Part shown: positions 1 to 38,034 of the stretch, in pieces
How the letters are laid out: each line of letters begins with the position of its first letter
Numbering within the stretch: the stretch's first letter is position 1
The notes under the pieces: model-generated
What the model was told of the DNA's origin: nothing
Databases searched by the model: none
Seen by the model: the letters and a program-made list of their open reading frames with translations, nothing else
Program-made: the position numbers and the translations under genes
NCBI GenBank assembly: GCA_013697735.1
Contig: JACCWH010000155.1
Location: forward strand, 1-38,034
Source of the DNA: Trueperaceae bacterium
Lineage (GTDB): Bacteria > Deinococcota > Deinococci > Deinococcales > Trueperaceae
Direction of reading: 5' to 3'
DNA: 38,034 nt

Positions 1-697
1 CGTCCCAGGCGGTGCGCACGTTGCCGTGTGCGGTCACTCCCCCGGCGTCCTTCAGCAGCCGCGCCATGTGCAGCAGGTTCCAGGTCATGAAGGTGGTGTT
101 GCGCTGCGTGAACTCGTTGTCGACACCCGCGCGGCCGCCCCCCTCGAGCTCGTCGCCGTAGGAGGGACCGGGCCCCGCCTCTCCGATCCAGCCGGCGTCC
201 GCCTGCGGCGGGATCGTGTAGCCGAGGTGCTGGAGGGCGTAGAGCACGCCCATCGCCACGTGCTTGATGCCGTCCTCGTTCCCGGTCACGAGTACGCCGC
301 CGACCTTGCCGTAGAAGACGTACTGCCCCTTCGCGTTCAGCTGCGCCGACTGGGCGTAGAGCCGCTCGATCACGCGCGAGCAGGTCGAGGAGCGTTCGCC
401 CAGCCAGATCGGCGATCCGAGCACGAGGATGTCGGCCGCGAGTACGCGCTGGTAGAGCGCCGGCCAGTCGTCGCGCTCGAAACCGGCCTCGCGCATGTCG
501 GGCTGCACGCCCGGCGCCAACACGTGGTCCTCCGCGCGGACGTGATCGACGCGCACCCCTTGCGCCGCCATGATCGCTTGCGACACGGCCATCAGGCGCT
601 CGGTGTGCGACGGCTCCGGCGAGGGCTTGAGGGTGCAGTTGATGAAGAGCGCACGGAGGTCGTCGTAGCGCATCGGAGCGCGATCGGCGTCGGTCAT
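1..697 (-). CDS. NADPH-dependent FMN reductase / flavodoxin-family protein (partial, C-terminus outside window)
   Basis: The reading frame starts at an ATG at 697 and stays open to the window edge, giving 232 codons. It has the flavodoxin-like fold pattern of NAD(P)H-dependent FMN reductases: an N-terminal beta strand (LRALFINCTLKPSPEPSHTE) whose following turn would bind the FMN phosphate, then ILVLGSPIWLGERSS and a later GKVGGVLVTGNEDG strand-loop that would contact the isoalloxazine ring. Such proteins reduce FMN or quinones with NAD(P)H in the cytoplasm; the substrate cannot be told from sequence. It lies 72 bp downstream of amn on the same strand, so it may be co-transcribed. No clear ribosome binding site or TANNNT box precedes the start. 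The family call is fairly sure, the specific activity is not. Confidence 0.8.
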   Translation of the reverse strand, partial: MTDADRAPMRYDDLRALFINCTLKPSPEPSHTERLMAVSQAIMAAQGVRVDHVRAEDHVLAPGVQPDMREAGFERDDWPALYQRVLAADILVLGSPIWLGERSSTCSRVIERLYAQSAQLNAKGQYVFYGKVGGVLVTGNEDGIKHVAMGVLYALQHLGYTIPPQADAGWIGEAGPGPSYGDELEGGGRAGVDNEFTQRNTTFMTWNLLHMARLLKDAGGVTAHGNVRTAWD

Positions 698-769
698 GAC
701 ATCAGGATGGCACGAACCGGCACGCGCGCGGCGTTGGGTGCGCGACCCGCTCCTGCGTCTCAGCGAGCG

Positions 770-1678
770 TCACCACCGGTAGTGCCGAATGTGCTCGCCG
801 CGCTTCGCGATCTCGCTCATCGCTTCGATACCGACCTCGATGTGGAGGTCGGCGAAGCGACGGAACACGGCGCGGGCGCTCTCCTTCGTCTTGATGCCGC
901 CGGCGCGCAGCGGCAGATCGGAGACCAGCAGCAGGGCGCCGATCGGCACCTTGCTCGCGAAGCCGACGGAGAAGAGCGTGGCCGTCTCCATGTCGATCGC
1001 GAGCGCTCGCTCCTCGTAGAGGTGATCCTTGAAGCGTTCGTCGAACTCCCAGAAGCGGTAGTCGGTGGTGTGCACGACGCCCGTCCGGTAGTCGAGACCG
1101 CGGTCGGCGACGATCTGCGACACGAACTTCTGGATCTTGAACGTCGGCAGCGCCGGCACTTGGGGCGGCATGAAGTGCCTCGAGGCCCCCTCGTCGCGGA
1201 TCGCCGCGGTCGGGAGCACGAAGTCCCCCACCTCGAGCGAGCGGTGCAGGCCACCGCAGATCCCGAGGAAGAGCGTCGCCTTCGGATCCGCCGTGGCGAG
1301 CACCTCGATGATGAGCGCCGCCACGGGCGACCCGATCGAGAAATCGATGATCGATACCCCGAGGCGCTCGGAGTGTGCCGCCGTCATGGCGGAGCCCTGC
1401 GTGCGCGTGGCGTCTCCGGCGATGGCTTCGAAGCGCTCGAGGTAGTGGCTGAAGTTCGTGAGCACGACCTGCTTCTGGAACGCCTCGGGCTCGGTGCCCG
1501 TGTAGCGCGAGAGAAACTCGCGACCGATGCGCCATTTCTCCGGATTCGCGTAGATTTGATTCGGTGATGCCGACCGGGGTGCGCCGCTCGGGAGCTCGGC
1601 GAGGGGCGTATCGTCGCCGAGCTCGGCGTGCGTCTCGTGGACGCGTCGTGGGCCGGGTCCATCGTCGCGATCACGCAT
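770..1678 (-). CDS. amn: AMP nucleosidase (short form)
   Basis: This 302-residue protein of the nucleoside phosphorylase superfamily should split AMP into adenine and ribose 5-phosphate in the cytoplasm, linking purine salvage to pentose phosphates. Visible marks are the glycine-rich loop FLGICGGLH at about 137-145, the purine-site segment AIDMETATLF at about 227-236 (Met-Glu typical of the family) and SDLPLRAGG at 253-261. It lacks the long regulatory N-terminal domain of the E. coli enzyme (about 480 residues) and matches the short form known from other phyla. I chose ATG 1678 over ATG 1708 because a TAGCAT box ends 5 nt upstream of it. It follows the aminotransferase gene after 108 bp. Other purine nucleoside hydrolases or phosphorylases are possible but fit less well. 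Confidence 0.85.
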   Translation of the reverse strand: MRDRDDGPGPRRVHETHAELGDDTPLAELPSGAPRSASPNQIYANPEKWRIGREFLSRYTGTEPEAFQKQVVLTNFSHYLERFEAIAGDATRTQGSAMTAAHSERLGVSIIDFSIGSPVAALIIEVLATADPKATLFLGICGGLHRSLEVGDFVLPTAAIRDEGASRHFMPPQVPALPTFKIQKFVSQIVADRGLDYRTGVVHTTDYRFWEFDERFKDHLYEERALAIDMETATLFSVGFASKVPIGALLLVSDLPLRAGGIKTKESARAVFRRFADLHIEVGIEAMSEIAKRGEHIRHYRW

Positions 1679-1786
1679 GGGGCATGCTACCGCGCCCGTC
1701 CGCGGCATCGGTCGCGAGCCATCGGTCGCACGCCGTCGGTCCCGCGACGTCGCGTGCTCCCGCCCCGTGCACGCTCCGAGATGAGG

Positions 1787-2941
1787 TCAGTCGAGCAGTC
1801 GCTTGATCCGCTCGAGCGCCGTCTCGATCTGCTCCATGCTCGTGGCGTACGAGAGTCGCGCGAAGCCCGGCGCCTCGAAGTCGGTCCCCGGGACCACGGC
1901 CACGTGCGCGCGCTCGAGGAGCGTGGTCGCAGCGACCGTCTCGTCCGCGTCGATCGGCGTGAGGTCGGCCATCACGTAGAAGGCGCCCTGTGGGGTGGGT
2001 GTGCGGAGCCCGAGGTCGTTGAGGCCGGTCACGATCACGTCGCGCCGCGCCTTGTACGCCGCGCGCGTCTTCGATTGGAACGCCCTCGTGAGTTCGATCT
2101 CGTCGAGCGCGACTCGCGTGGCATGCTGCGCGACCGCATTGGCGTTGCTCGTCACCTGCCCCTGGAGCTTGTTCATCGCTTTGATGAGCGGCGCCGGTCC
2201 GCAGCCCCAACCGATGCGCCAACCGGTGAGGGCGTAGCCCTTGCTGGCGCCATGAACGAGCAGCGTCCGTTCGGGGTAATGGCTCGCCGTCGAGGTGAAA
2301 TCGCCCTCGTAGACGATGTGCTCGTAGAGTTCGTCGCTGAGGAGCCAGAGATCGTGCTCATCGCAGAGATCGGCGATGCGCTTCAGTACGTCGTCGGGAT
2401 AGACGGCGCCCGTCGGGTTGCTGGGCGAGTTCACCACGATCGCCTTGGTACGCGGGGTGATTGCCGCCGCGATGGCGTCGGGATCGGGGATGAACCCTTC
2501 GCCCGCGCTGGCAGCGACGCCGACGGTGACGCCGCCGGCGAGTTCGATTTGTGCGGGGTAGCTCACCCAGTACGGCGAGGGGACGATCACCTCGTCGCCT
2601 GGGTCGAGCATCGCCATGAAGGCGTTGTAGAGCACCTGCTTGCCGCCGGTCGAGACGATCACCTGCTCGGGCGTGTAGGTCAGGTCGTTCTCGCGTGCGT
2701 GCTTGTCGACGATCGCCTGACGCAGCTCGCGCGTCCCCTCGGAGGCGGTGTACTTCGTCATACCGCTACGGATCGCCTCGTGCGCCGCCTCGAGCACGTG
2801 CTCGGGAGGCTGGAAGTCGGGTTCGCCCGCCGTCATGGCGATGACGTCGACGCCGGAGCGCTTCATCTCGAGCGCCTTGGCGTTGAAGGCGACGGTCGAG
2901 GAGGCCTTGAGTTTCGCGATGGAACCGGAGATCGTCGGCAT
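1787..2941 (-). CDS. aspC: Pyridoxal-phosphate aminotransferase, aspartate/prephenate type (class I, subgroup Ib)
   Basis: This 384-residue fold-type I aminotransferase would exchange the amino group of aspartate (perhaps also aromatic acids or prephenate) with 2-oxoglutarate. From the ATG at 2941, the PLP-binding motif SKGYALTGWRIGW places the Schiff-base lysine at residue 234, NSPSNPTG (about 171-178) holds the cofactor-contacting Asn, and SDELYE (about 202-207) the Asp-x-x-Tyr pair. The N-terminal TAGEPDF motif binds substrate. The sequence closely resembles, from memory, the Thermus aspartate aminotransferase. The start at 2941 has a good GAGGTGA ribosome binding site 8 nt upstream; a GTG at 2950 is less likely. 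It lies 20 bp after ndk, presumably in one transcript. Substrate range is uncertain, family is not. Confidence 0.9.
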   Translation of the reverse strand: MPTISGSIAKLKASSTVAFNAKALEMKRSGVDVIAMTAGEPDFQPPEHVLEAAHEAIRSGMTKYTASEGTRELRQAIVDKHARENDLTYTPEQVIVSTGGKQVLYNAFMAMLDPGDEVIVPSPYWVSYPAQIELAGGVTVGVAASAGEGFIPDPDAIAAAITPRTKAIVVNSPSNPTGAVYPDDVLKRIADLCDEHDLWLLSDELYEHIVYEGDFTSTASHYPERTLLVHGASKGYALTGWRIGWGCGPAPLIKAMNKLQGQVTSNANAVAQHATRVALDEIELTRAFQSKTRAAYKARRDVIVTGLNDLGLRTPTPQGAFYVMADLTPIDADETVAATTLLERAHVAVVPGTDFEAPGFARLSYATSMEQIETALERIKRLLD

Positions 2942-2961
2942 GCACGTCACCTCGGGGTCGT

Positions 2962-3384
2962 TCAGGCGAGCAGTTCGTGCTCCTGGAAGAAGATGCCGAT
3001 CTCGCGTTCGGCCGTCTCGGGGGCGTCGGATCCGTGTGCGACGTTCTCGTCGAGCGTGCTGGCGAGGTCACCGCGGATCGTTCCCGGAGCGGCGTCCTTC
3101 GGGTTCGTCGCCCCCATCATGGTGCGCCAGGCGGCGATGGCGTTCTCGCCCTCGACCACCATCGCCACCACCGGGCCGCTCGTGATGAAGGAAATCAATC
3201 CCTCGAAGAAGGGCTTGCCGGCGTGCTCGCCGTAGTGCCGCTCGGCGGTCTCGCGCGTGATCTGCATCAGCTTCATGCCGACGATCCGGAATCCCTTGGA
3301 TTCGAGGCGGCCGACGACCTCGCCCACGAGTCCGCGCTTCACGCCGTCGGGCTTCACCATCGCGTACGTGCGTTCGATTGCCAT
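2962..3384 (-). CDS. ndk: Nucleoside diphosphate kinase
   Basis: This 140-residue protein transfers the gamma phosphate of ATP to nucleoside diphosphates through a phosphohistidine, balancing the cytoplasmic (d)NTP pools. The N-terminal [18 protein letters not shown] is the classic Ndk start, and the active-site histidine is H117 in [16 protein letters not shown], where the His-Gly-Ser-Asp and following Glu are all intact. Length equals the usual 135-150 residues. The ATG at 3384 has no Shine-Dalgarno sequence but a TACGCT box ends 8 nt upstream, which suggests a leaderless message. It is the first gene of a likely ndk-aspC unit. The identification is as certain as sequence alone allows. Confidence 0.97.
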
Positions 3385-3448
3385 AGCGAAAGAGCGTAGC
3401 ACGCCGCCGCGCCCGGAACCGCACCGCGTCGCAGGCGGCGACCGAACG

Positions 3449-3949
3449 TCAGGAGACACCCGCGATGGCGGCGAGCTGATCGAGGTGGTTGAGGTCGTGC
3501 CCGGCGAGGAACCGGACCATGGCGTCGACGCTCTCGAAGCCCCGCTCGGGATGGAAGACGTCGGTCGTCCAGTCGTCGAGCGAGAAGCCGGTGAAGAGGG
3601 CGATGTTCCAGGCGCGGAGGGCGCGGAAGGCGTCGACCGCGAGGCTCGGATCCGCCGCCGTCGACCGCGCGGCCCAGGCATCCTGATCGAAGGGTTGCGC
3701 GGCGTGGGGCGCCTCGTCCGGGGGAGCGGTGACGGCCTGACGGAACCTGAACGCCATGCCGAGCTCGGTGTCGGCGAGGTGCGCCACGATGGTGCGCGCA
3801 GGCCACTTGCCCGGTGCGTAGCTGTCGTCGAGACCGACGTCGCCGAGCCGCGCCACGAGCACCTCGAGGGCTGTGGGGGTGCTGGCGAGCACCTCGATGG
3901 GATCGAGTGAGCCGAGGCGGGAGACGATCCGTCGGAGATATGGATCCAT
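3449..3949 (-). CDS. DinB-family (DinB_2-like) metal-binding four-helix protein
   Basis: This 166-residue protein carries the DinB/YfiT-like pattern: [16 protein letters not shown] with His57, followed late in the protein by [10 protein letters not shown] with His151 and His155, the H-x3-H pair that with the first His forms the metal site. Members act as thiol-dependent S-transferases or have no known role. The start ATG at 3949 was chosen because it gives the normal family N-terminus and a TAGCAT box ends 8 nt upstream. It is divergent from the rhodanese gene, the two starts being 48 bp apart, so the two promoters lie almost back to back. Thiol chemistry would suit both neighbours, but that is inference. 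A second DinB-family gene lies at 19373-19864. Confidence 0.8.
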
Positions 3950-3997
3950 GGGCGCCCATGCTACCGGGTCGCTCCCGTCACTTCGTAGGATGGGCGC

Positions 3998-4330
3998 ATG
4001 ACCAGTCCCGACGTACCCGCGGAGCTCCCCGAGATCGAGCCGCACGAGGCGCACCGCCGCATCGCCGCCGGCGCGCTGCACGTCGACGTTCGCGAGCCCG
4101 ACGAGTTCGCGCGCGTGCGCATCGAAGGCGCGACGCTCCTCCCCCTGTCCGAGTTCTCGAACCGCTTCGAGGAGCTGCCACACGACCGTGAAATCGTCGT
4201 CTCGTGCCGTAGCGGCGCGCGCTCGGGGCGCGCGACCGCCTTCTTGCGCGAGCGCGGCTACGACGCGGTCAATCTCGGCGGCGGCATCCTCGCGTGGGAG
4301 GAGGAGGGGCTGAGCGTCGAGCGGGACTGA
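3998..4330 (+). CDS. Rhodanese-like domain protein (sulfurtransferase)
   Basis: This 110-residue single-domain rhodanese would carry sulfur as a persulfide on one cysteine, typically passing it from thiosulfate or a cysteine desulfurase to an acceptor. The active-site loop is VSCRSGARSG with Cys70; the CH2A-like segment HVDVREPDEFARVRIEGA and the C-terminal NLGGGILAWEEEGL are both standard for stand-alone PspE/GlpE-type domains. A TAGGAT box ends 6 nt before the ATG, with no Shine-Dalgarno match, consistent with a leaderless mRNA. It converges on nuoN with only 13 bp between stop codons. The physiological acceptor is unknown. Confidence 0.9.
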   Translation: MTSPDVPAELPEIEPHEAHRRIAAGALHVDVREPDEFARVRIEGATLLPLSEFSNRFEELPHDREIVVSCRSGARSGRATAFLRERGYDAVNLGGGILAWEEEGLSVERD

Positions 4331-4343
4331 GCGCGCGCCGTCG

Positions 4344-5825
4344 CTAGAACCCGGCGAGCAGCACCTGGCCGCGCTCCACGAGCCCGTACCAGAATCCCGG
4401 CAGGATGCCGAGGGCGATCGTACCGACGACCGCGATCACCACTGCGATTCGGAGCGTCGGCGCGAGCGGTCGTATGGTCTCCTGGTCGCTCTCGCGGAAG
4501 TACATGTAGGTGATCACGCGGGCGTAGTAGACGACCGCCACCACACTCGTAGCGATGCCGAGGACCGCGAGGGCCACGTACCCGGCCGAGATGGCGGCCT
4601 GGAAGACGAGCAGCTTGCCCACGAAACCCGCGAACGGAGGCAGGCCGGCGAGGCTCATGAGCACGATCGCCAGTGACGCCGCGAGGAAGGGTCGCCGGGC
4701 GGCGAGGCCGGCGAACCGTTCGATCTCGTCGCCGCGATCGTCGGCGTTCGTGATCGCCGAGAGGACCGCGAAGGCGCCGGCCGTCATGAGGGTGTAGGCG
4801 GTGAGGTAGAAGATGGCGGCGTTCGTGCCGACGGTGTCGGCCGCGAGGACGGCGAGGCCGAGGTAGCCGGCGTGCGCCACGGCCGAGTACGCCAACATGC
4901 GCTTCACGCCGCTCTGCAGCAGTGCGCCGAAGTTACCCACGATGAGCGTCGCGCCGATGAGGATTCCGAGCATGATCGGCAGCAGCTCGCCGAGCGGGCC
5001 GGCGCCGAGGGACGCGAACACGGTCGAGGCGATCCTGAGAAGGGCCGCGAAGGCCGCGGTCTTCACGACCACCGACATGAACGTGGTGACGGGGGTCGGA
5101 GCGCCGGTGTAGACGTCGGGCAGCCACTGGTGGAAGGGCGCGAAGGCGACCTTGAAGCCGAGGCCGGCGAGCAGCAGCACGGCGCCGAGGAGCGCCAACA
5201 CGTGGGCGTCGAAGCCGGGGGCGGAGAAGGCGGCGGCGAGGCCGGCGTAGTCGAAGCGGCCACCGGCGCCGAAGGTGAGCGCGATGCCGTAGATCAGGAG
5301 CGCCGACGCGAACGCCCCGAGGAGGAAGTACTTCATCCCCGCCTCCTCGCTCTGGCGCGATCCCTGCCGCCAGGCGGCGAGCGCGTAGACCGCGAGCGAC
5401 ATGATCTCGAGTCCGAGGAGCAGGGTGATCAGGTCACCGGCCGACGCCAATACGATCGCGCCGGTGGCGGAGAGGAGCATGAGGGGGTAGTACTCGGGGT
5501 GATCGAGCCCGAGGCGGGAGAGGTCGGCCTCGCTCACGAGGATCGCGAGCGCGGTACCGAGCAGGATCACGAGCGTGAAGGCAGTCGCCGGCGTATCGCC
5601 GAGGTAGCGCAGGCCGAAGCCTGCCTCGGCGGCGCCCTGTTGCCCCTTCATGAGCAGGTGCAGTGCGAACACCGCCGCCGTGCCCACGCCGACGAGCGCC
5701 ATCGAGGCGGTGGCGCTCCGGTCGACCTGGAAGACCGCGAAGAGGAGCGTGATCATCGCGAAGACGAGCATCACGATCGCCGGCCCGAGGATCGAGACGA
5801 CGATGAAGTCTGCGGGGAGGGTCAT
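4344..5825 (-). CDS. nuoN: NADH-quinone oxidoreductase subunit N
   Basis: This 493-residue antiporter-like membrane subunit is one of the three proton-pumping modules of complex I. It is almost wholly hydrophobic, with about 14 membrane segments. The Mrp-antiporter core is recognisable in the stretch LLGLEIMSLAVYALAAW, in which the glutamate is the conserved TM5 residue, and in FKVAFAPFHQWLPDVYTGAP, which carries the key lysine and the broken-helix region. A later GVKRMLAYSAVAHAGYLGL segment marks the second half-channel. It is the last gene of the operon; its ATG overlaps the nuoM stop as ATGA (5825-5822). Beyond its stop lies only 13 bp before the convergent rhodanese gene, so a terminator would have to overlap coding sequence. 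Confidence 0.96.
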   Translation of the reverse strand: MTLPADFIVVSILGPAIVMLVFAMITLLFAVFQVDRSATASMALVGVGTAAVFALHLLMKGQQGAAEAGFGLRYLGDTPATAFTLVILLGTALAILVSEADLSRLGLDHPEYYPLMLLSATGAIVLASAGDLITLLLGLEIMSLAVYALAAWRQGSRQSEEAGMKYFLLGAFASALLIYGIALTFGAGGRFDYAGLAAAFSAPGFDAHVLALLGAVLLLAGLGFKVAFAPFHQWLPDVYTGAPTPVTTFMSVVVKTAAFAALLRIASTVFASLGAGPLGELLPIMLGILIGATLIVGNFGALLQSGVKRMLAYSAVAHAGYLGLAVLAADTVGTNAAIFYLTAYTLMTAGAFAVLSAITNADDRGDEIERFAGLAARRPFLAASLAIVLMSLAGLPPFAGFVGKLLVFQAAISAGYVALAVLGIATSVVAVVYYARVITYMYFRESDQETIRPLAPTLRIAVVIAVVGTIALGILPGFWYGLVERGQVLLAGF

Positions 5826-7291
5826 CGACGGGCTCCCTGGAGCGTGCTCGCGTCGGGCGGCGCGGGGTCGGAGGCGAGGCTCTGCCCCTCGATCGTGATC
5901 GTCGCCTCGGCGTCGAGGAGCGCCAGCGGCCCTGCCGGGAAGAGGCCGAGCCAGAGCGTTGCGAGCACGATCGGCGCGAGCACCGCGATCTCGACGGGGC
6001 GTAGATCGGCCACCGGATTGGGCTGTGGACCCTGGAAGAGGCGACCGTAGAGGTTGACGCCGTAGACACCGGCGGCGATCACCGCGCCGACCGCGAGAAC
6101 ACCCGCGAACACGCTCGCCTGGAAGGCGCCGAGGAGCGCCAAGAATTCACCTGGGAAGTTCGCGAGCCCGGGAACGCCGATGCCCGCGAAGAGCACGAGC
6201 AGCATCACCGCCGCGAGCGCAGGGGCCGAGGCGGCGAGACCGCCGTAGGCGGTGATGTCGAACGTCGCTCGCCGCGCGTGGAGCATGCCCGAGAGGAGGA
6301 AGAGGCCGCCGGTGGTGACCATCTGCGCCGCGAGCAGGTACATCGAGCCGGAGAGCCCGGCGATGTGGAGTCCGAAGAGACCGACCGCCACGAAGCCCAT
6401 GTGTGAGAGCGACGCGTAGGCGAGGAGCCGCTTGAGGTTCGTCTGGCGGGTGGCGATGACGGCGGCGTAGAGGGCCGTGAAGGCGCCGAGCAGGAGCAGG
6501 TACGGCGTCACGATCGAGGCGCCGAGCGGGAGGAGTGGCAGTGCCCAGGCGAAGAGCCCGAAGCCCCCGACCTTGTAGAGCGTGCCGGCCACGTCGGCGG
6601 CGCCGGAGGGGTGATTCTGCTCGTGGAAGTCGATGAGCCAATGGTGCACGGGGAAGATCGGCAGCTTCACCGCGAACGCGAGCACGAAGCCGACGAAGAG
6701 CCAGACCTGTTGCACGGAGTCGAGCGCGGAGGTGGTGGCGAGGAGGTCGGCGAAGAGGTACGACTCGGCTCCTGCCAACGGTCTGATCGCGAGCACGGTG
6801 AGGAGCATTGCGAACGAGCCGGCGATGGCGTAGAGGAGGTACTTGAGCATCGCCTGACGACGCTGCGCCAAACCCCAACCCGCCAGCATCGCCAGGCTCG
6901 GCAGGAGGGTCACCTCCCAGAAGACGTAGAAGAGCACCAGGTCGCGCGCCAGGAAGAGGCCGATGAGGCCGGCCCACATGGCGAAGAGCGCGGCGAGGAA
7001 CTGATGTGGCCGCTCGCCCACGCGCACCACGGTCCAGACGACGGTCGGCACCATCACCAGGCTGGCGACGACGGCGAGGAAGCCACCGGCTCCGCTGCCG
7101 TCCAGCGCGAAGTAGACGCCGATACCGGCGATCCACGGCACCACCACTGCGCTGCTCCCCGGGAGGAGCGCCGCGGCGAGGAACGTCCCCATCGCTCCGG
7201 CGAGTGCGAGCCCGCGTGCCAGCGCACCCCGCGTGGCGAGGAGGAGCAGCGCCACGAGGACTGGGAGCGCGAGCGCGATCATCGGGATCAT
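5822..7291 (-). CDS. nuoM: NADH-quinone oxidoreductase subunit M
   Basis: This 489-residue proton-pumping membrane subunit of complex I is a paralogue of NuoL and NuoN. Key segments are DLVLFYVFWEVTLLPSLAML (conserved TM5 glutamate), FAVKLPIFPVHHWLIDFHEQ with the channel lysine and histidines, and QTNLKRLLAYASLSHMGFV with the second lysine. The start ATG at 7291 overlaps the nuoL stop as ATGA; a second ATG at 7282 is possible, but the overlap repeats the pattern of the operon and is preferred. The frame stays open upstream into nuoL, but that extension is arginine-rich and has no membrane character. Confidence 0.96.
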   Translation of the reverse strand: MIPMIALALPVLVALLLLATRGALARGLALAGAMGTFLAAALLPGSSAVVVPWIAGIGVYFALDGSGAGGFLAVVASLVMVPTVVWTVVRVGERPHQFLAALFAMWAGLIGLFLARDLVLFYVFWEVTLLPSLAMLAGWGLAQRRQAMLKYLLYAIAGSFAMLLTVLAIRPLAGAESYLFADLLATTSALDSVQQVWLFVGFVLAFAVKLPIFPVHHWLIDFHEQNHPSGAADVAGTLYKVGGFGLFAWALPLLPLGASIVTPYLLLLGAFTALYAAVIATRQTNLKRLLAYASLSHMGFVAVGLFGLHIAGLSGSMYLLAAQMVTTGGLFLLSGMLHARRATFDITAYGGLAASAPALAAVMLLVLFAGIGVPGLANFPGEFLALLGAFQASVFAGVLAVGAVIAAGVYGVNLYGRLFQGPQPNPVADLRPVEIAVLAPIVLATLWLGLFPAGPLALLDAEATITIEGQSLASDPAPPDASTLQGARR

Positions 7292-9213
7292 GCGCGCACC
7301 CCGGCCACCACGACCACGAGCACGAGCGCGACCACCCCGCAGAGCATCGCGAGCGCGTAGGCGCGTACGAAGCCGGACTGCCACAGTGTCGTCACGCGGG
7401 CGAGCAACCCGGCCGCGGTGACCCCCGATGCCATGCCGCGGTCGAGGATGTCGCGGTCGACGATCGAGAGCGCGCCCGCAGTCCCCTCCGTGGGGCCGAC
7501 GACGGCGTTGCGGTAGAGCGCGTCGAACCCGGCACCCGAGCGCCCGAAGGCGGCGAGGCGTCCGACGCCGAGGCGTGCTGCCGGCGCACCCTTCTGGAGG
7601 TGATAGGCCCAGTAGCCGAGCCCGAGGCCGAGGGCGGCTGCCAGCACGGAGACGAGGAGCAGGAGCCACTCGATCCAGAGGGCGGGGTGGGTGAAGGTGA
7701 CGGCTGCCGTGACCGGTGCGAGCCACCCCTCGATCCAGTTGGGGAAGGCGAAGGCCGGGAGCCCCAGGTAGCCCGTGAGCACGGAGCCGACCGCGAGCAC
7801 CACGAGCGGCACGGTCATCACGCGCGGCGATTCGTGGACGGCGGCGCCGGTGGCCTTCGAGAGCCGCTCGGCGCCGCAGAAGACCGTGTAGTACCAGCGG
7901 AACATGTAGCCGGCGGTCATGACGGCGCTCACGAGCAGGACGGCGTAGAGGAAGTAGGCACCGTAGTCCTCCACGAGCGTCGAGGAGAAGGTGTGCACGA
8001 GGATGGCGTCCTTACTGAAGAAGCCTGCGAGGAGTGGGACGCCGGCGATCGCCAGCGTGCCCACGAGCGCGGTGGTGCCGGTGATCCTCATGCGCGTGCC
8101 GAGGCCCCCCATGCGGCGGACGTCCTGCTCACCGCCGAGGGCGTGGATCACGCTGCCGGCGACGAGGAAGAGCAGCGCCTTGAAGAAGGCGTGCGTCACC
8201 AGGTGGAAGACGGCGACCGAGTAGGCGCCCACCCCTACGGCAACGAACATGAAGCCGAGTTGGCTGATCGTCGAATAGGCGAGCACCCGTTTGATGTCGG
8301 TCTGCGCGAACGCGACGAATGCCGCGATGAGCGCGGTGGCGGCCCCGACCCAGGCGACCGCGGCAGACGCTTCGGGCGAGGTGGCGAAGATCGGCGAGGC
8401 GCGGGCGATGAGGTAGACACCGGCCGTCACCATGGTGGCGGCGTGGATGAGCGCCGACACGGGAGTGGGGCCGGCCATGGCGTCTGGGAGCCAGACGTGC
8501 AGCGGAATCTGCGCGCTCTTCCCCGTCGCGGCCACGAGCAGCAGGAGACCGATCGCCGTGATGGCGCCCGCACCGAATGCGAAGGCGCCCACCGCGGCGT
8601 TCACGGCGGCGACGTCGAGCGTGCCGAAGGTGCGGAACATCAGGAACATCGCGAGCAGGAAACCGGCGTCGCCGATGCGGTTGACGATGTAGGCCTTGCG
8701 GGCGGCGTCGACGTTGGTCCCCTGCTTGAACCAGAAGGCGATGAGCAGATAGGAGCACACCCCTACCCCCTCCCAGCCGACGAACATGAGCAGGTACGAG
8801 TCGGCCATCACCAACACGAGCATCGCCGCCACGAAGAGGTTGAGGTAGGCGAAGTAGCGCGCGAAGCCCGAATCGGCGTGCATGTAACCGATCGAGTAGA
8901 CGTGGATGAGCGCGCCCACCCCCGTGATCACGAGCATCATCAGCAGCGAGAGCTGGTCGAGGTGGAAGCCGAGCGCGAGCTCGACTCCCGAGACCGCGAG
9001 ATAGTCCCAGAGCGGCACGACCACGGCCTCACCCCGGCCGGCGAATGCGAAGAAGGCGACGAGGCTGAGCACGAAACCGGCGCCGACGGCGACGGAAGCG
9101 ACGATGCCCGGCAGCGGCTCACGCAGCCGCGCGCCCAGGAGACCGTTGACGAGCGCGCCCAGGAGCGCCAACGCCGGCGCGAGCGCCGCCCACGAGACGA
9201 CGTCCTGGGTCAC
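7288..9213 (-). CDS. nuoL: NADH-quinone oxidoreductase subunit L
   Basis: This 641-residue subunit is the distal antiporter-like module of complex I with the long lateral helix at its C-terminus. Recognisable parts are [38 protein letters not shown] with the TM5 glutamate, [37 protein letters not shown] and [19 protein letters not shown], all diagnostic of NuoL. The C-terminal section after about residue 550 is less conserved and carries the lateral helix and final membrane anchor. Translation is taken to start at GTG 9213, which overlaps the nuoK stop as GTGA; the open frame further upstream is arginine-rich and unlike any NuoL. Confidence 0.96.
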
Positions 9214-9530
9214 AGCCGTACCTCCGCGAGGGTGTCGACGTCGGTGCTGACGCGGCGGCGGAAGATCGCCACCAAGATGCCGAGGCCGACCGCCACCTCG
9301 GCGGCGGCGACGGCGAGGATGATGAAGACCGCGGTCTGCCCCGTGATGCCGACCAGGGTCCCGGCGGCCGCCCACTGGCGGGCGTACGCGACGAGCGCGA
9401 GGTTCGCGGCGTTGAGCATGAGCTCGACGGAGAGGAAGATCATGATCGCGCTCCGGCGGGTGAGCACGCCAACGGCCCCGATGGCGAAGACGAGCGCGGA
9501 GAGGGCCACGTAGTACTCGGTCGGAACCAC
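9210..9530 (-). CDS. nuoK: NADH-quinone oxidoreductase subunit K
   Basis: This is a small three-helix membrane subunit of complex I, 106 residues, the usual size. The second and third helices contain the two glutamates needed for proton transfer: one in [18 protein letters not shown] and one in [22 protein letters not shown] place the start at GTG 9530 (reading [14 protein letters not shown]), one base after the nuoJ stop, because it aligns with the normal NuoK N-terminus. An in-frame ATG at 9551 would add seven residues and overlap nuoJ by 20 bp. Family certain, start less so. Confidence 0.93.
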
Positions 9531-9531
9531 C

Positions 9532-10089
9532 TCAGCGGGTCCCGCGCGCATCGCGTCGCGAAGCGTCGGCGAGCGGCGTCCCGGGGCGAGGCGGTTCGTT
9601 GTGCCGCTGCACCAGTGCGACCGCGCCGACCATGCCGGTGAGCAGGAGCACACCGACGAGCTGGAAGGCGAGCATGAACTCGCCGAAGAGGACCTCGGCG
9701 ATGAGCTCCGGACTCCCGCCGCGGAGCGCCTCGCTCACGGCGAGCGCGTCTGGCGCCTGCCGAGGGTCGAGGAGGGCGCCCACCGCGATCGCTGCGGCGG
9801 CGATCACCCCGACGCCGTATGCGACCCAGCGGTAGGCGGCGCGCGTCTTCGTCGCTTCCTCCTTCAGGTTGAGGAGCATGATCACGAAGAGGAAGAGCAC
9901 CATGATGGCGCCGCCGTAGACGATGACCTGGATCGCCGCCAAGAAGTGCGCCTGCAGGGTCACGAACACGACGGCGAGCGTGAGCAGGGTGCCGACGAGC
10001 GAGAGCGCGGCGTGGACGGGCTGCCGGAGCAGCACCACGCCGAGCGCGCCGACCACCATCACGACCGCGAGCACGGCGAACGTGATCAT
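9532..10089 (-). CDS. nuoJ: NADH-quinone oxidoreductase subunit J
   Basis: This 185-residue membrane subunit of complex I has about five helices. The diagnostic stretch is [20 protein letters not shown], which forms the TM3 pi-bulge that moves during coupling, preceded by a QPVHAALSL segment typical of NuoJ. The C-terminal tail after the last helix is hydrophilic and arginine-rich (RHNEPPRPG onward) and probably lies in the cytoplasm. Its ATG shares one base with the nuoI stop (TGATG at 10089). Confidence 0.95.
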
Positions 10090-10616
10090 CAGTCGTCCAC
10101 GCCCTCGAGTTCGGCGCGGTGCGACGACTCGAGGCCGAGACGCACGTCCTTGCCCTTCGACTCGGCCTCGCGGCGCTGCCAGCGACTGCCGGTGACGCCG
10201 ACCATCATGTCGTCCTTGCCGTAGACGAAGTCCTGGTAGCGGAAGTCGGCGAGCTCGAACTCGTGCCCGAGCACCACGGCCCCGGTGGGGCAGGCCTCCT
10301 CGCAGAAGCCGCAGAAGATGCAGCGGAGCATGTTGATCTCGTAGATCGAGGCGTAGCGCTCACCCGCCGAGACGGGGTCGGCCGGATCGTTCTCGGCCGC
10401 CTCGACGTAGATGGCGTAGGCCGGGCAGGCGGCGGCGCAGAGGCTGCACCCGATGCACTTCTCCAGCCCGGTGTCGGGGTGACGCAGTAGGTGGTGGCGC
10501 CCGCGGAAGCGAGCCGCCACCTGGGCCCGCTGTTCGGGGTACTGCACGGTCACGGGCTTCTTGAACAGGTGGCCGAGCGTCACACCCATGCCCTTGGCGA
10601 TGTCGAGCACGCTCAT
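10089..10616 (-). CDS. nuoI: NADH-quinone oxidoreductase subunit I (two 4Fe-4S clusters)
   Basis: This 175-residue ferredoxin-like subunit carries clusters N6a and N6b that pass electrons towards N2 in NuoB. Both motifs are complete: [14 protein letters not shown] and [18 protein letters not shown]. An amphipathic N-terminus ([19 protein letters not shown]) matches the membrane-contacting start of the family. It follows nuoH after 33 bp, the longest gap in the operon, and this gap holds a strong GGAGGG ribosome binding site just before the ATG at 10616. The separate Shine-Dalgarno sequence may allow independent initiation for this subunit. Confidence 0.97.
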
Positions 10617-10649
10617 GGCGTCCCTCCTTGGGTGGTGGTCCGTGCGTGG

Positions 10650-11663
10650 TCAGAGCACAAAGGCGATCACCGCTCCCGTAACGAGCGCTGCGGCGAGCGC
10701 GACCTCGAAGAGGTAGACCCAGCCGAAGCGCATGAGCTGGTCGTAGCGCAGTCGCGGCAAGGTGGCGCGCAACCAGATGAAGAGGAACATGAAGAGCGCC
10801 ATCTTGGCCACAAGCCAGACGATGGGCCAGTCCGAGATGCCGGGTATCCAGGGCTCCAGGACGGTCGGTCCTTTGTAGCCGCCGAGGAAGAGCGTACTGA
10901 TGAAGGCCGACGCGGTCATCATGTTGACGTACTCGGCCATCTGGTAGAGCGCCCACTTGATGCTCGAGTACTCGGTGAGGTAGCCCGCCACGATCTCCTG
11001 TTCGGCCTCGGGGAGGTCGAACGGGGTGCGGTTCACTTCGGCGATGGCCGAGATCACGAACGCGCCGAAGGCGACGGCGAGCGGCGGCCAGAGCCACGGG
11101 CTCACCGACCAGACGTTGAGCTCGACGATCGCCCGGAGGTTGAGCGTTCCCGCGATCATGATCACGGAGAGCACCGAGAGGCCGAGGCCGAGTTCGTAGG
11201 AGATGATCTGCGCCGAGGAACGGAGCGAGCCGAGCAGCGGGTATTTGCTGTTCGACGCCCAGCCCCCGAGGAAGATCCCGTAGACGCCGATCGAGGTGAC
11301 GGCCAACACGTAGAGGAGGCCGATGTCGAGATCGACGATCCAGGGGTCGAAGCCGAAGAGGCTCCCCGCCGGGCCGCCGGGGATGGCGCCGAAGGCGGCG
11401 AGCGCGAACGTGATCGAGATCATCGGCGCCAGTACGTAGACGAAGCGGTCGGCGGCGCTCACGACGATGTCTTCCTTGAACACCGACTTGATCGCGTCGG
11501 CGATCGGCTGGAGCAGACCGAAGGGGCCGAGGCGATTCGGACCGTACCTGTGCTGCATGCGGCCGAGCAGCCGCCGCTCGATGAGCGTCATGTAGGCGAA
11601 GGCGCCCAGGAGCACGGTGCACAGTGCCAGGGCCTTGAGGAAGGTGACGCCGAGCGGATCCAT
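10650..11663 (-). CDS. nuoH: NADH-quinone oxidoreductase subunit H
   Basis: This 337-residue membrane subunit forms much of the quinone-binding chamber and the link to the proton channels. Diagnostic segments are [37 protein letters not shown], the loop [13 protein letters not shown], and [18 protein letters not shown] with the conserved acidic residues lining the quinone site. About eight membrane helices are visible, and length is normal. The start ATG at 11663 shares a base with the nuoG stop (TGATG); the frame continues upstream through nuoG in arginine-rich nonsense, so the internal start is clear. Confidence 0.96.
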
Positions 11664-14092
11664 CAGGCGACCTCGAGCCGCCGTCGCTCGACCACGATCC
11701 CATCGAGGTCGACGTCGGCGGGTCCTGCGGGGGCGTCGGGGAGCGCGGGCACGCTCACGACACCGGACGGCATCGCGTCGGTGACATAGACGCGCAGGCG
11801 CCGCGGCACACCGTCGACCCGAACGGTCACCTCGTCGTCGTGCGAGAGGGCGCGCGTGCGGGCGTCGTCGGGGTGGAGCCGCAGCGCCGGGCCGCCGAGG
11901 GTGGCGAGCAGGTGGGGGTTCCGGAGTAGGTACTCCTGGCGAACCATCGTCGGGACGCGCAGCGCACGGCCGCGAACACCGGGGCGCGCGGCGACGCTCA
12001 CGGCCACGCGACGGCGCGGGAGCGCGACGAACGCGCCGAGTCCGGTGAGCTCTTCGAGGTCGGTCCCGAGCGTCTTGCGCAGCGAGCGTCGGGCACTGCG
12101 AACGCTCCGTCCCTCGATACGGACGCCGAACGCGAGTCCGAGCTCTCGGACCAAGCCGGTGACGTCGACGGCCTCGCCCGCATCGACGGGGGCGGCGCGC
12201 ACCGGCATGAAGCGCCCTTCGAGATTGACGACGGTGCCGTCTTTCTCGAAGCCGCTCTTCGCCGGCAGCACCACGTGGGCGAGGCGAGCTGTGGCGGTCA
12301 TGAACATGTCGTGCACCACGAGGAGGCGCGACTCGGCGAGGCGCTCGGCCACGGCGGGATCGGCGGCGGGATCGAGGTTCGAGATCAGCAGCGCCTTGGC
12401 GCCACCCGCCACCATCGAGGCGTAGTCGTAGCGGGCGTGGCTCGGCAGCACACCGATCGCCTCGAGCCCGTAGGCGTTCGCCATGGGCCCCAGCACGAGT
12501 TGACGCGCACCGACCGCGCGCGCGAAGCGCTCGGCGGCGTCGGCGGCTGCCTGACTCGAGAGCACGAAGCCGCCGGTCACGATCACTGCCTTCTTGGCGG
12601 CGCGAAGACGATCGACGAAGGCCTTCGCCGCCGCCAGCGTCATCCCGAGCACTCGCTCGTCGGCGCTGCCGCCCTCGGCGATCGCGATGAGGCCCCGAAA
12701 GAGCGTCTCCTCGCCGCCCACGTCGTAGCGGGCGACCGTGCCGGCGTGCCGCATCAGGTCGACCCGATAGGGTGCGGCGACGCAGAGGATCTCCCTCTTG
12801 CGCGGCATGCGCTCCTTCAGGCGCAAATCGGCGATGGGGACGCCGTGCGGCAGGAGCGGCGGCGGCGTGACGCCGCGCAGCGCGTCCTTGATGCGTAGAT
12901 CGACGGCGGGGACCTCTTCGCTCACGTCGCCGACGACGAAGATCGCGTCGCTCACGGCGAGCTCCTGCAGCGTCGCCTGCGCCGGCGGCATCACGGTCGG
13001 ACCGTACCGCGGGGCGTGGTCGACCTGGCCGGTACCGAGGTGCTCGGCGAGCGCGAGTGCCGCGACGCCCTCTTCGAGTGTCGCGTCGGCGCGAATGCAA
13101 ACGCCGACGTCCTTGCCCGAGAACTCCTTCAGGCGCTCGGCCACGAACGCGGCGGCTTCCGGCCACGGCACCTCGACGAGTTCGCCATCCTTGCGGAGGA
13201 GTGGCCGGGTGATCCGCTCGGGATCGGCGGTGTACTCGTGGCCGAAGCGGATCCCGTCGTCGATCCAGCTCTTGTTGACCTCCGGGTGGAGGCCGGCCTT
13301 GATGCGTTCGATGCGTCCCGTACGAGCGTCGACCACCACGGCCGAACCGGAGGCGTCGTCGAGCGAGACGCTGGCGGTGTGGTCGTACTCCCAATTGCGG
13401 CCGCGGAAGCGGCTGGTGGCGTCGAGGAGCGCGCCTACGGGGCAGATGTCGGTGATGTTGCCGGTGAAGTTCGACGGCAGGCCGTGCTCGACCGTGCCGA
13501 TGTAGGTGTGACCGCCGCGGTCGATGAAGTCGAGGACCTCGTCGCCCGGGACCTCTTCGAAGTAGCGCACGCAGCGCTTGCAGTGGATGCAGCGCTCGCG
13601 ATCGAGCGTGATCAGGTCGGAGAGCGGGTGGTGCTTCTCTTGGTGGCGCTTCGTGAACTCGAAGCGCGAGCGTCCGCTGCCGTACTCGTAGGAGCGGTCC
13701 TGGAGCTCGCAGGCGCCCCCCTTGTCGCATACCGGGCAATCGAGCGGGTGGTTGATGAGCGTGAACTCGATCATGCCGTTCTGGGCGTGCTTCACCTCTT
13801 CGGAGAGGGTGTCGATCACCATGCCCTCCGAGAGGGCGGAGGTGCACGTGGCGAGCAGCGCCGGGAAGGCGAAGATCGTGCGCTCGCCCGTCTCGTCGTC
13901 GAGGATCCAGTTCCCGTCGCGGTCCTTGCGCGGTGCGCCGACCTTCGCGAGGCACATGCGACAGGCGCCGACGGGCGACATGTACTCCTGCGAACAGAAG
14001 TACGGCACGTCGTAGCCGGCGGCGAACACCGCGTCGATCGCCGAGGTTCCGGGCGCCAGGTCGACCTCGACGTCGTTGACGGTCACCTTCAT
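11663..14092 (-). CDS. nuoG: NADH-quinone oxidoreductase subunit G, lacking N7 cluster ligands
   Basis: This 809-residue iron-sulfur subunit of the peripheral arm relays electrons from NuoE/NuoF towards NuoI. Cluster ligands seen: N1b (C33, C44, C47, C83), N5 (H115, C119, C122, C128) and N4 (C168, C171, C174, C217). It is followed by a molybdopterin-oxidoreductase-like domain that is not catalytic in complex I. Family members in Thermus, Deinococcus and E. coli carry a further cluster, N7, with a C-x2-C-x3-C group and a distant cysteine. Here the matching region, about residues 239-279, contains no cysteine: the usual cysteine group is replaced by SVSLDDASG and the fourth position by Asp in WIDDGIRF. 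The ATG at 14092 overlaps the nuoF stop (ATGA). Two later cysteines are unrelated. Confidence 0.95.
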
Positions 14093-15429
14093 GCGGACCA
14101 CCAATCGCGGCGCGCGTGGAGCGGCTCGCCGTGGTCGACGAGGTGCTCGTACTCGTGCCTGAAGTACTTGAATGAGGCCTGCACCGGCATCGCGCAGGCG
14201 TCCGCGAGCGGGCAGAAGGCGGTACCGCGCATGTTCCTGACCATGTCTTCCATCACCACGAGGTCCTCACGCGTGCCGAGGCCGGCGAGGAGCTTCTGAT
14301 ACATCTTGGGGAGCCACGTGGCGACGCCCTCGCGGCACGGCGTGCACTTGCCACACGACTCGTGGGCGTAGAAGCGGACGATGTTGTAGATCGCGTCGAC
14401 CATGCACTTCGCTTCCGGGATCACGATCACACCGCCGGTCCCGAGCATGGTGCCGGCCTTCGCCATGGAGCCGTAATCCATCGGCAGGTCGAGCGTCTCG
14501 TCGGTCCACGGGAGCATCGGCGTGGAGGAGCCACCGGGAATGAACGCCTTCGCCGGCATCGTCGGCCCGCCGGCGAGATCGAAGATCAGCTCGCGGAACG
14601 TCGCGCCCATGGGCAGCTCGTAGACTCCCGGGCGGGCGACGGGGCCGCTCACCTGGTAGAGCTTCGTCCCCTTGCTGTCGTCGGTCCCCATGGCGGCGTA
14701 CCAGGCGCCCCCCTTGGCCATGATGTGCACGACGCTGGCGAAGGTCTCGACGTTGTTGATCGTCGAGGGGAGCCCGTAGACGCCCGCCTGCGCCGGGAAC
14801 GGCGGCTTGAGGCGGGGGTTGGCTCGAAGCCCTTCGAAGGAGTTCATGAGCGCCGTCTCCTCACCGCAGATGTAGGCGCCGGCACCGCGGTGGAGGATGA
14901 TGTCGAAGTCGAACGAGGAGCCGAGCACGCCCCTGCCGAGGATGCCTTCGGCGTGGCACGCGGCGATCGCCTCGCGCAGCCGCTCGTACGCTAGGTAGTA
15001 CTCACCGCGCACGTAGAGGACGCCGCGCGTGGCGCCGATGGCGAAGCCGGCGATGATCATGCCCTCGATCACCTGGTGGGGGTCGTCCTCCATGAAGTAG
15101 CGGTCCTTGAACGACCCGGGCTCCGACTCGTCGGCGTTGCAGACGATGAAGCGCTGGCGCTCGTCGGCCGGCGGCATGAACGACCACTTGATGCCCGTCG
15201 GGAAGCCGGCTCCGCCACGTCCGCGAAGGCCCGACGTCTTCACTTCGTCGATCACGGCCGAGGGCGAGGTGGTGAGCGCCCGCTTCGCAGCTTCGTAGCC
15301 GCCGTGCTCGCGGTAGTACGGGAGCGTGTGGCTCCCCGCCACGCCGACGTGCCGGTAGAGGGTGACCTCGAAGCGCGGGTCGAAGCGGCTGACGATCGGT
15401 TTCGGCCTATCGGCGACGGCGTCGCTCAC
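14089..15429 (-). CDS. nuoF: NADH-quinone oxidoreductase subunit F (NADH and FMN binding, N3 cluster)
   Basis: This 446-residue subunit takes hydride from NADH onto FMN and passes electrons through cluster N3. The NADH/FMN glycine-rich motifs are [16 protein letters not shown] and [16 protein letters not shown]; the N3 motif is [12 protein letters not shown] followed by the fourth ligand in [21 protein letters not shown] is also characteristic. All expected residues are present. I set the start at GTG 15429, which overlaps the nuoE stop as GTGA and reads [10 protein letters not shown]; the open frame upstream lies in nuoE and is arginine-rich. Confidence 0.97.
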
Positions 15430-16037
15430 GGAGCGCCTCCGGTCCCCGACGGTGATCCATCGGCACGCGCCGCGACCGGATCGGCGACATCCGTGTCGCC
15501 GCTCCGCTCCCGCCACGGCGCCTCGAGCCGGTCGGCGCGCATCGCTTCGAGCAGCGCGGCGCAGCGCGAGCGCGTCACGCGCTCGTAGTAGTCGTCGTTG
15601 ATCTGCAGCACGGGCGCACTGCCGCAGGAGCCGAGGCACTCGACCTTCTGGATCGAGAAGCGACCCTCCCGATCCGTCTCGCCGTTCACGACTCCGGTCT
15701 CTTCCGAGAGGTAGTCGTAGAGTTCGTCGGCGCCGGCGAGGGAGCACGAGAGCGTGGCGCAGATCTGGAGGTGGTAGGCGCCCACCGGGTGCTCGTGGTA
15801 GGTGCTGTAGAAGCTCATGACGCCCTTGACCTCGGTGGCGCGCAGCCCGAGGATGTCGGCGATCTCGGCGATGCGCGCCTCCCCCACGTGCCGCTCGGCG
15901 CGCTGCACCTCCCAGAGGAGGGGCATGAGTGCGCTGCGACGACCGTAGTCGGGGTAGCGCCCGAGGATCTCGACCAGTAGGTCGGGCTTGTCTGCGAAGA
16001 ACGGTGCGACGGTCGGCAGTTCGAGCTGGGCGCTCAC
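15426..16037 (-). CDS. nuoE: NADH-quinone oxidoreductase subunit E (2Fe-2S)
   Basis: This 203-residue thioredoxin-fold subunit binds cluster N1a beside NuoF. The four ligands are in [11 protein letters not shown] (C-x4-C) and [11 protein letters not shown] (C-x3-C). The body ([33 protein letters not shown]) closely resembles, as I remember it, the Thermus subunit Nqo2, including the ATLSC-x-LAGA-x-EL signature; this is one reason for suggesting Deinococcota. A hydrophilic tail of about 30 residues rich in Ala, Asp, Gly and Ser extends past the fold and looks disordered. The start is GTG 16037, overlapping the nuoD stop (GTGA). Confidence 0.96.
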
Positions 16038-17263
16038 TTGTCGACGTCTCCGAGCACCGGATCGAGCGAGGCGATGTTCACGACCATGTCGGCGAAGAGG
16101 CCGCCCTTGCACGCGGGCTCGAGCGACTGCAGGTTGATCAGACTCGGCACGCGCACCTTGACGCGGTAGGGCATCGAGCCTCCATCGCTCACCAGGTAGT
16201 AGCCGAGTTCGCCGCGCGCGGATTCCGTGGGCACGTAGACGGCGCCGCTCGGCGGGTGGAAGCCCTCGGTCACGAGTTTGAAGTGGAAGATGACGGCCTC
16301 CATCGACTCCTCGAGCTCGTGCCGTGGCGGCAGGCTGATCCGCCGATCGGGATCCTGCACGGGTCCGGGCTCGAGCATGTCGAGCGCCTGCTCGACGATC
16401 CTGAGGCTCTCGCGCATCTCGCGGAAGCGGACCTCGAAGCGCGCGAAGGCGTCGCCGGCGTCGCTCGTCACGACGTCGAAGTCGTAGTCGTCGTAGCGCG
16501 CGTAGGGCTGCGCCTTGCGGAAGTCGAGCGGCACGCCACTCGCGCGCAGGCTGGGGCCGGTGAGGCCGTAGGCGAGCGCCGTCTCCGCGTCGATCAGGCC
16601 GACGCCCTTCGTTCGGGAGACGAAGATGTCGTTCTTCATGAACATGGTGGCGTACTGATCCATCATCTTCGGGAAGCCGTCGACGAAGGCGCGCACACGC
16701 TCCTCGAACCCCTCGGGGATGTCGCGGTAGAGCCCGCCCACGCGAAAGTAGCCGTAGTTCATGCGCACGCCGCAGACCTGCTCGAAGAGATCGAGGATCT
16801 GCTCACGCTCGCGCATCGTGTAGAAGAAGAGCGTGAGCGCGCCCATGTCGAGGATGCCGGTACCGAAGAAGACGAGGTGGCTGGCGATCCGATTGAGCTC
16901 GTTGAGGATCACCCGCACGCGGTGCGCACGGATCGGCACCTGTGCGTCCATGAGCCGCTCGACGCCCTCGACGTAGGCGAGATCGTGACCGAAACCGTGG
17001 AGGTAGTCCATACGATTCGAGTAGGTCACGCACTGTTGATAGGTGCGGTGCTCCATCGTCTTCTCGAAGCCGGTATGGAGGTAGCCGATGTGCGGCACGA
17101 TATGCACGATCCGCTCGCCGTCGAGGTCGACCACGAGTCGGAGCACGCCGTGGGTGCTCGGGTGCTGCGGTCCGACGTTGATGCGCATGTGCTTCGTGTC
17201 GAACGGCCCGTGCTCCTCGGACACGACCATCACGTTGCCGCCGCCGCCGCTGCCGAGCGTCAT
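16034..17263 (-). CDS. nuoD: NADH-quinone oxidoreductase subunit D
   Basis: This 409-residue peripheral subunit is related to the large subunit of NiFe hydrogenases and forms the quinone pocket together with NuoB. Diagnostic stretches are [17 protein letters not shown] (with the quinone-contacting His), [29 protein letters not shown] and [20 protein letters not shown] near the end. The nickel ligands of hydrogenases are absent, as expected. The start ATG at 17263 overlaps the nuoC stop as ATGA. A short glycine-rich leader precedes the conserved part, so an internal ATG at [14 protein letters not shown] is a conceivable alternative start. Confidence 0.96.
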
Positions 17264-17958
17264 TCCGAATCCTTCGAGCCGTCGACGTCGCGCTTCTCGA
17301 TCGTCGGAACCTGCACGCGTTTCGTGGCCTTCACACGCTCGACCTGCTCCGACACGACACCCTTGCGTGCGCCGCCCACCCAACCGGTGAGCCCGCGGCT
17401 CTTACCGATCAGGCCGGCGCGGAATGCAGCGGGATCGAGGAAGCGGCCGTCGTTGAAGAGTGTGGGCGTCTCCCCGAGCGGGAAGTCCTTGCGGTGGGGG
17501 TGGCCCTCGAGATCCTCGGGGGTGAGCAGCTTCCGGAGATCGGGGTGCCCCGTGAACGTGACGCCGAACATGTCGTAGACCTCGCGCTCCATGAAGCTCG
17601 CTCCTGGCCACAGGTCGGTGATCGTCACGATCTCCTCACCGTCGTCGAGATCGATGCGGAGGAAGATGCGCTCGTTCGCGCGTATCGAGTAGAGGTTGTA
17701 GAGGACCGAGAAGCGCGGCCCGGAGTGCCGCGGGAAGGTGAGCCAATCCATGCCGAAGACGTCGGAGAGGAGGTCGAATCCCTCCTCCTTCAGGCGCCGC
17801 ACGGCGTCGTGGACACGCGTGCGCGCGATCCGGACGGTGACCATGCCCTTGAAGGTCTGGGGCTCGCCCCCCTGCTCGACGAGCAACCGCTGCACGCGGG
17901 TGACGAGCGGACCAGCTTCGACGATCGCTGGTGTGCTCGCAGGAGCGTCGCCCGTCAC
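17260..17958 (-). CDS. nuoC: NADH-quinone oxidoreductase subunit C
   Basis: This 232-residue hydrophilic subunit holds the peripheral arm together next to NuoD and NuoB. The family signature is clear in [14 protein letters not shown] and in [25 protein letters not shown], followed by [12 protein letters not shown]. The C-terminal 50 residues after the core are charged and variable. I place the start at GTG 17958 because it overlaps the nuoB stop (GTGA) and has an AAGGG stretch about 8 nt upstream; a GTG at 17967 would add three residues but has its Shine-Dalgarno sequence too close. Confidence 0.94.
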
Positions 17959-18491
17959 CGCGACCACCCTTCGACCATGGGGAGCTCGATGCCACGTTCG
18001 TCGAAGGTCTCGCCGCGCACCTTCTTCTGCAACTGCATCACGCCGTACACGAGCGCCTCTGGGCGCGGCGGGCAGCCAGGGACGAAGATGTCGACCGGCA
18101 CCACCGAGTCGACGTTCTGCACGATCGCGTAGTTGTTGAACATCCCGCCACTACTCGCGCATGCACCCATGCTGATGACCCACTTCGGGTCGGGCATCTG
18201 CTCGTAGACGCGGCGCATGACGGGCGCCATCTTCTTCGACAGCCGCCCGGCCACGATCATCACGTCGGCCTGGCGCGGGCTCGCGCGGAACACCTCGGAA
18301 CCGAACCTCGCCATGTCGTTGCGGGCGTTCGTCGACTGCATCATCTCGATGGCGCAGCAGGCGAGGCCGAACGTCGCCGGCCAGAGGCTGTTGCTTCGCC
18401 CCCACGCGACGAGGCGACCGAGCGTGCTGAAGAGGATGCCGTCGCGTTCGAGCTCCTGGACGTCCTTCTCGAAGAGCGACTTCAGCGACAT
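17955..18491 (-). CDS. nuoB: NADH-quinone oxidoreductase subunit B (N2 cluster)
   Basis: This 178-residue subunit binds the terminal cluster N2 that reduces quinone. The four ligands are the tandem pair C45-C46 in [12 protein letters not shown]111 in [12 protein letters not shown] and C140 in [11 protein letters not shown]. Length is within the family range, and no ligand is missing. The ATG at 18491 lies 4 bp after the nuoA stop. The identification is firm. Confidence 0.97.
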
Positions 18492-18495
18492 CTCA

Positions 18496-18840
18496 TCACC
18501 ACCGGAGGACGCCCCGCCGCAGGATGTAGACGTAGCCCACGGCGAGGATCCCCACGAAGATGATGGCTTGGGCGAACAGGAACTGCGGTGCGGCGCCGAA
18601 CTTGACGGCGAGCGGGAAGAAGAACGCCGTCTCGATGTCGAAGATGATGAAGAGCACGGCGACCAGGTAGAAGTGCACGGGGAAACGCTCGCGTGCCGTG
18701 CCGGACGCCGGGATACCCGACTCGTAGGCGGCGAGCGTGGTGGGTGTGGCGCGCTTCGGACCGAGCAGGGCGCCGACGCCGATCGCGGCGGCCCCGATGA
18801 AGCCGGCCGCGAGGAACATCATGAGCAGGCCTTCGTACAC
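18496..18840 (-). CDS. nuoA: NADH-quinone oxidoreductase subunit A
   Basis: This 114-residue three-helix membrane subunit sits by the quinone channel. The loop [21 protein letters not shown] and the helix [14 protein letters not shown]-like stretch (here [17 protein letters not shown]) carry the conserved acidic residues of the family. It starts at GTG 18840, with GAGGGAGA about 6 nt upstream as ribosome binding site. It is the first gene of the 14-gene nuo operon, and a candidate promoter lies at 18953-18981. Confidence 0.96.
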
Positions 18841-18952
18841 GCTGTATCTCCCTCGTCACGCCAACATGGAGCACCGTGGCGGCGTCTCGGATCGTGATCG
18901 TCGGGGCGGCAGCGGCCGCTTGTGCCGCTTTTCACAATCTCGAACGACTCTC

Positions 18953-18981
18953 AGTCTAGCAATAGCGAGCGCACCCCACAA
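18953..18981 (-). promoter_or_regulatory. Candidate promoter of the nuo operon
   Basis: On the minus strand TTGTGG (18981-18976) and TAGACT (18958-18953) are separated by 17 bp, a sigma-70-like arrangement with 3 of 6 and 4 of 6 consensus bases. It lies about 110 bp upstream of the nuoA start, leaving a leader long enough for regulation. No other promoter-like pair was evident closer to nuoA. Predicted from sequence only. Confidence 0.35.
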
Positions 18982-19093
18982 GGAGCCGGAGCACGATGGC
19001 AGCGGCGCCGCGGCTGCGCCGTGCGCGCCCGTGCGGCGCGAACCGGGCGCTTCGGCGGCGGGCGACCGCGACGCTTCGAACGACCACATCGGC

Positions 19094-19122
19094 TTGACGC
19101 GGCCGCGGCCGGTCCATATACT
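19094..19122 (+). promoter_or_regulatory. Promoter of the tRNA-Lys/tRNA-Glu unit
   Basis: TTGACG at 19094-19099 and TATACT at 19117-19122 are spaced by exactly 17 bp, each matching five of six bases of the housekeeping consensus. The -10 box ends 13 nt before the first tRNA base at 19136, leaving room for a short 5' leader. This is the clearest full-length promoter in the window. Confidence 0.85.
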
Positions 19123-19135
19123 TCGGAGCGCTGAC

Positions 19136-19211
<76 letters not shown>

Positions 19212-19216
19212 GGCCC

Positions 19217-19291
19217 GGCCCCTTCGACTAGCGGTTAGGTCACTACCCTTTCAAGGTAGCGGCACGAGTTCGAATCTCGTAGGGGTCACCA
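19217..19291 (+). tRNA. tRNA-Glu (anticodon TTC)
   Basis: Acceptor GGCCCCT pairs with AGGGGTC (one G-T pair at 2-71); the anticodon arm CTACC-CTTTCAA-GGTAG gives anticodon TTC; the T arm is CGAGTTCGAATCTCG. Discriminator A at 19288 is followed by an encoded CCA at 19289-19291. It is co-transcribed with tRNA-Lys and followed directly by a hairpin. Confidence 0.96.
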
Positions 19292-19294
19292 CGC

Positions 19295-19320
19295 AACGGC
19301 GGAGCTTCGGCTCCGCCGTT
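19295..19320 (+). terminator. Hairpin terminator after the tRNA pair (UUCG tetraloop)
   Basis: A perfect 11-bp stem, AACGGCGGAGC with GCTCCGCCGTT, closes a TTCG tetraloop directly after tRNA-Glu. No strong T tract follows (only TTCGCATTGTG), so it may need a factor or act as a processing or stabilising hairpin. As the stem is symmetric it could also serve the convergent DinB-family gene ending at 19373. Confidence 0.7.
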
Positions 19321-19372
19321 CGCATTGTGCCGAGGAGACGGTCTCCGCGAGCGGCACGCCGTGTCACACGCC

Positions 19373-19864
19373 TTACCACTCGTCGAAGGCCGACTTGTCC
19401 GTGCCGTGTTCGCGCGCGTACGTCCCACGAATGAAGCGGATCTGGTACATATGCCCTGCCGCATGGTGTACGTGGTTCTCCAGCACCGGCAGCAACGGAA
19501 CCGTCATGACACCGAGCATGTCGATCTCCCGATCGAGGTCTTCGGTGCGCAGCGCCAGCATGTTCCTCTGCGTGCGAACGAACGCTGAACGATACTGCGT
19601 GCGAATCAGCCGCAAGTCCTGAACCTCGTACCGCTTAGGATCCTGATTCTTGAGGTAGGTACCCGATCCCTCGAGCATGTCGGCCGTCCACACCTCCACG
19701 AAGAGGAGGTGCGACACGATCCACCGCACCGTGTTCGCGTGCGGATGGATGGGCCAGTCGAGTTCCGGCTCCGTGATCGCGCGGAGGCGTAACCAGAGTT
19801 GGGTGTGCATCGCCGCGTGGCCTCGCACGATGCTGGCGATCTGGTGGGGCGTGCCCTCCCCCAT
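19373..19864 (-). CDS. DinB-superfamily protein
   Basis: This 163-residue protein has the DinB-like helical-bundle pattern: an early SHLLFVEVWTADML with His52, and a late ENHVHHAAGHMYQIRF with an H-x3-H pair (H134, H138), which together would bind a divalent metal. The biochemical role is unknown; relatives are thiol transferases, damage-inducible proteins or uncharacterised. I chose the ATG at 19864 because GAGGAG lies about 9 nt upstream and the protein then begins at the first conserved helix; the frame is open for another 200 bp upstream but in arginine-rich sequence without homology I can recognise. It ends 53 bp from the tRNA hairpin, convergent to it. Confidence 0.7.
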   Translation of the reverse strand: MGEGTPHQIASIVRGHAAMHTQLWLRLRAITEPELDWPIHPHANTVRWIVSHLLFVEVWTADMLEGSGTYLKNQDPKRYEVQDLRLIRTQYRSAFVRTQRNMLALRTEDLDREIDMLGVMTVPLLPVLENHVHHAAGHMYQIRFIRGTYAREHGTDKSAFDEW

Positions 19865-20212
19865 GATGCTGCTCCTCGACGTACGCACTCCCAGGGGCGT
19901 CGGCGGCACGTCACCGTCGGCGGCGGTCGCGGTACGGCCGCTGTGCGTGCAGCCGATGGGACGACGCTCCCGCATCGTACTGCTCCTCGGAAGCGTCGAC
20001 CTTCGCGCTGCTCGAACCGTCGCGAGATCAACGCACCCGCGCGTCCCTCGAAAGCAGAGTTCCATGCGATCGGACCATCACTCACCATTGCCGAGGCCGA
20101 TCACGTGCAGGAGCAACCTCGGGTACGGAGGTTCGAACTGCTCGTCCCGTCACGCGCTCGCATGTGTCATTGCCCACGGATGGTGCCCATCTTCGCTATG
20201 CTCGTGGGGTCG
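19865..20212. other. Intergenic region upstream of tRNA-Val
   Basis: These 348 bp hold no gene that I can support. The DinB-family frame remains open to about 20065 but the extension looks non-coding. Just before tRNA-Val, TATGCT at 20197-20202 could be its -10 box; no -35 at a normal distance was found. Confidence 0.5.
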
Positions 20213-20288
20213 GGGCGATTAGCTCAGTTGGTAGAGCGGCCGCTTTACACGCGGTAGGTCGGGGGTTCGAGCCCCTCATCGCCCACCA
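20213..20288 (+). tRNA. tRNA-Val (anticodon TAC)
   Basis: Acceptor GGGCGAT pairs with ATCGCCC; the anticodon arm GCCGC-TTTACAC-GCGGT gives anticodon TAC; the T arm is GGGGGTTCGAGCCCCTC. Discriminator A at 20285 and encoded CCA at 20286-20288. It stands alone at the border of the toxin-antitoxin stretch. I found no second copy of its 3' end in the window, so there is no evidence that it served as an attachment site. Confidence 0.96.
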
Positions 20289-20355
20289 TTCCAGGAGCGA
20301 CCTTCAGGGCAGATCGGCAAAGCTCGGCAATCTTCGGTGTCGACGCCAGCGATCG

Positions 20356-20754
20356 TCAGGTCCCCCCCAAGGGCCATCTCTGCAAGCCGGGAACCATAGC
20401 GAAATGGTGGTCGAGCGACAACAACGGCACCTCGTACCGGAGCGCGAGCGTAGCGATCAGTCCATCCATCGATGGCAGCGTCTTCCCGCTCTCGCGCAGG
20501 TCACGAAGCAGATCACCTGCGCTCGTGAAGTCGATCGCTTCGACCGCCAGCGGCGGCACGGCGCTCCATACACCGAGCACCGCGGCTGCCTCGCTGCGGC
20601 GCAGTCCCCGGCGGAGCTCGAGTTCGACCGGGCCACAGCGCACCGCACGGTTCTCGGTCAAAAGGGCGCGAACCTCGGAGCGGCCTGGCACCGAGCCTCG
20701 GAAGAACGCGACCCATGCACTTGTGTCGACCAAGACTCTCTCAGCCGTACTCAC
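20356..20754 (-). CDS. vapC: PIN-domain toxin of VapC type (module 1)
   Basis: This 132-residue PIN-domain protein is a probable ribonuclease toxin that cuts specific RNAs when free of its antitoxin. The acidic site residues are visible: D10 in VLVDTSAWVAFF, E44 in GPVELELRRG, D97 in LPSMDGLIATLAL and D115 in LLSLDHHFAM. Length is normal for VapC. It starts at GTG 20754, overlapping the antitoxin stop as GTGA, so the pair is translationally coupled. Target RNA cannot be inferred. Confidence 0.9.
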   Translation of the reverse strand: MSTAERVLVDTSAWVAFFRGSVPGRSEVRALLTENRAVRCGPVELELRRGLRRSEAAAVLGVWSAVPPLAVEAIDFTSAGDLLRDLRESGKTLPSMDGLIATLALRYEVPLLSLDHHFAMVPGLQRWPLGGT

Positions 20755-20987
20755 GTGCGACCCCCGTCGCCTTCCGACGAGCCACGAAACTCGGAATCGT
20801 CCATCGCCTCGATGTCGTCATTGCCGAGGATGTCCACGTTCCCTTCGAGGGCGAGGAGTCGCCGCAGCTTGGCCTGTCGCACGAACGTCTCGATCGCGAC
20901 GTTGATCGCGGCCGTCCGCGTCTCCGCCCCGGTCAACTCCATGAGCTCCTCGAGTCGCCCGTCCGGGATGCTGATCGTCGCACGCAC
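20751..20987 (-). CDS. vapB: VapB-type antitoxin (module 1)
   Basis: This 78-residue antitoxin begins with RATISIPDGRLEELMELTG, a short ribbon-helix-helix-like DNA-binding N-terminus seen in VapB proteins whose toxins are PIN domains; TRTAAINVAIETFVR is the second half of that domain. The acidic C-terminus (DILGNDDIEAMDDSEF) would wrap and block the toxin. It has no ATG: the start is GTG 20987, backed by a perfect AGGAGGTGA ribosome binding site (20993-21001) five nt upstream. It is divergent from module 2, with 151 bp between the two starts. Confidence 0.88.
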   Translation of the reverse strand: MRATISIPDGRLEELMELTGAETRTAAINVAIETFVRQAKLRRLLALEGNVDILGNDDIEAMDDSEFRGSSEGDGGRT

Positions 20988-21097
20988 CGCTGTCACCTCC
21001 TGATCGATGCTAGCACGGGCATCACAATGCCGATGCGCCCGAACGTCACGAAGCCTCGACGCCGGCAGCCGTACGGCCGCTCCGATCGGTTGACCGA

Positions 21098-21119
21098 ACT
21101 GTACATCCTGCTGTACAGT
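21098..21119. promoter_or_regulatory. Palindromic operator over the module 2 antitoxin promoter
   Basis: ACTGTACA and TGTACAGT form a perfect inverted repeat around a 6-bp centre. It overlaps a candidate promoter, TTGACC (21090-21095) with TACAGT (21114-21119) at 18 bp spacing, placed 20 nt before the antitoxin ATG. This is the expected position for autoregulation by the antitoxin-toxin complex. The same TGTACA half-sites recur before module 3. Confidence 0.6.
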
Positions 21120-21138
21120 CGAGCGGTAGGAGTGCCAC

Positions 21139-21375
21139 ATGAAGACCGTGACGTTCACCGAGTTCCGTAGGAACGCGTCCCAACTGCTCTCCGATGTGGA
21201 GCGCGGAGAGGCGCTCGTCATCATCCGCCACGGCAGGCCCATCGCCGAGGTCACACCCGTCTCGGAACCGTCGGCCATACCGGCCTGGAAAGGACCGGCC
21301 CTCCGCCTGTCCGTTGGCGGGGCGAGCCTGGCGACCGCGATCCTGGAGGAGCGGGCGGATGAGGACGTTCCTTGA
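21139..21375 (+). CDS. Phd/YefM-type antitoxin (module 2)
   Basis: This 78-residue protein has the Phd/YefM fold start VTFTEFRRNASQLLSDVERG followed by EALVIIRHGRPIAEVTP, the classic N-terminal DNA-binding and dimerisation part of type II antitoxins. The C-terminal half should bind the PIN toxin encoded next. An AGGAG ribosome binding site precedes the ATG. It overlaps the toxin start by 17 bp, so translation is coupled. It is similar in layout to the module 3 antitoxin. Confidence 0.9.
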   Translation: MKTVTFTEFRRNASQLLSDVERGEALVIIRHGRPIAEVTPVSEPSAIPAWKGPALRLSVGGASLATAILEERADEDVP

Positions 21376-21772
21376 CTCCTCCGCCTTCGCGAAGCGGTTC
21401 GTCGAAGAGGCAGGAAGCGACGCGGTCGAACGACTGTGCGAGCAGGTTACCGAGCTGGGACTCTCGGTGCTCTGCGTCCCCGAGATCATCTCGGCGCTGA
21501 ACCGCCGCGTGCGCGAAGGCTCGGTGTCGCGCGACCAGTATCTGGAGGCGAAGGCACGGTTGGCGGCCGAAGTGGCCGAAGCCACGATCGTGAACCTACT
21601 CCCCGCCGTGATCGCCCGCGCCATCGGCGTCCTCGAGACCACTCCACTGCGGGCTCTGGATGCCGTTCACGTCGCCTGTGCCCTCCAGTGGAAGGCTGAT
21701 CTCTTCGTCTCCTCCGACGACCGGCAGCTGGGTGCTGCAGCGTACGCCGACCTGCGAACGATGAAGGTATGA
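21359..21772 (+). CDS. vapC: PIN-domain toxin of VapC type (module 2)
   Basis: This 137-residue PIN ribonuclease carries the acidic site residues D6 (RTFLDSSAFAKRFVEE), E42 (VPEIISALNRR), D101 (TPLRALDAVHVACAL) and D120 or D121 (FVSSDDRQLG). The start ATG at 21359 lies within the antitoxin gene; longer upstream frames read through the antitoxin in the wrong frame. The TPLR-x-LDA-x-H-x-A segment is shared with the module 3 toxin, which suggests that the two are paralogues. The antitoxin is of Phd/YefM type, a common partner of PIN toxins. Confidence 0.9.
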   Translation: MRTFLDSSAFAKRFVEEAGSDAVERLCEQVTELGLSVLCVPEIISALNRRVREGSVSRDQYLEAKARLAAEVAEATIVNLLPAVIARAIGVLETTPLRALDAVHVACALQWKADLFVSSDDRQLGAAAYADLRTMKV

Positions 21773-22110
21773 GGTCGGCACGGCCGGCAGCCCGGGCCGG
21801 CCCGCACACCAGCAGGGGACCTCGACGCCAGCACGTCCTCGAAGCGCCCGTTCCGAGCTCGTCGCGGAACGTGATGACGATGTCGGCGCAGTCGGCCGCG
21901 AGGCGTTCCACCACGGTAGCGGCGATACCTCTGGATCTCCACCCGTTCACCATCGCCACCTTGCCGAGGAGCCGGTACTGCTCGTTGGGATCCATCGTCT
22001 CGATGCGGGTCTCCCCAGAAGGTATGGGTTCTCATCGACGGACTTCGGAAGCCCACATCTCCTCCCTTCGCTCGGTACGACGCGATGACGGCTCCCGAAT
22101 TCAGATCCGG
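21773..22110 (-). pseudogene. Probable frameshifted gene remnant, family not recognised
   Basis: The minus strand here shows coding-like codon use in pieces that lie in different frames: a short DENPYLLGR segment near 22030, then MDPNEQYRLLGKVAMVNGW and on to ADIVITFRDEL from 21995 to about 21855 in a second frame, then DGRFEDVLAS in a third frame just after. The pieces follow one another in the right order for one protein broken by two frameshifts, and a stop separates upstream sequence. I do not recognise the family. It fills the 416 bp gap between two toxin-antitoxin modules. It could also be chance, so confidence is low. Confidence 0.3.
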
Positions 22111-22160
22111 ACCTAGCACCAGCAATTCGCAGAGGCGTGTGATTCGCCCACGGGCAACGA

Positions 22161-22179
22161 TGTACACTGGAGTTGTACA
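22161..22179. promoter_or_regulatory. TGTACA-N7-TGTACA operator-like repeat before module 3
   Basis: Two TGTACA hexamers, each a palindrome, are spaced by 7 bp directly before the AGGAGG ribosome binding site (22179-22184) of the module 3 antitoxin. A TACACT sequence at 22163-22168 inside it could be the -10 box. Position and half-site match the operator of module 2 (spacing 6 bp there). Confidence 0.55.
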
Positions 22180-22188
22180 GGAGGAACC

Positions 22189-22425
22189 ATGCGTTCGGTC
22201 AACGTGAGTGAAACGCGAGAGAACCTGGCGCAGCTGCTCGACGCCGTCGAGGCTGGCGAGGAGATCTTGATCGTCCGACGCGACCGGCCAGTGGCACGGC
22301 TCGTACCGATCGATACGTCGATGACGGCGTTCCTCGATCGGGTCGCGCTGCGCACCGAACTGCCCCCCATGACGGAGCCGGCCGAGGCTGCGGTGCGGTC
22401 ACTACGCGAGGAAGAACGCTCCTGA
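22189..22425 (+). CDS. Phd/YefM-type antitoxin (module 3)
   Basis: This 78-residue antitoxin begins RSVNVSETRENLAQLLDAVEAG and continues EEILIVRRDRPVARLVP, the Phd/YefM DNA-binding fold; the C-terminal part would neutralise the toxin. A strong AGGAGG ribosome binding site stands 4 nt before the ATG. The toxin GTG follows the stop directly with no gap. Length equals that of the module 2 antitoxin (78 residues), which supports recent common origin, although the sequences differ clearly. Confidence 0.9.
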   Translation: MRSVNVSETRENLAQLLDAVEAGEEILIVRRDRPVARLVPIDTSMTAFLDRVALRTELPPMTEPAEAAVRSLREEERS

Positions 22426-22854
22426 GTGCTGTACCTCGACACAAGTGCCGTCCTTCCCTACTACCGCCAGGAGGCGCGGAGCGACGCGGTCCAAGAGCTG
22501 TTGCTGCGGCAGCACGAGCCGGTGCTGATCAGCGACCTGACGCGCCTCGAGTTCGCGAGTGCCCTGGCGCGATGGGTCCGCATGGGAGAGCTGTTGGAAC
22601 CGCAAGCGCAACGTGTGGAGCGGGCGTTCGACGACGACGTGGCGGCCGGCCGGTACACGGTGAGGATCCTGGGGCCACATGACGTCGAACAGGCCCGTCG
22701 TTGGCTACTGCGACGCACCACCCCGCTGCGGACGCTGGACGCCCTCCATCTCGCAGGCGCAGCGGCCGTCGACGCGGCCCTCGTGACGCTCGACGCATCG
22801 CTCGAAGAGGCGGCAACTGCCCTCGGCGTTCGGACGCTCCGCGACTGGCCCTAG
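22426..22854 (+). CDS. vapC: PIN-domain toxin of VapC type (module 3)
   Basis: This 142-residue PIN protein begins at a GTG directly after the antitoxin stop. Acidic site residues: D5 (LYLDTSAVLPYY), E42 (LTRLEFASALARW), D105 (TPLRTLDALHLAGA) and D123 (LVTLDASLEEAA). All four are intact, so the nuclease should be active. It resembles the module 2 toxin in the third motif. RNA target unknown. Confidence 0.9.
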   Translation: MLYLDTSAVLPYYRQEARSDAVQELLLRQHEPVLISDLTRLEFASALARWVRMGELLEPQAQRVERAFDDDVAAGRYTVRILGPHDVEQARRWLLRRTTPLRTLDALHLAGAAAVDAALVTLDASLEEAATALGVRTLRDWP

Positions 22855-22923
22855 TGCCCGATCGACTGACCGAACTGCGCCTAGCCAGCGTAGAGGCGTG
22901 CAACGCCGGTAGGCTGCACGGCG

Positions 22924-23937
22924 ATGGACAGCGCGCCACCACCTCGCAATGAGGCCAGGGGACTCATGGCCGGCACGCCGGAGTGGCTGCGCCGCGTACT
23001 CCCGTGGGTCGTCTTCGCCGCCAGCATCGCGGCCACGGTGGTTGTGGTGCGGCAGCGCGGGGAGGATTTCGAACTGCTCGCCGCGCTGGACGTACGGGCA
23101 ACCCTGCTGCTCGTGGTGCTGCAAGGCGTCTACCTCGTCGTTCAGAGTGGTCGCTTCCATGTCGTGCTCGTCAAGCTCGGCGGCGCCCGCATCGAAGCGT
23201 GGCCCTGGCTGCGCTTGTTCGTGCTGGGACGCTTCTTGAACCTGTTCCTACCGCAGGCGGGCAACGTCTACCGAGGTGTCGAGCTGAAGCGGCGCTTCGG
23301 TGTGGGGTACACGCGTTTCGTCGCCGCGTTCGCGAACGCACCGTGGACGGCCATGGTCCTCAACTTCGGGATCGGTGCCGCGGTCGTGGCGCTCACGCAA
23401 CCCGCCGAGCGTATCGGGCCTTGGCCCCTCGGGCTGCTACTGGCGTGTGCGGCGTTCGCCGCGGCACTCGTGCCGTTCGCGCTCGTGCCCATGCTGCGAC
23501 TCATCCCTCGACGTTTCCGGCTCCTCGAGTGGCTGCACGTGCGGCTGTCGGAGACGCTTCACGTGACGCTCGCGAGCCTTCGGGACCGGGTGTACCTCGG
23601 TCGCGTGCTGGCGTGGACGCTCGCCGCCTTCGTCCAAGCAGTCGTGATGCTGTGGGTGTGCTTCAGCGCATTCGGTGTCGAGGTCGGACTCGCCGAGGCC
23701 GTGGCGTTCTACGTGTTGCTCCAGCTCGCTACGTACCTCGTCGTCACGCCCGGCAACCTCGGTGTGCAGGAGCTCGCGTTCGCGGGTCTCGCCACCAGCA
23801 TGGGTGCAGCCGCGGTCGAGGGGATCGCGGTCTCGGGCCTGCTTCGCGTGACGGGAGTGATGGCTCTACTCCTGCTCGCTCTGCCATTCGGCGGCGTCGA
23901 GGCGCTCAGGACGAGTCGGTCGACGCGTCACGCGTGA
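22924..23937 (+). CDS. Flippase-like membrane protein (lysylphosphatidylglycerol synthase TM-region family)
   Basis: This 337-residue integral membrane protein has about eight hydrophobic helices and the family signature VTPGNLGVQELAFAG in its second half, with QSGRFHVVLVKLGG and RFLNLFLPQAGNVYRGVEL earlier. The family (PF03706, as in MprF N-termini) includes lipid flippases and many uncharacterised proteins; no C-terminal lysyl-transferase domain is present, so it is not MprF itself. A TAGGCT box ends 8 nt before the ATG at 22924. An internal ATG (residue 15, LMAGTPEWLRR) would remove a polar leader and is a reasonable alternative start. Substrate unknown. Confidence 0.78.
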   Translation: MDSAPPPRNEARGLMAGTPEWLRRVLPWVVFAASIAATVVVVRQRGEDFELLAALDVRATLLLVVLQGVYLVVQSGRFHVVLVKLGGARIEAWPWLRLFVLGRFLNLFLPQAGNVYRGVELKRRFGVGYTRFVAAFANAPWTAMVLNFGIGAAVVALTQPAERIGPWPLGLLLACAAFAAALVPFALVPMLRLIPRRFRLLEWLHVRLSETLHVTLASLRDRVYLGRVLAWTLAAFVQAVVMLWVCFSAFGVEVGLAEAVAFYVLLQLATYLVVTPGNLGVQELAFAGLATSMGAAAVEGIAVSGLLRVTGVMALLLLALPFGGVEALRTSRSTRHA

Positions 23938-24081
23938 CCACCGAAGGTAGGAGCGCGGCCACTTCGCGAGCGCACCGAGACGGCTCGAGGTGGCAGACGC
24001 GTCTCCAACGACGCGCCGACACACACCGGCCCACCAGCCGTGGAAAGTGGAGCCCATCGGCTCCCGACCCGTAGGGATCGG

Positions 24082-24098
24082 CGGTCACGACGTGACCG
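24082..24098. repeat. Short inverted repeat between flippase and Nudix genes
   Basis: CGGTCAC and GTGACCG flank a 3-bp centre, a 7-bp perfect stem with no T tract. It lies 145 bp after the flippase stop and about 36 bp before the Nudix promoter box, so it may be a weak terminator or an operator. Confidence 0.3.
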
Positions 24099-24145
24099 AC
24101 GCTTGATCGCCCCCGACCGAGTCCGCCGCGGTGTAGCCTCCTCGC

Positions 24146-24592
24146 GTGCACGATTTCGACGTCCGCGTCGGCGCGTACGCCGTGATCATCCGGCGCGGCG
24201 CCATTCTGCTCACGCACTTCAACGCCCCCGAGGCGACCGGCTGGACGCTCCCTGGCGGCGGGTTGGAGGCCGGCGAGGACGGGGAGCGCGCCGCGCAGCG
24301 CGAGGTGCTCGAGGAGACCGGCTTCCGCATTGCGCTCGAGCGACTTCTCGGCGTCGACAGCGCCCAGATTCCCGCCTCCGCGCGGATCGACGGCCGCCGA
24401 CGCCACCTTCACTTCCTCCGGTTGATCTACCGAGCGCGTGTCGTCGCCGGCACCCTACGACGAGAGGTGGGCGGGTCGACGGACGATGTCTGCTGGTTCG
24501 AACTGCGCGAGGTCCCGTCGCTCGAACGCGTCGACCTCGTCGACATCGGCGTCCGCCTCTGGCGGGCGGATCAGGGCCGCGCCGATCATTAG
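24146..24592 (+). CDS. Nudix hydrolase
   Basis: This 148-residue protein carries an exact Nudix box, G-x5-E-x7-REVLEETGF, at about residues 38-60, with all metal-binding glutamates present. It should hydrolyse a nucleoside diphosphate linked to another moiety, such as an oxidised nucleotide, ADP-ribose or a sugar nucleotide; the substrate cannot be inferred. The start is GTG 24146, six nt after a TAGCCT box, in keeping with a leaderless mRNA. It sits alone between the flippase-like gene and the alpha/beta hydrolase. Confidence 0.92.
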   Translation: MHDFDVRVGAYAVIIRRGAILLTHFNAPEATGWTLPGGGLEAGEDGERAAQREVLEETGFRIALERLLGVDSAQIPASARIDGRRRHLHFLRLIYRARVVAGTLRREVGGSTDDVCWFELREVPSLERVDLVDIGVRLWRADQGRADH

Positions 24593-24752
24593 GTAGGGTG
24601 GCACGCTCCGTTCGGCTCCCGGCTATCGGTCGGACGCCCTCATCGACGCCGAGATCCGCTACCAAGCCGCCGAACGTGGCCACCTCGCGACCACGTTCGC
24701 ACGTAGGTTCGGCGCATCGACTCGGACCCGATCCGAGCGAGAGGAGCCGACG

Positions 24753-25685
24753 ATGACGACCACGAGCAGCACACATGAAACCCGCCGCGCACCCGAGCGG
24801 ATCCGCCTTCCCGGCGGCCGCACCGTCGCCGTGCACACGCTGACGACCGGCACGAGTGACCGCATCGTCGTCGTCTGTCATGCCGCCCCCGGCTCGGGCC
24901 TCTTCGATCCCGACCCCCACGAGAGCGCGCGCCACGACGTCACCATCCTCGCCGTCGATCGTCCCGGCTACGGCGGGTCCGATCCCGTTGCGGACGGATC
25001 GTGGGCGAGCGTCGACTCGGCGGCGGACGACGTCGCGTCCGTACTCGACGCACTCGAGAGACGCACGGTCGGCGTCGTCGGGTGGTCGGCTGGCGGCCGC
25101 GTCGCACTCGCCCTCGCGGCGCGGCGGCCCGACCTCGTCGATCGCGTTGCCGTGGTCGCAACGCCAGCACCGAACGACCAGGTGGCGTGGATCCCGCCCG
25201 AGCACTCCCAGGCGATGGAAGAGCTACGACCCATGCCGCCCACCGCCGTCCACGCGATCTTCGCCGAGCAGTTCACGGCGATGGTCCCGAGCGATCCCTA
25301 TGCTCCCGAGGCACTGGCCCTCCTCGAAGTCGGGGCGATGGACGCCGATGCGCTCGCGATCGACGGCGTACGCGCACGGCTCGGGCACATGCTCGCTCAG
25401 GCGTTCACCCAGGGCGCAACTGGACTCGCAGCGGACATCGCCGGGTACGTGCTGCGCCCATGGGGCTTCGATCCGGCCGACGTGCGAGCGGAGACGCTGC
25501 TGCTCTACGGGGAGGTCGATCCCGTGGCGGACGGCCGGCACGCGGCATGGTGGCAGCAGGCTCTCCCCGACGCGCACGTCGAGACGGTGCCCGGCGCAGG
25601 TCATGCGGTGATCGTGCCGATGTGGCACCGCGTGCTCACGCACGTCGCACCGAATTCGCTCCGCACCGCGAGGACGGCCGTATGA
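24753..25685 (+). CDS. Alpha/beta hydrolase
   Basis: This 310-residue hydrolase has the full catalytic triad: nucleophile S112 in the elbow GWSAGG, acid D256 in LLYGEVDPVAD and H284 in GAGHAVIV. The oxyanion region CHAAPGSGL (about 42-50) matches the HGxP-like position, and VDRPGYGGSDP is typical of the family. A helical cap lies between about residues 140 and 235. Esterase, lactonase or similar activity is likely; the substrate is unknown. It has a good GAGAGGAG ribosome binding site 5 nt before the ATG, unlike its leaderless neighbours. It converges on the HEPN gene, 111 bp away. Confidence 0.88.
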   Translation: MTTTSSTHETRRAPERIRLPGGRTVAVHTLTTGTSDRIVVVCHAAPGSGLFDPDPHESARHDVTILAVDRPGYGGSDPVADGSWASVDSAADDVASVLDALERRTVGVVGWSAGGRVALALAARRPDLVDRVAVVATPAPNDQVAWIPPEHSQAMEELRPMPPTAVHAIFAEQFTAMVPSDPYAPEALALLEVGAMDADALAIDGVRARLGHMLAQAFTQGATGLAADIAGYVLRPWGFDPADVRAETLLLYGEVDPVADGRHAAWWQQALPDAHVETVPGAGHAVIVPMWHRVLTHVAPNSLRTARTAV

Positions 25686-25796
25686 GACACCATGTGTCGA
25701 CCTGCCGAGGGTTCTCTCGAGCGGCGCCCCGGTGCCCGACGATGTTCGCCGCCGAGGTCTTAGGACGGTGTCCAACTCGAGGGACCTGTCCGAGAA

Positions 25797-26150
25797 TCAG
25801 CCGCCGGATGCTCCGAGCTCGGCGAGCATCCGGTGCACCTGGACCTCGAGTACCGGAAGATCCTTCTGGACCATGTTCCAAGCCCTCGCAAGGTCGACGC
25901 GGAAGTACTCGTGCAGCAAGACGTCCCTGGCGCCGGCGATGTCGCGCCACGGGACTTCGGGGTACGCCGCACGCACCTCGCTCGGAATGCCCTTGACCGC
26001 CTCGCCGATGACCTCGAGTCGCCGCACGACCGAGTCCTGCTTCTCGACGTTCGTGCGGAACGCGTCGTAGTCCATCCCCGCGGTATAGCGCCGGAGCAGG
26101 TCGATCGCAATGACGATCTCGCCGAGGAGGACTTCGACACTTCGACTCAC
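25797..26150 (-). CDS. hepT: HepT-like HEPN toxin (DUF86) of MntA/HepT system
   Basis: This 117-residue all-helical HEPN protein has the ribonuclease motif R-x4-H-x-Y exactly: R75, H80 and Y82 in ARDVLLHEYFRV. In studied systems this toxin is an RNase, and its partner nucleotidyltransferase inactivates it by adding AMP to the motif tyrosine. The start is GTG 26150, overlapping the mntA stop as GTGA. The motif is intact, so the toxin should be functional. EVIGEAVKGIP is also typical of DUF86. Confidence 0.92.
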   Translation of the reverse strand: MSRSVEVLLGEIVIAIDLLRRYTAGMDYDAFRTNVEKQDSVVRRLEVIGEAVKGIPSEVRAAYPEVPWRDIAGARDVLLHEYFRVDLARAWNMVQKDLPVLEVQVHRMLAELGASGG

Positions 26151-26434
26151 AAGATGGGCACGACCTCACGCAAGATCCGGTCACGCAACTCCGGATGCAG
26201 CGACCCCGGCGTCGCGACGTCGACGTCCCGGCCGAGCGCTTCGCACAAGTCCAAGCGCAAGCCGGCCAGGTCGAGTAGCGTCCTTCCTTGCTCGAACTCG
26301 ACGAGAAAGTCGACGTCGCTGGCCTCGGTCGCGTCGCCGCGCGCGAACGACCCGAACACGCCCGCCCGCACGACGCCGCGCCGCGACATGGGTGCCGCAA
26401 CAGTGCTTCGAATCTCGTCGAGCGTGGGGCCCAT
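26147..26434 (-). CDS. mntA: MntA-like minimal nucleotidyltransferase antitoxin
   Basis: This 95-residue minimal nucleotidyltransferase has the motif GSF-x9-DVD: G28, S29 and the metal aspartates D40 and D42 (GSFARGDATEASDVDF), with a probable third aspartate near residue 72 (GRDVDV). In characterised pairs it transfers AMP from ATP to the HepT tyrosine and so silences the toxin. I chose the ATG at 26434 since TATCCT ends 6 nt before it; the open frame upstream is arginine-rich and non-coding. It forms an operon with hepT. Confidence 0.9.
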   Translation of the reverse strand: MGPTLDEIRSTVAAPMSRRGVVRAGVFGSFARGDATEASDVDFLVEFEQGRTLLDLAGLRLDLCEALGRDVDVATPGSLHPELRDRILREVVPIL

Positions 26435-26475
26435 GCGCTCAGGATACGGCCTCGCGCGACCTCGCCGCGAAGCGC

Positions 26476-26682
26476 ATGGCATGCCCGCGGCCGCCATCAC
26501 CCCTCCCACGGCGCCGCCCAGAGGCCTGGGGGCGCGCGCCCGAGAACCCTGTCGGCGGCTGGTACGGCACGAAGAAGGGCCTCCGCGGCCACTTCGGCGT
26601 CTACCTGCCGCCGCTCCTCGAGGCGCTCGGCCTGGCCGAACTCGAGCACCAACCACGCAACAACCGCATGCGCGCCGCCTGA
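26476..26682 (+). pseudogene. C-terminal gene fragment of unknown family
   Basis: From about 26540 to the TGA at 26680-26682 the plus strand reads with over nine-tenths G or C in third positions and protein-like composition (GGWYGTKKGLRGHFGVY, then LPPLLEALGLAELEHQ). An ATG at 26476 is in frame, but the first 20 codons are proline- and arginine-rich and not convincing. It looks like the last 40-50 residues of a protein whose front part is gone. I do not recognise the family. It sits between the mntA promoter and the end of the TPR gene. This 307-bp gap otherwise shows nothing. Confidence 0.4.
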
Positions 26683-26741
26683 CATCGCGGGCACGCCCTC
26701 GGCGGCCAGGATCCCGTGCCGACCCTCGTTCGACGCGCCCG

Positions 26742-28436
26742 CTACGCCCTCTCGGTGGCCGCGCGGTGCGGCGCGTCCGACGAGCCGACGCCGACCACGC
26801 TGGCGCAGAAGCACGAGACGTCGACCGTCGAGTCCGCTCGCGCCAGGGCGAGATCGAGCCGCTGACGCAGCAGGCGGAGCTCGGTCGTCTCCCCCTGGCG
26901 CTCCAGGCAGGTGACGAGGCCGCGGAGGCTCCAGACGTTGTCGGGGTGGATCTGGGCCCGGGTCAGGCTCCCGCCGATGCCGAGGTCCTCGCGGTAGACG
27001 GCCTCCGCCTCGTCGACCCGCCCCTGCTCCAGCAGCAGCGCTCCCAGGGCGTGGCGCGTCGGCTGCATCCAGCCCCAGGGCTCGTCGTACGGAAGTGCGT
27101 CATCGTGGGCGACCGCCGCACGGAGGTGCGCGAAGGCGTCGTCGTAGGCGGCCGTGCGATACGCGATCTCACCCGCGAGCATCGCCTCGGCGATCCCGAG
27201 GAGGTCCTGACAGGTGTTGTTGTGGAGGAGCCGCGACGTCGGTACGCGCTCGCGGGCAGCCCGGAAGCGCGCCTGCTCGGCTTCGGCGGCGCCGACCTCC
27301 CCGAGCGCAGCGTGCGCGACGCCCTTGGCGTAGTGGATCATCGCCAGGGTCATGCGGTAGAGGTCCGGGTCGTGGGGAAGCGGCTGGGCAATGGCCTCTC
27401 GCCACTTGCCGAAGCGCACGAGCACGTGCTGCTTCACCGAGAGGTAGCTCTCGAAGAAGTCGGCCATCGGCGGCGACTCCATGCGCAGCATCGCTTCCGG
27501 TGTCGTCGCGATCAACTCGTCGGCGGCGGCCGCCGCGGGGGCGTACTGCCCGAGGAACATCGCCCCATACACGGCGAAGTGGTAGTCGTGCATGCGATAG
27601 CCGGAGTAGCGGTTCATGGCGCCCTCGCGCTCGAGGTAGATGCGGTCCGCCGCGATCGCGGCGAGGTTGCCGCGGAGCACGTCGTGATAGTTCCCGCAGA
27701 GGACGTCGATGTGCGTCGGCATGTGCACGAGGTGGCCCGCGTCGGGCACGAGCGTCCGGAGCCGATCCGCGGCCACGAGGGCCCGCTCCGGGACCGGCGA
27801 CATCTCCATCAGATGGACGTAGAGATGGAGGAGTCCAGGGTGGCCCATCGCCTCGGGTCGGGTCTCGAACGCCTCCTCGAGCAGGGATTGGGCCTCCGCC
27901 GTCCCGGCTCCCTCGGCGATCCCGCCGGTTCGGAGGTCCCACATCCGCCACGGCGTCCGGTTCAGGATCGCCTCGACGAAGATCGAGCGGACGTCGAGGT
28001 CGTCCGGGTGGGCCTGATGGACGCGTCGCATCGCCCGCGAGAAGTCGTCGTCCCACGGCGCCTGGTCGTCGATCGGCGTCCGCTGCGGATACCTCGCCGC
28101 GAGCGCGCCGATGAGGGCCGCTTCGACCGGCGTGACGCCGCCGGCGAGCGCCTGCGCCGTCTGGAGCGCGTCGCAGGCGCGTGCGAGCGCCTTCGCCTTC
28201 CCCTTCGCGTCGAAGTGCGTCCAGGGCATGTTGTAGTTCGGTCCCGCCGCGTACGCGATGCCCCACTGCGCCATGGCGCAGGTCGGGTCGGCGACGAGCG
28301 CCCGCTCGAAGCAGGCGATGGCCTCCTCGTGGTGGTACCCGAAGGTCCAGACGAGTCCACGATCGAACCAGCATTGGGCAGCGGAGGACCGGGTGGTGAT
28401 CGAGCGCGTGTGCGAGCCGAGGTCGTAGTACGCCAT
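26742..28436 (-). CDS. TPR-repeat protein of unknown function
   Basis: This 564-residue protein starts with a TPR-like unit (CWFDRGLVWTFGYHHEEAI, ACFERALVADPTCAMAQWG) and contains further helical repeats throughout (LLHLYVHLMEMSPVPERAL, ALGALLLEQGRVDEAEAVY). It has no signal peptide and is probably cytoplasmic. Between repeats lie conserved-looking clusters rich in His, Asn, Tyr and Pro: AGPNYNMPW, VHMPTHIDVLCGNY and YRMHDYHFAVYGAM. Related uncharacterised proteins share such clusters as far as I recall, which could indicate more than a scaffold role. A TAGGCT box ends 9 nt before the ATG. It is divergent from the SprT gene and forms no obvious operon. Confidence 0.75.
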   Translation of the reverse strand: MAYYDLGSHTRSITTRSSAAQCWFDRGLVWTFGYHHEEAIACFERALVADPTCAMAQWGIAYAAGPNYNMPWTHFDAKGKAKALARACDALQTAQALAGGVTPVEAALIGALAARYPQRTPIDDQAPWDDDFSRAMRRVHQAHPDDLDVRSIFVEAILNRTPWRMWDLRTGGIAEGAGTAEAQSLLEEAFETRPEAMGHPGLLHLYVHLMEMSPVPERALVAADRLRTLVPDAGHLVHMPTHIDVLCGNYHDVLRGNLAAIAADRIYLEREGAMNRYSGYRMHDYHFAVYGAMFLGQYAPAAAAADELIATTPEAMLRMESPPMADFFESYLSVKQHVLVRFGKWREAIAQPLPHDPDLYRMTLAMIHYAKGVAHAALGEVGAAEAEQARFRAARERVPTSRLLHNNTCQDLLGIAEAMLAGEIAYRTAAYDDAFAHLRAAVAHDDALPYDEPWGWMQPTRHALGALLLEQGRVDEAEAVYREDLGIGGSLTRAQIHPDNVWSLRGLVTCLERQGETTELRLLRQRLDLALARADSTVDVSCFCASVVGVGSSDAPHRAATERA

Positions 28437-28633
28437 AGTCGTCCCAGCCTACGGCCTCGCTACTGCGCCCGGGCGGAGCGCCGGGACGAACCTGACGCCG
28501 CAGCCTCCTGCTCCTCGCCCGCGGCGGCGCAGCTCGCGCGCCTCCGCCGGCGGCGCCCGGCACGAGCGGCGGTCGACTCGGCCGTCGCCCGCGTCGGACC
28601 CAGACCCCGACGCCGCAGCGGTAGGCTCGACGC

Positions 28634-29101
28634 GTGGACATCGACGACGCGCGGCACCTCGCCCACGAGCTCATGCGCCGTCACGGCGTGGCCGACTGGA
28701 ACTTCGGCTTCGACCGCGCCAAGCGCCGACTCGGCTGCTGCCACTACGCCAGCCGCACCATCACCCTCTCCTCCCCCCTCACCCGACTCAACGACGTCGA
28801 CGTGGTACGGGACACGCTCCTGCACGAGATCGCCCACGCGCTCACGCCCGGGGCGGGCCACGGGCCGCGCTGGAAGCGCGCGGCGCGAGAGCTCGGCGCC
28901 GTCCCCCGCTCGTGCGCCTCCGCCGCCGACGTGACCCTCCCGCCGGCACCCTACGCACTGCTCTGCGACGGCTGCGGCGCGCGGCTCGCGCGCTATCGAC
29001 GTCCGCGACGACGCTACGTCTGCCGCGCCTGCTACGACCGTCATCAGCGAGGCGCCGGGCCGCGCCCCGCGCCACTTCGCGTAGTGGCGTCGACCGGCTG
29101 A
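28634..29101 (+). CDS. SprT-like zinc metalloprotease-family protein
   Basis: This 155-residue protein has the zincin motif HEIAH at residues 64-68, within DTLLHEIAHALTPGAGHGPRWK (the later His is the likely third ligand), followed by a C-terminal zinc ribbon with C111-x2-C114 and C130-x2-C133. This domain order is that of bacterial SprT-like proteins, related to the DNA-protein crosslink protease Spartan, though bacterial activity is little studied. The start is GTG 28634, six nt after TAGGCT. It ends 10 bp from the convergent MFS gene. Confidence 0.88.
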   Translation: MDIDDARHLAHELMRRHGVADWNFGFDRAKRRLGCCHYASRTITLSSPLTRLNDVDVVRDTLLHEIAHALTPGAGHGPRWKRAARELGAVPRSCASAADVTLPPAPYALLCDGCGARLARYRRPRRRYVCRACYDRHQRGAGPRPAPLRVVASTG

Positions 29102-29111
29102 CGCCGCGGCC

Positions 29112-30344
29112 TCAGGTCGCCTCGGAAGCGCGAGTGCGCAGCGTCTCCGGTACGCCCCACGCGAAGACCGCCGCAGCGCCGAACCCGACTGCCGCGATCA
29201 CCAGCGCCGCGGATTCGAGTGTGAGTACGTCGGCCACCACCCCGACGACCACCGGACCGCCCATGGAACCGGCGTCTCCGATCACACGCCACACCCCCAA
29301 GAACTCCCCCACGGTCCCCGCTGGGGCGAGGTCGGACGCCAACGTCATCATCGTGCCCGAGCCGATCCCGTTTCCGAGGCCGATGATGCCTCCGACCACG
29401 AGGAGGCCCCAGAAGTCACCGGCGAGCGGGACGAGCGCCATCCCGAACGCCTGCAGGGCGAAGCTCGGCACGATCGCCCACTTTCGCCCGAGCCGGTCCA
29501 TGAGCACCCCGGCGATCGGGAACATGATCACGTCGAGCAGCGCCGCCGCCGAGAGCACCCACCCCACCGCCTGTACGTCGAGCCCCAGCACGGAGGCGCC
29601 GACCAGGGGGATCACGATCCGTCGTCCCGAACGAACCATCTGCGCCATCACGTGCCCCGTGCCCGTCACGAGCAGCGTAGAGCGCTGCAGGCGCAATACC
29701 TGCGCGAGCGCGGCGCGGTGGCCGAGGCGGTGGCGCGGATCCGCCGCTCGTGGATCGCGCGCTTCGAGATAGCGCGCGCAGAGCACGAACGCTACGCCCG
29801 CGATGAGGGCGTAGCACCAGAACGCCGCAGCGAAGCCGAGCGTGCCCGCCACCACGCCGCCGAGCGCCGGCCCGATGAAGTGGCCCACGCGTGTCGCGCC
29901 GCCGAACGCGGCGAGCGCCCGACCACGCCCCATCGCCCTCGTCGCCTCCGTCAGATACGCGTGGCGCGAGAGCGACCACATCGCCGCACCCACGCCGGCG
30001 ACGAGCCGCAGCGCGATCACCAGCGCGACGCTTCCCGCGAACGGCAGGAGCGTCACCGACGCTCCCACCACGACCACGCCCACGAGCATGACGCGCTTGC
30101 GGTCGATACGCCGAAGGAGCGAACCGGCCGGAAGATCGCCGACGAGCATGCCGATCGCCTCCGCTGCGAGGGCGACGCCGACGAGCGCGAAGCCGGCCCC
30201 CATCTGCGCCACGAAGAGTGGCAGCACCGGCACGAGCATCCCTTCGGCGAGGGCGAGCACGATCGTCGGCAGGTAGACGGCGCGCCAGAGCTCACGCCGC
30301 CCCACCACGCTCGGGACGGCAGCGCTGTGCTCCTCGGACGACAT
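29112..30344 (-). CDS. MFS transporter (drug-efflux type)
   Basis: This 410-residue protein has about 12 membrane segments. Motif A of the major facilitator superfamily is present in loop 2-3 as GDLPAGSLLRRIDRKR (69-84) and in degenerate form in the second half as AGVLMDRLGRKWA. The first helices (LALAEGMLVPVLPLFVAQMG) resemble the proton-driven drug and metabolite exporters. Substrate unknown. I chose ATG 30344, seven nt after a TAGGCT box; upstream open frame is arginine-rich. Its start is divergent from the SulP gene, 112 bp apart. Confidence 0.88.
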   Translation of the reverse strand: MSSEEHSAAVPSVVGRRELWRAVYLPTIVLALAEGMLVPVLPLFVAQMGAGFALVGVALAAEAIGMLVGDLPAGSLLRRIDRKRVMLVGVVVVGASVTLLPFAGSVALVIALRLVAGVGAAMWSLSRHAYLTEATRAMGRGRALAAFGGATRVGHFIGPALGGVVAGTLGFAAAFWCYALIAGVAFVLCARYLEARDPRAADPRHRLGHRAALAQVLRLQRSTLLVTGTGHVMAQMVRSGRRIVIPLVGASVLGLDVQAVGWVLSAAALLDVIMFPIAGVLMDRLGRKWAIVPSFALQAFGMALVPLAGDFWGLLVVGGIIGLGNGIGSGTMMTLASDLAPAGTVGEFLGVWRVIGDAGSMGGPVVVGVVADVLTLESAALVIAAVGFGAAAVFAWGVPETLRTRASEAT

Positions 30345-30456
30345 GCGTTCCAGCCTACGCCCGCGTCGCCCGCCGGCGACGGCGCACGTGCGTCGTCGCG
30401 GGCACCCGCGTGGCCGGAACCGAACGCGTGCTGCGCGTATATGATCGTCCCGTCCG

Positions 30457-32058
30457 ATGAGCCGCACCGCACCCACCCTTCGCGTGAGGGTCCATCCAGG
30501 CGACCTGTTGGCCGGCATCACGGTTGCAATGGTGCTGATCCCACAATCGCTGGCGTACGCCGAGATCGTCGGCGTGCCCCCCGTCCACGGGCTCGTCGCC
30601 GCCGTGGTCGCTCCGCTCGCCGCCTATTGGTTCGCCAGCCCCGCGATGCAGAGCGGCCCGACCGCCATGTCGGCCGTGCTCGTGTTCGGCGTGCTCGCCA
30701 CGCAGGTGGCGCCGGGAACGCCGGAGTACGCCGGCGCGGCTGCGCTCCTCGCGCTCCTCGTCGGCGTCATTCGCGTCACCCTCGGACTCGTCCGCTGGGG
30801 GGCACTCGCCTTCGCGCTTTCGCAACCCGTGCTCCGCGGGTTCACGCTCGGCGCCGCCGTTCTGATCGTCGCCTCACAGGTACCTGCGGCAGTCGGCCTG
30901 ATGCCCGAGGGCCTCCACCTCATCCCGCGCGCCCTTCGCGCGGTGCTGAGGATCGGCGCGTGGTCGCCCGGTGCGGTACTGGCGACGGTCGCGACGGTGG
31001 CGGGGATCCTGCTCCTGCGCCGAATCTCGCCGCTCATCCCCTCCGCCCTCGCCGCGGTGGTGGTCGGAACCGCGATCTCGGCCGCCTCGGACGGGATCCT
31101 CGGACCGACACTCGGGTCGATCACCCTCACGCTTCCGAGCCTGCGCCTCGACCTCCCCTGGTTGCTGGTTCCACAACTCGCGCTCGGCGCCGCGGTCATC
31201 GCGCTCGTGGGCTTCGCCGAGCCGACCGCCATCGCTCGCCGCTACGCGAAGTCGGGTCGACGCTGGGACCCGAACCGCGAGCTCCTCTCGCAAGGAGCCT
31301 CGAACATCGCGGCGGGACTCACCGGGGCGTTCCCCGTCGGTGGCTCGTTCTCCCGCTCCGCGCTCGGCCAGCTGGCGGGGGCCACGACGCGAACCGCCGG
31401 GCTCGTGACGGGCCTCGTCGCCCTCGTGCTGATGGGCGCCGCGCCGCTGCTCGCCGATCTGCCTCGCGCCGTGCTCGCCGGCGTCGTGATAGCAGCCGTG
31501 CTCGACCTGGTGCGTCTGCAACCGATGACGGACATCTGGCGGCTCGGCCGCACCCAGGCGAGCATCGCCTGGACCACGGCGGGACTCACGCTCCTGCTCG
31601 AGCCGCGGGTCGACCAGGCCGTCCTGGCCGGCGTCGCCGTAGCGGTGGTGCTCCATCTCCTGCGGCAGAGCCGACTCGACATCGAGCACCTCTCCGAAGG
31701 GGGCCGGCACCGCGTGACGGTCCAGGGCGTGCTCTGGTTCGCGTCGTCGGTGCACCTCGAAGACGCCATGCGCGCGCTCTGGGGACGCTACGACGACGAC
31801 CGGCCCTGGGTGATCGACCTACGGGGTGTGGGCCGCATCGATCTCGACGCCGCACTGTCGCTCGCCAACCTTCGCGATCAGGCGGCGGCGATCGGCCAGA
31901 CGCTCACGTTCGAGGGCCTCGACTCCCGCACCGTCGACCGGCTTGCCCGCATGCAGGCGCGGCGGGCGGTGGCGAGCGCCGAGGCGACCGCGGCGTCTGC
32001 CGTGGACGACGACGCTGGCACACCCGGAGCAGCGCCGACCACCACACCCGACGCGTGA
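30457..32058 (+). CDS. SulP-family anion transporter with C-terminal STAS domain
   Basis: This 533-residue protein has a membrane part of 10-14 helices beginning with the SulP signature LLAGITVAMVLIPQSLAYAEI, and AAVVAPLAAYWFASPAMQSGPTA-type helix 3 region, followed from about residue 420 by a cytoplasmic STAS domain (VQGVLWFASSVHLEDAM, WVIDLRGVGRIDLDAALSL). Such proteins carry sulfate, bicarbonate or other anions; the substrate cannot be told. The C-terminal tail is Ala/Thr-rich and disordered. TATGAT at 30440-30445 could be its -10 box, with 11 nt to the ATG. It converges on the methyltransferase gene with a 3-bp gap. Confidence 0.9.
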   Translation: MSRTAPTLRVRVHPGDLLAGITVAMVLIPQSLAYAEIVGVPPVHGLVAAVVAPLAAYWFASPAMQSGPTAMSAVLVFGVLATQVAPGTPEYAGAAALLALLVGVIRVTLGLVRWGALAFALSQPVLRGFTLGAAVLIVASQVPAAVGLMPEGLHLIPRALRAVLRIGAWSPGAVLATVATVAGILLLRRISPLIPSALAAVVVGTAISAASDGILGPTLGSITLTLPSLRLDLPWLLVPQLALGAAVIALVGFAEPTAIARRYAKSGRRWDPNRELLSQGASNIAAGLTGAFPVGGSFSRSALGQLAGATTRTAGLVTGLVALVLMGAAPLLADLPRAVLAGVVIAAVLDLVRLQPMTDIWRLGRTQASIAWTTAGLTLLLEPRVDQAVLAGVAVAVVLHLLRQSRLDIEHLSEGGRHRVTVQGVLWFASSVHLEDAMRALWGRYDDDRPWVIDLRGVGRIDLDAALSLANLRDQAAAIGQTLTFEGLDSRTVDRLARMQARRAVASAEATAASAVDDDAGTPGAAPTTTPDA

Positions 32059-32061
32059 AGG

Positions 32062-33216
32062 TCAGGTCGGTCTCACCCCGACCTGCTGCACCATGCCCGG
32101 CAGGGTGCGCATCCACACGGGGCGGCGGGGTAGCAGGCCGGCGTCCGCCTGCCAGGCGCGGAGCGTGCCGAGCGTGACCGTCCCCGCACCGCTCGTGGCG
32201 GCGAAATAGAGGTCGAGCAGGGCACCGAGGCGAGCGCGCCGCGCCTCGCGCGGGGTCGCGGGCCGCACGAGGTCCTGGATCACGTAGACGCCACCGGGCC
32301 GCAGCGCACGGGTGATGCGCGACGCCAGGTCGCGGTTGGCGGCGTCCGTCAGGTGGTGCGTGAGCTGCGAGACGAAGACCACGTCCCACACACCATCGCC
32401 GAGATCGGTCTCGAACACGTCACCGCGCTGGTGCCGTAGCCGATCGCCCAAGCCGTGGGCGCTCAGGAGCGGGGCCGAGGCGCTCACCGCATCGGGAAGG
32501 TCGAGCACGGTCGCGCGCAACGCCGGATGCCGTCGGAGGAGGGCGGCCGCGAAACGCCCGTGGGCGCCGCCGATGTCGAGGAGCACCGTCGCTCCGCGCG
32601 GGACGGGCGTGCGACGCCCCACCTCCGCTGCCGACACCTTCGACAACGCGTGCAAGCCGCGTTGATAGCGCTCCCAACCGCCAGCGCCCGCCTCGGTCAC
32701 CGCGCCCGGTCGATCGGAGCCCGGTCGATCGGAGCCCGGTCGATCGGCGGCAGGTCGATCGGCGCCGTCGACCACGTCGGGGCCGGCGAGCCGGTCGTGC
32801 ATGCCGAGCGCCTCGCCGGTGCTCACGAAGCGCTCGTAGTGCTCGACGAAGCGCCATTCGTCGAAGGAGAACAGGACCTTGTCGACCACTTCATCGGGGG
32901 AGGCGCGCGAGAGCCAGCGGCGCGAGGAGCGCGAGAGCGCGTAGTCTCGATCACCCGAGGGCACGAGGTAGCCCATGCCGGTGAGGGCGTCGAGCAGGCG
33001 GTGCGTCGGCTCGGGGGCGGTGCCGCACGACGCTGCCACCGCCGTGGCGTCGCCGGGCCCGGGTGTGAGCGCCTCGAAGACCCCGAGGCGCGTGGCGACC
33101 ATGAGTGTGCGGGCCCACGCGAACGCCAGGTGCGTGTCGACGAGCGGCGTAGGGATGCGGCCGGCTGCGAGCGCCAGCCACTCGAGCGGCGACTCGGCGA
33201 TCGTGCCGATCCTCAC
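32062..33216 (-). CDS. SAM-dependent O-methyltransferase-like protein with an internal 15-bp tandem repeat
   Basis: This 384-residue protein has the layout of the plant/bacterial small-molecule O-methyltransferase family (Methyltransf_2): an N-terminal winged-helix dimerisation domain (LMVATRLGVFEAL; TGMGYLV) and a C-terminal Rossmann fold with motif I VLLDIGGAHGRFAAALL and a downstream SQLTHHLTD segment containing a histidine pair in the catalytic region, then ALRPGGVYVIQDLV. Between the domains lies an insert of repeated Asp-Arg-Pro units coded by four 15-bp repeats. It starts at GTG 33216, 28 bp after korB, as the last gene of the operon. Acceptor unknown; small-molecule hydroxyl or thiol methylation is inferred. 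Confidence 0.8.
   Translation of the reverse strand: MRIGTIAESPLEWLALAAGRIPTPLVDTHLAFAWARTLMVATRLGVFEALTPGPGDATAVAASCGTAPEPTHRLLDALTGMGYLVPSGDRDYALSRSSRRWLSRASPDEVVDKVLFSFDEWRFVEHYERFVSTGEALGMHDRLAGPDVVDGADRPAADRPGSDRPGSDRPGAVTEAGAGGWERYQRGLHALSKVSAAEVGRRTPVPRGATVLLDIGGAHGRFAAALLRRHPALRATVLDLPDAVSASAPLLSAHGLGDRLRHQRGDVFETDLGDGVWDVVFVSQLTHHLTDAANRDLASRITRALRPGGVYVIQDLVRPATPREARRARLGALLDLYFAATSGAGTVTLGTLRAWQADAGLLPRRPVWMRTLPGMVQQVGVRPT
32707..32766. repeat. Four tandem 15-bp units inside the methyltransferase gene
   Basis: Units begin at 32707, 32722, 32737 and 32752 and share CGGTCGATCGG with a variable end (first base A in the last unit). They keep the frame and encode an Asp-Arg-Pro-Gly-Ser or Asp-Arg-Pro-Ala-Ala-like pentapeptide. 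The insert falls between predicted domains, so copy-number change would lengthen a linker without breaking the fold. Confidence 0.9.
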
Positions 33217-33244
33217 GGCCGTCCGATCGCTCGCCGCCGCACCA

Positions 33245-34282
33245 TCATCGGTAGCGCAGCATGACCCGCTCGAGCGCGTCGGGGGGCGGCCGCAGCCGCT
33301 CGTCCGGGAGCGAGGCGAGCGGCACGTCGCCCAGGTGCGCGGCTTCGGCGAACGACGGCCGCGTGGGGTCGTAGTGGATGAGGCCGGTGATGAACTCCTC
33401 GTCGCGCGTGGCGCGTAGCAGCCGCGCCACCGAGGCGTCGCGGTCGCGCGGATCGAAGTCGGACTCCAGTCGCCGGAGCTTCAACCGCGAGCCGTCGTGC
33501 AGGGGGACCACCGTCAACTCGCCCGGATCGCTCTCGTCGATCACGATCTCCTCCGCGACGGGCACCCAGCCGAGTTCCTGCAAGGGCTGCTCGTGATCGC
33601 GACCGTAGGCGTAGCTCTTCGGGCTCACGTCGTCGTTGTTGAACGCCACGCAGGGGCTGATGATGTCGAGGAAGGCCGTGCCGCGGTGCGAGAGTGCCGC
33701 CTTGAGGAGTTCGCGGACCTGCTTGGCGTCGCCGGCGAAGGAGCGCGCCACGAAGCCGCAGCCGGCCGCGATCGCCTCCAGGCAGAGGTCGATCGCCGGC
33801 AACTCGTTGTGTCCCGCGTACTTGAGATCGAGGCCTTCGTCGGCGGTGGCGGAGAACTGCCCCTTCGTGAGGCCGTACACGCCGTTGTTCTCGACGAGGT
33901 AGACCATGCGCACGTTACGTCTGAGCAGGTGCTTGAACCCGCCCATGCCGATCGAACCGGTATCGCCGTCGCCGGAGACGCCGATGGCGCGCAGCGTGTG
34001 GTTGCCCACGAGCGCGCCCGTGCCCACGGCGGCCATGCGGCCGTGCAAGGCATTGAACCCGTGCGACATGCCCAGGAAGTAGGCGGGAGACTTGCTCGAG
34101 CAGCCGATACCCGAGAGCTTGAGGATCTCGTGGGGCTTGAGCGCGAGTTCGAAGGCGACCTGGATGATCTGGTTGGCGATGGAATTGTGACCACAGCCGA
34201 CGCAGAGCGTGCTCGGAGTTCCACCGTACTCGGCCTTCGACAGGCCGGCGGCGTTCGAGAGAATCGTTCGGGCTCGGTCCAT
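33245..34282 (-). CDS. korB: 2-oxoacid:ferredoxin oxidoreductase, beta subunit
   Basis: This 345-residue subunit binds thiamine diphosphate: the motif GDGDTGSIGMGG followed by NNGVYGLTKGQ (GDG-x20+-NN) is intact, and CVGCGH with C61 supplies cysteines for the 4Fe-4S cluster. With korA it should oxidatively decarboxylate a 2-oxoacid to acyl-CoA, reducing ferredoxin. It lies 2 bp after the korA stop. Ferredoxin is not encoded nearby. Substrate is probably 2-oxoglutarate by similarity to the two-subunit enzymes of aerobic bacteria, but pyruvate is not excluded. Confidence 0.93.
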   Translation of the reverse strand: MDRARTILSNAAGLSKAEYGGTPSTLCVGCGHNSIANQIIQVAFELALKPHEILKLSGIGCSSKSPAYFLGMSHGFNALHGRMAAVGTGALVGNHTLRAIGVSGDGDTGSIGMGGFKHLLRRNVRMVYLVENNGVYGLTKGQFSATADEGLDLKYAGHNELPAIDLCLEAIAAGCGFVARSFAGDAKQVRELLKAALSHRGTAFLDIISPCVAFNNDDVSPKSYAYGRDHEQPLQELGWVPVAEEIVIDESDPGELTVVPLHDGSRLKLRRLESDFDPRDRDASVARLLRATRDEEFITGLIHYDPTRPSFAEAAHLGDVPLASLPDERLRPPPDALERVMLRYR

Positions 34283-34284
34283 GA

Positions 34285-36147
34285 TCAGGCCACCTCGGCT
34301 GCGATGCGGACGTAGGGCGCGAGGCGCTCTTCGATGAAGTCCGCCGTGAAGGGCATTCCGTCGAGGTACGCGACGGCCTCGATGCGGGGGGCGAGACCGG
34401 GGTATTCGGCTCGGATGATGCCGGTGAGCTGCGCGTCGCGATTCATCTCCACCACCACCACACGCTCGTGTGCCTCGATGAACGCCCGGACGTCGTCTGG
34501 GAGCGGCAGCGCGCGGAGCCGGAGGCTGGAGAAGCGTTCGCCGCGCCCCGCCATCCGGTCGCGCGCCTCTTCGATGGCGTACCGCGTGGTCCCGAAGGCG
34601 ATCACGCCGACGGACGCGCCCGCGACGACGTCGACCACGCTCGCGGGCATTGCGGCTCGCACGGTCTCGAACTTCCGCGCGAGACGCTCGGTATTGTCGA
34701 CCCAATCCTCGGAGCGCTCGCTGTAGACGGCCTGCGCATTGTGGCCCGTACCGCGTGCGAAGTAGGCGCTGGCGCGGTGCCGATTGCCGGGGAGGGTGCG
34801 GTACGTGACGCCGTCACCATCGACGTCGACGTAGCGAGCGAAGCCGTGCGCTTCGACGTCGTCGGCGGAGAGCACCTTGCCACGGCGGAGTGGGCGGTCG
34901 GGGTACTCGAAGGGCTTCCCCATCCAGTTGTTCATGCCGAGGTCGAGGTCGGAGAGGACGAAGACCGGCGTCTGCAGCTCGTCGGCGAGGTCGAGGGAGC
35001 GCCAGCCGAACTCGAAGCACTCTTCGATCGACGACGGGAAGAGGACGACGTGCTTCGTATCGCCGTGCCCAAGCGTGTAGACGAAGCCGAGGTCGCCCTG
35101 TCCCGTCCGGGTCGGCAGACCTGTCGAAGGGCCGACGCGCTGGATGTCCCAGATCACGCCCGGCACCTCGGCGTAGTAGCCGAGGCCTGCGAACTCGGCC
35201 ATCAGCGATATGCCGGGGCCGCTCGTCGCGGTGAGGGCGCGGGCGCCGGCGAAGCCGGCGCCGAGCACCATGCCGATGGCGGCGAGCTCGTCCTCGGACT
35301 GGATGACCGTGTAGGTCGGCTCGCCCGACTCGGTCCGACGGAGTTCGGGGAGGAAGTCACGCAGTGCGTCGATGAAGGAGGTCGAGGGCGTGATCGGGTA
35401 CCACGCGGCGACGCTCACACCGCCGAACACGCTGCCGAGCGCACCGGCTTCGTTCCCGGTCATGAGGATCAACCCGTCGGTCGCGCGCATCGGTTCGACA
35501 CGGTACGGATCGCGCTTCTCGAGCGAGGCTCGTGCCCACTCGAACGAGGCGCGGATCACGACCATGTTGGCGTCCACGAGCTTCTGACGACGGCCGAAGT
35601 GGATGGCGAGCGACTCCTCGACGGTGGCGAGCGGCACGTCGAGCAGGTGCGCCAAGACACCGACGTACGTCATGTTCGCGGCGTAGTCGCGGAGCTTCCC
35701 CTTCTGCTCGGTGACGCGGAGGAGATCCTTCACTGGCACCTCGTACGTGACGAGGTCGTCGCGCCGGACACTCGGTGCGAGGTCGGCGTTCACGACCGCC
35801 ACGCCACCCGCGGGAAGGGCCCGCAGGTCGGCGTCGATGGTCTGTTGGTTGTAGGCGACGAGGAAGCTCGGCTCCCGACGCGCCACGTGGCCGGCGGCGT
35901 CCACCCGGATGTGGTACCAGGTCGGCAGCCCCTGTATGTTCGACGGGAAGATGTTCTTGCCATGGACCGGTATCCCCATCGCGAAGAACGACCGGAGCAG
36001 CGCAAGGTTGGCCGTTTGCGACCCGGTGCCGTTGACCGTGGCGACCACCAGTGCGAGCTCGTTCACGATGGGCGAGAGCTCGTTCACGGCGGCGGCCGGC
36101 TGTCCGTCGCGCACGGGCCCACGCCCCTCGGTCGCGTCGGACGTCAT
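34285..36147 (-). CDS. korA: 2-oxoacid:ferredoxin oxidoreductase, fused gamma-alpha subunit
   Basis: This 620-residue protein has a gamma domain at the N-terminus (about 30-200, with NGTGSQTANLALLRSFFAMG and IPVHGKNIFPSNIQGLPTW) fused to the alpha (pyrimidine-binding) domain that contains YPITPSTSF at 250-255 onward, SEDELAAIGMVLGAGFAGA and TSGPGISLMAEFAGL. Fused gamma-alpha subunits mark the two-subunit aerobic-type 2-oxoglutarate or related oxidoreductases. Its ATG overlaps the stop of the RraA-family gene (ATGA, 36147-36144), a sign of translational coupling. A 30-residue polar leader precedes the fold, so an internal start is conceivable. Confidence 0.93.
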   Translation of the reverse strand: MTSDATEGRGPVRDGQPAAAVNELSPIVNELALVVATVNGTGSQTANLALLRSFFAMGIPVHGKNIFPSNIQGLPTWYHIRVDAAGHVARREPSFLVAYNQQTIDADLRALPAGGVAVVNADLAPSVRRDDLVTYEVPVKDLLRVTEQKGKLRDYAANMTYVGVLAHLLDVPLATVEESLAIHFGRRQKLVDANMVVIRASFEWARASLEKRDPYRVEPMRATDGLILMTGNEAGALGSVFGGVSVAAWYPITPSTSFIDALRDFLPELRRTESGEPTYTVIQSEDELAAIGMVLGAGFAGARALTATSGPGISLMAEFAGLGYYAEVPGVIWDIQRVGPSTGLPTRTGQGDLGFVYTLGHGDTKHVVLFPSSIEECFEFGWRSLDLADELQTPVFVLSDLDLGMNNWMGKPFEYPDRPLRRGKVLSADDVEAHGFARYVDVDGDGVTYRTLPGNRHRASAYFARGTGHNAQAVYSERSEDWVDNTERLARKFETVRAAMPASVVDVVAGASVGVIAFGTTRYAIEEARDRMAGRGERFSSLRLRALPLPDDVRAFIEAHERVVVVEMNRDAQLTGIIRAEYPGLAPRIEAVAYLDGMPFTADFIEERLAPYVRIAAEVA

Positions 36148-36818
36148 ACGTGCCCGAACCGTTCGAGCATCTCGGCGGCGCTCATGCCCTCTTCGGAGAG
36201 GGCGCGCGCCTCGGCCTCGGCGGTGAGGATCGCTTCCGCCCGCGCCAGCACGTCGTCGATGCGGTCTCGTTCGATCACGACGACGCCGTCGTGATCACCG
36301 AAGACGAAGTCGCCGGGCCGAACGGTGACCGGTTCGCCGTAGGCCGCCGGCAGCGTGACCGGCACGCCGACGTCGGTCACGCGCCACCGTCCGAGGCCCT
36401 GGAGCGGTGTGACGAAGCGGGCGTACACCGGGAAGCCGGTGGTGTCTATGGCGTGCACGTCTCGAATGCCGCCGTCGACGACGGCGCCGCGGCAGCCGCG
36501 CCCCTGCATGGTGGCCGCGATGAGGTCGCCGAAGAGGCAGTATCGACCGGCGTCCGTGCCAGCCCAGACGGCAACGCTGTCGGCGGGTAGCGCGTCGGCA
36601 GCGGCGAGCTTCGCTCGGTCGGGACCTTCGAAGCGCTCCTGGCGACCGACGATGGTGGCGGCGAATCCTGCCAGGGGCGAATCGACGGCGCTCACCGGCC
36701 GTAGGTCGGGGTGGAGGGCCCGGGGCTCCCAGCCTCGCTCGTCGTAGACGTCGCAGACGACGGCGCTCTGGAGACGGGAGAACCGTTCGACGACGTCGGC
36801 ACGGCGGTGGTCGTCCAT
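36144..36818 (-). CDS. RraA-family protein (HMG/CHA aldolase-like)
   Basis: This 224-residue protein belongs to the RraA-like fold family, which includes 4-hydroxy-4-methyl-2-oxoglutarate aldolase, oxaloacetate decarboxylases and the RNase E regulator RraA. Substrate and metal-site residues of the aldolase branch are seen: GDLIA at 97-101 and GAVVDGGIRDV with R119 and D120. The family's metal-dependent members cleave 2-oxoacids to pyruvate. Nothing here points to RNase E control; the flanking 2-oxoacid genes favour an enzyme. It starts 4 bp after the DHDPS-family stop and overlaps korA. The earlier misannotation of this family as menaquinone methyltransferases should be avoided. Confidence 0.82.
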   Translation of the reverse strand: MDDHRRADVVERFSRLQSAVVCDVYDERGWEPRALHPDLRPVSAVDSPLAGFAATIVGRQERFEGPDRAKLAAADALPADSVAVWAGTDAGRYCLFGDLIAATMQGRGCRGAVVDGGIRDVHAIDTTGFPVYARFVTPLQGLGRWRVTDVGVPVTLPAAYGEPVTVRPGDFVFGDHDGVVVIERDRIDDVLARAEAILTAEAEARALSEEGMSAAEMLERFGHV

Positions 36819-36822
36819 CCCC

Positions 36823-37776
36823 TCAGAGTTTGGCACTCGCCACCTCCGCAGACGCCTGCACGGGCATCGGGGCCGCTCGTGCCACGTCGAGACCGCAGCG
36901 CTCGGCCACGCGCTCGAACTCTCGGATCGTGGCGTCGTCGATGCTCGGGTGGGGCGGGCGTACGGTCGCGGTGCCGAAGACGCCGCGGCGAACGAAGACG
37001 TGCTTGCGCAGCGCGACCCCGATGCCGGGCTGGAACTCGTAGCGGATGAGCGGGAGGACGCGGTCGAAGACCTCGCTCGCCCCCGCGGTGTCACCGGCCG
37101 CGTAGCGGCGGTAGATGTCGACGAGCACCTCGGGGAAGGCGAGGCCGGTCATCACTCCGGCGGCGCCGTTCTCGAGCTCCTCGAGCACCCACTGGCCGCC
37201 GAGCCCGCCGAAGATGCCGATGCGGCCGGGAGCGCCGGCGAGCACGCGACGCTGCTTGACGAGCACGGGCGGATCCTCGGCCTTGAGGTACGGCGTGACG
37301 CCGTCCACGGCGAGGGCGGCGATGAGATCCGCCGGTATGGTGATGCCGAACTCGCTCGGATAGTCGTGGATGGCGACCGGGAGCGCCGTGGCGGAGGCCA
37401 CCGCCCGGTAATGCCGGTCGAGCACGGCGGCAGTGCCCGGGGCGATCGGTGCGACGAAGACGGCGTCGGCGCCGTGCGCCTCCGCCTCCTGGACCTGTTC
37501 GATCGCTCCTGCGGTACCGAAGGCTCGGACGCCGACCCACACGATGATGCGCCCGCTCGCCCGCGTGACCGCGGTCCGCATCACGTCGCGTCGTTCGGCT
37601 CCGGTGAGCTTGTGCGCCTCCCCCATGAAACCGAGGATCGCGATCCCGTCGACCCCGGCGTCGACCTGATGGTCGACGAGCCGTTCGACGCTCTCCAGAT
37701 CGAGGGACCCGTCCTCCAGGAACGGGGTCGGGACGATGGGGTGGACGCCGGTGAAGGGGGGTGGGGAGGTCGCCAT
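36823..37776 (-). CDS. DHDPS/N-acetylneuraminate lyase-family protein (class I aldolase or dehydratase)
   Basis: This 317-residue TIM-barrel protein has the Schiff-base lysine K165 (TPYLKAEDPP) and the catalytic tyrosine Y139 (HDYPSEFG) of the family, which forms or breaks C-C bonds with pyruvate or dehydrates sugar acids. The substrate loop GTTGE of true dihydrodipicolinate synthases is replaced by GFMGE at about 49-53, so it is unlikely to be dapA. Start ATG 37776 is preceded by TAGCGT ending 5 nt upstream; an earlier frame from 37824 is non-coding. It heads the operon with the RraA-family gene and korAB, hence a role in making a 2-oxoacid is inferred. Candidate substrates include aldonic or hydroxy-2-oxo acids. 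Confidence 0.82.
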   Translation of the reverse strand: MATSPPPFTGVHPIVPTPFLEDGSLDLESVERLVDHQVDAGVDGIAILGFMGEAHKLTGAERRDVMRTAVTRASGRIIVWVGVRAFGTAGAIEQVQEAEAHGADAVFVAPIAPGTAAVLDRHYRAVASATALPVAIHDYPSEFGITIPADLIAALAVDGVTPYLKAEDPPVLVKQRRVLAGAPGRIGIFGGLGGQWVLEELENGAAGVMTGLAFPEVLVDIYRRYAAGDTAGASEVFDRVLPLIRYEFQPGIGVALRKHVFVRRGVFGTATVRPPHPSIDDATIREFERVAERCGLDVARAAPMPVQASAEVASAKL

Positions 37777-37838
37777 GCCCAACGCTACACCCCCCGACGC
37801 TCCTTCGACGCACTGTCCCGACATCGTTGCGGAGCCGA

Positions 37839-38034
37839 TCAGGCTTCGATCACGATGTCCTCGTCGTCGCTTCCTGCGCCGCTCGCGGGCGTGGCGCCAC
37901 TCGCCAAACGCGCCATCACCAGATCACGCACCTCCTGCGCCACCTCCGGCCGCTCCCCCAAGAACTCCGCCGCCTTCTCCTTCCCCTGCCCCAACCGCAA
38001 CTCACCGAACGAGAACCACGACCCACTCTTCTGC
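37839..38034 (-). CDS. recA: RecA recombinase, C-terminal part (rest outside window)
   Basis: Only the last 64 codons lie in the window, from the edge to the TGA at 37841-37839. The sequence KSGSWFSFGELRLGQGKEKA is the conserved KSGxWF/YS-x-GxxRxGQG segment near the end of the RecA core, followed by a helix (ERPEVAQEVRDLVMARL) and an acidic tail ending SDDEDIVIEA. The GQGKEK..ERPE..QE.RD.VMA pattern resembles Deinococcus RecA from memory. It is 62 bp upstream of the lyase gene on the same strand, with that gene's own promoter box in between. Confidence 0.95.
   Translation of the reverse strand, partial: QKSGSWFSFGELRLGQGKEKAAEFLGERPEVAQEVRDLVMARLASGATPASGAGSDDEDIVIEA

Follow-up and report, generated by a model that had tools for sequence, protein, structure and literature searches.

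Five closely spaced genes at one end of a contig from a metagenome-assembled Trueperaceae genome (Deinococcota; JACCWH010000155.1; its 38,034 nucleotides are the window here) raise the question of whether they encode one dedicated pathway or were assembled around an older core. An earlier note, made from the sequence of the window, described them as an operon behind a single promoter and suggested a degradation route ending in acyl-CoA and reduced ferredoxin. The open reading frames, all on the minus strand, agree exactly in coordinates and gaps with that description, and the family names given to their products were upheld by domain matches. The row and its neighbors are as follows.

36823..37776, minus strand: DHDPS/NAL-family lyase, Tyr-less and of K-x-E type (PF00701, 1.3e-34; K165, E167, and H137 at the Tyr position)
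36144..36818, minus strand: RraA/HMG-CHA-aldolase-like protein (PF03737, 6.7e-28; 3noj, 9.1e-18; D-X20-R-D residues of the aldolase 3NOJ)
34285..36147, minus strand: KorA, fused gamma-alpha 2-oxoacid:ferredoxin oxidoreductase subunit (POR and POR_N; TIGR03710 above cut-off)
33245..34282, minus strand: KorB, TPP/Fe-S beta subunit (PF02775, TPP_enzyme_C; TIGR02177 match below cut-off)
32062..33216, minus strand: SAM-dependent O-methyltransferase (OMT), GTG start (PF00891, Methyltransf_2, 6.7e-17; PF08100, Dimerisation, 2.4e-10)
30457..32058, plus strand: SulP-type permease, outside the row (PF00916, 1.5e-68)
37839..38034, minus strand: C-terminal part of recA (stop TGA at 37841-37839; translation SGSWFSFGELRLGQGKEKAAEFLGERPEV...DIVIEA*)

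The lyase and rraA genes are separated by 4 bp, the rraA stop overlaps the korA start in an ATGA, and 2 bp and 28 bp follow between korA and korB and between korB and the OMT gene. The permease gene is convergent with the OMT gene at a distance of 3 bp. At the other end, the recA gene, overlooked in the earlier note, occupies the last 196 bases of the window with its 3′ end and terminates 62 bp upstream of the lyase gene on the same strand; a full recA is found at the equivalent place in relatives. The 4-bp gap between the lyase and rraA genes is found in the window genome only, the corresponding distance in relatives being 63-102 bp, and among the five sister genomes in which this junction is visible, the rraA-korA overlap recurs in G012 alone. 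The spacing between korA and korB is short in all genomes compared, and the korB ribosome-binding site lies inside the end of korA, as a strong GGAGGTGG in the sister species and as GAGGTGG in the window. Translation of korA and korB is probably coupled, and so is that of rraA and korA in the window species, where the coupling that had been proposed from the overlap finds support.

KorA homologues were identified in 53 of 61 related genomes, with one copy in the genome of origin, and the closest named relatives in the KorA search were Trueperaceae. A count of how often the five genes co-occur in order, which had been suggested as a check on the operon, gave a divided result. All five are in order in six genomes of genera g1 and g12 (G000, G001, G012, G026, G034, and G110; G001 is included although the contig end cuts its OMT gene). 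Five genomes of genus g16 (G016, G023, G027, G031, and G035) have the lyase, KorA, KorB, and OMT genes without rraA, G031 being counted with them on a contig that displays the lyase and KorA genes only. In G030 (g12) the end of rraA, korAB, and the OMT gene are together and the lyase gene is on a separate contig beside unrelated genes, a split for which binning or assembly may be responsible. In 19 other Trueperaceae none of the three additional genes adjoins korAB within the available contig; in nine of these the upstream sequence extends for 3 kb or more, and since several of the metagenome-assembled genomes are fragmented, some absences may be assembly gaps. The earlier note took free variation of the korAB neighbors between close relatives as an argument against its reading. 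The neighbors do vary, as the rraA-less g16 genomes and the bare korAB pairs illustrate, but the order of the row is kept within the clade.

The three extra genes adjoin korAB in a single clade of three genera. In the KorAB tree, the five-gene and the four-gene genomes each form a monophyletic group with 100% support, and the two are sister groups (98/96). Without the three additions, recA is likewise found upstream of korAB in G003, G006, and G008, and a weaker recA match makes this probable for G015 and G017 as well; the proximity of recA to korAB in other genera points to recA-korAB as the older arrangement. Strong lyase matches were confined to Trueperaceae in a search of 111 Deinococcota genomes, and an OMT homologue (50-60% identity) is found in G003 on a contig other than that of korAB. 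Judged by these sequence comparisons, korA-korB is the only ancestral part of the row, and its three neighbors appear to have been gained once, in the three-genus clade.

In one rraA-less genome, G027, the rraA 3′ end and stop codon are matched by a stretch of the lyase-korA interval that scores 30-34; with each of five references, 0/500 shuffles did as well, the shuffled maxima being 24-29. In G035 a remnant is suggestive only. The G027 remnant indicates that rraA was probably present in the ancestor of the three genera and was deleted in g16 while the other genes remained.

Taken together, the comparisons are best explained, with reasonable though not full confidence, by accretion in one lineage: an older korAB pair, standing by itself downstream of recA, gathered further genes, and no single dedicated pathway is required. 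The additions, which would have come to flank korAB in the three-genus Trueperaceae ancestor, are a DHDPS-like enzyme of Schiff-base type, a metal-dependent oxo-acid aldolase/decarboxylase of RraA type, and an OMT. Some observations speak against accretion. The same-strand order is kept despite a KorA identity of 70-81% across the clade, possibly through selection for co-expression; 2-oxoacids are handled by all three enzyme types; and a strong rraA remnant is present in one genome only, that of a second being suggestive. Close spacing in one genome can mimic a pathway, and the record of the family is that of an old pair with later neighbors.

Two candidate promoter boxes, both recognized as sequence matches, were found in the row.

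37782..37789, minus strand: P1, leaderless extended -10 box TG-TAGCGT (TGTAGCGT), 5 nt before the lyase ATG
36827..36835, minus strand: P2 site, second extended -10-like box, degraded (TG-C-CAAACT in the window; TG-n-CAnAAT in sisters)

In 12/12 clade genomes the lyase ATG is preceded by a TAnnnT hexamer beginning at -11 or -12, against a background of 7.1e-4 per position, the 12 genomes being related and not independent. P1 agrees with the leaderless -10 motif of Deinococcus-Thermus, located about 6-7 bp upstream of the open reading frame (PMC12340547). A generic sigma-70 and terminator scan gave no site before the lyase gene, and P1 emerged only by comparing relatives. The P2 site reads TGCCAAACT in the window and falls inside the lyase gene, at its extended 3′ end. 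Clade DNA (117 kb) contains six copies of the sister form, TGnCAnAAT, 6/6 at the junction between the lyase gene and the next one, and one more was seen beyond those six, in G110. In G001, G026, G034, and G110 this box lies just before rraA; in the rraA-less G016, G023, and G031 it immediately precedes korA. Of the single promoter claimed before, the box in front of the lyase gene stands and its singleness is doubtful; since P2 is degraded in the window and the gap is wider in relatives, both the one promoter and the 4-bp gap are in part features of the window species alone. The genes are presumably co-transcribed, and the main transcription start would most likely be at P1, giving a leaderless mRNA. 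An ancestral second start at P2, before rraA, would have decayed in the window species, leaving the row now probably reliant mainly on P1. The two boxes, and the likely rraA deletion that left P2 before korA in some sisters, form a neat case in which to test leaderless expression among Deinococcota.

The ancestral pair has the features of a 2-oxoacid:ferredoxin oxidoreductase. KorA is a POR and POR_N gamma-alpha fusion with the beta subunit encoded adjacently, and scores 506.8 bits against the TIGR03710 cut-off of 482.75; KorB reaches 187 bits for TIGR02177, below the cut-off of 261.9. The Mycobacterium tuberculosis KorAB (Rv2455c-Rv2454c), an aerotolerant 2-oxoglutarate:ferredoxin oxidoreductase, likewise has a fused gamma-alpha KorA with korB adjacent, and a CXGCG...GDG...C motif in the beta subunit and a GXXGXG CoA-site motif in the gamma domain have been reported for it (PMC2773412). 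The former is found in KorB (CVGCG at 27, GDG at 104, and C at 167), and KorA has YPITP at residue 250. In contrast, the KorA gamma domain has TVNGTGSQTAN in place of GXXGXG, and this NG(T/S)GS variant was present in all close KorA homologues recovered, from several phyla. The M. tuberculosis operon is not described as containing a lyase, RraA, or OMT gene. Like M. tuberculosis, which has a KGD/OGDH-type protein, the genome of the window encodes a 2-oxoglutarate dehydrogenase E1 (1065 bits), and this ruled out KorAB as a substitute for a missing enzyme. KorAB would convert a 2-oxoacid to acyl-CoA by oxidative decarboxylation with ferredoxin, beside the separate dehydrogenase.

The degradation route proposed before would require the lyase and RraA to turn a hydroxy or keto acid into 2-oxoacids, and KorAB to oxidize these, yielding acyl-CoA and reduced ferredoxin, with an intermediate as the substrate of the OMT. 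Its attractions are the single direction and short gaps of the row, the location of lyase and RraA relatives elsewhere in catabolic clusters with transporters and hydrolases, and the nearest characterized relative of the lyase, which yields 2-oxoglutarate semialdehyde, two steps away from the product of a Kor substrate. In a motif alignment, where the E. coli DapA row served solely to mark the Tyr and TTGE positions, the Schiff-base lysine K165 and E167 are kept and the aldolase Tyr is replaced by His137 in all 20 Trueperaceae homologues of the subfamily. Identity as DapA (4-hydroxy-tetrahydrodipicolinate synthase, TIGR00674) was rejected (100.9 against a cut-off of 206.15 bits, Tyr replaced by His, and FMGE for TTGE). 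The best solved match was 3dz1 (1.9e-42), an uncharacterized "dihydrodipicolinate synthase" structure that shares the LG[FI][ML]GEAxKL, DYP, K-x-ED, and RYE-Q motifs and has Gln, instead of His, at the Tyr position. It was followed by L-2-keto-3-deoxyarabonate (L-KDA) dehydratase (3fkk and 7c0c), which, like the lyase, has the Schiff-base Lys and the K-x-E glutamate and lacks the catalytic Tyr (PMC9795676). In aldolases of the DHDPS/NAL family, this tyrosine is the base leading to cleavage, and Glu173 is a catalytic base of the dehydratase, not conserved in other enzymes of the family (PMC9795676); E167 of the lyase is its counterpart. However, the lyase and the dehydratase share about 30% identity, the substrate loop GFMGE differs, His stands for Gln at the Tyr position, and the second dehydratase base, Glu200, is replaced within a GGLGG; with Glu200 missing, the lyase is dehydratase-like rather than an established L-KDA dehydratase. 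An AlphaFold model (mean pLDDT of 60.7, three sequences) was too weak for active-site placement, and a DHDPS tree with distant outgroups, in which long branches meet, was used only for the monophyly of the row's copies. The missing Tyr and the K-x-E glutamate weaken the pyruvate-releasing reading; the probable reaction is dehydration, or some other conversion, of a 2-keto-3-deoxy-type acid and not a classical aldol cleavage.

The RraA-like protein retains the D-X20-R-D metal and catalytic residues of 3NOJ in 6/6 operon proteins. The HMG/CHA aldolase of Pseudomonas putida F1 (3NOJ), which belongs to the same fold family, also decarboxylates oxaloacetate (PMC5065237). In contrast to that enzyme, RraA is far below the NCBIfam ligK/PRK09262 cut-off (TIGR02798, 86 against 304.5 bits) and its row has no aromatic ring-cleavage genes. 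It probably cleaves or decarboxylates a C4-substituted 2-oxoacid.

The company that these enzymes keep elsewhere is different. Alphaproteobacterial lyase homologues (about 40% identity) lie in amide/hydantoin-type clusters with transporters, amidohydrolases, Asp/Glu racemases, and SDR genes; these clusters have no Kor and no RraA, and the Trueperaceae row lacks their transporter, hydrolase, and SDR partners. RraA homologues on Deinococcus plasmids neighbor peptide transporters, DUF885, SDR, and aminopeptidase genes, and Trueperaceae homologues located away from Kor neighbor SDR, amidohydrolase, racemase, and M20 peptidase genes or genes of PdxA and sugar-acid-kinase type. Outside the row, Kor was found beside neither in the neighborhoods read (Alphaproteobacteria, Deinococcus plasmids, and Trueperaceae).

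These results leave the degradation route unsupported, and we regard it as unlikely: korAB is stand-alone and common in the family, its neighbors joined once, rraA was probably lost while the remaining genes were kept, the lyase is without the aldolase Tyr, and the transporter, hydrolase, regulator, and SDR that accompany the lyase or RraA elsewhere are missing. These genes probably make up a local operon of an ordinary kind and do not amount to evidence for a new degradation pathway. The statement that the upstream enzymes belong to pyruvate- or 2-oxoacid-releasing families survives as a possible shared 2-oxoacid link, with the Tyr-less lyase weighing against the release itself. No description of the gene combination was found in the literature searched, as the earlier note had anticipated, nor were papers found on the RraA and DHDPS families together. 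An undescribed 2-oxoacid module behind recA, in which the Tyr-less K-x-E lyase and the HMG-aldolase-type RraA, expressed from a leaderless mRNA, would supply the atypical NGTGSQ-type KorAB or clear inhibitors from it in the one clade, has quite a low probability; if true, it would provide the first context for two poorly understood groups, the Tyr-less K-x-E DHDPS homologues and the stand-alone RraA-like proteins.

It is very unlikely that the genes have no functional relation at all, the order being kept only through the youth of the clade and the collinearity of its chromosomes in this region. The genomes with the row also share the order of its SulP, MFS, and SprT neighbors, which are in mixed orientations, convergent and divergent, and as this synteny is equally conserved, gene order alone gives a pathway no support; nonetheless, the conserved promoter box and the short same-strand spacing suggest co-expression of at least some of the genes. 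The least likely reading is metabolite repair, in which the lyase and RraA would clear by-products resembling 4-hydroxy- or 4-hydroxy-4-methyl-2-oxoglutarate that might otherwise inhibit or clog 2-oxoacid oxidation; the RraA residues of an oxaloacetate-decarboxylating HMG/CHA aldolase (PMC5065237) and the position of the row beside a central-metabolism enzyme, not a transporter-bearing catabolic cluster, are compatible with it, but the lyase and RraA are not beside Kor in most relatives, rraA is dispensable in one genus, and no publication connecting parapyruvate with oxoglutarate dehydrogenase turned up in a literature search. The OMT, the last gene of the row, has MmcR (3gwz) as its closest solved structure.

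In KorA, the fused gamma-alpha subunit of a 2-oxoacid:ferredoxin oxidoreductase (window 34285-36147), residues 35-48 carry NG(T/S)GS where the GXXGXG CoA motif (PMC2773412) is expected, as found across loci L035-L131. Every close KorA homologue that was recovered has this variant, and these proteins come from Deinococcota, Chloroflexota, Planctomycetota and Actinomycetes. Judged by sequence, the KorA subfamily bearing NG(T/S)GS is a distinct and widespread Kor type. A second KorAB is located directly upstream of the KorAB of this type in several Chloroflexota-type loci (L081, L084-L088 and L117), which places two Kor enzymes in tandem. The upstream enzyme is more distant, with a KorA identity of 28-30%.

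Outside the window's clade, a cluster of genes for FCD/GntR-type regulators is present near korA at 30 of the 56 loci compared (L076-L131), and the regulator is a candidate for control of the NG(T/S)GS Kor type. One such gene lies as follows:

L090:7186-7887, FCD/GntR-type regulator gene, just upstream of korA

Short ORFs occupy the rraA position, between the lyase gene and korA, at L037 and L038. In G027, a genome from a Trueperaceae genus lacking rraA, the terminal peptide of the short ORF resembles the RraA C-terminus, and this ORF is likely a deletion remnant.

The whole genome containing the window (G000) encodes no DapA scoring above the TIGR00674 cut-off; its best match to this model is the window's own lyase, at 100.9 bits. 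This absence is consistent with lysine synthesis by another route.

Besides that of the lyase, six further positions in the window are candidates for leaderless starts, each with TAnnnT placed 5-6 nt upstream of the ATG or GTG of an ORF of at least 90 amino acids:

1678, candidate leaderless start
3998, candidate leaderless start
12994, candidate leaderless start
24146, candidate leaderless start
26434, candidate leaderless start
28634, candidate leaderless start of a SprT-like gene
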